This document shows, one piece after another, positions 1-64,000 of a DNA stretch of 64,000 nucleotides. The DNA comes from Planctomycetota bacterium. GTDB taxonomy: Bacteria > Planctomycetota > UBA1135 > JACQFD01. Numbering within the stretch: position 1 is the first letter of the stretch; every line of letters begins with the position of its first letter. The notes under the pieces are model-generated. The model ran no database searches. It was not told the DNA's origin and saw only the letters and a program-made list of their open reading frames with translations. The translations under genes were made by a program, and so were the position numbers. The stretch covers positions 142,077 through 206,076 of the forward strand of contig JACQFD010000026.1 of the NCBI GenBank assembly GCA_016200225.1, read 5' to 3'.

Positions 1-401
1 GCGCGATTTCGTGGCTCACGACGGCGCGCATCGTCCGCGCGCGCTGCCTCGCGATTCGCGAACTGGATTTTGTAACATCCGCGCGCCTTTCGGGCGTTTC
101 GCACGCGCGCATCATCCTAAAACATCTGATACCGCAGACGTCGGGCGCCGTGATCGCGTATGCGACGCTAACGATGCCGCGCGTGATGATGGAGGAAGCG
201 TTCTTATCATTTCTCGGGCTCGGCGTGGCGCCGCCGCGCGCGTCGTGGGGAACGCTGCTGAACGACGGCATGCAATCCTTCCGCGAATATCCGTGGCTCG
301 TGCTCGCGCCCGGGATCGCGCTTGCCGTCACGCTCGCGGCTTTTTATAATATCGGCGACGCGCTGCGCGACGCGTTCGATCCGAGGGAGCGCCCGCGATG
401 A
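1..401 (+). CDS. dppC: Peptide/nickel ABC transporter permease, DppC-like (5' truncated)
   Basis: The reading frame is open from base 3 to the TGA at 399-401, so the gene begins before the window. The visible C-terminal part has the cytoplasmic coupling loop of importer permeases (TTARIVRAR, then RELDFVTSARLSG), followed by a membrane helix around VIAYATLTMPRVMMEEAFLSFLGLG and a last helix before the basic tail. These are typical of the DppC/OppC inner-membrane subunit that forms the channel for di- or oligopeptides. The ORF track only lists the internal start at 150, which is too short to be the true gene. The stop overlaps the next gene by ATGA, which implies translational coupling with the two ATPase genes. 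The substrate (peptide, nickel or other) cannot be decided from this fragment. Confidence 0.9.
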   Translation, partial: AISWLTTARIVRARCLAIRELDFVTSARLSGVSHARIILKHLIPQTSGAVIAYATLTMPRVMMEEAFLSFLGLGVAPPRASWGTLLNDGMQSFREYPWLVLAPGIALAVTLAAFYNIGDALRDAFDPRERPR

Positions 402-1372
402 GCGCAATCTTAACGATCGAACATTTGAATATTGAATATGAAACGGGCGCGTCCTCCGTGAAAGTCGTGCGCGACGTATCCTTACAAATCGAGGAGGGGT
501 CGATCACGGGCGTTGTCGGCGAATCGGGCTCCGGGAAATCCTCGTTGTTCCGCGCCGCGATCGGTCTGCTGCCGCCCTCCGCGCGCGTCGAAGCAAAACA
601 ATTACAATTCAACGGCGTCGATTTAATACAACAACTCCGCCGGAATCCGCGCGCGATCCGCGGCCGCCGCATCGGAATGGTTTTTCAGGACGCGACCGCG
701 TCGCTGAATCCATATTTAAGAATCGGAACGCAACTCGCGGAGTCGGCGGCGGAACATTTGAATATATCAAAAACCGCCGCGCGCGAACGGGCGCTGGACG
801 CGCTCGCCGAAGTCGCGGTTCCGGATCCGCCGGGCGTTCTGCGCCGGTTTCCCCATGAATTGTCCGGAGGCCAGCGCCAGCGCGTCGCGATCGCGATCGC
901 TTTGATCGCGAATCCGGAATTGCTCGTCGCCGACGAGCCTACGACGGCGCTCGATCCGATATTACAGTTACAAATTATACAATTATTGAAAAGCCTGCGC
1001 GCGCGCCGCGGGCTTTCGATCGTATTGATATCGCACGATCTCGGCCTGGTCGCGGCGTGCGCCGACCGCGTCGCCGTGCTCTACGCCGGACGCGTCGTCG
1101 AGGAGGCGGATGCGCGGGCCATCTTTACAAATCCGAGACATCCGTACACCCGGGCATTGTTAACTTCTATCGCTCCGTTGCGGGGCGAACGCCCGCGCCG
1201 CCTATGCGCCATCGACGGCCACCCTCCGTCGCCCGCTTCCGTCGACGCCGGCTGCGCGTTCGCGCCCCGCTGCTCTAACGCTACCGATGAGTGCTCTTTA
1301 CAAATACCGGTCGTCGAATCGTCCGGCGGGCGCCGGCACGCGTGCCTGCATCCGATCGGAGACCGTCCGTGA
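398..1372 (+). CDS. dppD: Peptide ABC transporter ATPase, DppD-like
   Basis: A 324-residue ATP-binding subunit of a peptide-type importer. It has a Walker A (GESGSGKSS, around residue 41), a Q-loop (MVFQDATASLNP), a signature (LSGGQRQRV), a Walker B (LLVADEPTTALD) and an H-loop (LISHD). The C-terminus carries the oligopeptide-transporter extension (RHPYTRALL, then a Cys-containing stretch CAFAPRCSNATDECS) that marks the DppD/OppD type rather than general ABC ATPases. The ATG overlaps the permease stop, and the stop overlaps the next start. Together with the permease and DppF it forms an importer; the periplasmic binding protein and second permease would lie upstream of the window. Confidence 0.95.
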   Translation: MSAILTIEHLNIEYETGASSVKVVRDVSLQIEEGSITGVVGESGSGKSSLFRAAIGLLPPSARVEAKQLQFNGVDLIQQLRRNPRAIRGRRIGMVFQDATASLNPYLRIGTQLAESAAEHLNISKTAARERALDALAEVAVPDPPGVLRRFPHELSGGQRQRVAIAIALIANPELLVADEPTTALDPILQLQIIQLLKSLRARRGLSIVLISHDLGLVAACADRVAVLYAGRVVEEADARAIFTNPRHPYTRALLTSIAPLRGERPRRLCAIDGHPPSPASVDAGCAFAPRCSNATDECSLQIPVVESSGGRRHACLHPIGDRP

Positions 1373-2136
1373 ACGCGACACTTCTCGAAGTCGACTCGCT
1401 GCGCGTCATTTATAAACAAAAAGGCGGCGGTATCCTCGAAGCCGTGGGCGGCATCGGTTTCAATATACAAAACGGCGGTTCGCTCGCGTTGATCGGCGAG
1501 TCCGGGTGCGGCAAAACCACGACCGCGCGCGCCGTCGCTCAATTGTTAAAACCGACGGCCGGAATTGTGCGATTTCAGGGCGTCGACCTCGCCGCGCTCG
1601 CGGGCGAGAACCTACAATACGCGCGCCGCGGAATGCAAATGATCTTCCAGGATCCCGACGGATCCCTCGATCCGCGATGGACGGTCGCGGAATCGATCGC
1701 CGAGCCGGTTTTTCATTTAAACAAAAAAGCGAGGGCGGCGCTCGCGGAGCAATTGTTAATATCCGTGGGACTCGACGCGGAATTCGCGTCGCGGCGGCCG
1801 CACGCATTGTCGGGCGGCCAGAAACAACGCGTCGCCATCGCGCGCGCGCTGGCATCGAATCCGCGACTGCTCATTCTCGACGAGCCGACCTCCGCGCTCG
1901 ACGTCTCCGTGCGCGCGCAAATTGTAAATTTACTTTGCGACCTCCGCGAGAGCCGCGGAATGGCATTCTTACTGATCACGCACGATCTCGCGGTCGCGCG
2001 GGTGCTCGCGGATGAAATCGCCGTCATGCGCGCCGGCCGGATTATTGAATTCGGTCCTTCCGAGGAAATCTTACAAAACGCCCGCGATCCCCACACCCGA
2101 TCGCTCGTGTCGGCGTCGGAATTTCACTTACAATAA
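1369..2136 (+). CDS. dppF: Peptide ABC transporter ATPase, DppF-like
   Basis: Second nucleotide-binding subunit of the peptide importer. I chose the GTG at 1369, which overlaps the preceding TGA (GTGA), giving 255 residues; the ORF-track start at 1291 lies inside dppD and adds a tail with no family resemblance. It has a Walker A (GESGCGKTT), a Q-loop (MIFQDPDGSLDPRW), a signature (LSGGQKQRV), a Walker B (LLILDEPTSALD) and an H-loop (LITHD). The protein ends soon after the DPHTRSL motif that aligns with the start of the peptide-transporter C-terminal region, so it is somewhat short for DppF. It is the last gene of the operon; the next gene is convergent, 19 bases away. Confidence 0.92.
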   Translation: MNATLLEVDSLRVIYKQKGGGILEAVGGIGFNIQNGGSLALIGESGCGKTTTARAVAQLLKPTAGIVRFQGVDLAALAGENLQYARRGMQMIFQDPDGSLDPRWTVAESIAEPVFHLNKKARAALAEQLLISVGLDAEFASRRPHALSGGQKQRVAIARALASNPRLLILDEPTSALDVSVRAQIVNLLCDLRESRGMAFLLITHDLAVARVLADEIAVMRAGRIIEFGPSEEILQNARDPHTRSLVSASEFHLQ

Positions 2137-2155
2137 CAATTCCGAGTTTTCCCCG

Positions 2156-3136
2156 CTATCGATGCATCCATTTTCCGATCGCATGAAAAGGCGCGGAAAA
2201 GGCATGCAGAATTCCCGTCGAACCGCCGAACCACGCGCGCGAGTCGCCGGCCGCGGCGAGTTTCGCCATCTCCGCGTCCCATTGTATACAATCGGCGATC
2301 ACGGGCGCCTCGATGCCGCGCGCCCGGTCGATCAATCTAAAGACTCCGGGAGGAACGGCGGCATTGGCGGAGACGGCCCGCTCGTCGGCGCCCCCGGGAG
2401 GCCGGCCGGCGAGCATTGTAAATATACAATTTCCAAGATTGCAGACCGCGCTGGGTTGCAACAGTTTGGTCGGCGGCGGATCGGCGTAATCGGCGGCGAC
2501 AAATCGTTCCGCGTCGGAATTATAAAATATAGCGTTCATCGAAATTCCGTGATGCGCGAATCCGCGCGATTCGAGGTGCGCGAGCGCGGCGCCGAGTTCG
2601 CGCGCGGCGCGGGCCGTCTGTCTCGATGTAAACATTTTGCCCGCGCGTATCCTGTCGCCAATTGTAACATCCGATGGACGCTCCATCACGATGCGCACGA
2701 CGTGGCCGGCAACGTCGCCGGCGCAATCTTCGACTTCGAGGATGCGCGCGAGCGCCGGATGATCGATTTGCTTCAATCTTTGCAAATCCCGAACATAACG
2801 AACCATCGCGCCACGGGATGGAAACGCGGATTTATCGATTCTTCGGACGACGACGTCGCGTTCGCGCAGACGATCTTTACAAATATGCGTGCGAAACGCC
2901 TCGCGCGCCGCGAGTTCGCGAATCTCCTCGAATCGCGTCGTCATCACGCCGACGACCGGCGCCTCGCCGGGCAACGCGATTTCGCCGACTTGGATTTGAT
3001 GCATCACGTGAAGGGCGCGCAGCGCTCGCACTTGTTTCGCCGTAAGCTCGCCGGTGGATTCCATCTGATCCAAATTGATATCGCGACCTTCCGCAAGCGC
3101 TTCCGCGACCTCGGCGAGTTTTTCATCGTTACTCAT
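2156..3136 (-). CDS. Degenerate protein kinase (pseudokinase) paired with ECF sigma factor
   Basis: A 326-residue protein with the outline of a Ser/Thr kinase domain but without its catalytic residues. The ATP-lysine strand reads DVVVRRIDK. The segment matching the HRD catalytic loop reads FAHHGISMNAIFYN, with no Asp, and the DFG segment reads VAADYADPP. A C-lobe remnant (LGNCIFTMLAGRPPGG) still resembles kinases. The first 100 residues are a separate region. It follows the sigma factor gene by 9 bases on the same strand, so the two are probably co-transcribed. Inference: it acts as a non-catalytic binding partner, perhaps tied to the sigma factor. No anti-sigma or zinc-binding motif is visible. 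A weakly active kinase is not excluded. Confidence 0.7.
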   Translation of the reverse strand: MSNDEKLAEVAEALAEGRDINLDQMESTGELTAKQVRALRALHVMHQIQVGEIALPGEAPVVGVMTTRFEEIRELAAREAFRTHICKDRLRERDVVVRRIDKSAFPSRGAMVRYVRDLQRLKQIDHPALARILEVEDCAGDVAGHVVRIVMERPSDVTIGDRIRAGKMFTSRQTARAARELGAALAHLESRGFAHHGISMNAIFYNSDAERFVAADYADPPPTKLLQPSAVCNLGNCIFTMLAGRPPGGADERAVSANAAVPPGVFRLIDRARGIEAPVIADCIQWDAEMAKLAAAGDSRAWFGGSTGILHAFSAPFHAIGKWMHR

Positions 3137-3145
3137 CGCGATCGC

Positions 3146-3799
3146 TCATCTCGAATTTTTGTTACGAGCATCCTTGGAATCGTCGCGCCCCATTTCGATG
3201 GCGACTTTCGCGCGGACGCGGGCGATGCACATGCGCGCGGCATCGGCCGAGGGGAAACCGCACTCTTCCGCAATATTCGCATGCGACATTCCGACTTCGT
3301 GGAATAGTAAGAACGCATTCCGCTGATCCTCCGGAACCGTTTCGAGCGCGCGTTCATATTGTAACATTTGCTCAAGCTCGATCATGGACGCGATCGGAGG
3401 CTCTCCGGCCGCCGCGGGAGCGAGGCCGCTCTCCTCGGAGAGTTCCAACATCTTTTTTTCGCCCGCGCGCTGGTTTTTTTTAATAATATAATTACGCGCG
3501 CTGGTTCGTAAATAAAACCAGAACGATCCGAGTCCGCGGTACTGAAATCGCCCCGACATGACGGCCGAATACGCGGCGATGAGCACGTCTTGCGTTCCAT
3601 CCTGCGTGTCGTGGACGCGATGCGCCGCGGGCGAAAGACGCGCGTGCATGAATCGTTCGAGCGGTTTTTTGTAACGATTGATGAGATCGTTCATGGCCTC
3701 GCGATCACCCGCGCGCGCCTGCTGAACCATGTAGGCGGTCTCGCCGAGGTCGTTCGCCGGTTCGGGATTGGGATCGAGCGGATCTGGATCTTTTGTCAT
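3146..3799 (-). CDS. RNA polymerase ECF-type sigma factor
   Basis: A 217-residue sigma-70 family factor from the ATG at 3799 (MTKDPDPLD); the longer ORF from 4069 adds an arginine-rich tail unlike the family. Region 2 is clear: RAGDREAMNDLINRYKKPL, then DTQDGTQDVLIAAY and the DNA-melting segment GLGSFWFYLRTSARNYI. Region 4 has LETVPEDQRNAFLLFHEVGMS and a helix-turn-helix (HANIAEECGFPSADAARMCI) for the -35 element. The layout resembles ECF factors common in Planctomycetes. The pseudokinase gene follows immediately, suggesting that signal reception involves that protein. The target promoters are not known from this window. Confidence 0.88.
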   Translation of the reverse strand: MTKDPDPLDPNPEPANDLGETAYMVQQARAGDREAMNDLINRYKKPLERFMHARLSPAAHRVHDTQDGTQDVLIAAYSAVMSGRFQYRGLGSFWFYLRTSARNYIIKKNQRAGEKKMLELSEESGLAPAAAGEPPIASMIELEQMLQYERALETVPEDQRNAFLLFHEVGMSHANIAEECGFPSADAARMCIARVRAKVAIEMGRDDSKDARNKNSR

Positions 3800-4222
3800 G
3801 GTTTCATGGCGCGCCGGCGTCCCAATAGAAGCAGGACGGATTCCCAAGTTTAACAGTTTCGTGGGCGTCGCGGTCCCGCACGAATCGTCCGCGCTAAAAC
3901 GCTCCAAAGACAGTTTCGGTCCGATACGTCGGTTGAGGACTGGAATCGTCATGACAGCAACTCCAATCCGCCGCCGACGCCGAACGCACAAAATAAAGAA
4001 TTTCGATGTTCGTCCGGCGCTGCGGTTCCCATTTCTTGGTTGCTTCACCAAGGCAGCCGGTCGCGGCACCGAAATGTGGATGTGGAAATCGCACAGAAGC
4101 AGGCTTGAATAGAGACAGGGAGGAGCGGGAACCGAAACCGCTCGCGGCGCGAGGATGCAGAATCCTCGCGCCGTTTTTTTTATATTTACATTCCCAGAAT
4201 TAAGATTCCGGCCACGAATCTA
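3800..4222. other. Intergenic stretch between sigma factor and E1 beta genes
   Basis: About 420 bases without a convincing protein gene. The minus-strand frame upstream of the sigma factor is open to 4069 but encodes a basic, low-complexity tail. The stretch should hold the sigma-factor promoter on the minus strand, though I see no clear -35/-10 pair. Its plus strand ends in a perfect intrinsic terminator at 4145-4181 with no plus-strand gene before it, so a small RNA could be encoded here. Confidence 0.5.
4145..4181 (+). terminator. Perfect 12-bp intrinsic terminator, plus-strand orientation
   Basis: CGGCGCGAGGAT pairs without mismatch with ATCCTCGCGCCG over a GCAGA loop and is followed directly by eight T residues. 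The orientation ends plus-strand transcripts, yet no plus-strand gene lies upstream before the convergent dpp operon at 2136. On the minus strand it lacks a following T run. Confidence 0.85.
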
Positions 4223-5281
4223 CTATTCCGGCTCGGTCGCGAGTTCGCGCATTTCGCGCAACACGTCGGGCAATTGCGGAACCGACGCGTCTTCGAGCGT
4301 CGGCGCCATGCCGACGCCGGGAACGTGTTTGCCCGCGAGGACGCGCGGCCGCACTCGAAGTTCATAAAAGAACTCGTCGACCGTGCGGCGCAGGAGATGT
4401 TCGCCAAAATTTGTAATTTCCGTATCTTCGTTTACAAATAATACGCGGCCCGTTTTTTTAATCGATTGCGCGATGGCGTCCCAGTCGTAGGGCATCAGCG
4501 TCCGCAGATCGAGGACATCGTAATGAATGCCTTCCTTGACGAGCGCGTCGGCCGCGTCCAAACATAAAGGAAGCGTCCGACCGTAGCTTACAACAGTTGC
4601 ATCGGCGCCGGTGCGGCACAGTTTGGCCTTGCCGATCGGAACTGTAAAATCCGTCAATCCCTCGGGCCACTTCGGTTTCCAGTTTTTTCGGTCGCCGAGC
4701 GGCGCGTCGATCATGTCGCGCAGCGCGCGTTCGTCCTCGGGCTCGCCCGGAATGCGCTCCGCGCATTTGTTGCGAAGCATCGCTTTCGGCTCAAGATACA
4801 AAACGGGGTTCGAATCCTTCAGCGCGGCGATCATCAAACCGTAGGCGTCGACCGCGTTGGAAGGATATACAATTTTCCATCCCGGAATGTGCGTCGCGAT
4901 GGCGTCGAACGAATGTGAATGATAAATCGAACCGTGCACGCCGCTTCCCGTCGTCGTCTTGATCACCATCGGAAAGTTAAATTCGCCCCCCGAACTCCAC
5001 GTGCTGTTCGTCGCTAATTTTAACAAATCGATCGTGTTAAATATATAATCGCAGAATTGTATTTCCGCGACCGGCCGCTGGCCCGCGATCGCGAGTCCGA
5101 TTGCCGCGCCGACGATGCCGCGCTCGTCGAGCGGCGAATTCCACGCGGTTTGCAATCCCTGCGTGCAGGTAAAGACTCCGCCGAGCGGCGGACCCACGTC
5201 TTCGCCGAAAATATCCGTAACACCGAGGTGTTGCTCGCCGTACGCGAGCGCCATGCGAATGGCCTGCGCCATGGTTGCCAT
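4223..5281 (-). CDS. 2-oxoacid (pyruvate/branched-chain) dehydrogenase E1 component, beta subunit
   Basis: A 352-residue transketolase-type beta subunit. Hallmarks are IFGEDVGPPLGGVFTCT near the N-terminus, the conserved PLDERGIVGAAIGLAIAG segment, the FCDYIFNTIDLL stretch and a C-terminal domain with VLFVNEDTEITNFGEHL. With the alpha subunit it forms the thiamine-diphosphate-dependent E1 that decarboxylates a 2-oxoacid and passes the acyl group to a lipoyl E2. The alpha gene lies 2 bases upstream on the same strand, so the two are one operon. The sequence fits the branched-chain/acetoin-type heterotetrameric E1, but substrate (pyruvate or branched-chain 2-oxoacid) cannot be fixed. No E2 or E3 gene is in the window. 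Confidence 0.92.
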   Translation of the reverse strand: MATMAQAIRMALAYGEQHLGVTDIFGEDVGPPLGGVFTCTQGLQTAWNSPLDERGIVGAAIGLAIAGQRPVAEIQFCDYIFNTIDLLKLATNSTWSSGGEFNFPMVIKTTTGSGVHGSIYHSHSFDAIATHIPGWKIVYPSNAVDAYGLMIAALKDSNPVLYLEPKAMLRNKCAERIPGEPEDERALRDMIDAPLGDRKNWKPKWPEGLTDFTVPIGKAKLCRTGADATVVSYGRTLPLCLDAADALVKEGIHYDVLDLRTLMPYDWDAIAQSIKKTGRVLFVNEDTEITNFGEHLLRRTVDEFFYELRVRPRVLAGKHVPGVGMAPTLEDASVPQLPDVLREMRELATEPE

Positions 5282-5283
5282 GA

Positions 5284-6438
5284 TCAGCGCCCCCCCTTAT
5301 TGTTTGAATCGCCCGGCTGCGACTTCGAACCCGGATCATAATATTGATCCTTCGGTTCCGCGAAAATATAACGATAAATATCCTCGCCCGGAGGAAACGG
5401 TTCGGATTTAACAATTTCGTAGGCCTGCGCCATTTCTTCGCGGCGCTTTTCCCACACGCGATCGAGTTCTTTGCGCGTGGCGAGTTCCTGATGCAGCAAT
5501 TTTTCTTCAAATCGAAGAATACAATCTTCTTCTTCGACGCGGTTCGCGCCGCTCGACGACGAGTGTCCGTTCAAGCGCGACACGCTCGCTTCAATAAAAA
5601 ACGGTTTGCGTTCGGATCGTACATATTCCATTCCTTCGGCGATCGCTTTCCAACTGGAGTAAACGTCGTTGCCGTCGATCGACCGCGACGGAATGCCGAA
5701 CGCCTTCGCCCGCTCAACGATCGGCGTGCCGTGCTGCGTGCACGAACCCGTCGAAATTGCATATTTATTATTCGCCGTAACCATCAATATGGGCAATTCG
5801 TTGCCCGGCCGCGTCGACCACACGAGACACGTCGCAAAGTCGCCTTCGTGCGTGCCGCCGTCGCCGCCGTTCACAATTGTAATACCCGTTCCGCCGTGTC
5901 TGCGTTGCGCGATGCCCGTGCCGATCGCGATCGAAAATTGTGTTTCAATCGTCGGCGCCATCGGCGCGACGTTCCATTTGCGAATCGCGAAATGATTGAC
6001 AAAATTTCGTCCCCGCGAAAACGGATCCGTAGCTTTCGCGCCCATTTGCCGCAATATATCAATTGGCTGGGCTCCCATCGCGAGAACGATCGGCGAACTC
6101 CGATAATGTAAATGTAAATAATCGTTGTCGAGACCCTGTCCTTTCCGCACCTGCAAACCGAGCGGCGCGCTCAACGCCTCTTCACCCGGCGCCCCGATCC
6201 AAAACCATCCGTCGCCCGAACGAACCATGCGAATGGCTTGTTCCTCAACCGTTCGCGTCGTGACCATCAGATCGTGGATGCGCAACTGGAGCTGTGGCGT
6301 CCAGTCGGGCATGCCGTTTTGAGTCGTGCGGTTCTTTCGTTCATCCACGGGCGCGGCTCCTGAATTTGAATTGCCGGAGGAATTGGTTGGAACCGTTCCG
6401 CGAGGAGAAGCTCCTGGCTGTTTTGAAGTCGTACTCAA
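5284..6438 (-). CDS. 2-oxoacid dehydrogenase E1 component, alpha subunit
   Basis: A thiamine-diphosphate-binding alpha subunit. The cofactor motif is plain: GGDGGTHEGDF, followed by ANNKYAISTG. The GAPGEEALSAPLG and DNDYLHLHYRS segments contact the cofactor and substrate. The start is uncertain: the track uses a TTG at 6438, giving 384 residues with a Ser/Asn/Gly-rich, probably disordered head, while an ATG at 6312 (MPDWTPQL) would start at the folded domain. The C-terminal tail after the last helices is also polar. It is first in the E1 pair, with about 250 bases upstream that may hold the promoter. The cofactor residues look intact. Confidence 0.9.
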   Translation of the reverse strand: MSTTSKQPGASPRGTVPTNSSGNSNSGAAPVDERKNRTTQNGMPDWTPQLQLRIHDLMVTTRTVEEQAIRMVRSGDGWFWIGAPGEEALSAPLGLQVRKGQGLDNDYLHLHYRSSPIVLAMGAQPIDILRQMGAKATDPFSRGRNFVNHFAIRKWNVAPMAPTIETQFSIAIGTGIAQRRHGGTGITIVNGGDGGTHEGDFATCLVWSTRPGNELPILMVTANNKYAISTGSCTQHGTPIVERAKAFGIPSRSIDGNDVYSSWKAIAEGMEYVRSERKPFFIEASVSRLNGHSSSSGANRVEEEDCILRFEEKLLHQELATRKELDRVWEKRREEMAQAYEIVKSEPFPPGEDIYRYIFAEPKDQYYDPGSKSQPGDSNNKGGR

Positions 6439-6685
6439 ATCTCTGCAGGGTTAATGGTTCAGGAAATTGTATGAATCGTCGATTCAACAAATCGCCGTCG
6501 GAAACGGTCGTCAAAAACGGCCCGAATCCTTAAATTCAAAGGCGACCGGCGAGTTAATGGGTTTCTCTCGCCGGGTAACGCCAATAGTACCGAATGCGGA
6601 GTGCATTTCGATCCGTCAAGTTCACCCTCCAAGAGGGGGTGCAAGGGATCGATCATGAACTGGACGCTTGAGGATGATTCGCGGT

Positions 6686-7081
6686 TCACCGTTGGGGAGG
6701 TTTCGAACGCGCGACCACGTCAATTTCAACCAAAGCGCCGCGCGGAAGTTTCGCGGCTTGAATTGTGGATCGCGCGGGCGGGTGATTCGAAAATACTTTT
6801 CCGTAAACTTCATTCATCGAGGAAAAATCATTTAGATCCGCGAGATAAACGGTTGCCTTAACTACATCTTCAAATGTGCAACCGGCCTCTGCGAGAACGC
6901 CGCGCAAATTCAACAATACTCGTTCAGTTTGAGCGCGCGTGTCGCCCCCGACGAGTTGCCCGGTTTCGGGATCGAGCGCGATCTGACCGGAACAATATAT
7001 CCATCCGTCGATCATGACCGCCTGTGAGTAAGGTCCGATGGCTTTCGGAGCCGCGGAAGTGGAAATGATATTTTTTTGCAT
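6686..7081 (-). CDS. ridA: RidA family enamine/imine deaminase
   Basis: From the ATG at 7081 the protein is 131 residues, the usual RidA length. It shows the family pattern: SAAPKAIGPYSQAV, YCSGQIALDPETGQLV, the AEAGCTFEDVVKATVYL segment, the PARSTIQAAKLPRGALVEID motif with the substrate-binding Arg. RidA hydrolyses reactive 2-aminoacrylate-type enamines made by PLP enzymes. An upstream in-frame TTG at 7174 overlaps the coaD stop and would add a 31-residue hydrophobic head resembling a signal sequence (IPAIIAFLPFATIGCIAQ). Neither start has a clear ribosome site. Being directly behind coaD, the gene is probably co-transcribed with it. Confidence 0.9.
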   Translation of the reverse strand: MQKNIISTSAAPKAIGPYSQAVMIDGWIYCSGQIALDPETGQLVGGDTRAQTERVLLNLRGVLAEAGCTFEDVVKATVYLADLNDFSSMNEVYGKVFSNHPPARSTIQAAKLPRGALVEIDVVARSKPPQR

Positions 7082-7170
7082 CGTTGAACTAGAGAAATAA
7101 CGGCTTTCTTGCGCAATGCAACCGATTGTTGCAAACGGAAGGAATGCGATGATCGCGGGGATTGGTAGTT

Positions 7171-7662
7171 TCAAGACCGGAGACCGTACTTCAAACGCAT
7201 GCGCGACTCGATCTCGGGGGGGAGGAATCGTGACACGTCGCCTCCGCCCTGCAGCACTTCCTTGATAAGGCGGCTCGATGTGAATGAGTATTGTTCGCTC
7301 GGCATCACAAATACGGTTTCCACGCCCGGGGCCAACGATCGGTTCGTGAGGGCCATTTGATATTCGAATTCAAAATCCGAGACCGTTCGCAATCCGCGGA
7401 GAATCACGTTGAATCCGTTCTTCAGACAATATTCGACGACGAGACCGCGAAAATTAGTTACATGGACTCTGGCATCGCCGCGGAATTGATATTTTAACAT
7501 TTCGACCCGCTCTTCCGAAGTGAAAACGGGAGACTTCGTCTGGTTTTCGACGACCGCTACAGTAATTTCACCGAAAAGGGCGGAGCCGCGGCGGATGAGG
7601 TCGAGGTGACCGTATGTAAGGGGGTCAAAACTGCCCGGATAGAGTGCGCGCGAAACCGACAT
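7171..7662 (-). CDS. coaD: Phosphopantetheine adenylyltransferase
   Basis: A 163-residue CoaD that transfers AMP from ATP to 4'-phosphopantetheine, the penultimate step of coenzyme A synthesis, in the cytoplasm. The nucleotidyltransferase start YPGSFDPLTYGHLDLI contains the HxGH-equivalent TYGH motif. ILRGLRTVSDFEFEYQMA and the EQYSFTSSRLIKEV segment (matching the ISSTxVR-type motif) are typical and in the right order. Length matches the family. It lies upstream of ridA on the same strand and is divergent from comEC, which starts 58 bases away, so the short gap must hold both promoters. Confidence 0.96.
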   Translation of the reverse strand: MSVSRALYPGSFDPLTYGHLDLIRRGSALFGEITVAVVENQTKSPVFTSEERVEMLKYQFRGDARVHVTNFRGLVVEYCLKNGFNVILRGLRTVSDFEFEYQMALTNRSLAPGVETVFVMPSEQYSFTSSRLIKEVLQGGGDVSRFLPPEIESRMRLKYGLRS

Positions 7663-7720
7663 GGTTCGATTTTAATATATTTGAAGGATTTTTCGCGCCC
7701 ACTTTTCCGATTTTCGCGCG

Positions 7721-10285
7721 TTGTCTTATATGCGGGCCATTACACGTGAACGCCCCCCACTGCGTGCGGCGGTTTGGATCGCCGTCGGCGCGATGGCGGG
7801 TGTGTTGTATGCAAACCGTCGTTGCCAGCAGGCAGACGGAGCGTGGATCGCGGCCGCGGGGATCGCCGTCTGCGGCCTTTGCGCGATTGTTCATAATCGC
7901 CGAATACTTACAATCGTGGCGGGCCCAATCCTGTCCGCCGTCGCCGCGGCGCTCGGAGTTGTTTGTTATCAGGCGGAATGGAACGCGCGCCGTCCCGCCG
8001 GTTTTTGTGCGACTTGGCTACATGCATTCGAAACTAGTGACTTCGAAAACAGTGCCTTCGAAAACAATGCCTTCGAAAACAGTGATTTCGGAACCTCGTT
8101 CGGGACAACCGACGCGCGCGAACGGCGCGATGGACTTGTGGCATTGGAGGGAGTCGTGTCGAGTCCCGTGTGGACGGACGTGCCGGCGGACGACGGATCG
8201 TTATCATCACAATTTTCGATACAAATCGACGGCGTCGACGTTGGAACCGGCGTCGACGTTGGAACCGGCGTCGACGTTGGAACCGGCCCTGAAACAGATG
8301 GCACCGAATCGAGTCGCCGCCGCGTTGCGGCAGCGCGCGGAGAATGCACGGTTCGAGCCGCTGGACGGCCTCCCGCCATTGCGCCGGGCGACCGGGTCCG
8401 CATCGTCGCCAAAGTTAAGAAACCGGGAAGTCCGACCGCCCGGGATCCTCCATTGGAACGGCCGCCGTGGTTTCTAACGAAAAACGGCGCAATCTACAAA
8501 ACCGCCGATGCGCCGTATTGCGGCATCGCGTACCTCGCGGATCGCGCGCGCGAATCGATACTACATATCCTCCAAACGCGTTTTTCGGGCGCCGAACTCG
8601 GCGTCGCGACGGCGCTCAGCATCGGCACGTATGCCTATCTGCCGCAGGACGTTCTTGAAGCCCATTGCGACACGGGCGCGATTCCGCATCTCGCGATTTC
8701 GGGATCGCACGTCGTTATTGTTTGTATTGTCATCGGATTTCTCGCACGCGCGCTGCCGAGGCGCGTCGCGACTCCGTTTTTGTGCATTTCGCTTTTTGTA
8801 TATGCTCCGATTTCGGGCGGCGCGTCGCCGACGATTCGGGCCGTATGCGCGGCGCTGCTTACGAATGCGGGACGCTACACGAGGCGGCGGCCGGACTCGC
8901 TACAATTGCTCGCCTGCGGGGCATTTCTCGAAGTATTAACCAATCCGTTCGAAGTCGCCGGCGCGTCGTTCCAATTGTCCTACGGCGCGATCCTCGGATT
9001 TATCCTATTTTATCGTGAAATTAATAAAAGGCTCTCGGGAATGCTGCTCCCGGTCGAATTGAATTTTGGCGAATTGAATATTGGCGAATTTAATATTTAC
9101 GTACGCGCCGCGCGCGCGCTGATCGCGTCCTTTGCGCTCGGACTCGTGGCAATGCTCTCGACGGCGGGACTCGTCGTCTATCATTTTCAACGCCTGCCTT
9201 GGATCGCGCCGATTCTTGGCATTCCCCTTTCGTTTATGATTCCGCCGATGATGCTGTTCGCGTGGGCAGCCGCGATTCCGGGCCCCGCGGGCGCTTGTTT
9301 CGCAAATTTGTTTCATTGGATCTTTGCGTGGGAAAATGCCGCCGTCGCATTCGCGCGCAGCGCGGCTCCTCCCACGTTTCTTTACAATGCCTCGATGACC
9401 GGCATCGGATGCGCGAGTCTATTATTCCTTTGCAGCGGCCGGGCGAGGGCGGCGATCGGAGGGGCGTTTCTAACGGCTGTCTGTTTTATCTTCACGTCGC
9501 GAAGCGCGCGCGACGGAAGTTTAACGATCATCGTGCAGTCGGTGGGGCATGGCCTCGCGGTCTCATGCATTGCGCCCGGCGGCGACGCCGTACAGATCGA
9601 CGCGGGTTCGAACGATTTGCGGCGGCCGGAGATTCCGATACTTCAATCGCTCGCGGAACGTGGAATCGATCATTTCGCCGTCGCCTCCGTTTCTCACGAC
9701 GACGCCGATCATGCGAATGCCTATCCGCGATTACTACAGTTAATTTCGACGAATGCATGGATTGCAAATCCGGAGAATCCATGGGCCGCGCTGTTTTTGC
9801 GCGCCACGCGACGGCCGCGCTCGACGTGCGGCCCGCTCGTTCTGGGAGACGCGCGATTCGAATGGATCTCCGTTCGGGCAAGCCCGACCGCCCGCGACAA
9901 TGATTATGAAGTGATCACGATCATTGAATTCGCCGGACGGCGAATTCTCCTGCCGGGCGACCTCGAGAAACCCGGCGTCGAAAAGTTATGGACGATGCTC
10001 GAACATACACAATTCGACGTCGCCATCCTTCCGCATCACGGCCTCGACAACGGTCAGATCGAACCGTTTCTCACGGGCGCGGATCCCCGAATCGCGATCG
10101 CATCGTGCGGAGTTCGATATTCGACGCGCGCCGCGGAACGCTCGCTCGAGCGGCGCGGAAATGTATTATTTACCACGCGCCGCCACGGGACACTAACGAT
10201 CGTCGTGGAACGCGACGGCGCCGTGCGACTGTACGCGGCGCGCCGGCAACGCAGTTACTATGATTTCGCCGGTTTTAACAATTGA
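7721..10285 (+). CDS. comEC: ComEC/Rec2 DNA internalisation channel
   Basis: An 854-residue membrane protein with the ComEC order. First come N-terminal helices, then a soluble OB-like DUF4131 region (about 110-270). The competence membrane core follows, with LGVATALSIGTYAYLPQDVLEAHCDTGAIPHLAISGSHV. A C-terminal metallo-beta-lactamase-like domain (from about 600) includes VSHDDADHANAYPRL, LLPGDLEKPG and LPHHGLDNG. ComEC forms the inner-membrane pore for single-stranded DNA in natural transformation. The lactamase metal site looks largely kept. Three short in-frame tandem repeats interrupt the protein (separate entries), two in the OB-like region and one in the membrane core. The end overlaps the acnA end by 28 bases on the opposite strand. 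Confidence 0.93.
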   Translation: MSYMRAITRERPPLRAAVWIAVGAMAGVLYANRRCQQADGAWIAAAGIAVCGLCAIVHNRRILTIVAGPILSAVAAALGVVCYQAEWNARRPAGFCATWLHAFETSDFENSAFENNAFENSDFGTSFGTTDARERRDGLVALEGVVSSPVWTDVPADDGSLSSQFSIQIDGVDVGTGVDVGTGVDVGTGPETDGTESSRRRVAAARGECTVRAAGRPPAIAPGDRVRIVAKVKKPGSPTARDPPLERPPWFLTKNGAIYKTADAPYCGIAYLADRARESILHILQTRFSGAELGVATALSIGTYAYLPQDVLEAHCDTGAIPHLAISGSHVVIVCIVIGFLARALPRRVATPFLCISLFVYAPISGGASPTIRAVCAALLTNAGRYTRRRPDSLQLLACGAFLEVLTNPFEVAGASFQLSYGAILGFILFYREINKRLSGMLLPVELNFGELNIGEFNIYVRAARALIASFALGLVAMLSTAGLVVYHFQRLPWIAPILGIPLSFMIPPMMLFAWAAAIPGPAGACFANLFHWIFAWENAAVAFARSAAPPTFLYNASMTGIGCASLLFLCSGRARAAIGGAFLTAVCFIFTSRSARDGSLTIIVQSVGHGLAVSCIAPGGDAVQIDAGSNDLRRPEIPILQSLAERGIDHFAVASVSHDDADHANAYPRLLQLISTNAWIANPENPWAALFLRATRRPRSTCGPLVLGDARFEWISVRASPTARDNDYEVITIIEFAGRRILLPGDLEKPGVEKLWTMLEHTQFDVAILPHHGLDNGQIEPFLTGADPRIAIASCGVRYSTRAAERSLERRGNVLFTTRRHGTLTIVVERDGAVRLYAARRQRSYYDFAGFNN
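8027..8086 (+). repeat. 15-bp tandem repeat x4 inside comEC
   Basis: Four consecutive 15-base units close to TTCGAAAACAGTGCC, encoding a repeating F-E-N/T-S/N-D/A pattern. The array keeps the reading frame. It lies in the predicted soluble region after the first helices. The units differ at a few bases. Confidence 0.9.
8231..8284 (+). repeat. Perfect 18-bp tandem repeat x3 inside comEC
   Basis: GGCGTCGACGTTGGAACC occurs three times in a row without a single difference, encoding a V-D-V-G-T-G hexapeptide repeat. Perfect identity suggests recent expansion by slippage. The unit length is a multiple of three, so copy-number change would not break the gene. Confidence 0.95.
9053..9097 (+). repeat. 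15-bp tandem repeat x3 inside comEC membrane core
   Basis: Three units near GGCGAATTGAATATT, encoding ELN-F/I-G steps. They sit in a loop between membrane helices of the competence domain. The first unit is the most diverged. Confidence 0.85.
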
Positions 10286-12984
10286 CGGAGGACGTATTGT
10301 AAAATTCCCCCATGACGATAATAATCCACCTCGCGCGGCGTATCGATGCGCACGCGGGCCGGGAAGACGACTTCGGCGCCGTCGGAACGTTTCGCCTTGA
10401 CGGTGAGTTCGCGATTATTTTTAAAATTGCAAGCGACGCCCGCCGCAAGACCGACAATTTCTATCCATTCGGAACCCGTCAGCCCAAGCACTTGGGCATT
10501 TTGTCCTTTCTTAAACTCAAGCGGGAGTACGCCCATGCCCACGAGATTGCTACGGTGAATCCTTTCATAACTTTCAGCGATCACGACGCGGACGCCGAGG
10601 AGCGCCGGACCCTTCGCGGCCCAGTCGCGCGAACTGCCGGATCCGTATTCTTTGCCGGCAAGGATGACGAGCGGGACGTCGCTTTCGCGATACCGCATCG
10701 CGGCGTCGAAAATGGACATCGGCTCGCCGCCCGGATGGTGCGCCGTGACGCCGCCTTCGACCCCGGCAATCATAAGATTCTTGATGCGGACGTTTGCAAA
10801 CGTTCCGCGCATCATGATCTCGTGGTTGCCGCGCCGCGCGCCGTACGAGTTAAAATCCGCGGGCGCCACGCCGTGGGATTGTAAGTATTTTCCGGCCGGG
10901 CTGTCGGCTTTGATGTTGCCGGCGGGCGAAATATGATCTGTAGTAATACTGTCGCCGAAAATGGCGAGCACGCGCGCATCCTTTATGTCCGCGGGCGCGG
11001 GCGGTTGCGCGGGCATATTTGTAAAATACGGCGGATGCTTTACATAGGTCGACTTGGCGTCCCATCCGTAGGTGTCGGCCTTCCGAACGACGAGCGATCG
11101 CCACGACGCGTCGCCCGCGTAAACATTGGCATAACTGTTCTTAAACATTTCCGACTGGACGCTGCGCGCGACGGCGGCCGCGATCTCCGCCTGCGTCGGC
11201 CAGATATCCTTAAGAAAAACCGGCCGGCCGTCGCTGCCGTTGCCAAGCGGCTCTTGATACAAATCGCGGTCGATGCGTCCGGCGAGCGCGTACGCGACGA
11301 CGAGCGGAGGCGACGCGAGGTAGTTCGCGCGAACCTGCGCGTGCACGCGCCCTTCAAAATTACGATTCCCCGAAAGCACGGCCGCCGCGACAAGGCTTCC
11401 GTGATCGATTGCTTTCGAAATCGGATCGGGCAGCGGGCCGCTGTTGCCGATGCATGTGGTGCATCCGTAACCGACGATATGGAAATTTAGTTTTTCGAGC
11501 GGATCAAGGAGTCCGGCGTGAGTTAAATAATCGGCCACGACCTTCGAACCGGGCGCGAGCGAAGTCTTGACCCACGGTTTTGTATGGAGTCCGCGTTCGA
11601 CGGCTTTCTTTGCTAATAATCCGGCCGCGATCAGCACGGAGGGATTGCTCGTATTCGTGCAACTCGTGATCGCGGCGATGACGACGGAACCGTGTTGAAT
11701 ATTAAAATTCGAGCCGTCCATCGCGACGGACTGCGGTCCGGACGGCGGCTCGGTCGCGCCCGGTTTCTTTTTCGAAGCCGCGAGAATCCCGGGAAGGGCC
11801 TCCTGAAAGTTAATTTTTACATTTCCGAGCGCGACGCGGTCCTGCGGGCGCTTCGGACCGGCGAGCGACGGTTCGATCGATGCCAAATCGAGGGACAGCG
11901 TATCTGTATATTCGGCGTCGGGCGTGCCCGCGTCGTGCAGGAGTCCCTGAGCGCGATAATACAATTCGACGAGCTTGACGAGCTTCGGGTCGCGCCCCGT
12001 GAACGCGAGGAATCTTAGCGTTTCCGCGTCGACGGGAAACAGTCCGCACGTCGCGCCGTATTCGGGCGCCATGTTGGCGATCGTCGCGCGGTCGGCGAGC
12101 GGCAGGTTCGCGAGGCCGGGGCCGAAGAACTCTACAAATTTGCCGACGACGCCGTGTTTTCTTAACATTTCGGTCACGCGCAGCACGAGATCGGTCGCGG
12201 TCGCCCCTTCGCGCAGGCGCCCCGACAGCGCAACGCCGATGACTTCTGGAATGAGCATCGTCGACGGCTGGCCGAGCATCGCCGCCTCCGCTTCGATTCC
12301 GCCGACGCCCCAGCCGAGGACGCCGAGACCGTTGATCATCGTCGTGTGCGAGTCGGTTCCGACCACGGTGTCGAAATGCGCCAATTGTAGCGAATCGGAC
12401 ATGACGACGCGCGCCAGATACTCCAAATTCACCTGATGCACGATTCCGGTGTCCGGCGGCACAACCCTTAAATTATCAAATGATTCCTGTCCCCATTTTA
12501 AGAATGCGTAGCGTTCGCGATTGCGCTCGAATTCGAGTTTTGCATTCAAGTCGGCCGCATCCGCGGAACCGAAGTAATCGACTTGCACCGAATGGTCGAT
12601 CACGAGTTCGACGGGTTCGAGCGGATTGATTTTCTTAGGATCGCCGCCCATGCGTTTCATCGCGTCGCGCATCGCCGCGAGGTCGACGACGGCGGGAACG
12701 CCGGTAAAGTCCTGCATCAGCACGCGCGCGGGCGTGAATGCAATTTCATATTCGCCGACGGATTTTAAGTTAACTTTCGCGAGCGTTTCGATATCGCGCG
12801 CCGTGACGGTTTCGCCGTCTTCGTGGCGCAGCAGATTCTCGAGCAGCACTTTGTGCGCATACGGCATTTTCTTTAGTTTCGCGGCGATCGCGGGATCGCG
12901 CCTGCCGAGCGCGTTGATATTGTAATATGAATACTTCGAACCGCCCGCGTCGAGCGATTCGCGGCATTGAAAAGAGTTTTTCAT
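10258..12984 (-). CDS. acnA: Aconitate hydratase A
   Basis: A 908-residue aconitase of the AcnA/IRP type that interconverts citrate and isocitrate in the citric acid cycle. The iron-sulfur cluster ligands are visible as AAITSCTNTSNPSV and GYGCTTCIGNSGPL. The VVGTDSHTTMINGLGVLGWGVGG segment and the C-terminal swivel domain with GNHEIMMRGTFANVRI and EYGSGSSRDWAAKGP complete the active site. Length equals that of bacterial AcnA. A minus-strand TATAAT-like box lies at 13001-13006, just upstream of the start. The last 28 bases overlap comEC tail to tail. No other citric-acid-cycle genes are nearby. Confidence 0.97.
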   Translation of the reverse strand: MKNSFQCRESLDAGGSKYSYYNINALGRRDPAIAAKLKKMPYAHKVLLENLLRHEDGETVTARDIETLAKVNLKSVGEYEIAFTPARVLMQDFTGVPAVVDLAAMRDAMKRMGGDPKKINPLEPVELVIDHSVQVDYFGSADAADLNAKLEFERNRERYAFLKWGQESFDNLRVVPPDTGIVHQVNLEYLARVVMSDSLQLAHFDTVVGTDSHTTMINGLGVLGWGVGGIEAEAAMLGQPSTMLIPEVIGVALSGRLREGATATDLVLRVTEMLRKHGVVGKFVEFFGPGLANLPLADRATIANMAPEYGATCGLFPVDAETLRFLAFTGRDPKLVKLVELYYRAQGLLHDAGTPDAEYTDTLSLDLASIEPSLAGPKRPQDRVALGNVKINFQEALPGILAASKKKPGATEPPSGPQSVAMDGSNFNIQHGSVVIAAITSCTNTSNPSVLIAAGLLAKKAVERGLHTKPWVKTSLAPGSKVVADYLTHAGLLDPLEKLNFHIVGYGCTTCIGNSGPLPDPISKAIDHGSLVAAAVLSGNRNFEGRVHAQVRANYLASPPLVVAYALAGRIDRDLYQEPLGNGSDGRPVFLKDIWPTQAEIAAAVARSVQSEMFKNSYANVYAGDASWRSLVVRKADTYGWDAKSTYVKHPPYFTNMPAQPPAPADIKDARVLAIFGDSITTDHISPAGNIKADSPAGKYLQSHGVAPADFNSYGARRGNHEIMMRGTFANVRIKNLMIAGVEGGVTAHHPGGEPMSIFDAAMRYRESDVPLVILAGKEYGSGSSRDWAAKGPALLGVRVVIAESYERIHRSNLVGMGVLPLEFKKGQNAQVLGLTGSEWIEIVGLAAGVACNFKNNRELTVKAKRSDGAEVVFPARVRIDTPREVDYYRHGGILQYVLRQLLKPAKS

Positions 12985-13000
12985 GATCGTTATGTAATTA

Positions 13001-13006
13001 ATTATA
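13001..13006 (-). promoter_or_regulatory. Candidate -10 box for acnA
   Basis: The minus strand reads TATAAT in a short AT-rich stretch 17 bases before the acnA ATG. No good -35 box sits at the usual distance. A small CTCAACT repeat lies at that place instead. This is weak evidence based on position and match only. Confidence 0.3.
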
Positions 13007-13052
13007 TAAAGTTATGTATTGAGAGTTGAGAGTTTTCGAATTTGTAATATAT

Positions 13053-15401
13053 TCATTCGCGGACCAAGCCCTCGCGCCGCGCGAGGACGAGCGCAACTTT
13101 GTGGATCTCGTCGGACGAGAGCCTCCAAATTTGCGGAAGTATAGGAAATCGCCGGTCGATTGTTGGCAATGCGCCGTCGGCCGCCATCGAATCCACTTCG
13201 CGCGTGAAACTCGCGGCCAGTTTCGAAAACCCGATCGAGTGGGGCGGCAAGCCATACGGATGTTCACAATGTTGCACGATTCCGGCGAGTGATAATTCAG
13301 GATCGCGGGTCGAACAGAGCGCCACGAGTTCGGCGCGCCACTCGAGCCGAGCCTCGACATTTCGGATCGACAACCCGCCGTCGATGAGCCACCAGATCGC
13401 GCGCGGCAATTGCGACATGAACGGTAATAACTGTTCCGCGTCCGCGAGATGGCCGTATTCGTGTAATCTTACAATTTCGAGCATCCGCGGCGCGACGGGC
13501 GAGGGATCGCGTTCGATCGCGCGCCGCGTGAGCCGGCGCGCGAGATCGAAAGACTCGTCGGCCGCGAGCCGCTCCGCCTTTGTCGCCGCTAATGGTAATA
13601 TTTGCACTTTCCACGCGTCGGCGCGGCCCGCGCGCGCCTCGTCCGCCATCGCGATCCGTTCGCGCTCGATGCCATGCGCCGTCTCGGCGATTTCGTCGAG
13701 AATAATCCATACATTTCCCGGAAGCGTCGCTCCGGCGAACGGACCGGCGTTCTGCTCGATTTGTGTAAATAAACTCCAGCCTTCGCCCACGGACTCGAGT
13801 CCGCGGTACGGCCGTCCAAGCACTTCGCCGTCGATCGCGCGCGTCGATAGACGCCGCATCGCGGCGGCCTCGACCGGTCCGAGGAACCGTTTTCCGAGGC
13901 GCAATTCCAAACCATACTTTTCGAAAATGCTTGCAAAACCCGGCGACCCGGGCGTCGAGACGAGAAGCGAACCGATCGGAAAATGCGCATCCGTTTCCGA
14001 TCCCTCGACGGCGTCGAAGCCTAGCGTTTCTTTTGTTATTAATCGAAACGGATCGAGCGCGCCCATGAGCGAAAGGCTCCCGCGCGAACCATGCTCCAGT
14101 TCGTCCCGCACTTTTGTAATCATTCGGCGGAAACCGCGGACTTCTTTATGAAACTCCGCGGCTTCGAACGACGTCGGATCCAATTGTAATGTTTGCGCGG
14201 CCAGTTCGGCCGCCTCGTCGAGCCAGCCGTTGCGCGCCGCGGCCCGCGCAAAACTTAATAATACATTTGCGTCCCCCGGCATGTTGGCGGCCGTGTACAA
14301 CGACGCCGCGAATTGATCGCGCCGGCCGTTGTCCGCGCTTTTGATAGCATTCCCGAATTGTTGTAAAAATTCTTCCTCGAGCGACCATGCGCCTTTGTAG
14401 TCGCGCGTCGCGATGCGCGCGAGCCGCAGTTCGCGAACGACGCGGATCGAATGCTCGCCGAGAGCGTGGGCACGGGAGAGTTCGCGTTCCTCGTCGGTGA
14501 CGCGTCCGGATTGGAGCGCGATTTCGGCGGCGAGCAGGCAGCGCGCGACTTCGAGTTCCGCCGCCACGGGTCCGGCCGAGCGCGCGCAGACGAGCGCGTC
14601 CTCGAGGCGCTCGATCGCGTCGCGCGTTCCGCCCGCCCGCGCGGCGAGCGCGAGCGCGCGCGTCGCCGGCGCGTTTTGTAGTATAATCGAAAGATTGTCG
14701 CGGACGTCGTTTTGATTAAATATAGTATAAACGCCCGGCCGGTTGGCGTTCGCCGCGAACATTCTTAATAATAATTCCAGAAACACGGGCTCCGTTCCTC
14801 CGAATGCATGCGCGCAATTGCGCACCATGAATTCGAGCCGCCCCTGATCGCCCGACGCGCGCAGCGAGGCAATGACGCCAAGCCACGGATCGGTTTCCTC
14901 CGGTAACAGATCCACCGCGTCCTGAGCATACGAAAGTCCGTCGCCCGGCCCCGAGAACGCCTCATCGTACGCGGAGCGCCCCTGTCGCGCCCATCCGTAC
15001 CATGGATCGAGATCCTGCGCTTTCTTTAATAATCGCAGCCGCGCGGCGCCGTCGCGTAGGCGCGCAAGTAAATAATAACCGCGCGGCGAATTCGGATCCT
15101 TTGCAATCCCGGCCTCCGCTTCGCGGATCGCCTCGTCGCGCCGAAATGTTATAATTTGTATATCCTGGAGCCGCCGCCACGCGCGCACGAACTCCGGATC
15201 GATGCCGACGGCCGTACGCAACTGCGCTTCCGCTTCTTCTATATTTCCAGCGACCCCGGCGGCGCGATATTTCGACCAAGCCTCCGCGGCGGCGCCGGGC
15301 GGACGATGCCGCAGCGCGTGGGCCGCGAGTTCGCCGCGCGAGACGCAAGACACCAGCGCCGCCGTCAGCAGGGCGCCGATGTATTTGTTAAGAAGAATCA
15401 C
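13053..15401 (-). CDS. TPR-containing lipoprotein of unknown function with an HEYGH motif
   Basis: A 782-residue protein with an N-terminal export signal ending in a lipobox-like LVSC, so probably a lipoprotein. Residues from about 40 to 420 form TPR-like helical pairs (for example AEAQLRTAVGIDPEFVRAWRRLQDIQ). The C-terminal half lacks a recognised family. Near residue 640, RLHEYGHLADAEQLL contains an HExxH-like HEYGH string, but the surrounding helix reads like another TPR unit, so peptidase activity is doubtful. The start overlaps the ribD stop by ATGA, indicating coupled translation with riboflavin synthesis by position only. Function unknown. Confidence 0.82.
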   Translation of the reverse strand: MILLNKYIGALLTAALVSCVSRGELAAHALRHRPPGAAAEAWSKYRAAGVAGNIEEAEAQLRTAVGIDPEFVRAWRRLQDIQIITFRRDEAIREAEAGIAKDPNSPRGYYLLARLRDGAARLRLLKKAQDLDPWYGWARQGRSAYDEAFSGPGDGLSYAQDAVDLLPEETDPWLGVIASLRASGDQGRLEFMVRNCAHAFGGTEPVFLELLLRMFAANANRPGVYTIFNQNDVRDNLSIILQNAPATRALALAARAGGTRDAIERLEDALVCARSAGPVAAELEVARCLLAAEIALQSGRVTDEERELSRAHALGEHSIRVVRELRLARIATRDYKGAWSLEEEFLQQFGNAIKSADNGRRDQFAASLYTAANMPGDANVLLSFARAAARNGWLDEAAELAAQTLQLDPTSFEAAEFHKEVRGFRRMITKVRDELEHGSRGSLSLMGALDPFRLITKETLGFDAVEGSETDAHFPIGSLLVSTPGSPGFASIFEKYGLELRLGKRFLGPVEAAAMRRLSTRAIDGEVLGRPYRGLESVGEGWSLFTQIEQNAGPFAGATLPGNVWIILDEIAETAHGIERERIAMADEARAGRADAWKVQILPLAATKAERLAADESFDLARRLTRRAIERDPSPVAPRMLEIVRLHEYGHLADAEQLLPFMSQLPRAIWWLIDGGLSIRNVEARLEWRAELVALCSTRDPELSLAGIVQHCEHPYGLPPHSIGFSKLAASFTREVDSMAADGALPTIDRRFPILPQIWRLSSDEIHKVALVLARREGLVRE

Positions 15402-16561
15402 GGCGCGCCCGCCGTGTCCGGCTTTTGTAAACCAATATTAATAAAGCCGCCGATCAAAATATCTGTATGAATTCGCTCGACGTACACGTCGTCGAGCACG
15501 AGCGCCTGCTCCATCGTCGCGAATTCGGGGAGTCCGGCCGGTCCGGGCACGGGCGGAGGTCCGCCCGCGAGTCGCGGCGCCACAACGCATAGAATCTGAT
15601 CGACGACGCGCGCCGCGCGGAGCGCGCCGATGAGTTCGGGACCCGCTTCGACAAGCAGGCGGCGAATGCCGCGCGAAAATAACAATTCCATCGCGGCCGC
15701 GATGCAGGCGCGCGGCCGGCCGGCCTGTTGCGGCTCCGGCGGAACATTAAGAATCTCCGCGCCCGCGCGTTCGAGCCCCCGGCGGCGCTCGGCGGGCGCG
15801 TCTTCGAGTGTAATAATCCAAACGGGCGATTCGCCCTCGACGAGCATGCGCGCCTGCGGCGGCGTTCGCAATTGCGAATCGAATATGATTCGCGCGGGCG
15901 GCTTCGATAACAATTGGTTGCCGCGGCATGTTAATAAAGGATCGTCGCGAAGAATTGTACTGACGCCGACGGCGACGCCCTCGCAACGACCGCGCAGGCG
16001 ATGCACAAACTCGCGCGCGCGTTCACTACTAATCCACTTCGAGTCGCCGTTCGCCAGCGCCGATCGCCCGTCGAGCGTCATCGCCCACTTCGCGAGCACC
16101 CACGGCCGGCGAAGCGAGATGGCGCGCAGATAAGTTTTGTTTTGATCCGCGAATCGCAGGTCCGCGCCCAGATGTATCACTTCGACGCCGTGTTCGCGCA
16201 GGATCGCGATTCCGCGGCCCGCGTGCATCGGATTGGGATCGATGGCGCCGACATAAACTTTCCGAATTCCCGCGTGAAGAACCGCCTCGACGCACGCGGG
16301 CGTTTTTCCGATCGTGGAACATGGCTCGAGAGTTACAAATAAAGTATCGGGCCGGGCTCCGGCGGTGAGCGCCTCGTCGAGCGCGCCGATTTCGGCGTGA
16401 TGGCCGCCATATTCGGCGTGGTAACCGCGGCCGACGATCCGTCCCCCGCCGAGTGCGATGGCACCGACGCGCGGATTCGGTTCGACGGATCCGCGGCCGT
16501 GCTCCGCGAGCGCGAAGGCCTGCTCCATCAATCGTTCATGATCGCCGACGCGCGTGTCCAT
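15398..16561 (-). CDS. ribD: Bifunctional riboflavin deaminase/reductase RibD
   Basis: A 387-residue two-domain enzyme of riboflavin synthesis. The N-terminal cytidine-deaminase-like domain keeps the zinc site: HHAEIGALDEAL and LEPCSTIGKTPACVEAVL. It deaminates the pyrimidine made from GTP. The C-terminal reductase domain starts around RRPWVLAKWAMTLDGRSAL, with SKWISSERAREFVHRLR and LLVEAGPELIGALRAARVVD. The usual SHxGRTPPC is STIGKTPAC here, with the cysteines kept. No other rib genes are adjacent and no FMN riboswitch is apparent in the 59 bases upstream. It is coupled to the TPR lipoprotein gene. Confidence 0.95.
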   Translation of the reverse strand: MDTRVGDHERLMEQAFALAEHGRGSVEPNPRVGAIALGGGRIVGRGYHAEYGGHHAEIGALDEALTAGARPDTLFVTLEPCSTIGKTPACVEAVLHAGIRKVYVGAIDPNPMHAGRGIAILREHGVEVIHLGADLRFADQNKTYLRAISLRRPWVLAKWAMTLDGRSALANGDSKWISSERAREFVHRLRGRCEGVAVGVSTILRDDPLLTCRGNQLLSKPPARIIFDSQLRTPPQARMLVEGESPVWIITLEDAPAERRRGLERAGAEILNVPPEPQQAGRPRACIAAAMELLFSRGIRRLLVEAGPELIGALRAARVVDQILCVVAPRLAGGPPPVPGPAGLPEFATMEQALVLDDVYVERIHTDILIGGFINIGLQKPDTAGAP

Positions 16562-16620
16562 TCTTAAAATCTAACAAAAATCGCGGTTTGATCGAAGTGT
16601 CATCGCCTGGTTACGCGACA

Positions 16621-18126
16621 TCAGGGAATCATTTCCCCGCGGGCGCTGTGCGCGGACGCCTGCGTGATTCGAACATTAACAAACTCGCCCGTGAGCTCGG
16701 GCGATCCGTCGAAATGGATTTCGAGATTCTCGGGCGAACGGCCGCCCGCGCGCCCCTGTTCGCGATCGGCGAATTCGACCAAAACAGGCCGTGCGGCGCC
16801 GACGTAGCGCCGCCATCGCGCGAGTTGCGTCTCCTCCGCGATCTTTAATAATTCCGTGTTGCGCGCCGCGATGACGTCGTTTTCGATTTCGGCGCGCGCG
16901 AACGCGGCCGTCCGCGGACGGGGCGAATATCTAAATATAAAATTCTGTGCAAATCCGATCTCGCGGAGCAGATCGCAGCTCTTTTGAAAATCCGAGTCGC
17001 TCTCGCCCGGAAATCCGACGATCCAATCCGACGATAACTCAATATCGGGAACGCGTTTTCTTAATTTATCAATTCGCCTTCTATAACTATCCACCGTGTA
17101 GCCGCGCCGCATTTCGCGCAGAACCGCGTCGCTTCCGCTCTGCGCCGGAATCGGAAGAAACGGCATCGCGGACGGAACTTCGGCGAGCGCGGCAATGAGC
17201 GAGTCGTCGAGATAGGCAATGTGATTGGTAACAAGTCGAATGCGTTCGACGCCCGGAATCGCGCCGATTCTTCGTATCAATTCCGAAAGACGCGGAATGG
17301 CGGGCGGCCCTTCGAAATCGATTGGAACGGCGAGCGTCGCGACCGCGGGCGCCGCCGCCGCGTCGGATTGTAAATATTCAGGAACGGCGGAACCGCCATC
17401 GGCGAGCACGCGGCGGTAACCCATCGACTCCGCTTCGGTCGGCGACGCGAGATCGTAACCGTAGGAATTTACAGTTTGACCAAGTAATACAATTTCGCGC
17501 ACGCCGTCGGCGACCAGCCAGCGCGTTTCCTCGAGAATATCGCCGATCGTCCGCGAACGGACGCGGCCGCGCGTCGCCGGAACGATGCAAAATGTACAAT
17601 TTAAATCGCAGCCGCGCATCACGGCGATGTACGCGGAAGGCGCCCGCTCGACGCGGTCCTCGCGTTCGACCTGCACTTCGACATTTTCGTCAATAGCAAT
17701 AATCGGCCGTTCGCCCGCGCGCACGCGCGCGACGAGTTCGGGCAGGCGCGGAAACTCGCGCGTTCCGGCGATGATATCGATATGCGGCGCGCGACGTAAC
17801 AATTCGGCGCCCTCGCGCTGGGCCTGGCAGCCGAGGATGGCAACAATAAGTCCGGGGCGTTTGCGCTTCAGACGCTTCAAATCGCCGAGGCGGCCGTACA
17901 CGCGGTCTTCGGCTCCGCCGCGCACCGAGCAGGTGTTGATTGCAATAATATCCGCTTCCTCGGGCACGTCGGTGAATCCGAATCCCTTCGCGCGAAGACG
18001 TCCGCCGACCAGTTCGGAATCATACTTATTCATCTGGCAACCGAATGTTACCAATTGAACCTTCGACTGCGCGCCCGCCTCGGCCGCGCGGCGCGGATCT
18101 GTTAGTTTCGTCGGATCGTTAATCAA
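16621..18126 (-). CDS. miaB: tRNA-2-methylthio-N6-isopentenyladenosine synthase MiaB
   Basis: A 501-residue radical-SAM methylthiotransferase that adds the methylthio group to isopentenyl-A37 of tRNA. The N-terminal UPF0004 domain has its three cluster cysteines (VTFGCQMNKYDSE, INTCSVR, ILGCQAQREG). The radical-SAM site is VMRGCDLNCTFCIVPATRG, and LGQTVNSYG and SDWIVGFPGE follow. The C-terminal TRAM domain is present. Between LGQTVNSYG and the helix LSELIRRI lies an insert of about 55 residues rich in Ala and Pro. Inserts at this place occur in some relatives. It sits in a run of minus-strand genes between ribD and a membrane protein gene. Confidence 0.95.
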   Translation of the reverse strand: MINDPTKLTDPRRAAEAGAQSKVQLVTFGCQMNKYDSELVGGRLRAKGFGFTDVPEEADIIAINTCSVRGGAEDRVYGRLGDLKRLKRKRPGLIVAILGCQAQREGAELLRRAPHIDIIAGTREFPRLPELVARVRAGERPIIAIDENVEVQVEREDRVERAPSAYIAVMRGCDLNCTFCIVPATRGRVRSRTIGDILEETRWLVADGVREIVLLGQTVNSYGYDLASPTEAESMGYRRVLADGGSAVPEYLQSDAAAAPAVATLAVPIDFEGPPAIPRLSELIRRIGAIPGVERIRLVTNHIAYLDDSLIAALAEVPSAMPFLPIPAQSGSDAVLREMRRGYTVDSYRRRIDKLRKRVPDIELSSDWIVGFPGESDSDFQKSCDLLREIGFAQNFIFRYSPRPRTAAFARAEIENDVIAARNTELLKIAEETQLARWRRYVGAARPVLVEFADREQGRAGGRSPENLEIHFDGSPELTGEFVNVRITQASAHSARGEMIP

Positions 18127-18180
18127 CGGCGGGATTTCAATTGTTGGGGCGAACAGGATACTTGCGCGGCAACCAATAAT

Positions 18181-19890
18181 CTATTTCGGAGCCAACTTCA
18201 TGCGCTCGATGAACCCGGCGAGCCTGACTCTGTCCTCTTCGTATCCGGGCAACTTGGTCATTTCGCGGGCCGCCTGCAGGAGCGCCTCGTCCTGAAACGG
18301 ATGACGAAGGGAGCGATCCGGCCACGTTTCGACTCCGGGCACAATCCGCGAGTCGCGTCGTTCTGTCACTCGAAGAAAAATCGGGACCGTCGCGACGCAC
18401 GCGACGACCACCGCAATGGCCGCCGTCCGGGCGTGAAAGGGCGCGTTCGGCGCCGCTTCCGACGGTTCCGCGGCGGCGGAATCGCGAATCGCGCATTTAA
18501 ACAGCCACGCGGCGGCGCCGGCGGCGACAAACGATACAAAAATGTCGGCGGGCAGCGGCAATTCCTTGTTTTGATGGAGCGCGAGCGCGGCGCGTTTACA
18601 AATATAAATAATACAAATTCCGAACAGGAACGCGTCGGCGGCGCCGCCGCGTCGGCGCCATAGCACCGCGGCGGCGACCGCGAGAGCGCCGGCGATCGCC
18701 GTGAGAAACTCCGGTTTTTGTAATATGAACGCCATCGATTGTAATAATTCCGAATATGTATAAAAATTGGTCTCGCCCTGCCAAAGGAGCGCGGTCGACC
18801 AGAGACCGGCTGCGAACAGCATCGTTCTCGAAAGACCGCCGCCGAGCGCGCATGCGGACGCGATCCACGGCAGAATGACAATCGACGCGGCCGCGAGGCC
18901 GCGATTGCCGAATGAACCGGTCCCGAGCCACCAGCAGTACCATGACGCCTGATGAAAGATGTGCAGCGCCAGCGCGGCGGCCGTCGCGACCGCGAACGCG
19001 CGCCATCCGCGCCGCGCGCGGAAAATTTGTATTATTATCAATACGACACCGGCGGCGTAGATCGGATGATATATAAATAATCCGTGCCACGGATGAAAGA
19101 ACACTTCCGCGAGCTTCGGATGCGCGAAGTCCACGCTCCACCATTCCGCGTCGCCGAAAAAATAGGGCGATTTCATGGCGTCGCCCGTCATCCAGCGTCG
19201 CGTCACGGCGACCTGCCACGCGCAGGCGGCGAACGGAATGCTAAGAAACAGCGCCGACGCCACGAATCGCGCGCGGCCGATGTCCTTGGTTTTCACAAGC
19301 TGCCACAACAGCGCCGCGAAGGCGACGAGAGCGTAAATAATCAATTGCGGCCGCGTGATAATTAATATTCCCGCGGCGGCGCCCCCCGCTGCGAATCTTA
19401 ATAAATCCGGGAGACCCCCCGGAATCATCGCGTACACGAGCAGGGCGAGGCTCGCGAGCGTAAACAATTCCGACGAAAGCGAAAATGCGTAAAAACCGGC
19501 GTGCGTGCCTAGAAAGACGAGCGCGCAGGCGCGAAGTCTCGCGTTCGGTCCGCTCCCGGCCGTCATGATCGACGCGATTTGATAGATACAAATCCAGAGA
19601 ACGAAACTCGCGGCGACGCCGGCAAGCCGGATCGAGAAGTCTTCCGAAAGGAGTCCGAATGTTAATATATGCGGCAATGCAAACAGAAATCCGGGGCCGT
19701 GGGACCATTGCGACATCGGCTGGCCCGCCGGCGACAACTGTTCACAGCGGATTTCGTTCGCGTTTCCCGCGGCGGCCACGCGCGACCAATCATAATAATG
19801 AACATAATCCGCGCCTTTGCGAAGCGCGAGCGCCGCGACCAATCCCGCGAGCAATACGAACAACACAGGGAGCGGGCGCGGTCGCGGCAT
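18181..19890 (-). CDS. Polytopic membrane protein, probable GT-C-like glycosyltransferase
   Basis: A 569-residue protein with about ten to twelve hydrophobic helices. After the first helix a periplasmic loop reads GADYVHYYDWSRVAAAG, and further loops are rich in Trp, His and Tyr (GDAEWWSVDFAHP, FFHPWHGLFIYHPIY). This pattern resembles GT-C lipid-linked-sugar transferases of the PMT/ArnT group, but I do not see a decisive motif. The C-terminal tail after the last helix is about 90 residues and soluble (ERRDSRIVPGVETWPDRSL). It starts 8 bases after the deiodinase-like gene and is probably in the same operon. Substrate unknown. Confidence 0.7.
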   Translation of the reverse strand: MPRPRPLPVLFVLLAGLVAALALRKGADYVHYYDWSRVAAAGNANEIRCEQLSPAGQPMSQWSHGPGFLFALPHILTFGLLSEDFSIRLAGVAASFVLWICIYQIASIMTAGSGPNARLRACALVFLGTHAGFYAFSLSSELFTLASLALLVYAMIPGGLPDLLRFAAGGAAAGILIITRPQLIIYALVAFAALLWQLVKTKDIGRARFVASALFLSIPFAACAWQVAVTRRWMTGDAMKSPYFFGDAEWWSVDFAHPKLAEVFFHPWHGLFIYHPIYAAGVVLIIIQIFRARRGWRAFAVATAAALALHIFHQASWYCWWLGTGSFGNRGLAAASIVILPWIASACALGGGLSRTMLFAAGLWSTALLWQGETNFYTYSELLQSMAFILQKPEFLTAIAGALAVAAAVLWRRRGGAADAFLFGICIIYICKRAALALHQNKELPLPADIFVSFVAAGAAAWLFKCAIRDSAAAEPSEAAPNAPFHARTAAIAVVVACVATVPIFLRVTERRDSRIVPGVETWPDRSLRHPFQDEALLQAAREMTKLPGYEEDRVRLAGFIERMKLAPK

Positions 19891-19898
19891 CGCTTATT

Positions 19899-20549
19899 TT
19901 ATGTTTTTTTAGCCTTGCGCGAGGCGGGCGCGCTCGCGGCCGCGGAAACGTGCTTCCGGATCGCCGCGTCGAGCGCCGCCGGGTCGAATCGCGCGGGCCC
20001 GGGTTCGCCGCGGAAAAGCACGCGCCCGTCGGTGCCGATTAGATATAAACGTTCGGGCCAGGCCGCGTAATCCTCGCAAGTTTTATTATCGATTCCGTCG
20101 ATCGCGTTCGGCAGCGTGAGCGCGAGCGATTTTTTGCAAATATTCGCGTTCTTGACGCGTTCTTCGGCGGTCGACGGATCCTTTAACTCCGCGACGCCTT
20201 TGTTCTTCGGAATCGTCGCGCCGTTCTTGTCGAGCGGATGCGCTTCTTTAATATAAATAAAAAGGAAGTCGACCGAATCTTTGTAATCGTTATACAAATC
20301 CTCGATGCGCCTGCCCGAGGCGCGAAACGGCGGTCAAGTGTAGCTTCCGAAAACGAGCGCGACGGGTTTCGATTTGCGCAATTCGTCGAGTTTGACGCGC
20401 GCCTTGCTCTCCGGCACCGCGAGGTCGAACACGGGCGCGATCGAGCCTTCGGCCGGCCCCGAGGACGAGCGCGCGCCCTTTCCGGATTGTTGTAATAATA
20501 ATATTGCCGCGGCGAACAGCACGACGCGCGGAACGGGAATTCGTATCAT
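19899..20549 (-). CDS. Deiodinase-like thioredoxin-fold selenoprotein (in-frame UGA read as Sec)
   Basis: The ORF track gives two pieces (20334-20549 and 19899-20297), but they share one frame and are joined by TGA at 20334-20336. Read through, the product is 216 residues with a signal sequence, a thioredoxin-like start (GSIAPVFDLAVPES) and the active site GSYT-U-PPFRASGRR with U as residue 72. LYNDYKDSVDFLFIYIKEAHP and, later, AYAAWPERLYLIG-type segments follow (here EDYAAWPERLYLIGTDGRV). This is the iodothyronine deiodinase family pattern GSxTUPPF plus YIxEAHP. A SECIS-like hairpin follows the UGA. The start overlaps the creatininase stop (ATGA). Bacterial members are likely redox enzymes; iodothyronine activity is not implied. 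A nonsense-mutated pseudogene is the alternative. Confidence 0.85.
20307..20336 (-). promoter_or_regulatory. Sec UGA codon with bacterial SECIS-like hairpin
   Basis: On the minus strand the UGA is followed by ten bases, then GCGCCT, the loop CGGGC and AGGCGC, a perfect six-pair stem. Sixteen bases separate UGA from the loop, and the loop has G in its second position. This fits the known bacterial SECIS pattern for SelB-dependent recoding (short stem inside the coding region, 16-37 bases to the loop, G among the first two loop bases). Confidence 0.75.
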
Positions 20550-21304
20550 TTGTTTGCTCCATGAGGATCGCCCGCCGCGGCCTCCGCGACCAGCGAGGAA
20601 AGAATGTCATAAATGCGTTCGCCTTCGGCCGCGCTCGCGGACGCGGGATCGCCGCAGTAGGCGTCGTCCATGCCGCATTCTTTAAATGTGGCCGCGCCCT
20701 GTTTCATTTTCTCGGGTAATGCTATAAATAACGCGGGCAACGCGCGGCGCAATTCTTCGCGCACGAGTCCGGGCCCGGCGGCCATCACGAGCGACGATTC
20801 GAAATTCCCAGCGTGGCACGATCCGGTCGCGTATTCGCCGCCAATGCGCTCCGCCGCGCGTCTTTTTGTAAACTCCACGAGTCGCGACGGCACGCCCGTC
20901 CGGGATTCCGACGCGGCCGCGGCGTCGCGCAGCGATTGTAAGTGTTCGGGTTCCAGATGTAATGTAACAATTAAAATGCGCGCCGGTCCCGCCGACGCGA
21001 GCGCGTCGAGCACGGCGCCGGCAAATTCCGCGGCCGCTTTTTTAGTAATCGAGGCGCGGCCCGGAAAACCACGCGCAAAATCGGTGACCGCGAACGGCAA
21101 CGGCGGAGCCACGAACGCGCGCGTTCCCGATTGTTGTAATTTCGCCGCCGCGCGCCGCGACGTTTCAACCGAAAGAATCGTGTCGGTCCCGAGCGGCAGA
21201 TGGGGACCGTGCGGTTCGATCGAACCCGCCGGTAAAATCAATATCGATCCGGGAATCCGGGCACCGGACTCGGGTGATGTAAGATCGGCGAGATTTATTA
21301 ACAT
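20546..21304 (-). CDS. Creatininase family amidohydrolase
   Basis: A 252-residue protein of the creatininase/MftE fold. The N-terminal metal-binding motif is complete: LPAGSIEPHGPHLPLGTDT. The second site is GSCHAGNFESSLVMA, matching the usual HAGExETS with Glu replaced by Asn, so one metal ligand may be altered; the later Glu is kept. LIVTLHLEPEHLQSL replaces the usual NGHGGN motif, a further departure. Such enzymes cleave cyclic amides or act in peptide and cofactor maturation; the substrate here cannot be assigned. Its stop overlaps the start of the deiodinase-like gene, so the two are coupled. Upstream lies the 160-bp inverted-repeat element. Confidence 0.8.
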   Translation of the reverse strand: MLINLADLTSPESGARIPGSILILPAGSIEPHGPHLPLGTDTILSVETSRRAAAKLQQSGTRAFVAPPLPFAVTDFARGFPGRASITKKAAAEFAGAVLDALASAGPARILIVTLHLEPEHLQSLRDAAAASESRTGVPSRLVEFTKRRAAERIGGEYATGSCHAGNFESSLVMAAGPGLVREELRRALPALFIALPEKMKQGAATFKECGMDDAYCGDPASASAAEGERIYDILSSLVAEAAAGDPHGANK

Positions 21305-21322
21305 CCGGAAAAGCGGAGACTG

Positions 21323-21482
21323 GAAGTGGTTTCATAAGTATCTCGAAGAGCGAGCGCGAGCAATCTTCGTTCAGCGCGAGGCGCCGCGCCGCAGACGACC
21401 CAGTTGGGTCGCCGAGGACGAGGCAACGATGCGATGGGCGAAGAGAGCCGCGCGCAACTCGAGAGACTTTTGAAACCACTTC
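21323..21482. repeat. 160-bp inverted-repeat element (MITE-like or structured RNA)
   Basis: The ends GAAGTGGTTTCATAAG and CTTTTGAAACCACTTC are inverted repeats with one mismatch in sixteen. Ten bases, AGACTGGAAG, are repeated directly at 21317-21326 and 21484-21493, the left copy overlapping the terminus. Inside is a small palindrome, CGACCCAGTTGGGTCG. There is no ORF. It lies between divergent genes. It could be a non-autonomous mobile element or a folded RNA; copy number would tell. Confidence 0.65.
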
Positions 21483-21516
21483 TAGACTGGAAGCGCATGT
21501 TCATTACATTAGTTGA

Positions 21517-23058
21517 ATGGCGCCGCGCGCACGACGGAAGTTCCTGTTTGCCATTCTAACGAACGCGACGCTCATTTTACTCGCAGAGGGCGCGGGGCGC
21601 CTCATCGCCCCCGCCGCGACAAAACCGGCGACGCCCGTCGAGTTTGTGGGTAATGAGATGGGCGGCAAGTTTCCGAGCGAGTACGACCCGCTCCTATTCT
21701 GGAAAATTCCCGCGGGCGGCCGCATCCCCGAATCGGGCGAAGCCATGAACACAAAAGGCTTTCGCGGCCCCGAATTCGCCGACCGCAAAACGCCTGGGAC
21801 GAAACGGATTCTTTGCATCGGCGATTCGAATACTTTTGGAATTGCAGTATCCGTCGACGAGACGTTCGCGCATCGTTTACAACGCTGGCTGTCGGTCCGC
21901 GGATCTTACGAAGTGATCAATTGCGGCGTGCCCGGATATAGCAGTTTCCAAATGTTACAATTATTGAAACTGCGCGGCGCGGAATGGCAACCCGACGTCA
22001 TTATACTATACGCCGGAGCGTGGAACGATTACACGCCCGCCGTGGGCCTCGACGACGCGCGCGCATTCGAGGTCACGTCCCGCGGCGCCTCTTGGCTGGC
22101 AAAATCGGCGATTTTCCGGTTCGCGGCGGAGCAGTTTACACATAACGATCCCGCCGCGGCGGCGGCGAAGCGAAAAAAATATATTGAAGTATGGTCGAAC
22201 GAAATCCGTCGCCCGGAGGGTGCGCGTCTCGAGAAACAACAATTCCGCGAAACGCTGGAACGCATCGCCGATCTCGCAAAATCGATCCATTCGGCGCTCG
22301 TCGTCGTGATTCCGCCGGCTCCGGTCGCGACGCGCGAGAAGTTTACAGATGGCGAAGTCTACGCATCCATCGTACGCGAAGTGGCGGCGGCACGGACCGT
22401 ACCCGCGGCCGACGCGCGCGCCGCGATGTGGCGTCCCGAAACCGGCCCGCGCGATCTCTTCGCGGATATCATCCATCCGGCGCCGCTCGGCCACGCGATT
22501 ATAACAAAATTGCTCGCGGAATCGTTGATACAATTACAAGCGGCGCCCGCCGCCCCGGCGCCGCCGGAGGCGATTCTCGCCGAGCCGCTGGATTTTAAGA
22601 AAATACAGAAAACGGCGCGGCACGCGACCGGCGACCCCCCAAAACCGATGGACGCGGCGGCGGCCGCGGCCGTCGATTCCGTCACCGTCGCGCTGCAGAT
22701 TCCGCACCGCATCGAATTCCCTAATATAAAGATTTCCGGCGCGGCATCGCTCGTGATCCAGCCCGCGATTTTCACGCGCGCGAGTCTCGATCCCGAGGAA
22801 TTGAAGGACGATCCGAAAGTTAAGAAACACGTCGGACCCGTTGAATTTAATATTTATGTCATTCGCGCGTCGGGCGAGAAAATTCGGGTTCTGCGGGCGT
22901 CTCACGAATGCGAAAATACAAAAATCTGGTCGGATACGTGGCCCGCGCGCGCAGATCTTGCCGCATTCGGCGGCGAGAATGTTACAATTGCGTTCGAAGC
23001 TTCCGGAACCGCCTTTGGCGCGAGCTGGGGCGTCCCGAAGCTCTGGGCGTTTCGTTAA
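21517..23058 (+). CDS. SGNH/GDSL hydrolase family protein, membrane-anchored
   Basis: A 513-residue protein with a short basic N-terminus and one hydrophobic segment (LFAILTNATLILLAEGA), so probably exported and anchored. The SGNH blocks are visible: Ser in LCIGDSNTFGIAV (block I), Gly in INCGVPGYSSFQ, Asn in YAGAWNDYTP and the Asp/His pair in FADIIHPAPLGHAII. This predicts an esterase or O-acyl hydrolase, often acting on surface polysaccharides. Residues after about 340 form a separate, mostly beta domain with an alanine-rich linker (DAAAAAAVDSVTVALQ); I do not recognise it. No neighbour suggests a substrate. The start ATG is the first in frame. Confidence 0.82.
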   Translation: MAPRARRKFLFAILTNATLILLAEGAGRLIAPAATKPATPVEFVGNEMGGKFPSEYDPLLFWKIPAGGRIPESGEAMNTKGFRGPEFADRKTPGTKRILCIGDSNTFGIAVSVDETFAHRLQRWLSVRGSYEVINCGVPGYSSFQMLQLLKLRGAEWQPDVIILYAGAWNDYTPAVGLDDARAFEVTSRGASWLAKSAIFRFAAEQFTHNDPAAAAAKRKKYIEVWSNEIRRPEGARLEKQQFRETLERIADLAKSIHSALVVVIPPAPVATREKFTDGEVYASIVREVAAARTVPAADARAAMWRPETGPRDLFADIIHPAPLGHAIITKLLAESLIQLQAAPAAPAPPEAILAEPLDFKKIQKTARHATGDPPKPMDAAAAAAVDSVTVALQIPHRIEFPNIKISGAASLVIQPAIFTRASLDPEELKDDPKVKKHVGPVEFNIYVIRASGEKIRVLRASHECENTKIWSDTWPARADLAAFGGENVTIAFEASGTAFGASWGVPKLWAFR

Positions 23059-23088
23059 TTAAACAAACAAAAGCGGCCCGAACGATCG

Positions 23089-24672
23089 TTAGTCTCTCTT
23101 CAGCGGCATCGCGCGGAGGATTTTTCGATCCGCCTTGCCGCGATCGCCGCGCGGAATCGCGTCGAGCACGTCCATCCAGCGCGGATATTTGTATGGAGCC
23201 ATGTTTTTCTTGGCATGCGCGCGAAGATCCGCGAACAGCGATTCGGACGCCGCGAAACCCGCGCGCAGCACAATGAATGCGCGCGGTTTGACGAGCCCAT
23301 CCTTGTCCGGAACGCCGATAACGCAACACTCGGCGATCGAAGGATGTTTCAATAAACAATTTTCGATTTCGAGCGGCGAAACCCAGATTCCGGAGACTTT
23401 GAGCATGTCGTCTCCGCGGCCTTCATAAATAAAAAATCCGTCCGCGTCGCGCCGGAACATGTCGCCGGAGACGCACCATTCGCCGCGAAAAACTTCGGCG
23501 CTCCTTTTCTTATCTTGAAAATAACCTAAAGACTGGCTCTCGCCGCGAACCCACAAATAACCGGGTTCGCCAGCCGGAGCGTCGGCGCCGTCGGGGCCGA
23601 CCACGCGCGCATCGTAACCCGGGACGGCCTCGCCAAGCGTGCCGACGCGGACGCGCCCCGGCCGGTTGGATATATAAATATGAAACATTTCGGCCGATCC
23701 GATTCCGTCGAGAATCTCGATTCCGAAGCGGTCGTACCAACGTTTATACAGTTCCGCGGGCAGCGCCTCGCCGGCCGAAGTTAACAATCGCAGCGGGCGC
23801 AGATCGCCGGCGGACAGATTTTCGATTTGTAACATTCCGGCGATCGACGTCGGCACGGAACAGAGAATCGTCGGTTGGAATTTCCTTATTTTTTGAACCA
23901 TCGTCTCCGGCGTCGATCGCTCCTCGAACACGGCGGTCGACGCGCCGACGGCGAAAGGAAACATCAGATTGACGCCCGTCGCATATCCGAAGAATAATTT
24001 AGAAACCGCGAGCGTGCGGTCGCCGCGGCGGATGCCGAGCACTTGCTTTGCGTAACATTCGGTATTGTATGCAAAATCGACGTGGCGATGGACCGCGGCC
24101 TTCGGTTTGCCCGTCGATCCGGATGTAAACAGCCACGCGGAGACGTCCTCCCGGTGCGTGTCCGCCATCGCGTCGTCCGCCGGCGCCGCGGCCACGGCGC
24201 GTTGCCAGGTTTCGAATTTTACATTTCCGCCGTCCGCGGGCGCGCCGCCGACAAAAATGGCGAATCTTAAATATCGCGATTTCGCGATCGCGGGCAGAAG
24301 CCGGTCGGCCGCGGCCGCGTCGAGAAATGCTACGCGCGCTTTTGTATATTCAAAGTAATGTTCGAAATCCTCGGTCGTCACGAGCGGGTTCACCATCGCG
24401 AACACGGCCCCCGCCTTCAACACGCCGAACCACGCTGCTATAAATTCAGCGCCGTCGGGGAGTATGATTAATACGCGCTCCTCGGAGCGCACGTCGCGCT
24501 CCGCGAGGGCATTCGCGACGCGATTCGATAGTTCGTGTATCTGTCGATAAGTAAAATTCGCGCGATCCGTAAAAACCGCCGCCGCGTCCGCGAAGCCCTC
24601 TTCGAGGCGCGACGTTAGAAAATACCGCGCCATATTGAAGCGCGCCGGAAATTCGGGCGGAGTGACGTTCAC
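23089..24672 (-). CDS. Benzoate-CoA ligase family protein (aryl-CoA ligase)
   Basis: A 527-residue adenylate-forming enzyme. I chose the GTG at 24672, which overlaps the dioxygenase stop as GTGA; the track start at 24699 adds nine residues. The AMP-binding motif is LFTSGSTGKPKAAVHRH. LDGIGSAEMFHIYISN and GDMFRRDADGFFIYEGRGDDMLKVSG mark the benzoate/2-aminobenzoate-CoA ligase branch, and the C-terminal catalytic lysine lies in DRGKADRKIL. The N-terminal FPARFNMARYFL is also typical of that branch. It would make an aromatic CoA thioester at the cost of ATP. Coupling to tryptophan dioxygenase points to anthranilate or a kynurenine-derived acid as substrate, but this is inference. Confidence 0.88.
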   Translation of the reverse strand: MNVTPPEFPARFNMARYFLTSRLEEGFADAAAVFTDRANFTYRQIHELSNRVANALAERDVRSEERVLIILPDGAEFIAAWFGVLKAGAVFAMVNPLVTTEDFEHYFEYTKARVAFLDAAAADRLLPAIAKSRYLRFAIFVGGAPADGGNVKFETWQRAVAAAPADDAMADTHREDVSAWLFTSGSTGKPKAAVHRHVDFAYNTECYAKQVLGIRRGDRTLAVSKLFFGYATGVNLMFPFAVGASTAVFEERSTPETMVQKIRKFQPTILCSVPTSIAGMLQIENLSAGDLRPLRLLTSAGEALPAELYKRWYDRFGIEILDGIGSAEMFHIYISNRPGRVRVGTLGEAVPGYDARVVGPDGADAPAGEPGYLWVRGESQSLGYFQDKKRSAEVFRGEWCVSGDMFRRDADGFFIYEGRGDDMLKVSGIWVSPLEIENCLLKHPSIAECCVIGVPDKDGLVKPRAFIVLRAGFAASESLFADLRAHAKKNMAPYKYPRWMDVLDAIPRGDRGKADRKILRAMPLKRD

Positions 24673-25502
24673 AACGTAAGTCTTGTGCGAACTTCCCACA
24701 ATTCGGGGAAGGCTTTTTTGTTAAGAGTTTGGGAAAGATAACGAATGCCCTCGAATCCCTCGCCGGTGGCCGCGTACCCCGTGCCGATTTTGCCGCCGAT
24801 GACGCGTTCGACCATCCAAAAATGGCGCGACCGCCACAGACCGAGGCCTTCGTCGAAATCCATGAACGCCTCCGAGAGATCCATCATGGAAGCGTCGGCC
24901 GGGGGATTTCTGTATAATTCGACGAGCGAGAACACAGTTTTTGTAAAGAGTTCGGTTCCGGGATCGGCAAGGTTCGAGGCAAATCCCCGCGAAGTCGCGC
25001 ATTGCAGATACCGCTCCCGCAACGTCGGTCCCTCGAATCGTTTTTGTAGTCTTCGTTTCGATTCGTCGTCGGCGTCGCAATGGTCGAGAAGCGCCTGGCT
25101 TTTGTTACCGGCGAGAAATTCGACTTCGCGGAATTGCGCGGATTGGAATCCCGATGCCGGTTTTAAATATTCGCGGAATCGCAGAAAATCGACCGGCCGC
25201 ATCGTTTCCATGACGGCGATTTGATGTAATAAAACGCCCTGAATACAAATAACCCGCCGCATCAGCCGGGCCGCTTCGCGGATGTTTTCGTCGCAAACTC
25301 TGCCACCGCCTTCCGAAAGCAAAACCATCACGGCGTCGAGTTCGTGGAGAACGAGCCGAAACCACAATTCGTAAACCTGATGAATAATAATGAACTGCAA
25401 TTCGTCGTGTTCGTTCGTAAGCGGCGCCTGCGTTTTTAATAACTCCGGAACGCGCAGGTAGCTGCCATACCGGACGCCGTCTTTGGGTTGGCCGAAACTC
25501 AT
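24669..25502 (-). CDS. kynA: Tryptophan 2,3-dioxygenase
   Basis: A 277-residue heme dioxygenase that opens the tryptophan indole ring to N-formylkynurenine, the first step of oxidative tryptophan breakdown. I chose the ATG at 25502 (MSFGQPKDGVRYGSYL); the longer ORF adds an arginine-rich head read through a terminator hairpin. Family segments are YLRVPELLKTQ, HDELQFIIIHQVYELWFRLVLHEL, with the distal His and substrate contacts, the SGFQSAQFREVEFLAGNKS stretch and FWMVERVIGGKIGTG near the C-terminus. Length matches bacterial KynA. The next gene, an aryl-CoA ligase, overlaps the stop. Formamidase and kynureninase are not in the window. Confidence 0.95.
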   Translation of the reverse strand: MSFGQPKDGVRYGSYLRVPELLKTQAPLTNEHDELQFIIIHQVYELWFRLVLHELDAVMVLLSEGGGRVCDENIREAARLMRRVICIQGVLLHQIAVMETMRPVDFLRFREYLKPASGFQSAQFREVEFLAGNKSQALLDHCDADDESKRRLQKRFEGPTLRERYLQCATSRGFASNLADPGTELFTKTVFSLVELYRNPPADASMMDLSEAFMDFDEGLGLWRSRHFWMVERVIGGKIGTGYAATGEGFEGIRYLSQTLNKKAFPELWEVRTRLTL

Positions 25503-25551
25503 ATCGCGGGATCGTACCAGCCGCCGGGCCGACCGTGACCGCGAAAGAAAT

Positions 25552-25586
25552 CGGGCCGCCCGGAGCTTGCGGCTCCGGACGGCCCG
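25552..25586 (-). terminator. Hairpin terminator after the beta-propeller/cytochrome gene
   Basis: CGGGCCGCCCGGAGC and GCTCCGGACGGCCCG form a long stem with one mismatch and a five-base loop. On the minus strand it is followed by GATTTCTTT, moderately T-rich. It lies 37 bases after the stop of the preceding minus-strand gene, between it and tryptophan dioxygenase, and separates the two transcription units. Confidence 0.7.
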
Positions 25587-25623
25587 AGGAGTTGGAAGCA
25601 GACTTTCTGTTACAGCGTTTCTG

Positions 25624-28497
25624 TTACAGCGACCTGATGAACCTGAGAATGAGCTCGATATCGTCATTCACGTTCGTCGATGAAAGGAACTGCTGAACTT
25701 GCGTGCCGCGCAAATCGTGTTGCGTATTCAACATCTTGTTGAGCGTCGGAAACGATTGCGAACCCGGATCGATGACCGCGCGGAGCGAGCTGACCGCGTG
25801 ATCGTGGAAATATGGCATTGTCGCGAACACTCCGATTTTCGTCGGAATGTCGAACCTGCCCGCGGCGCGCTCGAACACGAGCGGATTGCCAGGATTATTA
25901 GGATCGTCGCAAAGCGTGCTGTTCATGTCATCTCGCGTGAAATCGCCGCTCAAATCCGCATTCGCGGGATTGTAGCTTTCAATATCGGAGATGTTGTCGC
26001 CGTTGCGATCATTAATAATCACATTTTGGTCGTCCACGAGATTGACGCCCGAGTTCACATCCTGAAGCGCGTTGCCCATGATGTTGAACTTCAGCGAGAA
26101 GCACGGATCCTGGTGCGCCTGATCATAATTAGGATCGAGAATCTTGATTTGATCCTGTGTGAACCAAACGTTGTTGCTGAGGAGAGTCGTCGGATGGCAC
26201 GACGCGCAGTTGGAATTGCGGTTCAACGGATTCATTCCCGTATCGTTAATGCCAAAATACAGGTCGCGCCCGACTTTCGCGTCGGCACTGAACTGTGCAT
26301 TTTCAAGATTGGGATTGAGCGGCACCGAGATCTTCTCGTGGTAAGCGATCAGTCCTTCCTGTTCCGCATCTGTAAACACGCCGGTTCCGCCGTTTTCGCC
26401 GCCGAACATCGGACCTGTTTCGCCGAGATTCATGCGGACGGCTTTCCATAGCAACATGCCCGTGCGGCGGATGCCGCCGTAGACGGGAATTGTCGAACGC
26501 GGGCCCGCGGGACGCTGCCAGACGTTGCCATCTTCGCCGCCCTCGTAGTGGCACGATTCGCAGGACGCCGCGAAATTGCCGGTCGTCTGATCGCGCGATC
26601 CGTCGGCGAAGAGTTCGGAGCCGGTCAGTTCGCTGGTGTTAAATTTATCATTACCGGGCTGGACGATTTTCACCGTCGGCAGCGTCGAACCGACCACGCC
26701 GGTTGTAAAACTAACGACGTTTCGCGCGACGTCGCGCGAAATTTCATTGTTAGTATACAAATTCGCGATGTCGTTTCGAACATCATAATCGGCAATTAAC
26801 ATTCCGGTCGGACGATCGCCGACGAGGCGGTTCGGATCGAACTGCGTATGATTCTTATCGAGCTGAGTCGGGCTCGGCGTCGAATCGCGGCGCGGCGTAA
26901 TGCCAATCCATGCAGGAGTCGACTGGGTTGCATCAAATACCGCGACGTCTTCCGAGGCGCGCGAGAGCACGAGGGCTTTCTTGCCGTCCGGACTGAATTC
27001 AACGCGGCTCGGGAGAGCCAAACGCACCGGCATCGAGCCGTTCGGAATCACGCCGCTCGGATTGCCAATGATCGCGCGGACACCGTTTGTATAAGTAATC
27101 GGACCGCCCTGAACGATCGCTTGATAATAAAGCGAACTGCCGACCCACGAAGGATTCGACGGCAGCGTCAGCGTCACGGTCGCATTGCCGTTCGCGTCGG
27201 TGTTGCCGCTTGCGACAACGCCGTTCGAATTGAGAAGAATGATGCCGCCGTTGCCGGCCGCGATGTAATTCTCCGTTCGACCATTAATGATCTGGAACGG
27301 CGCGTTCGAGGTCGCGTGTTCGATCTTTAATGTATAATTCGTATTGCCGAGAGTCGGAGCCGCCGTCCCGCGAAGCGTCGCAAGTCTGCGCGAAACCTGA
27401 CCCGTCGTCATGCCATAATTAACGTTCATCGTCGTTCCGGTCGCGACGTTCCAATCGAAATTCAAACGATTGGAATTGTCCGTCTTGACGTTGTCGCTCC
27501 ATTGAAACGTTTCTGTAGTAAGGTCGACGATCGATACCGCGCCGTAAATGCGGTTCGCGAACGCGCCCGGGCTGAACGGCGTGTCGACGTCGTGGTTCAC
27601 ATTTAACAATTGATGCGCGGTCCACAATTGCGTTCCGTCGGGCGAAATCGCGAGATCGTCGGTGAAACGCGTGTTGCCCTGCGCTTTGGCGACGGTGATT
27701 TTCGTCGGATTGACGAACGCGTCGTACGGATATTTGTTAAGATCAATTCTCTTCGCGACGGAGAGCGCGGTCGGAACGCCGCTGCCGTTCAATGTTAATG
27801 AAACGACGGAGATGAATCCGCTCTTCAGGTGGGCGACGTACGCGCGATTGCTCGTCGAAGCGATGGCAACGCCGCGCGGCGCGTCGAAGTCGGGAATGAA
27901 ATCGTTATTAGTATCGATGTCGGCCGCCGTGAGGGAGCCGGGAATGATCGAAAGGTCGGCCGCATACGCCATCGTCGCAACGACGTTGTCGGTCGAGGGG
28001 TCGATGACGGAAAGCGAATTTGACCTCGCATTGGTAACAAGCAGATATTTACCATTCGGTGCAAGCGCGATTCCGTACGGCTCGACGCCGATGCCGGTCG
28101 TGATCGTCTTGATGACGGAGCGCGACGCCGTGTCGATGACGGAAACGCTGCCGAGAATTTCCGAACCTGTGTACTCGAGCACCGTCTTGTCGATGGCTAC
28201 AGTTCCGCGCTGATTTGTAACATACGCTTTCGTACCCGAAGTGTTGAATGCAATATTGCGCGGGCTGACGCCGACGGTAACCGTAGCTAATACAGTTCCC
28301 GCCGTGCGGTCCGTGACGACGACGACGTCGTTCTCTTTATTGACAACCCAGAGTTCGCTGGAAGTCGCCGGACTGATTGCAAGCGATCGGTTCTTGGAGG
28401 GAGCAGGACTAGTTGGGGCAGCGGCCGTCAACCACGATGTTGTTGCCGCGGATGCGGCTAAGAGCGCGCAACCGGACAGTAACCAGGAGAGTTTCAT
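25624..28497 (-). CDS. Secreted YVTN beta-propeller protein fused to a di-heme cytochrome module
   Basis: A 957-residue exported protein. A signal sequence is followed by seven-bladed-propeller repeats of the YVTN type (SELWVVNKENDVVVV, GSVSVIDTASRSVIK, YLLVTNARSNSLSVID) interrupted by a beta domain around TDANGNATVTLTLP. The C-terminal third has two heme-binding sites, ESCHYEGG preceded by C (CESCH) and CASCH, and the FDIPTKIGVFATMPYFHDHAVSSL stretch found in di-heme peroxidase/MauG-like proteins. It likely sits in the periplasm or at the surface and takes part in electron transfer or oxidation of an unknown partner. Its base composition looks smoother than neighbours, with fewer AT-rich islands. 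A terminator follows the gene. Confidence 0.83.
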   Translation of the reverse strand: MKLSWLLSGCALLAASAATTSWLTAAAPTSPAPSKNRSLAISPATSSELWVVNKENDVVVVTDRTAGTVLATVTVGVSPRNIAFNTSGTKAYVTNQRGTVAIDKTVLEYTGSEILGSVSVIDTASRSVIKTITTGIGVEPYGIALAPNGKYLLVTNARSNSLSVIDPSTDNVVATMAYAADLSIIPGSLTAADIDTNNDFIPDFDAPRGVAIASTSNRAYVAHLKSGFISVVSLTLNGSGVPTALSVAKRIDLNKYPYDAFVNPTKITVAKAQGNTRFTDDLAISPDGTQLWTAHQLLNVNHDVDTPFSPGAFANRIYGAVSIVDLTTETFQWSDNVKTDNSNRLNFDWNVATGTTMNVNYGMTTGQVSRRLATLRGTAAPTLGNTNYTLKIEHATSNAPFQIINGRTENYIAAGNGGIILLNSNGVVASGNTDANGNATVTLTLPSNPSWVGSSLYYQAIVQGGPITYTNGVRAIIGNPSGVIPNGSMPVRLALPSRVEFSPDGKKALVLSRASEDVAVFDATQSTPAWIGITPRRDSTPSPTQLDKNHTQFDPNRLVGDRPTGMLIADYDVRNDIANLYTNNEISRDVARNVVSFTTGVVGSTLPTVKIVQPGNDKFNTSELTGSELFADGSRDQTTGNFAASCESCHYEGGEDGNVWQRPAGPRSTIPVYGGIRRTGMLLWKAVRMNLGETGPMFGGENGGTGVFTDAEQEGLIAYHEKISVPLNPNLENAQFSADAKVGRDLYFGINDTGMNPLNRNSNCASCHPTTLLSNNVWFTQDQIKILDPNYDQAHQDPCFSLKFNIMGNALQDVNSGVNLVDDQNVIINDRNGDNISDIESYNPANADLSGDFTRDDMNSTLCDDPNNPGNPLVFERAAGRFDIPTKIGVFATMPYFHDHAVSSLRAVIDPGSQSFPTLNKMLNTQHDLRGTQVQQFLSSTNVNDDIELILRFIRSL

Positions 28498-29202
28498 TGA
28501 GCAAAATCCTCGCGAGGCAGATGCGAGTCCCGCCGGTTACTACATATACAACCGCGACGATTTGCGGTTAATTGTAAGAACGCGACGCGACGTAAAGAGG
28601 GAGTTTTCAGGAATACAAAAACTACACGAACAAGCTTCGAAGTGTGGAGGCACCGGAAAAATTGTGCGTGTGGGCGCGCAGGGGATGGGCACGCCCGTGG
28701 AACAAAAATCGAGTTCGCCTTCATTCGCCCAAACGACGCTACGAAACTTCTTCTGCGCAAGCGTTCGAAGTTACGGCACCTCAGGCGATTGAAGGCACAC
28801 AGGCGCGCGCGGGGGAGGCGGGGTACGCGCCTGATGCCTGCCCATTGGTCCCGCGTCGTCGGTTCAACACGACACGAGAATCATCGGAAGATGAAGCTAA
28901 TGCGTGCTTTCCACGAATCGTTGCATCGAGCGGGCCGCAGGTCCCAAACGAAACGACGCCATCGCGGAAAGCATTCATCATCCACGAGCGTAATTATTAT
29001 GCAGCTCGATCGGCCGTTTGCCTAATTTGAAATTTAATGATTCGCGCTTTCAAATAGCCCGAGTTCCATGCTATTTCCCCGAATGTGCGGGAAATTCCAA
29101 CCTAACGTCGCACGCCGACGTGCATTGGAACCCGGTTCATACAATTGACCGATCGTGCGGAGCACTTCGGACGCGTGCGATCCGATTCCGCGCCGCTCAA
29201 GC
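28498..29202. other. Gene-poor stretch of about 700 bases
   Basis: No ORF here has family resemblance. The longest plus-strand ORF (28644-29030) has no recognisable motif and an arginine-rich shadow in another frame. The stretch must hold the promoter of the beta-propeller gene. Near 29050 two small minus-strand hairpins (CCCG/CGGG and AAATAGC/GCTATTT) could end the CBS transcript, but neither has a T run. Degraded gene remnants are possible. Confidence 0.5.
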
Positions 29203-29664
29203 TCAACGATTTCTGCCGACGTTTCGAATCTGCGGCTGTGCGGCGCGACCCCTCGCGTGCAGCGTCCGCCGTTGCGTCGAGGATATGGGGCGTTCGACGC
29301 CGCGCCCGATTAATTGTAGTAAATCCGTCGTGGTTACAATTCCGGCAAGCCGATCGCCGTCCATCACGGGAACGCAACCGATCGAATGACCTCGCATCAC
29401 GTTGGCGATGCGCTTCACCGGCGTTTCCGGAGTAACCGTTACCGCATAGGGAGTCATTACAGATCCGACCGATTTGCCGGCGCGAAGAGAATCGCCATAT
29501 TTTCCGCCAAGATCGCGATCCGAGAGCAATCCAATAACAATGCCCCGCTCGACCACGACGAGATGGTGAAAGCCCTTCAGCTTCATACGATTCCACGCTT
29601 CGTTGGCGGTCTGATTCGGAGATACAATTTCCACTTCTTTAGTCATGATTTCCGCGGCTCGCAT
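29203..29664 (-). CDS. CBS-domain pair protein
   Basis: A 153-residue protein made of two CBS domains. The first has IMTKEVEIVSPNQTANEAWNRM and VVVERGIVIGLLSDRDL, the second VMTPYAVTVTPETPVKRIANVM and VPVMDGDRLAGIVTTTDLL. CBS pairs bind adenine nucleotides and act as sensors of energy state or as regulatory parts of other proteins. Here it stands alone, with a short arginine-rich tail of about 25 residues that may not be structured. The kinase gene ends 179 bases upstream of its start on the same strand. The partner is not known. Confidence 0.87.
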   Translation of the reverse strand: MRAAEIMTKEVEIVSPNQTANEAWNRMKLKGFHHLVVVERGIVIGLLSDRDLGGKYGDSLRAGKSVGSVMTPYAVTVTPETPVKRIANVMRGHSIGCVPVMDGDRLAGIVTTTDLLQLIGRGVERPISSTQRRTLHARGRAAQPQIRNVGRNR

Positions 29665-29843
29665 GGGATCACCTCAATTCGGCAGAGAATTACACTTGAT
29701 TACAATTGCCGGAGGCTGCCGTCCCCGGCTGAACGAAAGGGTGCGAATCACGTGCCGGACGCAACGTCTGCGCTTGGCAGCGCGATTGTTGTCTTTCGAT
29801 ACACCGGGACCTCGATTTGTCCCGGACGGCCGAACGGCCGGCG

Positions 29844-30773
29844 CTATTTCCGTAGGAATGCCACGAAGTCGTCGCGCAACTCCGCAAGGCCGTATTCCTG
29901 GATTGTCAGACAACGATAAATAATTTTCTCCAACTCCGGCGGCGCGTTCGGATTGAGGTCGCGCGGCGGCGTATAACTCAAGAAGTACGAAAGCGACATT
30001 CTTACAGTTTCGCCCCCGGACTTCGAACCGGCATACTCCCACGGCACTTCGTCGAACGGCAGCGTACCGGTGAGAATTTCATACAATGTAATTCCGATCG
30101 CCATCACGTCCGCTTTACTGTCGCGGAGAAGGAGCGGATTGTAAGTTAGTGTCACGGGCACGGGGCCCGTGTCCCCCTGCCGCGCAGGAACCGGGTCGAG
30201 CATGACGACCGTTCCCTGCGGTTTAATAATAATATTTTCCGGTTTGAGATCGCCGTGATAGGCCAGTTGTCCGCTTGCTTGCAATCGTTCGAGCGCGCGA
30301 ACAATTGTAAGAAACCAGTTGATACGAACGCCTTCGAGCGCGCGGATCTTTTCGCGCAGCGTTTTTCCTTTGATGCAGTCGAGCACGAGAACGGGCCGGC
30401 CGTCTCTTTTTATAACATCACGCAGCGACACAAGGTGCGGAGTGCGGATTCGCCGCAGCGTTTCCGCCTCGGAAACTAACAATCGGTCGATTTCTTTTTC
30501 ATCCAAAAAGTCGACGCGCGCGGACGCGCCATCGAAAAACACTGCATCGGCCGTGAATTCATCGGGACTCACGCCCGACGGCTCGCGGCGCGTTTCCACT
30601 GAAGGAAAGCGATCGACAAATCGGCCGCCGCCGCCCATGTCGCCGAATTTTAGCGCGACGCGCTCGCCTGTGTCGCGATTCTCCGCGGCGTACACCAGCG
30701 AAAACCCGCCGCGCCCGAGAAACTCGGCAACTCTATATTTACCAATCGCAAGACCCACGTCGACTTGTGTCAT
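29844..30773 (-). CDS. Serine/threonine protein kinase
   Basis: A 309-residue soluble kinase with the full catalytic set, unlike the pseudokinase at 2.2 kb. It has a glycine loop LGRGGFSLVYAAENRD, the ATP lysine in RVALKFG, a catalytic loop YHGDLKPENIIIK (His-Gly-Asp in place of His-Arg-Asp) and a metal Asp in VVMLDPVP. An acidic insert of about 50 residues follows the ATP lysine. The change of the HRD Arg suggests activity without activation-loop phosphorylation. ADVMAIGITLYEILTGTLPF covers the C-lobe. There is no membrane helix or sensor domain. The CBS gene lies downstream. Substrates unknown. Confidence 0.9.
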   Translation of the reverse strand: MTQVDVGLAIGKYRVAEFLGRGGFSLVYAAENRDTGERVALKFGDMGGGGRFVDRFPSVETRREPSGVSPDEFTADAVFFDGASARVDFLDEKEIDRLLVSEAETLRRIRTPHLVSLRDVIKRDGRPVLVLDCIKGKTLREKIRALEGVRINWFLTIVRALERLQASGQLAYHGDLKPENIIIKPQGTVVMLDPVPARQGDTGPVPVTLTYNPLLLRDSKADVMAIGITLYEILTGTLPFDEVPWEYAGSKSGGETVRMSLSYFLSYTPPRDLNPNAPPELEKIIYRCLTIQEYGLAELRDDFVAFLRK

Positions 30774-30862
30774 ATGAATTCTCCCTCATTGCAGCGTTGC
30801 TGCGCATCCCCTTCCTTCGCATAGAGTTTCGAACCGACACCCTCCGCGACTTGAAACAAGCC

Positions 30863-30894
30863 AAAAAAGACAGGAGCCGGCGAACCGGCTCCTG
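30863..30894 (-). terminator. Intrinsic terminator after the LolA-like gene
   Basis: CAGGAGCCGG and CCGGCTCCTG form a perfect ten-pair stem over CGAA. On the minus strand six T residues follow within two bases. It lies about 50 bases after the stop of the LolA-like gene and before the kinase gene. Confidence 0.9.
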
Positions 30895-30941
30895 TGTGTG
30901 TCAAGAATGTGCGGGTCGAACCCCGGAATTCTGTCTGGACG

Positions 30942-31889
30942 TTACTTAATGTCCGACTTAACGCCGCCAGCCGGTTTCGAAGCAGGCGCCTCCACCTTCT
31001 TGGCGGGTTCGTCGGCTTCGTCGTCGCCGTCGTCTTCATCGCCGCCGCCGCCGCCCATGCTTCGCATCAATTCCGCCATCGAGGAGACCTTGGCATCCTT
31101 CGGCGGCGTATATACAAATTGATCCTCTTTGAACTTGGGCTCAATATTAATATTCTTGTAGACCATCGACATGATCTTCTGTCCCGTGCCCGTTAACATT
31201 TCCATACCGCTGAAGATGTCCGTCTTCTTATCAAAAATAATGCGCGTTCGCTTCATCGCGCCCATGATCTGGGCCTGCGGTCCACTCTTCGGCAAGGAGT
31301 CTTTCTTAATTTCGCCGGTGACCGCCCAGAATTCGTGATCGCCGATTTTGATCGACTCTTCGATCGTGTCGAAATCGAACTGTTTTTGTAAATCTGTAAT
31401 CGTCGACTCGGTGTCGCCGGTGGAGCCGCCGCCCATCATGCCGCCGCCCATTTTCTTTCCCATTTCTTTAGCTTCTTCAACCGTCGATTTCATAATCATC
31501 GGTTGCGGCAACATCGGGCTTTCTTGAATATTCCAAATGTTCTTTCCGTCGTTGACGACGGTCTGCTTCATGTGCCCTTGACCCATGGGAAGCTCCATGT
31601 CGAGTTCCATGCGCATCTTGCCGTCCTTGGAAGTCATCTGTTTGCCGGTGCCCTTGATCTCAAAGCCCATGGCATTGATGTTCATTTCAAGGTCGGCGGT
31701 AATGTCGCGCTTGCGATTGCTCTCTTGGGCTTTTGCGAGGGCAGCTTTGGCCTTTGCGGGATCCTTGGGGATTGCCGGTTGTGATGCCGCAGGTCGTGAT
31801 TCGGTCGGATTTTGTGCAACCGCGACACCGATCAAGGCCGCGATGGCAAACGAGGACGTCAGGAAACGCAATTTTGTGATGGAGGACAT
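30942..31889 (-). CDS. Exported LolA/outer-membrane-lipoprotein-sorting-like protein
   Basis: A 315-residue protein from the ATG at 31889 (MSSITKLRF); the longer ORF in the track is an upstream extension. It has a signal sequence ending near VAVAQ, then a Pro/Ala-rich linker. Repeated antiparallel strands follow (DLEMNINAMGFEIKGTGKQM, MRMELDMELPMGQGHMKQTVV, DGKNIWNI) as in LolA-type half-barrels. A Met/Gly-rich loop (KKMGGGMMGGG) interrupts it. The end is an acidic Gly/Asp/Glu stretch and a Lys/Pro tail. Such proteins carry lipid-like molecules through the periplasm; a specific role cannot be given. A strong terminator follows; the HEAT-repeat gene diverges upstream. Confidence 0.7.
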   Translation of the reverse strand: MSSITKLRFLTSSFAIAALIGVAVAQNPTESRPAASQPAIPKDPAKAKAALAKAQESNRKRDITADLEMNINAMGFEIKGTGKQMTSKDGKMRMELDMELPMGQGHMKQTVVNDGKNIWNIQESPMLPQPMIMKSTVEEAKEMGKKMGGGMMGGGSTGDTESTITDLQKQFDFDTIEESIKIGDHEFWAVTGEIKKDSLPKSGPQAQIMGAMKRTRIIFDKKTDIFSGMEMLTGTGQKIMSMVYKNINIEPKFKEDQFVYTPPKDAKVSSMAELMRSMGGGGGDEDDGDDEADEPAKKVEAPASKPAGGVKSDIK

Positions 31890-32047
31890 GAGATTGGCAT
31901 TATGCCAGATTTCGGCCCGGCAATAAGAAGTGAACTGTGACATGATAATTGCAACAGCGTGGAAATGTGCCTGATTTTCCTCTGCGGAGACGGAAATCGG
32001 CGAAACAACGATCCACGTATGTCCTCTCGACGATACAGGTAGTCTCA

Positions 32048-33187
32048 ATGAAATCCGTCTTCAGTATTGGCTCCGCGATATTTTGCCTCGGCGCGTCGTT
32101 TTTGGCCTCCGGCGGAGTACCGACCCCGGCAGGATCAGGTCGCGCAGCGACTGCGACACGACCGTCGCCTGTCCTTCGACTCGAAGTCGAGGGATTGCTC
32201 AAGAACTGCGATTCCGGCAACGGCAGGCGTTTACTACAAATCGCGGATCTCGCGGCGCAATATCAAATAAAAGATTTGTGCCTTGAGGCGCTGTCGCGCG
32301 CATCGGCCGCGAATGTCGACGCGGCGAAAATTGTTGCATCCATGGCGCCGGTCGCCGCCGCCGAATTGGACGGGCTGGCGGGCGCCGCGCTTTCGTTAAA
32401 GGCGCAACAGACGTTTTCGAGCATTGCTAATCTTGAAAAAGAAGCGCCGGATCTTGCGATGAAGGAGCGTTACGCAAAAGTATTATTATCACAAATACCC
32501 GCTCCGGCGCTCGCCATCGAATTGGAACATGCGATCGTTTCGCCGAAGGCGCCCGTACGCCGCCTCGCATCGGAATTGTATACATCGCTCGGGTTGAAAG
32601 CCGACACGGGACCGCTCGTACGGCGCGTTTATTATGATGCAGATCCGGGCGTCCGGCAGGCCGCCGCGAAGTCGATCGCGGTGCGCAACGATTCGAAATC
32701 GGCCGGCCGAATTTCCGCGGGATTGAAGGAGCAATCGCCCATCTTTCGGATGCATACCGCGGAAGCTCTCGGCGAAATGGGACGCATCGAATCGGTACCT
32801 GAGTTAATTAAACATTGGAATGCGCTTGTTCAGGCCGGTTCGAGCGGCGCCTACGCTCCGCGCGCATACTTCTTTTCGGGAACGGTGCAGTCCTACGTCG
32901 CCGGTTACGATGTCGAAGTCGCGCAAGCCGCCGCGATCGCGCATCCGATCGTTAGTACACTTCAGAGCGGAGTCGTGCTCGACGTTCGCGTCATAGGCGC
33001 CCATTCCGATCAGGGTCTTGCGATTGAAAAAGGTGTCGTCCATGACGCCTTGGTCAAAATTGCCAAGGCGGACTTCGGCAATCAACCAAAGGCGTGGGCT
33101 GATTGGTATCAAAACACAGTGAAGCCGGCGACCGGCACGACGACAGTCCAGTCCCACGAGGCGCCAGCGACACCCTCCGCGAAGTGA
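32048..33187 (+). CDS. Exported HEAT-repeat protein
   Basis: A 379-residue protein from the ATG at 32048 (MKSVFSIGSAIF), which opens with a signal sequence. Helical repeats follow: APVRRLASELYTSLG, DPGVRQAAAKSIAVRND and SPIFRMHTAEALGEMG are HEAT/armadillo-like units around residues 180-270. The first part (LLQIADLAAQYQIKDLCLEAL) is helical too. The C-terminal part with QAWADWYQNTV-like ending (KAWADWYQNT) resembles other planctomycete HEAT proteins. It probably acts as a scaffold at the cell surface. The FG-GAP gene follows 41 bases later on the same strand. Confidence 0.75.
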   Translation: MKSVFSIGSAIFCLGASFLASGGVPTPAGSGRAATATRPSPVLRLEVEGLLKNCDSGNGRRLLQIADLAAQYQIKDLCLEALSRASAANVDAAKIVASMAPVAAAELDGLAGAALSLKAQQTFSSIANLEKEAPDLAMKERYAKVLLSQIPAPALAIELEHAIVSPKAPVRRLASELYTSLGLKADTGPLVRRVYYDADPGVRQAAAKSIAVRNDSKSAGRISAGLKEQSPIFRMHTAEALGEMGRIESVPELIKHWNALVQAGSSGAYAPRAYFFSGTVQSYVAGYDVEVAQAAAIAHPIVSTLQSGVVLDVRVIGAHSDQGLAIEKGVVHDALVKIAKADFGNQPKAWADWYQNTVKPATGTTTVQSHEAPATPSAK

Positions 33188-33228
33188 CCGAGCCCGTCGC
33201 TCTTCTGGACGAATCGTCCAATCCGTAG

Positions 33229-35760
33229 TTGGATAGGAACGTGGTTTCCACGCTCCTCTTATTTGTAATCGCCGCGCTTCAAAGCGCGGGCCCGGGTGCC
33301 GAACTCCAATTGACGGAACGCGCGCTACCCGCGGCATTGAAGGGTTTCATTCACGGTCCGGCCGCCGACATGGGAGACATCGACGGCGACGGAACGGCCG
33401 ATTTCGTCCAAGCGATGCCCGATTCGGAATTTGGCGAAGTTCAATTCGGCCGCGTCGTACTGGTGTCGGGTTTGACGCGCCGCCCGCTTCTCGCCGTTCG
33501 CAGTCATCAAGCCGTCGATCAATTCGGAACATCTGTAGCGAATGCGGGCGATCTCGACGCCGACGGGTTGGATGATTTTATCGTTGGCGCCCCGCAGGCA
33601 TTTGTTACAGGAACGGGCGGGCTCGCGGGCCGCGCAACTGTATATTCGAGCAAGGGCGGTCGCAAGATCTGGAGCGTGCTCGGAACGGCGGGCGGCGATC
33701 TGCTCGGCCAAACTGTAGCATCCATCGGCGATATCGATCAGGACGGCATTCCGGACGTCGCGATCGCGGCGGTCGGGTCGAGCCTCGGGCGCGACCACGC
33801 GGGCGCGGTGCGCATCGTCTCGGGGAGGACCGGAATAGAAATATTAACGATACCCGGAGCGGCGGCGGGCGGAAAATTTGGATACTCCATTTGCGCGGTC
33901 GGCGACGTCGACGGCGACGGCGTGCCCGAATTCGCGGCCGGCGCCCCGTTCGCGGGCGGACTCGCGGAAGGCGCCGTGCAAATTGTATCGTTAACGGATC
34001 CGTCGGGAGGGCTCGCGATCGCCGGCGATTCCGCCATCGCTAATTTTGGTTTCAGTCTCGCCGCGCTCGCGCCGGATAAAACAGATAGCTCGGGCGGCGG
34101 CGCGCGCATCGCCGTGGGCGCTCCGCAGGAGTCGAATCGCGCGGGCGATCCCGCCGGCGCCGTTCATTTGTTAAATATCAGCCATTCGGGCGGCGGTTTT
34201 GCATCCGCTACGATGCGAATTTACTTCGGCGATCAGTTATTCGAATATTTCGGCGCGACGCTCGCGGCCGGCCCGTTCGCCGATCCTTTACAAACTGCGA
34301 TCGCCGTCGGCTCGCCGCGTTTTTCCACGCGTTCCGCCGAGGGCGCGGGCAGAGTTCGTATCTATTCGACCGGCGGCTCGCGCGTTTTGTTAGAAGTCGC
34401 CGGAACGCAGATGGAGGAACAATATTCACATTCGCTCGCGGCGTTGCGCGGAAAAGGCGGATACTCAAATTTACTGATCAACGCGCCCGGTTTCGGCACC
34501 GAACTCCAGACGCTCGTCGGGCGAACGTCGTGCGTCGCCGGAAATGGTAAAATTATGTTTCAGATCGCGGGCGCGGCCGGAGGGCAGCAGCGCGGGTACG
34601 CGATGGCCGCGGCGGGAGATTGGAATCGGGACGGCATCGTCGACGTCGCCGTTTCGAGCCCGACCGCCGATAGCGCAACGTTGAATTTTGCCGGAACCGT
34701 CGAAATCGTTTCGGGCGCCGACGGAGCGGTTTTGCGCTCGATCAACGGTAATAATAATTATGGATATTTCGGACAGGCGGTCGAATCGGTCGGCGATCTG
34801 GACGGCGACGGAATTCCCGAAATCGCGATCGGCGAACCATTCTTTACAGATGGACGCCAGCCCGTGGGCGCCGTGCATATTTACAGTTCCACGGGACGCA
34901 TGCTCGCGGATTGGATTGGAACGGAAGGCGCGGCCGATTTCGGATGGACGATCCGATCGATCGCGGATCTGGACGGCGACGGATTCTCCGATGTGGCCGT
35001 CGCGGCGCCGCTCGGCGGATTGCAACAAAACGTTCCGGCGCGCGTTTATTGCATTTCGTCGAAAACCGGAAGGCAACTATTTTCCATTGCGGGAACCACC
35101 ACCGCCGGCGGATTTGGAACATCGCTCGCGTTCGCGGCGCCGGATCGTTTACATACAAAAGGCGTTCTCTGGGCCGGCGAACCCTCCGCAATTGTAAACT
35201 CCGCCCCCGCCGGCGCGGCGCTGGCGTTCGACCTCGATTCGCGCGCCGCCGTCGCGACGCTGGCGGGCCAAAATGCAAATGATGCATTCGGATTTTCATT
35301 AATATTAACGAATTCGGGCCCGGAGCCGTCGCAAAGTATTATTGTCGGCGCTCCGAACACGCAGGGCGGAGTGGGAACCGTCTATGCCTTCGGCGCCGAC
35401 GGCGCGCGCCGATGGTCGCTCGATGGAACGTCGCCGTTCGGAAACTTCGGATTCGCGATTGCATCGTTAACAACGGCCGGCGCCCCCGCGCTCGTCGCGA
35501 TCGGCGCGCCGTTTTCCGACGACGTCGAGGGCCCCCCAACGAACGGGTTCGATGATAATAAACCTGGCGCGGGCAGCGTGACGCTCGTCGACGCCGACGC
35601 CGGACTCGAATTGCAAACGCAATATTCCATTCAGGGCTGTTCCGCCCTTGGCTACAGCTTCGCCGCCTTCGGGACGCCCGGACAAGTCCGCCTCGTCTCG
35701 AGCGCGCCGATCACCGACGCGGTGGGCGCGCTATATTTTTATAATTTAACGATCAAATAA
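33229..35760 (+). CDS. Exported FG-GAP (integrin-alpha-like) repeat protein
   Basis: An 843-residue protein with a short signal sequence (VVSTLLLFVIAALQSAG) and FG-GAP repeats forming one or two beta-propellers. At least seven calcium-binding loops are seen: DIDGDGTADFV, DLDADGLDDFI, DIDQDGIPDVA, DVDGDGVPEFA, DWNRDGIVDVA, DLDGDGIPEIA and DLDGDGFSDVA. Each is followed by the typical G-A-P segment. Further repeats without loops fill the C-terminal third. The start is the TTG at 33229 in the track; a GTG at 33241 is just as likely. Probably a surface adhesin or structural protein. It ends 8 bases before the convergent macroglobulin gene. Confidence 0.85.
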   Translation: MDRNVVSTLLLFVIAALQSAGPGAELQLTERALPAALKGFIHGPAADMGDIDGDGTADFVQAMPDSEFGEVQFGRVVLVSGLTRRPLLAVRSHQAVDQFGTSVANAGDLDADGLDDFIVGAPQAFVTGTGGLAGRATVYSSKGGRKIWSVLGTAGGDLLGQTVASIGDIDQDGIPDVAIAAVGSSLGRDHAGAVRIVSGRTGIEILTIPGAAAGGKFGYSICAVGDVDGDGVPEFAAGAPFAGGLAEGAVQIVSLTDPSGGLAIAGDSAIANFGFSLAALAPDKTDSSGGGARIAVGAPQESNRAGDPAGAVHLLNISHSGGGFASATMRIYFGDQLFEYFGATLAAGPFADPLQTAIAVGSPRFSTRSAEGAGRVRIYSTGGSRVLLEVAGTQMEEQYSHSLAALRGKGGYSNLLINAPGFGTELQTLVGRTSCVAGNGKIMFQIAGAAGGQQRGYAMAAAGDWNRDGIVDVAVSSPTADSATLNFAGTVEIVSGADGAVLRSINGNNNYGYFGQAVESVGDLDGDGIPEIAIGEPFFTDGRQPVGAVHIYSSTGRMLADWIGTEGAADFGWTIRSIADLDGDGFSDVAVAAPLGGLQQNVPARVYCISSKTGRQLFSIAGTTTAGGFGTSLAFAAPDRLHTKGVLWAGEPSAIVNSAPAGAALAFDLDSRAAVATLAGQNANDAFGFSLILTNSGPEPSQSIIVGAPNTQGGVGTVYAFGADGARRWSLDGTSPFGNFGFAIASLTTAGAPALVAIGAPFSDDVEGPPTNGFDDNKPGAGSVTLVDADAGLELQTQYSIQGCSALGYSFAAFGTPGQVRLVSSAPITDAVGALYFYNLTIK

Positions 35761-35768
35761 TCCGGCGA

Positions 35769-38700
35769 TCATTTAACACGGTTCACTTCGACGCCCTGTT
35801 GCTGGACTTTTAGTTTATTTTCGAGCTGGACCGCGTTTCGGCTGTTGTTTTCGAAATTCAATTGTTGTAACTCGCGGACCGCGTCTTCGTTAAAGTTGCC
35901 GCCCTTGAATTGGCCCTGTTGCGAGGGTTTGGCGTCGGCCTGCGGTTTCGGCGGCACGAGGTCGGCCTGGCCGCGGAAAAACGCAAAGCTCGGACCCGTT
36001 TTGTCCGCGCCCGCCGTCGGTTGAACCTGCGCCACCACCGTCGCGCGCCCATGGACGCCGTCGGCAATGTAAACACCGCGCAAATCCGTGACGCCGAGAT
36101 TGACGCTGCCGTCGCGCGATCCCACGACGCGCACGTCGGCTTTCGCAACGCTGGCATTCTTCGAATCGCGAACATTGATCCAAATACGCCCCGCGTCGAC
36201 GTCCTCGCGCACCTCAAGTTTCAAATCGGTTCTTAACAATAACGTCGCCGCCGCGAGCGATTCGCTGCCGGAATCTCCGGCGCTCCGCATCACGATCAGA
36301 TAGGCGCCCTTATCCTTAAGATCGAGCGAAATATTAGTATCCTTTTCCGTAAAATCCTCGGCTGTTCCGAGTTCGACGTCCTTCACCGTCAGCGGGGCGA
36401 TGCCGCTCAAATCGATATTTGTCATTCGATCGAGATTGCGTTCCATCAAATACAATCGCATCAAATCCACGCGGTAAACTCGCATATTTACTTTAGCAAT
36501 ATTCTTCGAGTGCGCGAGAAACTCCGCCGCGTCGGCCATCGCGAGCACTTTCACGGGCGGCAGCGTTAAACTTCGTTGACGGAAATTCTGCACCGCGTCG
36601 GACGCGTCGGTGAATGCCGCGCGCACTTTTTCATATTCCTGGACAGCGCCTTTGATATCGCCGGTTGCATGTAATATTTGCGCGCGCAGAAGCGTGGCCC
36701 GGTCGCGATAACTGCTCGGACCGCGGCCGCCGCCGGAGCCGATGAAGTTTTCTGTTATGACGCGTTTTAATACATCCAGCGCCGCGGCCGATTCGCCGCT
36801 CGCGAAGCGCGCGTAGCCCTCGAGATACAATACTTTGTCGAGCCACTCGGACGTCGGGTAGCGCCGCTCGAACGCCGAACAACTGTCGATCACTTGCTTG
36901 AATTGCTCGAGACTTAACAATGCCGAGAGATAACCGAACGCCGCTTCCGGCGCGAGGCTGCTCTCCGGGCCGCGGACCATGTATTCGACTTCCAATCCCG
37001 TCGCGATCGTTAATAACTGTTCCTTGGACACGCCTTTCAATGTTTTCGGCATGTTCGCCGCGGTCGCCGTGACGAGCCCGGCGAGTTCATGAATAGATAT
37101 TAACGAATCCGGGAGATCGGCATATATGGAATGGAGTTCCATCAAAAACCGCACGGCGGCGAAGAACTCGTTTTCTCTTAGTAATGCGCCGGCCACGTTC
37201 GCGTCGCGGCGGTAAAGCGCGCCGAGAGTTCCGCGGAACACAAGATCGGCCATTTCAGCCTGCTGGGCATTCACATACGCGTCGCCGACTTGCGCGATGG
37301 TCTCGAACGGGAAGACGACGTCCGCGAACCGGTCGCGAATCCGTTCGAATGCGTTGATGGCTTCGATCGAATCTTTACGTTCGAGCGCTTCTGTAAGAAT
37401 CGACCGCGACGCTTCGCGCAGAAATTCGGGACGTAAATGATAATCCACGCACAACTTTCGAAGCAGAACCGCGCCTTCGGCGTGCTGCCCCGCGTCGAAT
37501 CGCTCCATGCCCTCGAAATATAACTCATCGGCCGTTCGATTGAACACATCGGGCGAAGGAGTCCCGATGGGAAGTATATTTAAGGATCGCGCGTCCGTCT
37601 CGCCGAACAATTCGGGTCGGTACGACGAACGCATGACCGCCGGCGCGAATGTATAGGAACCGGATCGCGACGCGATAATTTTATAATGCAACCAGCCATT
37701 TGTAGAATTGGACGCGAACGCCGCGAAAATACTACCGTTGCGGAGCACGGCCCGCTCGAAATTCCCTTGAATCGAATTGGGCACGAGTTCGCAGCCGGCC
37801 GGAATGGGTTCCTCCATGACGACGTAGTCCCACTTCGCGTTCTCCGGCTCCCGAATGCCGAATCCGAGCATCACCGTGGCTTCGGTGCCGACCGTAAGAT
37901 TCTTAACATCATATTGAACCGGCTTGTAACGGCTGTCCTCGACGACGCTGTATCCGCGCTGGATCGTTTTTCCTTTAAATGTTAACAAAGCGGGCTGGAT
38001 CTCGCGCGAAAGATACGCATGTTGCTGATCGGGCTTGCGGAAACCGTTGCCGACGGCCGAAATCGTCGCGAACAGCGCGACTTCGCCGCGGCCTTCGAGC
38101 GTCGCGCGGATTTGATTCTTTTCGAGAATTTTGTCCGCCGGCACTTCGATCGTGAGTTCGCCCTTCAGATCGGCGCTCTTTAACGATTTCAACTCGCCAT
38201 TATTTAATTCAATTTTCAGCGTGTACGCGGCGTTTTCGACTTTGACATTCATAAAGTTCGCGACAAGTCCGCGGACCGCCGCCGCCTCGCCGCGATCCGT
38301 CGCAAAGTGCTTGCGGCTCGTCCGGAGCGCGTCGACCGCATTCTTCAAATGCGGCTCCGACGGTTCCACTTCGGCGATCGCCGCGATCGCGAGACCCGTG
38401 GCTTCGAGCGCGTCGACGGCCGCGATTTTTCCGGCGCCGAACGGAAGCGCATCGTTTGTATTTTGAATTCTGCGCTTCAATGTATCGATAACTTCGGAGG
38501 CGAGGTCGCGCCGCGCCATGCGCGAATCCGCGAGCGCGAGCAGCGCGAGTCCGGTATCTGTTAACTCCGCGCGCGAACGCTGCAATCGTTGGTTCGATTC
38601 CACGTCCGCCGAATCCGCTTCCGCGAGAGCATACAAAACGCGCGCGCGGTCGGTCGTGGATTCGAGTTTATGACTATTCTCGCGGGCCCAATTGATAAGT

Positions 38701-41700
38701 CTTCCGAGCACCGCGTCGGAGACTTCGAAACCGGCGCGTTTCGCGCGCGCGAGGAACGCGAGACCGCGCGCCGTCGTCGCCGCGTCGGGGCGGATCGGTT
38801 GAATCATCTTATCGGTGAGGCGGTTCGAGTTTCCCGCCCACGAAAGCGTTCCATCGGCGCCCAAATCCATGGAAACGCGCGCGACGGCGTCGCGAACGCG
38901 CTGCCGCGTCTTTGCTAATAATGCTTCGTCCGCGAGTCCGGCGCGTCCAATATATATTAAACGAAACAGCGCATTCTCGCCGCGCGTGACGGACCAGCCC
39001 GGCGAATCCTGAAACGCGTCGGGGCTGCTGTAGTATTTAACATGGGAATGCGCGTCCTCGAGAATGTCCGCGTCCATGCCCGGACTCAGATGAATCTCGA
39101 GGCGCGGATTGCGAAGTTTACCGAAATCCTTCAATCCGAGATTAATGATCGACTTGTCGCGCACGATTCCGCTCGCGCTGTCAATATATAACGATCCCGC
39201 GGGATGCACATTGATAACATTTTCCATCGCGTCGTCGGCGTGGTCCGCTTTCGCGCGCACGGTGATTTTTGTTGTATTCGCGGTTCCGATTACGATCGGA
39301 CGCGACGCCGTGCCCTCTTCGCCGGCGTTCAGATCCAGATGCGCGCTCCCGCTGCCTTCGCCGCCCGTAACTGTTATTTCGGCGTCGACCGAGAGTTTTT
39401 TATCTGTTGCATTGCGCACCAGGATCGCCGAATCCATACGATCGCCCTCGACGACCGCGGAAGGCAGCCGCAGCGACGTTTCGAGATCCTTGTGCGTCTG
39501 GAAAGTGCCCGCGCCTTCGCCCAGTTCTGTAATTTTCGTCGCCGCCCGCGCGGCGACGCTCCACTCCGTCGTCGAACCGGGCGTTTTTAATGTAATAAAA
39601 CCCGCGCCTGTAGCATCGCTCGTGCCAATTGTAAAACATGCATTCTCCGAAAAATCGGTGCGAACGACCGGCTCCGCCGCGGTTTCATTATGATCGTCGA
39701 AGTCGCTTCGCCAGGATTCATCGTCGGCGAGCGAAGAATTTCCCGCATAACTAACAAAATCCCCTTGTGGAATCTTGCCGGCACTGCCGGCCGCGCGTCG
39801 AAGCGAACTCAGGGAACTCTTGTCTTTATTTGCAGAATTCTTGCCGCCGAAAGTCCGCTGACTGCGGCCGCGAGCGGGTGATTTCGCGGGTTGCCCTCCC
39901 GATGCCCCAGCAAGAACGCCCATGTCTTCCGCCGCCGCCTCCAATTCGAGGCTATCGATTTGTGCATCGTCACTGGGCGCATAGCCGAGTTTCTTTAATT
40001 CATCAGATTTCTCGGCTGGCGCGGCCGACGGAGTGTTCGCGGCGCCGGGACGCTTCTTGCCTGAACGATCGGCCACGCGGCCGCCGCCCGCACCCCCTCC
40101 CGCTACAGTTAATAAATCCACAGACTTTAGATCCTCATTCAATGCATATGCGGTCGAAGAAGGTCCGCCGGGCGTCGAATGACTATTTGCGCGTCGCTCC
40201 AATTCCTCGCGAACGCGCAGTTCCTCGGCCGCTAAGTCTCCGGAAACGCGCCGCGTCTGGGCATCATAAGCAAAACCGCACGACGAGGTCATGGCCGTCC
40301 CCGCGTCGCGGAGCGCCGGATAGAAATAATCGAGAAGTTTAACGTTCGTGTCGGGCCGCTTCGCGAGGAACGCGGCGTCGACCGCTGAAATTAACACTTC
40401 GGCGGAGACGGGATTGCCGCGCGCGTCGTGAACTGTAAATTCAATTTTCGCTTCCGCTCCGGGCGCGACCGGGTCCTTCGGCGGTTTGACTTCGATGCTC
40501 AAACCCTTCGCGATACTAATTCTACGGCCTGCATGATACAGTTTCCAGTCGTCGACGGCGGCGAGCGAGAGCGTCGCCTGCGGCGCGAGTTTTTCGTCCA
40601 TGGTGAATTCAAGGAAACTCTCGCCGCGCGCGACCTTGGCGATTTTATAACTTAAAACGCCGTCGCCGTCGAACGTCACGAGCGCCGAACGCTCCTTCGA
40701 CAAACGCGAAATGACGCGGACTTTCATCGTTTCGCCAAGTTTCCAGCGTTCGCGGTCGACGAAGATTCTTAGCTTTTGCGCGTCGTCGTCGCCGGAAACT
40801 GTAACTGTAGTTTCGGCGGCGACGATCGATCCGAACGCATCCTTGCCCTCGACGCGAATGGTATAAACTCCACCTTCCGCGACGGTCACGCGCGAAGCGG
40901 CGTTGCCGGTTTTTATATCTGTTGTAACATTCGTAGTATGCACTTCGCGGCGGCCTTTCGGTTCGTTCCGCAGGACCTTGATTTGTAATTCCGCCGCATA
41001 GGGCTTCTTCGCCGCGTCGCGGGCTTCGATCGCGAGATCGATCGGTTCGTTTACTAAAACAACCGCCTGCGCCGCCTTGATCGACGGGCGGAATCCAACG
41101 GTTGCAACCGTCAAGTCGCCGACGCCGAACGCCCCTTCGTCGTCCATGCGCGCGACCACCGAATACGTTCCTTCGTCGGCAAGTTCGCGCGTCTCAAATG
41201 TAAAATTTACCGTTCCGGTTTCGTCGGTCATCAACGTGAGCGGATCGTTCACATCGAGCGAAATATTCAATTGACGTTTCGCCGCCGGCCCGCCCGAAAA
41301 GTAACGCGCCTTCACGCTGCCTTTCACGGTGTCGCCGCGCATCAACACGGGCTTTTCAATCGTAACTTCGAGCTTGATGCGGTCGCGGCGCACCTCCTCG
41401 ATTTCGACCGCGCGCGTGCCGAGCACGGTCTTGTTCGCGACGTCGTAGGCCGTGACCGTCCACGATCCATAATTAGCATTTGTCGGAAGTTCGAGATTCG
41501 CGAGCGCCGTGCCGAAAGCCGTGAGGTTCGCGTCGACCGATCGAACGACGACGCCCGCCGGATCCGCGAGCGAAATCTTTATATCGCGCCCGTCTTGAAT
41601 TGTATATTGATTATCCTTGACGCCGCGGACGATCGACCAGGCGCGAACGGCGTCGCCGGGGCGATAGGAACTCCGATCTGTAATGACGAGCGTGCGCTCC

Positions 41701-43820
41701 GAAAGCGCCTGCGTTTTTGTTATAGATCCAACGTCCATTCCGGAGACGGCCGCGCCCATTTCGGAGCTTCCGTAGACTACCAATTTGTCGACGTTGCCCT
41801 CCCACGCCGCCATTTTGTATAAAACGCCGTCGGCGCCGGTTTTGTCTTCGAGGAGGATTTTCTTGCCGTCGCTGACGACCATGCGCGCGTCGCGCACGGG
41901 CTCGCCCGTGATCGCGTTCTGCGCGAACACGAGCACGCCGCGCGGCATTCCTTTTGTTATAAATACGAGATCGCTGACGAGCACGAGCGTGGATGCCTCG
42001 AATTCGCCGTCGTCGACTTTCACAACGTAGGCGCCGGGCTTTCCTTTAAATTCACCGAGCGCGACCGCTTGCGTCGTTTGTTTATGAGCGACGTACGGCG
42101 ACGCCGAAACTTCGCGGCGCACGTCGGGTTCGATGACTTCGACGTCGAGCGCGTCGATTTTGGGCGTCGCGAGTTTCGATCGGAAGAAAACCTCGAGATC
42201 GAGTTTGAATGCGCGGAGGCGTAGTTTTTGTATATTCCGCGTCGTGACGTCGATCGAGGGCTCCTCGTCGCTGCGCCATGTGCGTTTGGTTTTTACAATG
42301 AGTTGTTTTTCCTGAAGAGCCGCGATTCGTTGCCTGGCCATGTCCTGCCACGGCCCGACGACCTTTTTGTAAGTTTCGATCGCTTTATCATAATCGAACG
42401 TTTTTTCTTCATAAATGCGTCCGACGTTGAACATCGCCTCCGAACTTTCATTGGTATTCGCGTAACGGCTCGCGACGCGCTCGAATTCCTCGCGCGCGAC
42501 GTCGAAGCGCTCGCGTTTTTCCTCGACGACGGCGAGATACATCGCCGTTTTCGCGTGTCGTTCGTCGAGCGGATGGCCGGCGAGAAATGTTAGAATCGCC
42601 GCGCGCGCGGCATCCCCCTTGTCCTTGGCCGCCTGCGTGGATTCGAACGCGTCGGCGACGGCTTTCATTGCAATTGAATATTCGGCGTCGACGATCGCGC
42701 GGTTCACGGTCGCGAATTCGCCATGCGTGGGATGCTCCGTTAGATATAACTTCCACGCGCCGATCGCTTCATTAAACTTGCCCTGTTGATACAAAATCGC
42801 GCCAATGCGGGCGCGCGCGACGGCAATGCGCTGATCCTTGTCGTCTTTCTGCGCGGATGATACAAATGCGCCGAAATCGCGCGCGGCTTCGTCGAGTCGC
42901 GACCTCGCGAGTTCTGCGACGGCGATCTGAAACGCCGCGTTGCGCGTGAGATCGGCCTTTGGATATTTTGTTATCAATTCCTGATAGGCGGCGACGCCCT
43001 GGGCGAGGGAATCGTCGTCGACGGGATTGGGCATGCCGAATGTCAGCGCGATTTCATTCAGCGCATCGGGCGCCTTTTCCGCCGCCGGATGATCTTTAAT
43101 AAAATTGCGCATGGCGCGGCGCGCGCCGCGCAAATCGCCCGTCTGGCGCTGCAGCGTCGCAACCTTGAATTGAATTTCACCATTCGGCCCGTCGCCCGCG
43201 ACTTTTTGAATCGCGCGAACGCGATTCAACGCATCGGGAAACTCATTTAACTTTTCGGACATCTCCGCGCCCTTGAGGCGCACGCGCGTGTCGTCGTCCT
43301 TCGGCAATTCGAGCGTCGCCGCCAAATCATAAAAAACGCGGGCGCGCGCCCAATCGGGCGTCGTCGTTTTTTCGGCCTTCTCCGCGTAATCGAGATAAAT
43401 CTTTGCGAGTTCCATGCGCCGCGCGGGCGCCAGCATTTTTTGTAACATTTCGCGCTCGATCGCCGCCGCGCCCGCGAAATCCTTTTGTATTCTCTTCGCC
43501 GCGGCGATTCCATCGCGCGCGCGCGCCGCTTCCGGGCCCTTCGGAAAATCCTTTATATAACTTTCAAAGACCGCGACCGCCCCCGGACCGTCGCCCGCGA
43601 GAACCAACGCGTGTCCCCGCAAAAACCGGCGCCCCGCCGCCTGATCGGCCGTCCCCTCGTCCTTCGCGAGCGCGTCGGCAGCATCCCGATACTTACGATC
43701 GAGGATCATTACTTTTGCGCGATTCAGTACTTCATCCTGATCCGAAAAGTAAACTCCGGCCGCGCCGAGAGAAGCTAATAATACAAAAACAGGTAACGCG
43801 ATGCGCAGAATTTTTAACAT
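35769..43820 (-). CDS. Giant alpha-2-macroglobulin-like protein with flanking TPR regions
   Basis: A 2683-residue exported protein. After an N-terminal hydrophobic segment (IALPVFVLLASLGAAGVYF) come TPR-like repeats to about residue 480. Macroglobulin beta domains follow, including the MG2 pattern TDRSSYRPGDAVRAWS near 720. A Gly/Ser/Ala-rich insert sits around 1170-1370, then the A2M segment VVRTDFSENACFTIGTSDATG and STTEWSVAARA near 1400. The helical thioester-type domain follows, but the Cys-x-Glu-Gln motif expected after LSPGMDADILE is absent. TPR repeats return near 2100-2400, and a carboxypeptidase-regulatory-like domain and Gln/Asn-rich tail end the protein. Bacterial relatives trap proteases in the periplasm; without a thioester this one could only trap by conformational change. 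It appears to be transcribed alone. Confidence 0.88.
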   Translation of the reverse strand: MLKILRIALPVFVLLASLGAAGVYFSDQDEVLNRAKVMILDRKYRDAADALAKDEGTADQAAGRRFLRGHALVLAGDGPGAVAVFESYIKDFPKGPEAARARDGIAAAKRIQKDFAGAAAIEREMLQKMLAPARRMELAKIYLDYAEKAEKTTTPDWARARVFYDLAATLELPKDDDTRVRLKGAEMSEKLNEFPDALNRVRAIQKVAGDGPNGEIQFKVATLQRQTGDLRGARRAMRNFIKDHPAAEKAPDALNEIALTFGMPNPVDDDSLAQGVAAYQELITKYPKADLTRNAAFQIAVAELARSRLDEAARDFGAFVSSAQKDDKDQRIAVARARIGAILYQQGKFNEAIGAWKLYLTEHPTHGEFATVNRAIVDAEYSIAMKAVADAFESTQAAKDKGDAARAAILTFLAGHPLDERHAKTAMYLAVVEEKRERFDVAREEFERVASRYANTNESSEAMFNVGRIYEEKTFDYDKAIETYKKVVGPWQDMARQRIAALQEKQLIVKTKRTWRSDEEPSIDVTTRNIQKLRLRAFKLDLEVFFRSKLATPKIDALDVEVIEPDVRREVSASPYVAHKQTTQAVALGEFKGKPGAYVVKVDDGEFEASTLVLVSDLVFITKGMPRGVLVFAQNAITGEPVRDARMVVSDGKKILLEDKTGADGVLYKMAAWEGNVDKLVVYGSSEMGAAVSGMDVGSITKTQALSERTLVITDRSSYRPGDAVRAWSIVRGVKDNQYTIQDGRDIKISLADPAGVVVRSVDANLTAFGTALANLELPTNANYGSWTVTAYDVANKTVLGTRAVEIEEVRRDRIKLEVTIEKPVLMRGDTVKGSVKARYFSGGPAAKRQLNISLDVNDPLTLMTDETGTVNFTFETRELADEGTYSVVARMDDEGAFGVGDLTVATVGFRPSIKAAQAVVLVNEPIDLAIEARDAAKKPYAAELQIKVLRNEPKGRREVHTTNVTTDIKTGNAASRVTVAEGGVYTIRVEGKDAFGSIVAAETTVTVSGDDDAQKLRIFVDRERWKLGETMKVRVISRLSKERSALVTFDGDGVLSYKIAKVARGESFLEFTMDEKLAPQATLSLAAVDDWKLYHAGRRISIAKGLSIEVKPPKDPVAPGAEAKIEFTVHDARGNPVSAEVLISAVDAAFLAKRPDTNVKLLDYFYPALRDAGTAMTSSCGFAYDAQTRRVSGDLAAEELRVREELERRANSHSTPGGPSSTAYALNEDLKSVDLLTVAGGGAGGGRVADRSGKKRPGAANTPSAAPAEKSDELKKLGYAPSDDAQIDSLELEAAAEDMGVLAGASGGQPAKSPARGRSQRTFGGKNSANKDKSSLSSLRRAAGSAGKIPQGDFVSYAGNSSLADDESWRSDFDDHNETAAEPVVRTDFSENACFTIGTSDATGAGFITLKTPGSTTEWSVAARAATKITELGEGAGTFQTHKDLETSLRLPSAVVEGDRMDSAILVRNATDKKLSVDAEITVTGGEGSGSAHLDLNAGEEGTASRPIVIGTANTTKITVRAKADHADDAMENVINVHPAGSLYIDSASGIVRDKSIINLGLKDFGKLRNPRLEIHLSPGMDADILEDAHSHVKYYSSPDAFQDSPGWSVTRGENALFRLIYIGRAGLADEALLAKTRQRVRDAVARVSMDLGADGTLSWAGNSNRLTDKMIQPIRPDAATTARGLAFLARAKRAGFEVSDAVLGRLINWARENSHKLESTTDRARVLYALAEADSADVESNQRLQRSRAELTDTGLALLALADSRMARRDLASEVIDTLKRRIQNTNDALPFGAGKIAAVDALEATGLAIAAIAEVEPSEPHLKNAVDALRTSRKHFATDRGEAAAVRGLVANFMNVKVENAAYTLKIELNNGELKSLKSADLKGELTIEVPADKILEKNQIRATLEGRGEVALFATISAVGNGFRKPDQQHAYLSREIQPALLTFKGKTIQRGYSVVEDSRYKPVQYDVKNLTVGTEATVMLGFGIREPENAKWDYVVMEEPIPAGCELVPNSIQGNFERAVLRNGSIFAAFASNSTNGWLHYKIIASRSGSYTFAPAVMRSSYRPELFGETDARSLNILPIGTPSPDVFNRTADELYFEGMERFDAGQHAEGAVLLRKLCVDYHLRPEFLREASRSILTEALERKDSIEAINAFERIRDRFADVVFPFETIAQVGDAYVNAQQAEMADLVFRGTLGALYRRDANVAGALLRENEFFAAVRFLMELHSIYADLPDSLISIHELAGLVTATAANMPKTLKGVSKEQLLTIATGLEVEYMVRGPESSLAPEAAFGYLSALLSLEQFKQVIDSCSAFERRYPTSEWLDKVLYLEGYARFASGESAAALDVLKRVITENFIGSGGGRGPSSYRDRATLLRAQILHATGDIKGAVQEYEKVRAAFTDASDAVQNFRQRSLTLPPVKVLAMADAAEFLAHSKNIAKVNMRVYRVDLMRLYLMERNLDRMTNIDLSGIAPLTVKDVELGTAEDFTEKDTNISLDLKDKGAYLIVMRSAGDSGSESLAAATLLLRTDLKLEVREDVDAGRIWINVRDSKNASVAKADVRVVGSRDGSVNLGVTDLRGVYIADGVHGRATVVAQVQPTAGADKTGPSFAFFRGQADLVPPKPQADAKPSQQGQFKGGNFNEDAVRELQQLNFENNSRNAVQLENKLKVQQQGVEVNRVK

Positions 43821-43912
43821 TGGATTTCTTGAAAGTTTGGCGGCCCGGCGCGCAATGGGCGACGCCGGCCGAAGGATTCAACGAATGCGGAGCGCCGTTA
43901 TTAGTCGATTCC

Positions 43913-44395
43913 TCACCGCTTCTCGGAGGCTGGCGCGGAATCGGCGGCGGTGTGGTCGTGGACGATAACGAATCGGTCGCCGACGCGTCGGAGAATCAAC
44001 GTGAACATGCCGCTTTGCGTGACGTCGCCGTCGAGACGAAAGCGACCGATCGCGTAAGCAGCGTCGTTGGAAAGCGGCACAACTTCGAGAATCTCGAATT
44101 GCAGCTTCCCCTGTTTGCCGACCGGATAACGGTTCAAGTAGCCGTCGAGAACGGGCTCGAAGCCGCGCGTCAGCTTGGTTCCGGACAGAAAAGACGTGGA
44201 GGGAGAATTGTAATATCCCTCCATGAATCCTCGAATATTCCCGCGATTCCACGCCGCGACTTGCGCATCGAGCGTTTCGCGAACGAGCGCATCGGTGGTT
44301 CGGTCCACCCGCGCGCCGCGACAGGAATAAAAGGCCACGAGCATCGCGGCGATCGGAACACAGATCTTTGGAATCGACGATCGCGATTGCGTCAT
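43913..44395 (-). CDS. SnoaL/DUF4440-like exported small protein
   Basis: A 160-residue protein from the ATG at 44395 (MTQSRSSIPKICVPIAAML); an ATG at 44407 adds four residues. The head is a signal sequence with a Cys (VAFYSC) that may be a weak lipobox. The rest has the SnoaL-like cone fold pattern: LDAQVAAWNRGNIRGFMEGYY, KLTRGFEPVLDGYLNRYP and FTLILRRVGDRFVIVHDHTA. DUF4440 members bind small ligands or lack activity. The glycosidase gene is divergent, 47 bases away. The track ORF 43878-44651 is a shadow of it in another frame. Confidence 0.75.
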   Translation of the reverse strand: MTQSRSSIPKICVPIAAMLVAFYSCRGARVDRTTDALVRETLDAQVAAWNRGNIRGFMEGYYNSPSTSFLSGTKLTRGFEPVLDGYLNRYPVGKQGKLQFEILEVVPLSNDAAYAIGRFRLDGDVTQSGMFTLILRRVGDRFVIVHDHTAADSAPASEKR

Positions 44396-44442
44396 GGTTG
44401 CTAACATAATCGCGGGCGGTTTCGCCGACGAATGAAAATCTG

Positions 44443-46671
44443 ATGTTGACAAAAATATTCTTAATTTCGGCAATGCTGCAGTTTCCCGAGTCCGCGACGC
44501 ACACGGCATCGGCGCCCGCGCGAGGCGCGAACCTCGCGGGATACGCATGGCAAGGGCGCGAATTGCCTTCCGGCGGCGAGAGACTCACGCGCGCGGCGCG
44601 CCCCGGAACGTATTTCGACGCCGTCGGGAATTGCAGCTTTCTCTGCGGCACGGAAGACGGGCCGCTCGAAGCGTGGATCTGGCCGTGGCAGATTCTTTAT
44701 GACGGACGGTTCAGTTTCCGACCCGCGAAAGCGCTCGACGCGCTCGATTTGCATCATTACGCGGCGGAAATCGAGGTCGCGCCCGAGGCCACGGATATTA
44801 TTTATAAATCCGCGGACGCATTTGTAAAAGTAAAATGCGTCTGTCCGCGCGACGTGCCGGCGATTTTGTTATTATTAACCATCGACATCGACCAGCCGGG
44901 AACGCTCGCGTTCTCGTTCCAACCGAAACTCCAACCGCAATGGCCCGCCGCAATCGGCGGCGTCGCCGCGAAATGGACGCCCGATCTCGGCGGATTTGTC
45001 ATATCCGAACCGTCCGCTCGCGTCGCCGCCGTCGTCGGATCGCCCTGGTCGACGCGCGCGACCGAAGGCATGCAATATTTGTTACCGAATGGCGCGCTTC
45101 GCCTCGAAATCGACGTCGACCCCGCCCGCTGCAAAAAAGAAATATTACCAATCGTGATCGCCGCCGTCGACGGACCGGAGGCGCTCAAGATTGCGCGCGA
45201 TTTATATACTTCAACACTTCTCGACGGCCGCGAACTCGCAGCGAAGAATCTTAAATTCTGGGCCGGCCGCCTCGCGTCCATGACTACAATATCTACCGAC
45301 GACGCCCAACTCGACCGCGCGTTTCTGTGGAATTCGATTTCGCTCGAACAGGGATTGGTAAAATCGCGCGCGCTCGGCGACGGTCTCGTCGCGGCCTATG
45401 GACCGGCTGGCGCGAGCTCGCAGCGTCCCGGATTCGCATGGTTCTTCACCGGCGACGTCGGCGTGAACGCCATCGCCTATCTCGACGCAGGCCTTGCGGA
45501 CACGCTCGCGACCGGGCTCCGATTCGCCGCCGCGCACCAACGAGCGGACGGCAAGATTCCGCACGAAGTTGTATTATCCGCTCATTTATGCAATTGGTTC
45601 GAAAAGTATCCTTTTGCATATATTCACGGCGAGACGACCGCGCTCTGGATCCACGCCGTCCGGCAGTACGTCGATTTCACGGGCGATCGCAAACTTCTCG
45701 CGGAATTGTGGCCTTCGCTGCTGAAAGCTTACGATTGGCTTTCGAATCAGGACGACAACGGCGACGAACTCCCCGAAAACGCCAAAGCCGGCATGGGCGC
45801 TTCCGAGATCGGGCCGCTCCGCGATCATTTACAAACGGACATGTACCTTGCGGCGACCGCCGCCGCGGCCTTCTCCGATATGGTACATTTGGCGACGTTA
45901 CAAAACGACACGACAACCGCCGGTTCGGCCAGCGAGCGTGCAAATGTCGCCAAGTCCTCCATCATCATGAACTTCTGGGACGAAACCGCGGGGAGCTACG
46001 CGCACGCCATGCTTACCGATCATTCCCTATCGAAAGAGCGCACCGTCTGGCCCGCCTGCGCCGTATTGTATGGAATCGCGCCGCTTGCGCAGGCCGCCGA
46101 CACGATGCTAAAGATCGACGCGCCCGCGCTCTCGACGCCCTGGGGCGTCCGAATCCTTTCCAATGAATCCGCCTACTTCGAACCCAAAGGCTACAATACG
46201 GGCGCGGTCTGGCCCTTTGTCACCGGCCTCGCGGCGCTCGCCGACTTCGAAATCGGACGCGCGAACGAAGGATTGCAACATATCACAAGCGTTGTGAATT
46301 TAACATTCGCCGAAGCGCTCGGCCGAACTCCGGAGGTGCTGTCCGGAACGCGCCCGCGCTCGCTCGACACTTCCGTTCCGCATCAATTATTTTCATCGAT
46401 GGCGGTCGTTGCGCCCGTCATCCATGGAATCTTCGGATATCAACCGAACGCGACGGAAAATAAACTAACGATCGCGCCCTGCTTTCCAAGCGGCTGGACC
46501 CGCGCCAAGGCACGCAACTTACAATTCGGCGCCGCACGGATCGACCTCGATTGCGCGCGCGAGGGCGACACGTATCAAATCACCGCCGCGGTGCGCGGCG
46601 GCCCCGCTCCCGAAATTATATTATTACCAAAAAACGGCGCCGCCGGAAAAGTTACGATCAAGACGCCCTGA
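44443..46671 (+). CDS. Six-hairpin glycosidase (amylo-1,6-glucosidase/GH15-like)
   Basis: A 742-residue protein with an N-terminal beta domain (to about 270) and a C-terminal (alpha/alpha)6 barrel. It resembles glycogen-debranching and glucoamylase-like families. Barrel segments include RPGFAWFFTGDVGVNAIAYLDAG, HGETTALWIHAVRQYVDFTGD and GYNTGAVWPFVTGLAALADFE. The last two hold candidate acid residues near conserved aromatic residues. A short hydrophobic start (FLISAMLQFPES) may be a signal sequence, which would place it outside the cytoplasm. The GH family and substrate cannot be set from reading alone. The radical SAM gene follows 11 bases later on the same strand. Confidence 0.75.
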   Translation: MLTKIFLISAMLQFPESATHTASAPARGANLAGYAWQGRELPSGGERLTRAARPGTYFDAVGNCSFLCGTEDGPLEAWIWPWQILYDGRFSFRPAKALDALDLHHYAAEIEVAPEATDIIYKSADAFVKVKCVCPRDVPAILLLLTIDIDQPGTLAFSFQPKLQPQWPAAIGGVAAKWTPDLGGFVISEPSARVAAVVGSPWSTRATEGMQYLLPNGALRLEIDVDPARCKKEILPIVIAAVDGPEALKIARDLYTSTLLDGRELAAKNLKFWAGRLASMTTISTDDAQLDRAFLWNSISLEQGLVKSRALGDGLVAAYGPAGASSQRPGFAWFFTGDVGVNAIAYLDAGLADTLATGLRFAAAHQRADGKIPHEVVLSAHLCNWFEKYPFAYIHGETTALWIHAVRQYVDFTGDRKLLAELWPSLLKAYDWLSNQDDNGDELPENAKAGMGASEIGPLRDHLQTDMYLAATAAAAFSDMVHLATLQNDTTTAGSASERANVAKSSIIMNFWDETAGSYAHAMLTDHSLSKERTVWPACAVLYGIAPLAQAADTMLKIDAPALSTPWGVRILSNESAYFEPKGYNTGAVWPFVTGLAALADFEIGRANEGLQHITSVVNLTFAEALGRTPEVLSGTRPRSLDTSVPHQLFSSMAVVAPVIHGIFGYQPNATENKLTIAPCFPSGWTRAKARNLQFGAARIDLDCAREGDTYQITAAVRGGPAPEIILLPKNGAAGKVTIKTP

Positions 46672-46682
46672 CGGACACCACC

Positions 46683-47570
46683 GTGACGACGATCGAGTCC
46701 ATCCACGCGAAATCCGCGCTGACGCCAACCGGCGGATTTCTGAAGGGATTCACGCATACATTTTCGCCCGCGATCGGCTGCCTGCTCGGCAAGTCGAGCT
46801 GCGGAGATTTTTGTTATGCACAATTCCTCCAAGCCCACCAGATCCACGGCAAAGGCGGCTGGGGCGAATATTTATTAATCAAAGCGAACGCCGCCGAGGC
46901 GTTGCGCGCCGACCTCGACCGCGCCGCGCGCCGCGCCGCCGATCATAAATATTATATTTCCAAACTTCGCGTTTTTTCCGCGAGCAGCACCGAACCGCTC
47001 GCGGGCCCGTTGTTAACCATTTACCGCGACTGCCTGCGCGTTCTCGCGGATTACGACATTGCATCGTGGGTCGTCCAGACGCGTTCGCCGCTCGTACGAA
47101 CGCTACAAAACGAACTCGATGCGATCCGCAATCACGTCGTCGTCAGCATGACAATCGAAACCGACGACGACGCATCCTTTCAAATCGGCGCCGCCGGCTC
47201 GCCGACGATCGCGGCCCGCCGCGCCGCCGTCGAAGAAATGCAACATTGGCCCGTGCCCATCCACGTCGCCGTGAGCCCGGCCCTGCCGATGCGTAATATA
47301 AACGATTTCGCGCGCTGGCTACTACAATTCGCCGACGTCATCACCGTCGACACCGCCGTCTCCGGCGACGGCACCGGAGACGGATCGCGCAGCGCCCGCT
47401 CGGCGCTGCCATCACGCATGGCGGCCCGCGGCGCCGACTGGCGCGACGAACGCCAGCCTCGGGAATTGTATCAACTCCTCGAGCAACTCGCGCCCGGCCG
47501 CGCCCGTTGGTCGAGCGACGGGTTCACGCGCCTCGCGCGGATCGAGAACGTTCCGCGCCGGCATTCATGA
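46683..47570 (+). CDS. Radical SAM protein of the SPL-like (spore photoproduct lyase-related) type
   Basis: A 295-residue protein. I chose the GTG at 46683, 11 bases after the glycosidase stop; the longer ORF of the track starts inside that gene. The N-terminal FTHTFSPAIGCLLGKSSCGDFCYA matches the SPL-like group (COG1533) in position and flanking residues. Cysteine spacing reads C-x6-C-x3-C, not the usual C-x3-C-x2-C. The rest resembles the TIM-barrel of that group (WVVQTRSPLVRTL, HVVVSMTIETDDD, IHVAVSPALPM). Many SPL-like proteins have no known substrate. DNA-lesion repair is only suggested by family. Confidence 0.72.
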   Translation: MTTIESIHAKSALTPTGGFLKGFTHTFSPAIGCLLGKSSCGDFCYAQFLQAHQIHGKGGWGEYLLIKANAAEALRADLDRAARRAADHKYYISKLRVFSASSTEPLAGPLLTIYRDCLRVLADYDIASWVVQTRSPLVRTLQNELDAIRNHVVVSMTIETDDDASFQIGAAGSPTIAARRAAVEEMQHWPVPIHVAVSPALPMRNINDFARWLLQFADVITVDTAVSGDGTGDGSRSARSALPSRMAARGADWRDERQPRELYQLLEQLAPGRARWSSDGFTRLARIENVPRRHS

Positions 47571-47608
47571 ATGTTACACCTGATTGTCAAAGAACAATTT
47601 TAATATAT

Positions 47609-49801
47609 TTATTTACTTTTCGACGCCGCGTCGGGATCGTCGTGCGAGATGTCCGGCGGCGGCGGATCGCCTCCGGGTCCCTTTAAGTAATGATCGAACC
47701 ATTGCATCATCCGCAGATTGAAGTCGAGCCGCGCGTACGCCTTTTGATTGCCATGCTGCTCGCCGGGATACTGCACGAGCCGGACGGGCGCTTTGCCGCG
47801 CAGTTTCAGGTAACGATACAGTTCCTTCGATTGAGACGGATCGACGCGCGGGTCGTCCTTGCCGCCCATGATTAACAAAGGAGTTTTGCACTGATCCGCA
47901 TAGTAAATCGGGCTTCGTTTCAGGAAGAATTCGTAGTCCTCCCATACGTGTTTGCGCGCGTGCACGAGATACTCTTCATTCGGAATATCCGTCGTGCCGA
48001 GCTTCGAAACCACGTCGCTGATGCCGACGAACATCACCCCCGCCGCAAATCGATCGCTATATTTTGTGCAACACCACGCCGTCGCATAGCCGCCATACGA
48101 TCCGCCCGTGATGCCAACCTTGTCTTTATTAACCAATCCGGTCTTAATTAAATAATCGACTCCGTCGACGATGTCGTCGAATTCCTTGCCTGCAGGATCG
48201 CCCTGTCCCATTTTACTAAATTCGACGCCACGGCCCGTGCTGCCGCGATAATTAGGGTAGAATACGGCGTAGCCGCGCGCCGCCGCGACCTGCCCCGGAT
48301 TGCTATAATTCGTCAACCATCCGTTTCTGTTATGCGCTTCGGGACCGCCATGGACGACTACAATCAACGGGTATTGTTTACCTTTTTCTTCGTCAAGAGG
48401 GCGGATGAGGATTCCCTGAAGTTCGAGTCCATCGCGGGCTTTATATTCGACGACTTCCTGAAGAGCGAGGGTACTCTTATTGAGTTCAGGATTACTAATC
48501 GTCAGGCGCTTAAAAATGTTTTGTTTCTGATCGGCTTCATAACTAACGAATAATTCCGTTGGAAATTGTGATGATTGGGCGAGTGCCGCCCATGCATTCA
48601 TTACTGATTGTTTCTCATAAATGCCTCTCCGTCGTGGGTCAAGCCAGTCGAGGAATATGAGTGACGCATCTCGGTCAAACAGTCCCGGCTGCAGGCCGGT
48701 TTGTCCGACTCCATGTACGAGTTTTGTAATTATTCCCTCGTCGAGAATTGCAGCTGCACCTGCCAACCACTGCCAATGAAAATAGATTTGTTGGACGTCG
48801 GCATGATCGAGCCAGTCGCGTTCGACCTCGATGGGTTTGCCAACTCCGCCCTCCCCAGTCGGATCGTCACCCGTGTAAACAATAAATGGCCGCCCTGCGT
48901 GAGGATCGTTCTCATTTTTACTACCAATAAACGCGATCCCATTGCCGTCCACATTCCATACAAAAGAGCCCAGCTTGCCGGAGTGTTCTATCGTTCCCGA
49001 TAATTTGCCCGTCACCGCATTCAGAACAATTATTTTCGATTTCATCATGACGTCGTCAACAAGCGGTGTCGGAGCTATTGAAATTGCAATGCGATCGTCG
49101 ACGATTTCTTTTAGCCCTTGCCATTTCTCAGGACTCCATTTAACAGCTTGAGGCGGTCCTGAAATGTGTAGTTCTCGATCACCGGGATTCGCGTCCTCCA
49201 AGTTTCTAACCCACAATTTCGACGGGCGCACGTTCTCTTCATAAACTTCCTGTTTGTACAATTTGTCCTTGTCTTTCACGTCCGGCCCCGGATCAGCTGC
49301 AACGAATGCAACGCGTTTGCCTTCCGGAGAATAGCTATAACTTGTGATATCACTTGTCCAAGCAATCACGCACGTCGATTCGCCGCCGCCAAGAGGAATT
49401 GTATAGATCGATTTATACTTTTCTTTTCCGCGTTTCGCCAGAAAACTGATAGCTTTGCCTCCGGGCATCCAATCGATATTCGTAACATTCACGTCGCCGG
49501 TGACATAGGGCAATAATTCGCCCGAGACGACGTCGGCAACCCACAATTCGCTCCATGCGGCGCCGTCTTCGTCTTTGCCCGGGATCCTCGGGACCGACAG
49601 CGTGTAGGCGACGTGGGCGCCGTCGGCCGATAGCACCGCCGATGTTACAGATTTCAGCGCCGCGACGCGGTGAGGCGTCAGGACTTCGCGCGATGGATTT
49701 GTAGCGATTGGCCGCGAATCGGCCTGGCGGTTGGCTCCGAGCGCGGGCGCGCCGGCGCCCGATAACAATAGAAAAACGAGGAAAGTGACAATTCGTTTCA
49801 T
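47609..49801 (-). CDS. Exported S9 family prolyl oligopeptidase-like peptidase
   Basis: A 730-residue serine peptidase. It has a signal sequence (VTFLVFLLLSGAGAPALG) and a beta-propeller of about 400 residues that gates the substrate (AVLSADGAHVAYTLS, YSYSPEGKRVAFVAA). The alpha/beta-hydrolase domain has the nucleophile in GITGGSYGGYATAW, the acid in IMGGKDDPRVDPSQ and the His in YPGEQHGNQKAYA. Thus the catalytic triad is complete. Family members of the DPP4/acylaminoacyl-peptidase branch trim short peptides. It is a single-gene unit, convergent with the radical SAM gene and divergent from comM. A polar Pro/Asp/Ser tail ends it. Confidence 0.92.
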   Translation of the reverse strand: MKRIVTFLVFLLLSGAGAPALGANRQADSRPIATNPSREVLTPHRVAALKSVTSAVLSADGAHVAYTLSVPRIPGKDEDGAAWSELWVADVVSGELLPYVTGDVNVTNIDWMPGGKAISFLAKRGKEKYKSIYTIPLGGGESTCVIAWTSDITSYSYSPEGKRVAFVAADPGPDVKDKDKLYKQEVYEENVRPSKLWVRNLEDANPGDRELHISGPPQAVKWSPEKWQGLKEIVDDRIAISIAPTPLVDDVMMKSKIIVLNAVTGKLSGTIEHSGKLGSFVWNVDGNGIAFIGSKNENDPHAGRPFIVYTGDDPTGEGGVGKPIEVERDWLDHADVQQIYFHWQWLAGAAAILDEGIITKLVHGVGQTGLQPGLFDRDASLIFLDWLDPRRRGIYEKQSVMNAWAALAQSSQFPTELFVSYEADQKQNIFKRLTISNPELNKSTLALQEVVEYKARDGLELQGILIRPLDEEKGKQYPLIVVVHGGPEAHNRNGWLTNYSNPGQVAAARGYAVFYPNYRGSTGRGVEFSKMGQGDPAGKEFDDIVDGVDYLIKTGLVNKDKVGITGGSYGGYATAWCCTKYSDRFAAGVMFVGISDVVSKLGTTDIPNEEYLVHARKHVWEDYEFFLKRSPIYYADQCKTPLLIMGGKDDPRVDPSQSKELYRYLKLRGKAPVRLVQYPGEQHGNQKAYARLDFNLRMMQWFDHYLKGPGGDPPPPDISHDDPDAASKSK

Positions 49802-49980
49802 GATGTTTTACCGGCGTTCATACAATACGCGCCGAAAGTGAAATTGTGGTCGTGATTCAGGGCATCGCCGAGCGAGTCGCGTTGGCAGGAGTGACAATTC
49901 TGTCGCGGCAAACCGCGTCATTTCTGTCACCATTCCCTAGGACGGCGACCCAATCCAGTTCTTCCGCGCGTTATGGGTGC

Positions 49981-51561
49981 ATGTACCAACGCGCTCGAAT
50001 CCTTTCCGCTGCCGTTCGCGGCGTCGACGGAGAATTAGTCTTCGTCGAAGTCCAACTCGACAACGGAATTCCCGGGACGTCCATTCTTGGCCTTCCCGAT
50101 TCGGCCGTCCGCGAGAGCCGCGACCGCGTCAAGGCCGCGATCCATTCGAGCGGATTCGATTTTCCGCGCTTCAAGGTATTAGTTAACTTGGCTCCCGCGC
50201 ACACGCGCAAGGAAGGAACGTGGTTCGATCTTCCGATCGCACTCGCGATTCTGGCCGCGAGCGGATCGCTACCAAAAGTAGATTTTAGCAATACGGTTTT
50301 CGTCGGCGAACTTGCGCTGGACGGAACGCTGCGGCCCATTCGCGGCGCCATCGCCGCCGCGCGCGCGGCGCGGAAGTATCAAATTAAGAATCTATTTGTA
50401 GCGCCACAATCGGCGAAGCTCTGCGCATTGGTCGATGGATTGCAAGTCTATGCATCGGCAGATCTCGCGGGCGTCGCGCGAGCGCTCGTGGGCGCGGAAT
50501 CGTCGCGGCCGATAATTTTTGATCCAAAAACGGATAATATACAAATGTCCAGCGAAGACACGCCACGAATCGAGGATGTTACCGGCCAATTTGTTGCAAA
50601 ACGCGCGCTCGTGATCGCCGCGGCCGGCGGACATAATGTACTATTTACCGGGCCGCCGGGCGCCGGAAAATCAATGTTGGCGCAACGGCTTTCGCCGCTT
50701 CTGCCGGCACCGACGATCGAAGAGGCGATCGAAATTACACAAGTGCACGATCTAATCAAACCGGGAGATCTACTAATTCTCAAACGGCCGTTCCGGGCTC
50801 CGCATCACTCGACGTCGCGCGCAGGTCTTGCGGGCGGCGGGCCCGAATTACGTCCCGGCGAAATTTCGCTGGCACACCGCGGAGTATTATTTTTAGATGA
50901 ATTGCCAGAATTCTCGCGCGATGCGCTCGAAGCGATGCGCCAGCCGCTCGAAGATGGTAAAATTACAATTGCGCGCGCAACCGGTGCCGTTACGTTTCCG
51001 GCGGACTTCTTACTAATAGCCGCCATGAATCCGTGTCACTGTGGGTGGAGGGGTCACCCCGTAAGGCCGTGTTCGTGTACACCGCGCGATTTGTCACGTT
51101 ACCAATCCCGCGCATCGGGGCCGTTGCTCGATCGCATTGATTTATGTATTTCGGTGCCGCCGATTCAACCGTCGGAATTGGGTAATAAATCATCAAATAT
51201 GAAATTAAACGATGAGGTCACGACGGAGTCGGCGGCCGGCGCGGCGCTCGCGGCGCGCGAACGGCAATATCAACGTTGGCGCGCGCTCGTGACTTCGGGA
51301 AGCTCGCCGCCGCGGGAGAATGCTAGAATTCCCGCGCGGATGCTCGCAAGATTTTGTCCGCTCGATTCGAAATGTAAGAAGCTGGTCGAGCGAGCCATGG
51401 AGCAGTTCGGACTCACGATGCGGAGTTACGGGCGCACGCTGCGACTCTCGCGAACCATCGCCGATCTGGACGGCGCGGACGCAATCTCGACGGAACACGT
51501 CGCGGAGGCCCTTGGATATCGAATAAGTAATGACTCGCCGGCCGCGGCACACGCGCGATGA
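49981..51561 (+). CDS. comM: YifB/ComM family Mg-chelatase-like AAA+ ATPase
   Basis: A 526-residue ATPase from the ATG at 49981 (MYQRARILSAAV); the track start at 49846 adds a tail unlike the family. The N-terminal ChlI domain has EVQLDNGIPGTSILGLPDSAVRESRDRVKAAI. Walker A is TGPPGAGKSMLAQR, Walker B LFLDELPEFSRD, with NPCHCGWRGHPVRPCSC (zinc-like Cys cluster) and SGPLLDRIDLCISVP following. ComM is a helicase that moves branches of incoming DNA during natural transformation. Together with ComEC in this window it supports competence. The gene is alone between two minus-strand genes. Confidence 0.95.
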   Translation: MYQRARILSAAVRGVDGELVFVEVQLDNGIPGTSILGLPDSAVRESRDRVKAAIHSSGFDFPRFKVLVNLAPAHTRKEGTWFDLPIALAILAASGSLPKVDFSNTVFVGELALDGTLRPIRGAIAAARAARKYQIKNLFVAPQSAKLCALVDGLQVYASADLAGVARALVGAESSRPIIFDPKTDNIQMSSEDTPRIEDVTGQFVAKRALVIAAAGGHNVLFTGPPGAGKSMLAQRLSPLLPAPTIEEAIEITQVHDLIKPGDLLILKRPFRAPHHSTSRAGLAGGGPELRPGEISLAHRGVLFLDELPEFSRDALEAMRQPLEDGKITIARATGAVTFPADFLLIAAMNPCHCGWRGHPVRPCSCTPRDLSRYQSRASGPLLDRIDLCISVPPIQPSELGNKSSNMKLNDEVTTESAAGAALAARERQYQRWRALVTSGSSPPRENARIPARMLARFCPLDSKCKKLVERAMEQFGLTMRSYGRTLRLSRTIADLDGADAISTEHVAEALGYRISNDSPAAAHAR

Positions 51562-51672
51562 TCGGTGATTGAAGTACAAATAGCGTGCGTCGCCCGCGAC
51601 CGGGCGTGCGGTCGCCGCCACAAGATTAGTATATCATATCATACACTTACATTTTTGACAAATCAATTTTAC

Positions 51673-53034
51673 CTATTTCCCAGCCGGCCGCGAATTCGCG
51701 GCGGGAGGCTTAGTATATCTAAACACATCCACGCGCCCATTGGTCTGGCATGTTATAACTTCCAAACGGCCGTCGCCGTCGAGATCCGCGATTTGTAATT
51801 CCGAAATTGGTGTTTCCATGGGAAACGATGCGAGGCGTCTACCTGTAGAGTCAACGATGACCAGCCGCTCGCGGGTATCGGTGTCTCTTTCGGAGAATGC
51901 AATTTCTGCGCGTCCGTCGCCGTCAAGATCGGCCGCCAACGTCGTTGAATTCCATAGGCTCAAGATCGGCGTGGTTTGTATGGATAGCACCGGTTTTCCT
52001 TCGCGCGTCCATGCGAAGAGGCCGCCCTGCGTGGTCTTAACATAAACTTCCTTTCGGCCGTCGCCGTCGAGGTCCGCCGCGCCGATCCAGCAGGGGCGAT
52101 CGTTTGCCTGTTGGAATGGCGACTTTCGGCCTTCGAGATCGAGAAATGTGATAATTCCTCGATGGTCGCCGAAGACGATGATTGGATCCGAATTCTTCGA
52201 TTCGGAATAGAGGCATGCGCACGCGCAAAGCGTTGTTCGCTCGGAAGAATTGTCGGATTCGCCGTCCGGCAGCGGCTTGTGAAATTTGTAAACTGCGGTG
52301 TCCGTTATCAAATACGGCTTGCCGTCTTTATCAAAATCGCCGATGGAAAATCCAGTTCCGCCGCGCACCTGGTACGGGACCAACGGAACCCAGAGGCGGT
52401 GTTTTCCCTCTTTTGTAAATATGCCATCCTGAAAAAAATTTGCTAAAAATAAATAAATCTCGCGAGTTCCGTTTCGTGTGCTTACGCAAATTTCAGCGTC
52501 GCTCGATGCTATAACCGCGTCGCGTGTTTCGAAACGCCGCGTTCCGTCGGCGTCATACGCTCGGAGTATTCCGAAAAGCGCATCGCAGTATGTTAGTATC
52601 TCCTTTTTTCCATTTCCGTCGAGGTCCGCGCACTGGATGTCCGCGACAAATTCGTCGCCGGTCGGAATTTTATGTAAGAGCAATCCCTTATTTGTAAATA
52701 TTCGAATTCCACTGCCGCCACCGTGCTTGACCGTGTAGGACGTGGATCCGCTGTCGGCGAGAATGATTTCTAACTTTCCGTCGCCGTCCAAGTCCGCGAC
52801 ACGCATAAGCACTTTCCCGCTCGGTTGCGACGGCGGTACGAGAATGGCCGATTCGAACCCGACTGGCCGGGAGGCGGGCCGGCTTTCTTGAATCGTTGCA
52901 ATCGTAGCGATCGCGGCGAGGACAGTGAAAATCATCAGAGGGCCTACGATTGACGCGTCCCTTTGTTTCGGGATCGCGAGCCGCGACCGAAGTCTTACGA
53001 ATGCCGCGCGCCGCGTCATCCCCATCTTCATCAC
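51673..53034 (-). CDS. VCBS/FG-GAP repeat protein, membrane-anchored
   Basis: A 453-residue protein. A basic head and one hydrophobic helix (GPLMIFTVLAAIATIATI) precede a Pro/Ser stretch, so it is probably anchored and outside. VCBS-type repeats with Asp-rich loops follow: VADLDGDGKLEIIL, ADLDGNGKKEILTY, GDFDKDGKPYLI, ADLDGDGRKEVYV, ADLDGDGRAEIAF and ADLDGDGRLEVITC. They form a beta-propeller that probably binds calcium. Unlike the FG-GAP protein at 33 kb, its loops use the shorter VCBS form. Function is not known. It diverges from the ABC-2 exporter with 58 bases between. Confidence 0.8.
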   Translation of the reverse strand: MMKMGMTRRAAFVRLRSRLAIPKQRDASIVGPLMIFTVLAAIATIATIQESRPASRPVGFESAILVPPSQPSGKVLMRVADLDGDGKLEIILADSGSTSYTVKHGGGSGIRIFTNKGLLLHKIPTGDEFVADIQCADLDGNGKKEILTYCDALFGILRAYDADGTRRFETRDAVIASSDAEICVSTRNGTREIYLFLANFFQDGIFTKEGKHRLWVPLVPYQVRGGTGFSIGDFDKDGKPYLITDTAVYKFHKPLPDGESDNSSERTTLCACACLYSESKNSDPIIVFGDHRGIITFLDLEGRKSPFQQANDRPCWIGAADLDGDGRKEVYVKTTQGGLFAWTREGKPVLSIQTTPILSLWNSTTLAADLDGDGRAEIAFSERDTDTRERLVIVDSTGRRLASFPMETPISELQIADLDGDGRLEVITCQTNGRVDVFRYTKPPAANSRPAGK

Positions 53035-53092
53035 TCTTTCTTCTTTGCAATAATAAAGATACTGTCACGACTCAGCGCGAGTCTGTTACGAC

Positions 53093-54025
53093 ATGTCGCG
53101 CCGTTCCATGGAAACCGTTCTCGAAGTTCGAAATTTACAAAAATCGTACGGCGCGACGGAGGCCGTGCGCGGCGTTTCGTTTGAATTGCGTAGAGGCGAA
53201 ATCTTCGGCATGGTCGGACCCAATGGAGCCGGAAAAACGACGGCGATCGAATGTTTGGAAGGGCTCCGAAGACCGACGTCGGGCGACGTTCGCGTGCTCG
53301 GATTGGATCCCCAAACGGCTGGGCCGGCGCTTCTCGAACGGCTGGGGCTTCAATTGCAGCAATCGGCGATTCCGGATCGAATGAAAGTCTGGGAGGCACT
53401 TGATCTGTTCGCGTCGTTTTATGAAAAATCGACGGACTGGCGCGCGCTTGCGGAGTCGCTCGGGCTTGCGGAAAAGTTCAATGCATATTTTAAGAATCTT
53501 TCCGGAGGCCAGAAGCAGCGGGTCTTCATCGCGCTCGCGCTCATTCACGATCCTGAAGTCGTATTCCTCGACGAGATCAGCACCGGCCTCGATCCGCAGG
53601 CGCGCCGCGCGATATGGGATTTAATATTTAAGATTCGCGAACAAGGCAAGTCCGTATTCTTAACAACGCACTTCATGGACGAGGCGCAAACCCTCTGCGA
53701 TCGCGTCGCGATCATGGATCACGGGCGGATCATCGCGCTCGACTCTCCCAATGCATTGATACAACAAAACCGCGGCGGCGAACGCGTGGAACTGGAATTG
53801 GAGCATCCCGGGGCGGACGTCGGGTTTCTGTCGGCGATTCCGGGCGTCGCGAGCGTGACACGCGACGGAAAGCGCGTCGAGGTGCGGGGCGTTGGCGGCC
53901 GCCTCGTGAGCGCGGTCGTGCGCGCGCTCGACGCGAATCAAATCGATTATTATAATGTTTCGAGCGCGCGCGCCACGCTCGAAGACGTATTTTTAAAATT
54001 AACCGGCCGCGCCCTTCGGGATTGA
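53093..54025 (+). CDS. ABC-2 type exporter ATPase
   Basis: A 310-residue ATP-binding subunit. Walker A GPNGAGKTTAIE, Q-loop LGLQLQQSAIPD, signature LSGGQKQRVFIAL, Walker B VVFLDEISTGLDPQ and H-loop LTTHFMDEAQTL are all present. The C-terminal domain (VELELEHPGADVGFLSAIPGV, then ATLEDVFLKLTGRALRD) is that of CcmA/drug-exporter ATPases. It starts at the ATG at 53093; an ATG at 53108 is possible. The next gene is its permease and overlaps by one base (TGATG). Substrate unknown; candidates are drugs or polysaccharide. Confidence 0.93.
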   Translation: MSRRSMETVLEVRNLQKSYGATEAVRGVSFELRRGEIFGMVGPNGAGKTTAIECLEGLRRPTSGDVRVLGLDPQTAGPALLERLGLQLQQSAIPDRMKVWEALDLFASFYEKSTDWRALAESLGLAEKFNAYFKNLSGGQKQRVFIALALIHDPEVVFLDEISTGLDPQARRAIWDLIFKIREQGKSVFLTTHFMDEAQTLCDRVAIMDHGRIIALDSPNALIQQNRGGERVELELEHPGADVGFLSAIPGVASVTRDGKRVEVRGVGGRLVSAVVRALDANQIDYYNVSSARATLEDVFLKLTGRALRD

Positions 54026-54786
54026 TGGGAAAAAATACGATGCGCGGACTCACGAAACTCATCCAAGTTCAATTTAAGGTGTTTCTGCGCGAACCGGCGG
54101 CATGTTTCTTTACAATTGTTTTTCCGATACTGCTATTGCTCGTCTTCGGCTCGATTTTCGGCTCGCAGCGCGATCCGCGCGGAGGAACAATTTTTGGATT
54201 CGTCGATGTTTATATTCCGGCGCTCGCGGGAATCATTATCGGAAGCCTCGGACTCATCGGAATTCCGATTACCAACGCGACGCGCCGCGAAAACGGCACG
54301 CTGCGGCGATTTCGCGCGACACCGATGCGTCCGATTACATATATTACCGCCGACGTCGCCGTGAATTACGCCATGTGTCTGTCGAGTTGCATTCTGCTCG
54401 TCGTCCTCGGAAAGTTAATATATCATATTCAATTCGGCGGAAGCATCATTTATCTATTCCTCGGATTTACGCTCGGCGCGCTGGCATTCTTTTCGATCGG
54501 ATACATTATCGCGAGCGTCGCGCCGACGGCCCGTTCGGCGCAGGTAATCGGACAATTCATCTATTTTCCGATGATGTTTCTCTCGGGCGCCGCGATTCCG
54601 CGCGAATTCATGCCGCCCACGGTGCGCAGCGTCGGCAACGCGCTTCCGCTGACGCACTGCGTTACATTATTACAGAACCTCTGGCGCGGCGATCCGATCG
54701 AACGGCAACTCGTGCCCGCGGCCGTGCTCGCCGCCGTGCTGATCGTCGGAGTTTTCGCCGCGACCCGCGCGTTCCGATGGGAATGA
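54025..54786 (+). CDS. ABC-2 type exporter permease
   Basis: A 253-residue membrane protein, starting at the ATG of the TGATG overlap with the ATPase stop. About six helices are seen: FTIVFPILLLLVFGSIFG, PALAGIIIGSLGLIGIPI, YAMCLSSCILLVVLGKLI, YLFLGFTLGALAFFSIG, the region with GQFIYFPMMFLSGAAIP and the last helix AAVLAAVLIVGVFA. The RRENGTLRRFRATPM loop and the FLSGAAIPREFMPPTVRSV motif are typical of drug-exporter permeases. With the ATPase it forms a homodimeric exporter. Convergent with the methyltransferase gene. Confidence 0.92.
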   Translation: MGKNTMRGLTKLIQVQFKVFLREPAACFFTIVFPILLLLVFGSIFGSQRDPRGGTIFGFVDVYIPALAGIIIGSLGLIGIPITNATRRENGTLRRFRATPMRPITYITADVAVNYAMCLSSCILLVVLGKLIYHIQFGGSIIYLFLGFTLGALAFFSIGYIIASVAPTARSAQVIGQFIYFPMMFLSGAAIPREFMPPTVRSVGNALPLTHCVTLLQNLWRGDPIERQLVPAAVLAAVLIVGVFAATRAFRWE

Positions 54787-54814
54787 ACGGATGCCCCGGC
54801 GATTTTGTTAAATA

Positions 54815-55438
54815 TTATACTTCCGGACGCCAGAATTCGGGAGGCGCGTCGAGCCGCACCGCCTCGCTGCGCGACGATCCGAATACGAGGTCCGGAAGCA
54901 CGAGCGTTTTCTTATATTCCGATTTGTTTCTGTAATGTTCGCCCTTGAGCACCGTCGCGCGGACGCCGAGTTCGTAGACCACGTCGCTAAAGAAACGAAT
55001 CGCGAAGTGCAGCGGCACGTTGCTCAACATTTGTAATGTGTTGCGCCCGATGCCATAATGAAATTGTTCGATTCTGAGCACACCGTCGATCGGAAACCAA
55101 AGATCGGGATATTCGATACAGAAGTGGCTCCATCGCATTTCGTTAAAATACGAAATGTGGCCGGCCATGAACGCGCCGCTGTGTTTCTGATAGGGCGTCC
55201 AGATTTCGACGCTCGCGCCGGGTTTGCAAACGCGAACGATTTCGCGGAGCACGTGCTCGGGATATTGTATATGTTCGAGGAAATGGCTCGAGAACGCGGC
55301 GTCGACCGAATTGTCCGCGAGCGGCAGCGGTTCGCGCGTCAGGTCCGCGACAGCGTCGACGTTTTCGTGACGTTCGATATCAATTCCAAAACACCCGCGC
55401 CTCTTCCGCGAACCGCAACCGATGTCGATTTGTAACAT
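54815..55438 (-). CDS. Class I SAM-dependent methyltransferase
   Basis: A 207-residue protein with the Rossmann-type binding motif IDIGCGSRKRRGCFGIDI at the N-terminus, the motif AVADLTREPLPLADNSVDAAFSS and FLEHIQYPEHVLREIVRVCKPG (motif post I to III). The Leu and polar residues in the middle region (HSGAFMAGHISYFNEMRWSH) likely bind the substrate. The short motif I at the very start suggests either a compact enzyme or a start slightly downstream of a missed one. The substrate is unknown. It lies between an ABC-2 exporter, convergent, and the multiheme cytochrome gene on the same strand. Confidence 0.85.
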   Translation of the reverse strand: MLQIDIGCGSRKRRGCFGIDIERHENVDAVADLTREPLPLADNSVDAAFSSHFLEHIQYPEHVLREIVRVCKPGASVEIWTPYQKHSGAFMAGHISYFNEMRWSHFCIEYPDLWFPIDGVLRIEQFHYGIGRNTLQMLSNVPLHFAIRFFSDVVYELGVRATVLKGEHYRNKSEYKKTLVLPDLVFGSSRSEAVRLDAPPEFWRPEV

Positions 55439-55543
55439 AGGGGGAGCCTGCCGGCGGCGCGACGCGCCGACCGGTGTTCTTTTCGGCCACAGCCGATTCC
55501 TTACTTGACCGTCCCACGGCGCGCCGCCGCCGCCGCCTCCGAT

Positions 55544-58500
55544 CTATCGGCCCGGCGTCGCCGCGATGGCGTTTACAATTTCGGCCGCGTCGACGCGGAA
55601 AATCTTTAATCGTAAATTTCGAATCATAACTTTGGCCCCCGCCTCCAGTTGAAACACAAGGCCCCCCTTTCGCACTTTCAGAGGCATGGATCCGCGCACG
55701 TCCTGGGCTTCGCCCGCGACTCCATTCCTGAGCGCCGACCACAGGTGGATGACGTCGTTGCCCACGACGGAATGCGTCACGCGATACGTCATCCCGTCCT
55801 GAACGGGCGCGTGGAGCACGCCCACCGCCTCGGGTGCAACTGTAGTGAACGCGGTTTGGTAATAAATGGCCCAGATCGGATCATAACGATCGAGAATCCA
55901 AAATCCCTTCCTTTCAATTGTAACATCGAAAGTCAATTCATAATCGCGCCACCATTCCATCGGAACCGAAAATCCGCCGGGCCCGCCGAGTCCGAACGTC
56001 ATGCTGCCGCCGCCGTCCGCCGCCGCTTCGATCGTTAGCGAGTCGCCGCTGAATTCGCTCGAAAGCCCCGATGAACTCTGCGCCCATCCGCGTCGCTCGA
56101 CGGTCGACGTCAATTCGCGCGATGCGATCGAATCTTTAAATGCCGCGTCGTCGAATAATTGTTGCGACAAACCGTCGGCCGCCATGGTCGTTTTGTGAAA
56201 ATCGACGCTGAACGCGCGCGGATCGAGCACGTGGTATCGCGTCGCGGATTCTTCGGCAAAATCAAACTTAGTGAGTGCCGCGATGCGCTTTTCACGCGTG
56301 TCGGCGCTCCCCGCGGCGTCGCTCGCGATCTCGTCGAGTTTTTGCCACGTTTCGCGCATGGCCGCGAGTTGCCCCGAGCGCAATTGCGGCAATTTCGCGA
56401 GCGTCGCGCGGACTTCGTCGGCGAGCGGCGAATTTGTAGTCTCCGCATTTCCATACAATTCCAGGAGCGCCTGCTCCGCGCCCGCGCGGACCCCCGCTTC
56501 GCCGCTGAATAGTAATCTTAACAATAAGCGCGCGCCGTCCTCGTCGCCGAGGCGCGCCCGGCCTCTTCCTAATAAAATGCGCATTTCCTCGGGCGAACCG
56601 AGGTTCCCCGGCAATTTGTTCGCCGCCGCCGTATCGTCGAAACGGCGATTTAATCGAATGATCCATTTCGCGCCGCGCGGATCGCCGGCGACCTCGAGCA
56701 CGCGCGCAGCCCAGAGCGCGGTCGTCAACGCCGGGTCGCGCGTGGCTTCGATCGCCGCCGGCACCGCATCGGGATCGTTGAATTGTTCGAGCACGCGCAG
56801 CATGGCGACCCGTTTATCCAAAAAGCCCGCGGGCCACTTCAAACCGTCGATAACATAAGGCGCGGCCGGGCGCCCGATTTCTATCAATCGCGAAATACAC
56901 TTTTCCGTTTCGGCGGGGTCCGACGGATTGACGTCATTGCCGCCGGCGTCGCGCACGAGTTTTAATATTTCGGCCTTCAACGCGCCGTGCACCGCGAGCG
57001 AACGCGGCTTCCTGAGAACGCCCGCGCTTTTTACAATAAATTCCTGACGTAACGCGGCAAGCGCCTCCAAACGATGTTCAAAATCCAAATTCGGATGATA
57101 ACCGCCGTGGATTCCGGTGACGTCGAGGAATGCTTCAAATAGCGACGCGCGCACAAGGTCGTCCGGATAATCCAAATGATCGAGCAACCAGCGCGCGCCG
57201 TCGATTTCGCCGACGGCCGCGAGCGCCCATGCGACGTCGCGCCCGGTTTCCGCGACCGCCGCGACGCGCGCGAGCGTTTTTCTTAGTAATGGCGTGGAAT
57301 CTTTATCATTCAATACGCCGACGGCGCGCGCCGCCGCGGCGGCGACGTCAAAATCCATATTACTTAAATTCGCGCGGATCGCGGGGATCAATTCCTTGAG
57401 CCCGAGCCGCCCGGCGGCGTCGGAACCGTAGCACCGGTCGAGCGGCGCGCCGGTTTTGATTAATTTCTCGAGCCGCGCCTGCGCGCCCGCTTGAATGATT
57501 GTATCTTTATCGAACCGCGCCAGAATTTCGCACGCGTGGACGCGAATATATAATTCTCTGTTTTCGAGCGCGCCGACGACGGCCGCGGCGGCCGGAGCGC
57601 CGATGCGTATCAAAGCCTGCTCGCCCTGCGCCCACGTCTTGCTGTCCCACGAACCAAGCGTGCCCACGAGCGCCGGCACCGCTTTTTCTCCGAGTTTCAC
57701 GAGCGCGTCGCCCGCTTTTTTATTAGCTTCGGGAACGGGGAATTGAAATAACGCGATCAATTTTTCGATGTCACCCGGCTGCGTGCCGCCCGGAACGTTA
57801 ATATCAACTTTGGCAATTTTCGGCCGCGCGAAATCCGCGAGATTGCCCGGACTCGCGGCCTCGACGGGAAGCGCCTCCGGCAGCACGGCGTGAATCTCCG
57901 GCGCGCTTTCGATCGTTTTCGTCGACGGCTCGATCGGGCCGAATGCAAACGATCGGCTCTCGAGCGTCCGCGACAGGTCGGGGTGCCCGTCCTCCATCGG
58001 ATAATATAATTTATAGAATAATTGCGTTTCCACCGTTCCCGCCGAAATCGGAACCGGCACCCGGTGTTCGCGCGTTTCGCCCGACGGTATTTGTGTATTT
58101 ACAGGCAGCGTGAGGCCGTACGGCCGTTTATAAGGATCGCGGTGCACGTCGCGGGAGCGCGCGATCTCGCGTCCGGCTGTGTCGCGGATGATCACCAAGG
58201 ACTCGACCGACCGTTGCTTCAATTCCGTCGGAAAGTTATGTCCCGTGCCCGCATTCGTAAGATGCACCACGACTTCGTTTCCCTGCAATTCGACTTTATA
58301 TTCATACGCCATCTTTAATTGTGTTTCCGAACGGCTCGCGAAAAACGTGTGCCGCCTCGTTTTTTTCGCCGGCATGCCGACGGCGACCGGCCGCTCGACT
58401 TCGGGCATGTGGCAATCGATACAAACATTCCCCGCCTGCTTTCCAAATTTAGCATTTTCCCATTGATACGGCGTCCCGTGGTTGCGATGGCACGACGCGC

Positions 58501-59005
58501 ACGCCTCCACCTGACCGACGCGCGGATCGAATGCATTCTTACATTCCGCGAGGCCGCCGTTGAAATTTGTATAATCATGTTCGGCTTTCGCGTGGCAACT
58601 GAAACAATCGTTGCCTTCCTCCAAATGATGCAATCTTTTGATAGGATTACGCCCGATGCCGGTTTCGAAAATCGGCCGCGGCGTATGGCAATCAATACAT
58701 CCGGGAATGGAAAAGCCCGCCGTCGCCATGCGCGCTTCGATGTCGCTAAACGCGCGGCCGTGCGTGTTCATCCGGTGCTCGGCCACCGCCTCCGGGTGGC
58801 ACTTTGCACAAAAATCGGCGCGCATCACCTGATCGAGATGGGCCGTTTTCCCGTCCGCCGCGTCGGCCGTCGCGTTGAGCATGCGATTCGCGATCTCGGC
58901 GCGCGGCGCCGCGCAACTAAATACTACAATTCCAAAAAGCGAAACGAAGAACAGGGCGGCCGCGAGGGCGCGCGACGAAACCGCCGGGGAATTAAATGAT
59001 CGCAT
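55544..59005 (-). CDS. Exported five-heme cytochrome c protein with HEAT repeats
   Basis: A 1153-residue protein from the ATG at 59005 (MRSFNSPAVSS); the long upstream extension in the track runs through the AIM24 gene on the other strand. After a signal sequence with a Cys near 31, five CxxCH heme sites lie at about 66, 103, 134, 169 and 195 (CAKCH, CIDCH, CFSCH, CASCH, CIDCH). A beta domain (about 220-400) follows. HEAT-like repeats come next (EKAVPALVGTLGSWDSKTWAQGE, ELIPAIRANLSNMDFD), and a C-terminal jelly-roll-like domain ends it. It probably transfers electrons in the periplasm and binds a partner through the repeats. A fusion of this kind is not one I can name. Confidence 0.85.
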   Translation of the reverse strand: MRSFNSPAVSSRALAAALFFVSLFGIVVFSCAAPRAEIANRMLNATADAADGKTAHLDQVMRADFCAKCHPEAVAEHRMNTHGRAFSDIEARMATAGFSIPGCIDCHTPRPIFETGIGRNPIKRLHHLEEGNDCFSCHAKAEHDYTNFNGGLAECKNAFDPRVGQVEACASCHRNHGTPYQWENAKFGKQAGNVCIDCHMPEVERPVAVGMPAKKTRRHTFFASRSETQLKMAYEYKVELQGNEVVVHLTNAGTGHNFPTELKQRSVESLVIIRDTAGREIARSRDVHRDPYKRPYGLTLPVNTQIPSGETREHRVPVPISAGTVETQLFYKLYYPMEDGHPDLSRTLESRSFAFGPIEPSTKTIESAPEIHAVLPEALPVEAASPGNLADFARPKIAKVDINVPGGTQPGDIEKLIALFQFPVPEANKKAGDALVKLGEKAVPALVGTLGSWDSKTWAQGEQALIRIGAPAAAAVVGALENRELYIRVHACEILARFDKDTIIQAGAQARLEKLIKTGAPLDRCYGSDAAGRLGLKELIPAIRANLSNMDFDVAAAAARAVGVLNDKDSTPLLRKTLARVAAVAETGRDVAWALAAVGEIDGARWLLDHLDYPDDLVRASLFEAFLDVTGIHGGYHPNLDFEHRLEALAALRQEFIVKSAGVLRKPRSLAVHGALKAEILKLVRDAGGNDVNPSDPAETEKCISRLIEIGRPAAPYVIDGLKWPAGFLDKRVAMLRVLEQFNDPDAVPAAIEATRDPALTTALWAARVLEVAGDPRGAKWIIRLNRRFDDTAAANKLPGNLGSPEEMRILLGRGRARLGDEDGARLLLRLLFSGEAGVRAGAEQALLELYGNAETTNSPLADEVRATLAKLPQLRSGQLAAMRETWQKLDEIASDAAGSADTREKRIAALTKFDFAEESATRYHVLDPRAFSVDFHKTTMAADGLSQQLFDDAAFKDSIASRELTSTVERRGWAQSSSGLSSEFSGDSLTIEAAADGGGSMTFGLGGPGGFSVPMEWWRDYELTFDVTIERKGFWILDRYDPIWAIYYQTAFTTVAPEAVGVLHAPVQDGMTYRVTHSVVGNDVIHLWSALRNGVAGEAQDVRGSMPLKVRKGGLVFQLEAGAKVMIRNLRLKIFRVDAAEIVNAIAATPGR

Positions 59006-59095
59006 GCGGGCACTATGCCGGCTCGAACACCGCGTTACAAAGGCGCGCGCGAATGAAACGCCGGGTATGATGCACCTCTCTTCACCGAGCACACC

Positions 59096-59893
59096 ATGTC
59101 TCAAATGCACGAAGTCGATTTCACGATCCACGGCGACGACATGCAATTTGTCGAGGTCGAACTCGATCCCGGCGAGGCCGCGGTCGCCGAGCCCGGCGCA
59201 ATGATGTACATGGACGCCGGCATCGAGATGGACACGGTTTTCGGCGACGGTTCGCAACAAAACAGCGGCATTTTCGGAGCACTCGTTGGCGCGGGAAAGC
59301 GATTGCTCACCGGCGAGTCGATGTTCATGACCGTTTATATGAATCAAGGCGCCGGGAAGCAGCACGTCGCGTTCGCGGCGCCGTTTCCCGGCCGAATATT
59401 ACCGATCCAACTCGCTACAATTGGCGGAACGTTAATAACACAAAAAACGTCCTTTCTCTGCGCGGCCAAGGGCGTGAGCATCGGTTTATTCTTTCAAAAA
59501 CGCATCGGCGCCGGACTCTTCGGCGGCGAGGGTTTCATTATGCAGCGACTCGAAGGCGACGGCCTGGCGTTCGTGCACGCGGGCGGCGCCCTCACGCAGC
59601 GCGACTTGCAGGACGGCGAAGTTCTGCGCGTCGACACCGGTTGTATTGTTGCATTCACGCCGTCCGTCGATTTTGATATCAAATACGTCGGCCGCATTAA
59701 AACGGCGCTGTTCGGCGGCGAAGGCTTGTTTTTCGCGACGCTGCGCGGTCCCGGCCGCATTTGGTTGCAAAGTCTCCCACTTTCCCGCCTCGCCGACCGT
59801 ATCCTTTCCGCAGCGAGCGGTCTGTCCGGCCGCAAGCGCGAAGAGGGCTCGATCCTCGGCCCGATCGGCGACCTCATCGGCGGCGATAATTAA
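59096..59893 (+). CDS. TIGR00266/AIM24 family protein
   Basis: A 265-residue protein with the AIM24 pattern: MHEVDFTIHGDDMQFVEVEL, DPGEAAVAEPGAMMYMDAGIEMD, and GGEGLFFATLRGPGRIWLQSLPLSRL near the end. The fold is a double-stranded beta-helix-like barrel. Homologues in bacteria are widespread and uncharacterised; yeast AIM24 acts in mitochondrial inner-membrane organisation. A middle segment (FLCAAKGVSIGLFFQKRIGAGLFGGEGFIMQRLEG) is also typical. No signal sequence is visible, so it is probably cytoplasmic. It diverges from the cytochrome gene and precedes two genes on the same strand. Confidence 0.88.
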   Translation: MSQMHEVDFTIHGDDMQFVEVELDPGEAAVAEPGAMMYMDAGIEMDTVFGDGSQQNSGIFGALVGAGKRLLTGESMFMTVYMNQGAGKQHVAFAAPFPGRILPIQLATIGGTLITQKTSFLCAAKGVSIGLFFQKRIGAGLFGGEGFIMQRLEGDGLAFVHAGGALTQRDLQDGEVLRVDTGCIVAFTPSVDFDIKYVGRIKTALFGGEGLFFATLRGPGRIWLQSLPLSRLADRILSAASGLSGRKREEGSILGPIGDLIGGDN

Positions 59894-59926
59894 ATTTAAC
59901 TAATTCAAACCGATATTTACAATAGC

Positions 59927-61690
59927 GTGGCACTACCGACGAGCGGCGAACCCGCAAAGAAGAAGGCCCCGGCCGCCGGGGCCGGCGCTCCGTCGTATTT
60001 GGCTATATTACTGATCCTCGCGGCCGTGATCGCGGGCGGATTCTTGCGATGGCCCGATTCGCACCTTGTCGACGCGGAAAAAATCGCCGTCACGGAGGAG
60101 GCTCGCGAATCGGTGGAGGCGGCGAAATCATTATTAAACGGCGGCGGACTCACGATCGCGCGCGGCGGCGAACAAAAACCGTCGAAACTGTCGGCGGGAG
60201 AGTCCACGGCGGTCGCGCTTTCGTATGTAACACTTGGAAAATCCCCGTCTTCGCCGCTCTATTTTCAGGCGATTCTATCGACGCTCGCGATTTTATTCGT
60301 TGCAATGGCGGGCTGGTGCGCCGCGGGAGGGATCGGCGGAGCCGCGGCCGCCATTCTGATGGCGACGTGGCCCGATCAAATCGAGGCGACGCGATCTGTA
60401 ACTTTGGTGCCGACGGCGAGTTTCACGGTCGCGGCCGCGGCCTGCGGCGTCGCGTTCGCGCTCCGCGCGGGAAAAGGCGCGTTCACCGGCATGCTCGTGG
60501 CGGGAATTTTTGCCGGACTCTCCATCGCGGTGCATCCGCTATTCATCGTCGTCGCCGCGGCGATTTTTGTAGCTTCCATCGTTCAATATTCGTTTCGCGC
60601 GCTCTTCGGCGCGGCCGTCGGACTTGCCCTCGGACTCGCCCCTCTTTTGTTACAAAGGACGATTGCTTATAAAAACCCGCTTGTCTCCGCCGAACGATTT
60701 TCCGCCGTTCCGGGAATGTCCGGATTCGATTTGTTCCAAGGAACGACGGGCGGGCGCCTCGCGGACTGGGTCGGCGTCGACGCGACCGCGCTATCCTTCA
60801 ATTTGGACAAGGGCTTCTTCGAACATTTATATCAGAATCCGACGCACGTCGCGCTGCTGGCGCTGGCGGCGCTTTCGTTATTGACCGTTTTTTCGTCGGC
60901 CGCGCGCGGATCGCTCGCGTTGATCACCGCCGTCGCCGGCGGATTGTTATTAATACCGATCATCGCGGGACGCGAATCCGGCATTCCGCTCTCCCGCGCC
61001 ACGGAAGTTTTTTATATATTTATCGCGATCGGAGGCGGGCTCGGCGCCTCGGTGATTCGTAAGATTCCCGTCGTCGGTCTATTCCTGGCTCTCGGCCTTG
61101 CGCTCGCGCCGGCCGCGACGCGATATCGGAGTTTCCTCGACGTCTGCATTCGCGCGCCCGGTCTCCTCGCCCCGAAACCGGCCGAACCTCCGGTGGTTCA
61201 AGGCAACACGGAGGCGGCGGCGATTCCGGCGGAAAAAGTAAAAATTACAGATCCGGAGCCGACCGCGAAAACAAATCAAAAGCCCGAGGTAATTATTACA
61301 AAACCGACCGATCCGCCGGTCGTGAAGCCGCCCGACAAACCGCTCCACCCGGCCACGGCGGGCGAGCTCGCAACGGTAAAAAAACTCGTCGACGGCGAAG
61401 GCGGTTCGTGCAAACCGTCGGCCGCGATCGAAGAGGGTTTCATTTTATTAAATTTAAGATTGGATCGCGACGACCTCGACCCGAAGACCGACGCCGTCCG
61501 TTTATCATTAAAGATTTTGCGCGAACTCCCCGCACTCGACCGCATCCGCGTGCGCATTCAAAAAAAGGAGGGCGCGACCGTTTCGACATCCATGGTGAGC
61601 GCCGCGAAAGCGAAAGCGTTCTTCGAGAAAATGGACGATCCGTTCGAAGCGCGCCGCGCGCGCGACTGGTGGCCGCTCATTCGCGACTGA
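59927..61690 (+). CDS. GT-C-like polytopic membrane protein with a C-terminal domain shared with the next gene
   Basis: A 587-residue protein from a GTG at 59927. Around ten hydrophobic helices fill residues 25 to 400. The first periplasmic loop (RWPDSHLVDAEKIAVTEEARESVEAAKS) and the repeated GIGGAAAAILMATWPDQIEATRS-type helices resemble GT-C sugar transferases, without a firm motif. A Pro/Lys-rich linker (about 420-480) leads to a soluble domain of about 105 residues: LVDGEGGSCKPSAAIEEG, TDAVRLSLKILRELPALDRIRV and DDPFEARRARDWW at the end. The next gene ends in the same domain. The first part may sense or use a lipid-linked sugar; this is inference. Confidence 0.7.
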   Translation: MALPTSGEPAKKKAPAAGAGAPSYLAILLILAAVIAGGFLRWPDSHLVDAEKIAVTEEARESVEAAKSLLNGGGLTIARGGEQKPSKLSAGESTAVALSYVTLGKSPSSPLYFQAILSTLAILFVAMAGWCAAGGIGGAAAAILMATWPDQIEATRSVTLVPTASFTVAAAACGVAFALRAGKGAFTGMLVAGIFAGLSIAVHPLFIVVAAAIFVASIVQYSFRALFGAAVGLALGLAPLLLQRTIAYKNPLVSAERFSAVPGMSGFDLFQGTTGGRLADWVGVDATALSFNLDKGFFEHLYQNPTHVALLALAALSLLTVFSSAARGSLALITAVAGGLLLIPIIAGRESGIPLSRATEVFYIFIAIGGGLGASVIRKIPVVGLFLALGLALAPAATRYRSFLDVCIRAPGLLAPKPAEPPVVQGNTEAAAIPAEKVKITDPEPTAKTNQKPEVIITKPTDPPVVKPPDKPLHPATAGELATVKKLVDGEGGSCKPSAAIEEGFILLNLRLDRDDLDPKTDAVRLSLKILRELPALDRIRVRIQKKEGATVSTSMVSAAKAKAFFEKMDDPFEARRARDWWPLIRD

Positions 61691-61740
61691 GCGCCGAATA
61701 TAACATTTAATTTAAAGTAAACGATCTCTTCGAACCGCCC

Positions 61741-63714
61741 ATGTCCGTTCCGGCATTTTTGCTTATTTCGTTATTGGTACTGTTTACCGGCCAGGGAAAA
61801 ACGCAGGGCAAACCCAAAGAAAAACCGGCGCCGGAGCAAAAACCCGAGAAACCGGAGCTGCCGCTCGAGGGCGAACTGCCGCGCGACGTCCCGCTCCTGA
61901 TCGAATTCTTAAAAAGCGAAAAACCCGCCGTGCGCCGCCGCGCCGCCGAGGGGCTTCGCGCCCTCGGCCCCGATGCTAAAGAAGCGATTCCTGTATTAAT
62001 CATTCGCACGCACGACGACGCGGACGCGCAAGTCCGCAAGCTCTGCGCGGAGGCGCTCGCCGAAATGGGGCCGCTTTCGAAGAATGCCGTGATTCCGCTC
62101 AGCAAGGGATTGTTTGATAAAGATTCCGACGTGCGCGTCGCGTCCGCGGCTGCGCTCGGAAAAATCGGCGTCGCGGCGCTCGGCGCGTTCGATGCATTAT
62201 TAAAAACCGCGAAACAGGACGGCGCCGCCGAACCGCTGCAAAACGCGTGCATCACGGCGGCGGGCGCGATCTTATCGAAACTGAAGGACGACGCTCCGAG
62301 AAAAGTATATTTAACGAAACTCGCGGAATTGTTGGGAGACGCGCGTCCGTCGATACGCAAAACAACTGTTGAAGAGATCGGCGCCCTCGGGCGGGCGGCA
62401 AAGGAAACACTGCCGCGCCTTCGCGATCTCGCCGAAAACGACGCCGACGACGATGTTAAGAAAGCGGCGGCCGACGCCGTCGCCAGAGTGAGCGGCGAAA
62501 CCGAAGAAACCGGCCATCCCCCGACCGAATCCGCGCCGTCGGCGGGCGTGCTGACATTTGCAACATTCGACGCGGTCCTCGAAGCGTTAAAGAATAATAA
62601 AGCGACCGTGCGGCGCGAAGCGGTCGAGCGGATTATTAAGATGAAGTCCGCCGCGGAGCCGGCGATTGCAACTATAAAGAAAATGTTACATGACGACGAG
62701 GATCTTCCCGTGCGCGTCGGCGCGGCGCGCGCACTCGAGGCCATGGGACCGGTCGCCGAACCCGCGGTGAAGGAACTCGGACTATCGTTAACAAACCGCA
62801 CCGAGGACGAGCGCGTGCGCGCCGCCTCCGCGGACGCGCTTGGCGCGATCGGTCCGCGCGCGCTGCCCGCCCAATCGGCGCTCGCGCGCGCGTGGGTCGA
62901 GGACGAGCGCGGCGCCGTGCGGCGCGCCGCCTCGCATTCGTTATTTCAAAAAATCCAGGCGTCGCCAAGAAATATCGTTAATATCGTTCGCGATATTTTT
63001 GTATCATCGAAAGAGGAGGACGTGCGCGCGCGGTGCGCCGACGCCTTTGGACAATTGGGAGTTGTTACAAAAGAAACGCTTGCAATATTGACAAAATGCC
63101 TGAAGGACGAAGAGCCTATCGTGCGGCGCTCCGCCGCGGCGGCGCTCGGCGAGATCGGAACCGAGGCGAAATCGTGCGTCGCCGCGTTGATGGACGCTCG
63201 CAAAGATACGGATCCGAATGTTAAGAAACGCGCCGAGTTCGCGATTCGTAAGATCGATCCGCTCGCGCTCCCGCCCGACCCGCCGCCCGTTACGTCCAAC
63301 CCCGTTACATCCAAACCGGCGGCGCCAGACGCGCCCGCGTCGGAACCGGCCGCGTCCGCCGTCGCGAAGGAACCGAAGACTCTCGAAGAATGGGTATTAT
63401 ATCTAATCGACGGCGAAGCCGGCATGTCTCGCCCGACCGCGAAATTCGAGAACGGCGGCGTTCATTTATTATTAACTCTGGAACATCCGCGATTCGACGA
63501 AGCGATGGCGCACACCGACGCCGTGCGGCTTTCATTAAAATTATTCGAAAGCCTTCCCGATCTCAAAGCGATCAAAGTGTCGATTTTTCATAATAACGGG
63601 CGATTGCTCAGTACAAAAACCGTCACCGCCGAACGCGCCAAGCCCTTTCTCGCCATCGACGATCCATTCGAACGCCGCCGCATGCGCGATTGGTGGGAGA
63701 AGATCGCGCTCTAG
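61741..63714 (+). CDS. Exported HEAT-repeat protein with a shared C-terminal domain
   Basis: A 657-residue protein. A signal sequence (FLLISLLVLFTGQG) is followed by a Pro/Lys/Glu linker and about ten HEAT repeats, such as PAVRRRAAEGLRALGPDAKEA, DSDVRVASAAALGKIGVAALG and EPIVRRSAAAALGEIGTEAKS. Repeats break around 270 and resume. After a Pro/Ala linker the C-terminal domain of about 110 residues reads LIDGEAGMSRPTAKFENGG, TDAVRLSLKLFESLPDLKAIKV and DDPFERRRMRDWW. It matches the end of the preceding gene. The two genes are 50 bases apart on the same strand and probably act together. The HEAT part is a protein-binding scaffold; the domain function is unknown. Confidence 0.8.
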   Translation: MSVPAFLLISLLVLFTGQGKTQGKPKEKPAPEQKPEKPELPLEGELPRDVPLLIEFLKSEKPAVRRRAAEGLRALGPDAKEAIPVLIIRTHDDADAQVRKLCAEALAEMGPLSKNAVIPLSKGLFDKDSDVRVASAAALGKIGVAALGAFDALLKTAKQDGAAEPLQNACITAAGAILSKLKDDAPRKVYLTKLAELLGDARPSIRKTTVEEIGALGRAAKETLPRLRDLAENDADDDVKKAAADAVARVSGETEETGHPPTESAPSAGVLTFATFDAVLEALKNNKATVRREAVERIIKMKSAAEPAIATIKKMLHDDEDLPVRVGAARALEAMGPVAEPAVKELGLSLTNRTEDERVRAASADALGAIGPRALPAQSALARAWVEDERGAVRRAASHSLFQKIQASPRNIVNIVRDIFVSSKEEDVRARCADAFGQLGVVTKETLAILTKCLKDEEPIVRRSAAAALGEIGTEAKSCVAALMDARKDTDPNVKKRAEFAIRKIDPLALPPDPPPVTSNPVTSKPAAPDAPASEPAASAVAKEPKTLEEWVLYLIDGEAGMSRPTAKFENGGVHLLLTLEHPRFDEAMAHTDAVRLSLKLFESLPDLKAIKVSIFHNNGRLLSTKTVTAERAKPFLAIDDPFERRRMRDWWEKIAL

Positions 63715-64000
63715 CGCCGCGAGGCGCTTTGCGCTCTGGCGCCGCGGGGGCGGGATCGCTCCAACCTTCCTGGGCGCATTAGCTAATTGTTAATAATTAT
63801 TATTTATTATTTTTTTATATAATATTTAATATTTTCTACGATCGCCGGCCGTGGTTCCCGCGCTCAGACAGATGGGATGAGAAGGCCGGTTTCCGTCGCG
63901 CGGGATATCTAGAATCTAGATTCCCAAGTTTTGCGGGCTCGAGGCCCAAAGGACGAAAACCGACCCATGAAGCACTCTACACCCTTCTACACAATTGGCA
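63715..64000. other. AT-rich intergenic stretch at the right end
   Basis: The bases 63782-63836 are almost only A and T (TTAATAATTATTATTTATTA and further), unlike anything else here, and a 12-base palindrome GAATCTAGATTC lies at 63912-63923. No ORF of size is present. An ATG at 63967 opens a frame of 11 codons that runs off the end (KHSTPFYTIG after the Met) with AAGGA 13 bases before it, so it may or may not be the start of another gene. The AT stretch could hold a promoter or terminator for neighbouring genes. Confidence 0.6.

Follow-up and report, generated by a model that had tools for sequence, protein, structure and literature searches.

A conserved C-terminal module on membrane, HEAT and TPR proteins of one Planctomycetota family, and its possible role in envelope docking

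In type IX secretion (with its CTD) and PEP-CTERM systems, a common C-terminal region is found on otherwise unrelated exported proteins. At a smaller scale, the pilotin AspS is a periplasmic domain that binds a secretin segment (the S-domain), with an alpha/beta structure of five strands and four helices in the order alpha, three strands, two helices, two strands, alpha, and a conserved disulfide between Cys74 and Cys111 (PMC3542185).

Here we analyzed a 64,000-nucleotide stretch of Planctomycetota DNA (the window) in which two neighboring genes, one for a polytopic membrane protein and one for an exported HEAT-repeat protein, end in the same C-terminal module. Like the type IX CTD and PEP-CTERM regions, this module is C-terminal on unrelated, apparently exported proteins, but it is rare per genome, is also carried by a polytopic protein, has no family match, and is predicted to fold as an alpha/beta domain. 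With AspS it would share a small size, an envelope location, an alpha/beta make-up that includes an antiparallel sheet, and a similar element order (alpha, two strands, alpha, two strands, helices), although the module has one strand fewer (four), lacks a conserved disulfide, and forms the tail of larger proteins whereas AspS is a free lipoprotein.

Two adjoining carriers with a common C-terminus

The membrane protein is encoded by an ORF with a GTG start at 59927-61690 (+; 587 aa) and the HEAT protein by one with an ATG start at 61741-63714 (+; 657 aa), on the same strand and separated by 50 bp; the contig ends where the window ends, so genes 3' of the HEAT protein lie beyond view. The original prediction held that both C-termini carry the same motifs in the same order behind proline-rich linkers, whereas the N-terminal parts are unrelated, and each of these points was borne out. 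All of the listed motifs are present in the given order, and the two C-termini are homologous by BLASTP (48/102 identical, 47%; 85.9 bits, E = 4e-28), with a local alignment score of 209 against a mean of 27 and a maximum of 50 across 2000 shuffles (z ~40). Local alignment of the N-terminal parts, by comparison, was no better than that of shuffled sequence.

The limits of the ~112-residue module can be refined slightly, from residues 480-587 to 476-587 in the membrane protein (61352-61687, +) and from 545-657 to 544-657 in the HEAT protein (63370-63711, +; additionally supported by the structural model described below). The module profile recovers the membrane-protein copy at E = 7.9e-46, a value to be read with the fact that the query copy is itself a row of the profile, as also applies to the other profile E-values of module copies. 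Composition marks out the linkers at residues 414-475 of the membrane protein (61166-61351, +; 24% Pro) and 503-543 of the HEAT protein (63247-63369, +; 27% Pro). Upstream of its linker, the HEAT protein has a repeat region at 61882-63246 (+; PF13646, 2e-42) and, judged from sequence alone, a hydrophobic signal-peptide-like N-terminus without a lipobox cysteine (61741-61800, +). No Rfam family matched anywhere in the window.

The N-terminal part of the membrane carrier (59927-61165, +; called from hydropathy) contains 9 hydrophobic segments by automated scan and 11 by eye, and its ortholog in Planctomycetota bacterium MAG-28, 40% identical over 260 residues by blastp, contains 10. With counts of 9-11 segments, the module of this carrier may lie on either side of the membrane. 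This part of the protein has no direct Pfam match and does not reach the PMT_2 cut-off; in a search of 154 genomes, however, its profile matched a PMT_2 protein encoded by a relative (E = 1.9e-4 within that one genome), and hhalign aligns the two over 79 columns (P 2.5e-4). The likeness to PMT_2 / GT-C glycosyltransferases (PF13231) is confined to one stretch of only ~80 residues, and touches the carrier, not the module. A GT-C-like transferase identity for the N-terminal part is possible on this evidence.

An AIM24-family gene (59096-59893, +; PF01987, 5.5e-74) lies directly upstream of the membrane protein, and an AIM24 gene also precedes the MAG-28 ortholog (locus L022; upstream frame compared by eye), such that the pair is conserved across both genera (window 59096-61690; L022 8357-11200). 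On the opposite strand, the ORF at 55544-59365 (-) encodes a large protein in which multihaem cytochrome c motifs precede HEAT repeats; as listed it overlaps the AIM24 gene, so the GTG given for it probably lies upstream of the true start.

Fold and family of the module

Scanning all 8 copies of the module identified in this study against Pfam-A and NCBIfam yielded nothing above the curated cut-offs, the best matches (E 0.035 in Pfam and 0.0046 in NCBIfam) involving one copy each and unrelated families. No pilotin family appeared among the Pfam matches at E up to 10, and a PDB sequence search returned repeat artefacts—including matches to designed toroids, which we rejected—and chance matches only. 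Literature titles and abstracts contained nothing relevant to a named equivalent in Planctomycetes.

AlphaFold2, given three sequences (the two window copies and one MAG-28 copy), predicts a compact alpha/beta fold with confidence (pLDDT 92.4, pTM 0.85). The predicted elements comprise a helix at 5-13, strands at 20-27 and 30-37, a helix at 44-61 and strands at 67-73 and 79-86, and finally three short helices, within which the DDPFE..RR.RDWW tail falls. When the full-length membrane protein was modeled from its sequence alone, confidence was low (pLDDT 44), too low for comparison with the GT-C fold, and the module region showed the same order of elements. Across the 8 copies only L33, V85, D98, R103, W108 and W109 are invariant, no cysteine is conserved, and the most conserved part is the tail DDPFExRRxR[DE]WW, with the last 15 residues strongly conserved.

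Foldseek searches of the module model against the PDB gave no match at E <=0.001. The pilotins AspS and EpsS were near the top of the list, with TM scores of 0.53/0.55 to AspS (4ftf; probability 0.99, E 0.044) at 15% sequence identity. PD-(D/E)XK-like matches were rejected given their low TM scores and a predicted element order lacking the third core strand. We additionally counted secretin (PF00263) matches, of which there are seven in the genome analyzed here (G000) and six in that of MAG-28 (G001).

The original prediction described a defined, unnamed module, and this description stood: its fold is predicted with confidence, neither Pfam nor NCBIfam has a matching family, and 8 copies occur in several architectures and two genera, beyond the two window proteins. 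It is a family new relative to the libraries searched and is narrowly distributed.

Distribution and carrier architectures

The genome from which the window derives (5.3 Mb, 93.5% complete) contains 3 copies of the module, on the two window proteins and on a second HEAT protein; a DNA pattern for DPF...WW likewise occurs 3 times in this genome, always inside modules. MAG-28, which belongs to a second genus and is the sole other genome of the same family in the search set (contig JAEUHX010000061.1), contains 5 copies, carried by orthologs of the membrane protein and the HEAT protein, by a second HEAT protein, by a TPR protein that may have a beta-rich domain at its N-terminus, and by a putative beta-sandwich protein (called by sequence pattern; no Pfam match). 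The profile search extended the list of carriers to at least 4 architectures in two genera (membrane protein, HEAT, TPR and putative beta-sandwich), in all of which (8/8 copies) the module occupies the extreme C-terminus. Non-membrane carriers have signal-peptide-like starts by inspection, which makes the proposed location at the membrane or envelope plausible.

Beyond the family, we found no credible match in 154 genomes of the order/class nor in two overlapping samples of the phylum (392 and 391 genomes), where the larger genome runs scored the best 11-29 first-look candidates per genome and weak relatives may escape. Plasmids, phages and viral contigs gave no match, and two contig scans returned the HEAT locus of MAG-28 alone. 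Two matches from outside the family were judged to be chance: one in G002 (E 0.0085), whose frame looks antisense, and one in G373 (21 bits), which spans half of the model and lies within a long protein of repeat-like sequence. We also rejected a candidate decayed second module in the HEAT carrier of locus L023 (ORF 3849-6194; residues 561-625, before the intact copy), which scored 5 bits. A tree of the modules contained no supported branch.

The suggestion that the two window proteins are partners of one system was only partly supported. The gene after the MAG-28 membrane carrier, which sits beside AIM24, does not encode a HEAT protein, and the adjacency seen in the window is therefore not conserved; in MAG-28 the module is also present at other loci, on the TPR and putative beta-sandwich proteins. 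In both genera, a homologous protein that matches no Pfam family is encoded near the second HEAT carrier (L021 10009-11604 and L019 4796-6712, within regions L021 7915-11604 and L019 4796-10351), with a protein bearing an HExxH motif (6718-8322) between the two in L019.

A possible docking role in the envelope

We propose, with a probability of about 0.5, that the module is an exported, tethered protein-binding tail that recruits a range of proteins to one shared partner in the envelope. The linker would hold the module away from its carrier, be it a HEAT or TPR scaffold, a putative beta-sandwich or a membrane protein; the module would bind a single partner shared by all carriers, whether a different envelope protein or a further copy of the module; and this binding would gather different carriers in one place, with the conserved tail contributing either to the fold or to the binding surface. 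Such a docking or adaptor role is favored by the combination of signal-peptide-like soluble carriers, flexible linkers, N-termini built of interaction repeats (HEAT and TPR being known protein-interaction repeats, in which the carriers are rich) and a polytopic carrier. The homology and shuffle results, the confidently modeled compact fold and the C-terminal placement of all 8 copies on at least 4 architectures also speak for it. The weak resemblance of the modeled fold to AspS may count in favor of docking as a lead about fold, not membership; its limits—an E of 0.04, which is not significant, and the absence of the AspS disulfide from the module—would count against it, as would the spread of 9-11 hydrophobic segments in the membrane carrier, with which its module may lie on either side of the membrane.

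Several of the same features could be read as a C-terminal sorting or anchoring signal recognized by an export or attachment machine of the type IX secretion or PEP-CTERM kind, given that the module is always at the extreme C-terminus, ends in strongly conserved residues and sits on unrelated, apparently exported carriers. A general signal would be expected on many exported proteins per genome, and 3 and 5 copies are few; moreover, secretion is ruled out for the carrier with 9-11 hydrophobic segments, and the module is predicted to be a folded domain rather than a transmembrane tail. We consider a sorting signal unlikely, and prefer docking because of the low copy number and the polytopic carrier. 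A ligand-binding or enzymatic domain, acting for example on a glycan or cell-wall component that the membrane protein also handles, would accord with the conserved polar residues (the DGE loop, R53, S55, K57, D98 and R103) and with the weak likeness of that carrier to sugar-transferring GT-C proteins. We find this improbable as well, preferring docking because the module has no known catalytic family and no significant fold match. Few positions are invariant, moreover, and the TPR carrier lacks the DGE loop.

The module might also be a passive by-product of duplication, in which a HEAT-plus-module gene was duplicated and its 3' end copied onto neighbors without a shared role. Indeed, the two HEAT carriers of the window genome (one in the window, one on contig C7) are full-length paralogs (33% over 667 aa), and the two window carriers adjoin. 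Set against this, on carriers of one kind the modules have been retained in both genera at ~47-59% identity with the tail kept, suggesting selection, and we regard the by-product explanation as quite improbable. A more specific form of the docking proposal, which we put forward as speculative and rather doubtful, is a hitherto unrecognized docking domain of the envelope, restricted to a single Planctomycetota family. It would assemble HEAT and TPR proteins, the putative beta-sandwich protein and glycosyltransferase-like membrane proteins around a common partner, as a small, lineage-specific equivalent of the cohesin/dockerin principle.

Collectively, these findings describe a new, clearly delimited domain family whose fold is predicted with confidence and for which the libraries searched contain no named relative; the bacterial group that carries it is represented here by metagenome-assembled sequence. 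Lineage-specific domains without an assigned function are often newly described, and the significance of this one is therefore moderate until its partner is known. If the docking role is true, its carriers—here two HEAT proteins and a membrane protein—could be placed in one complex.
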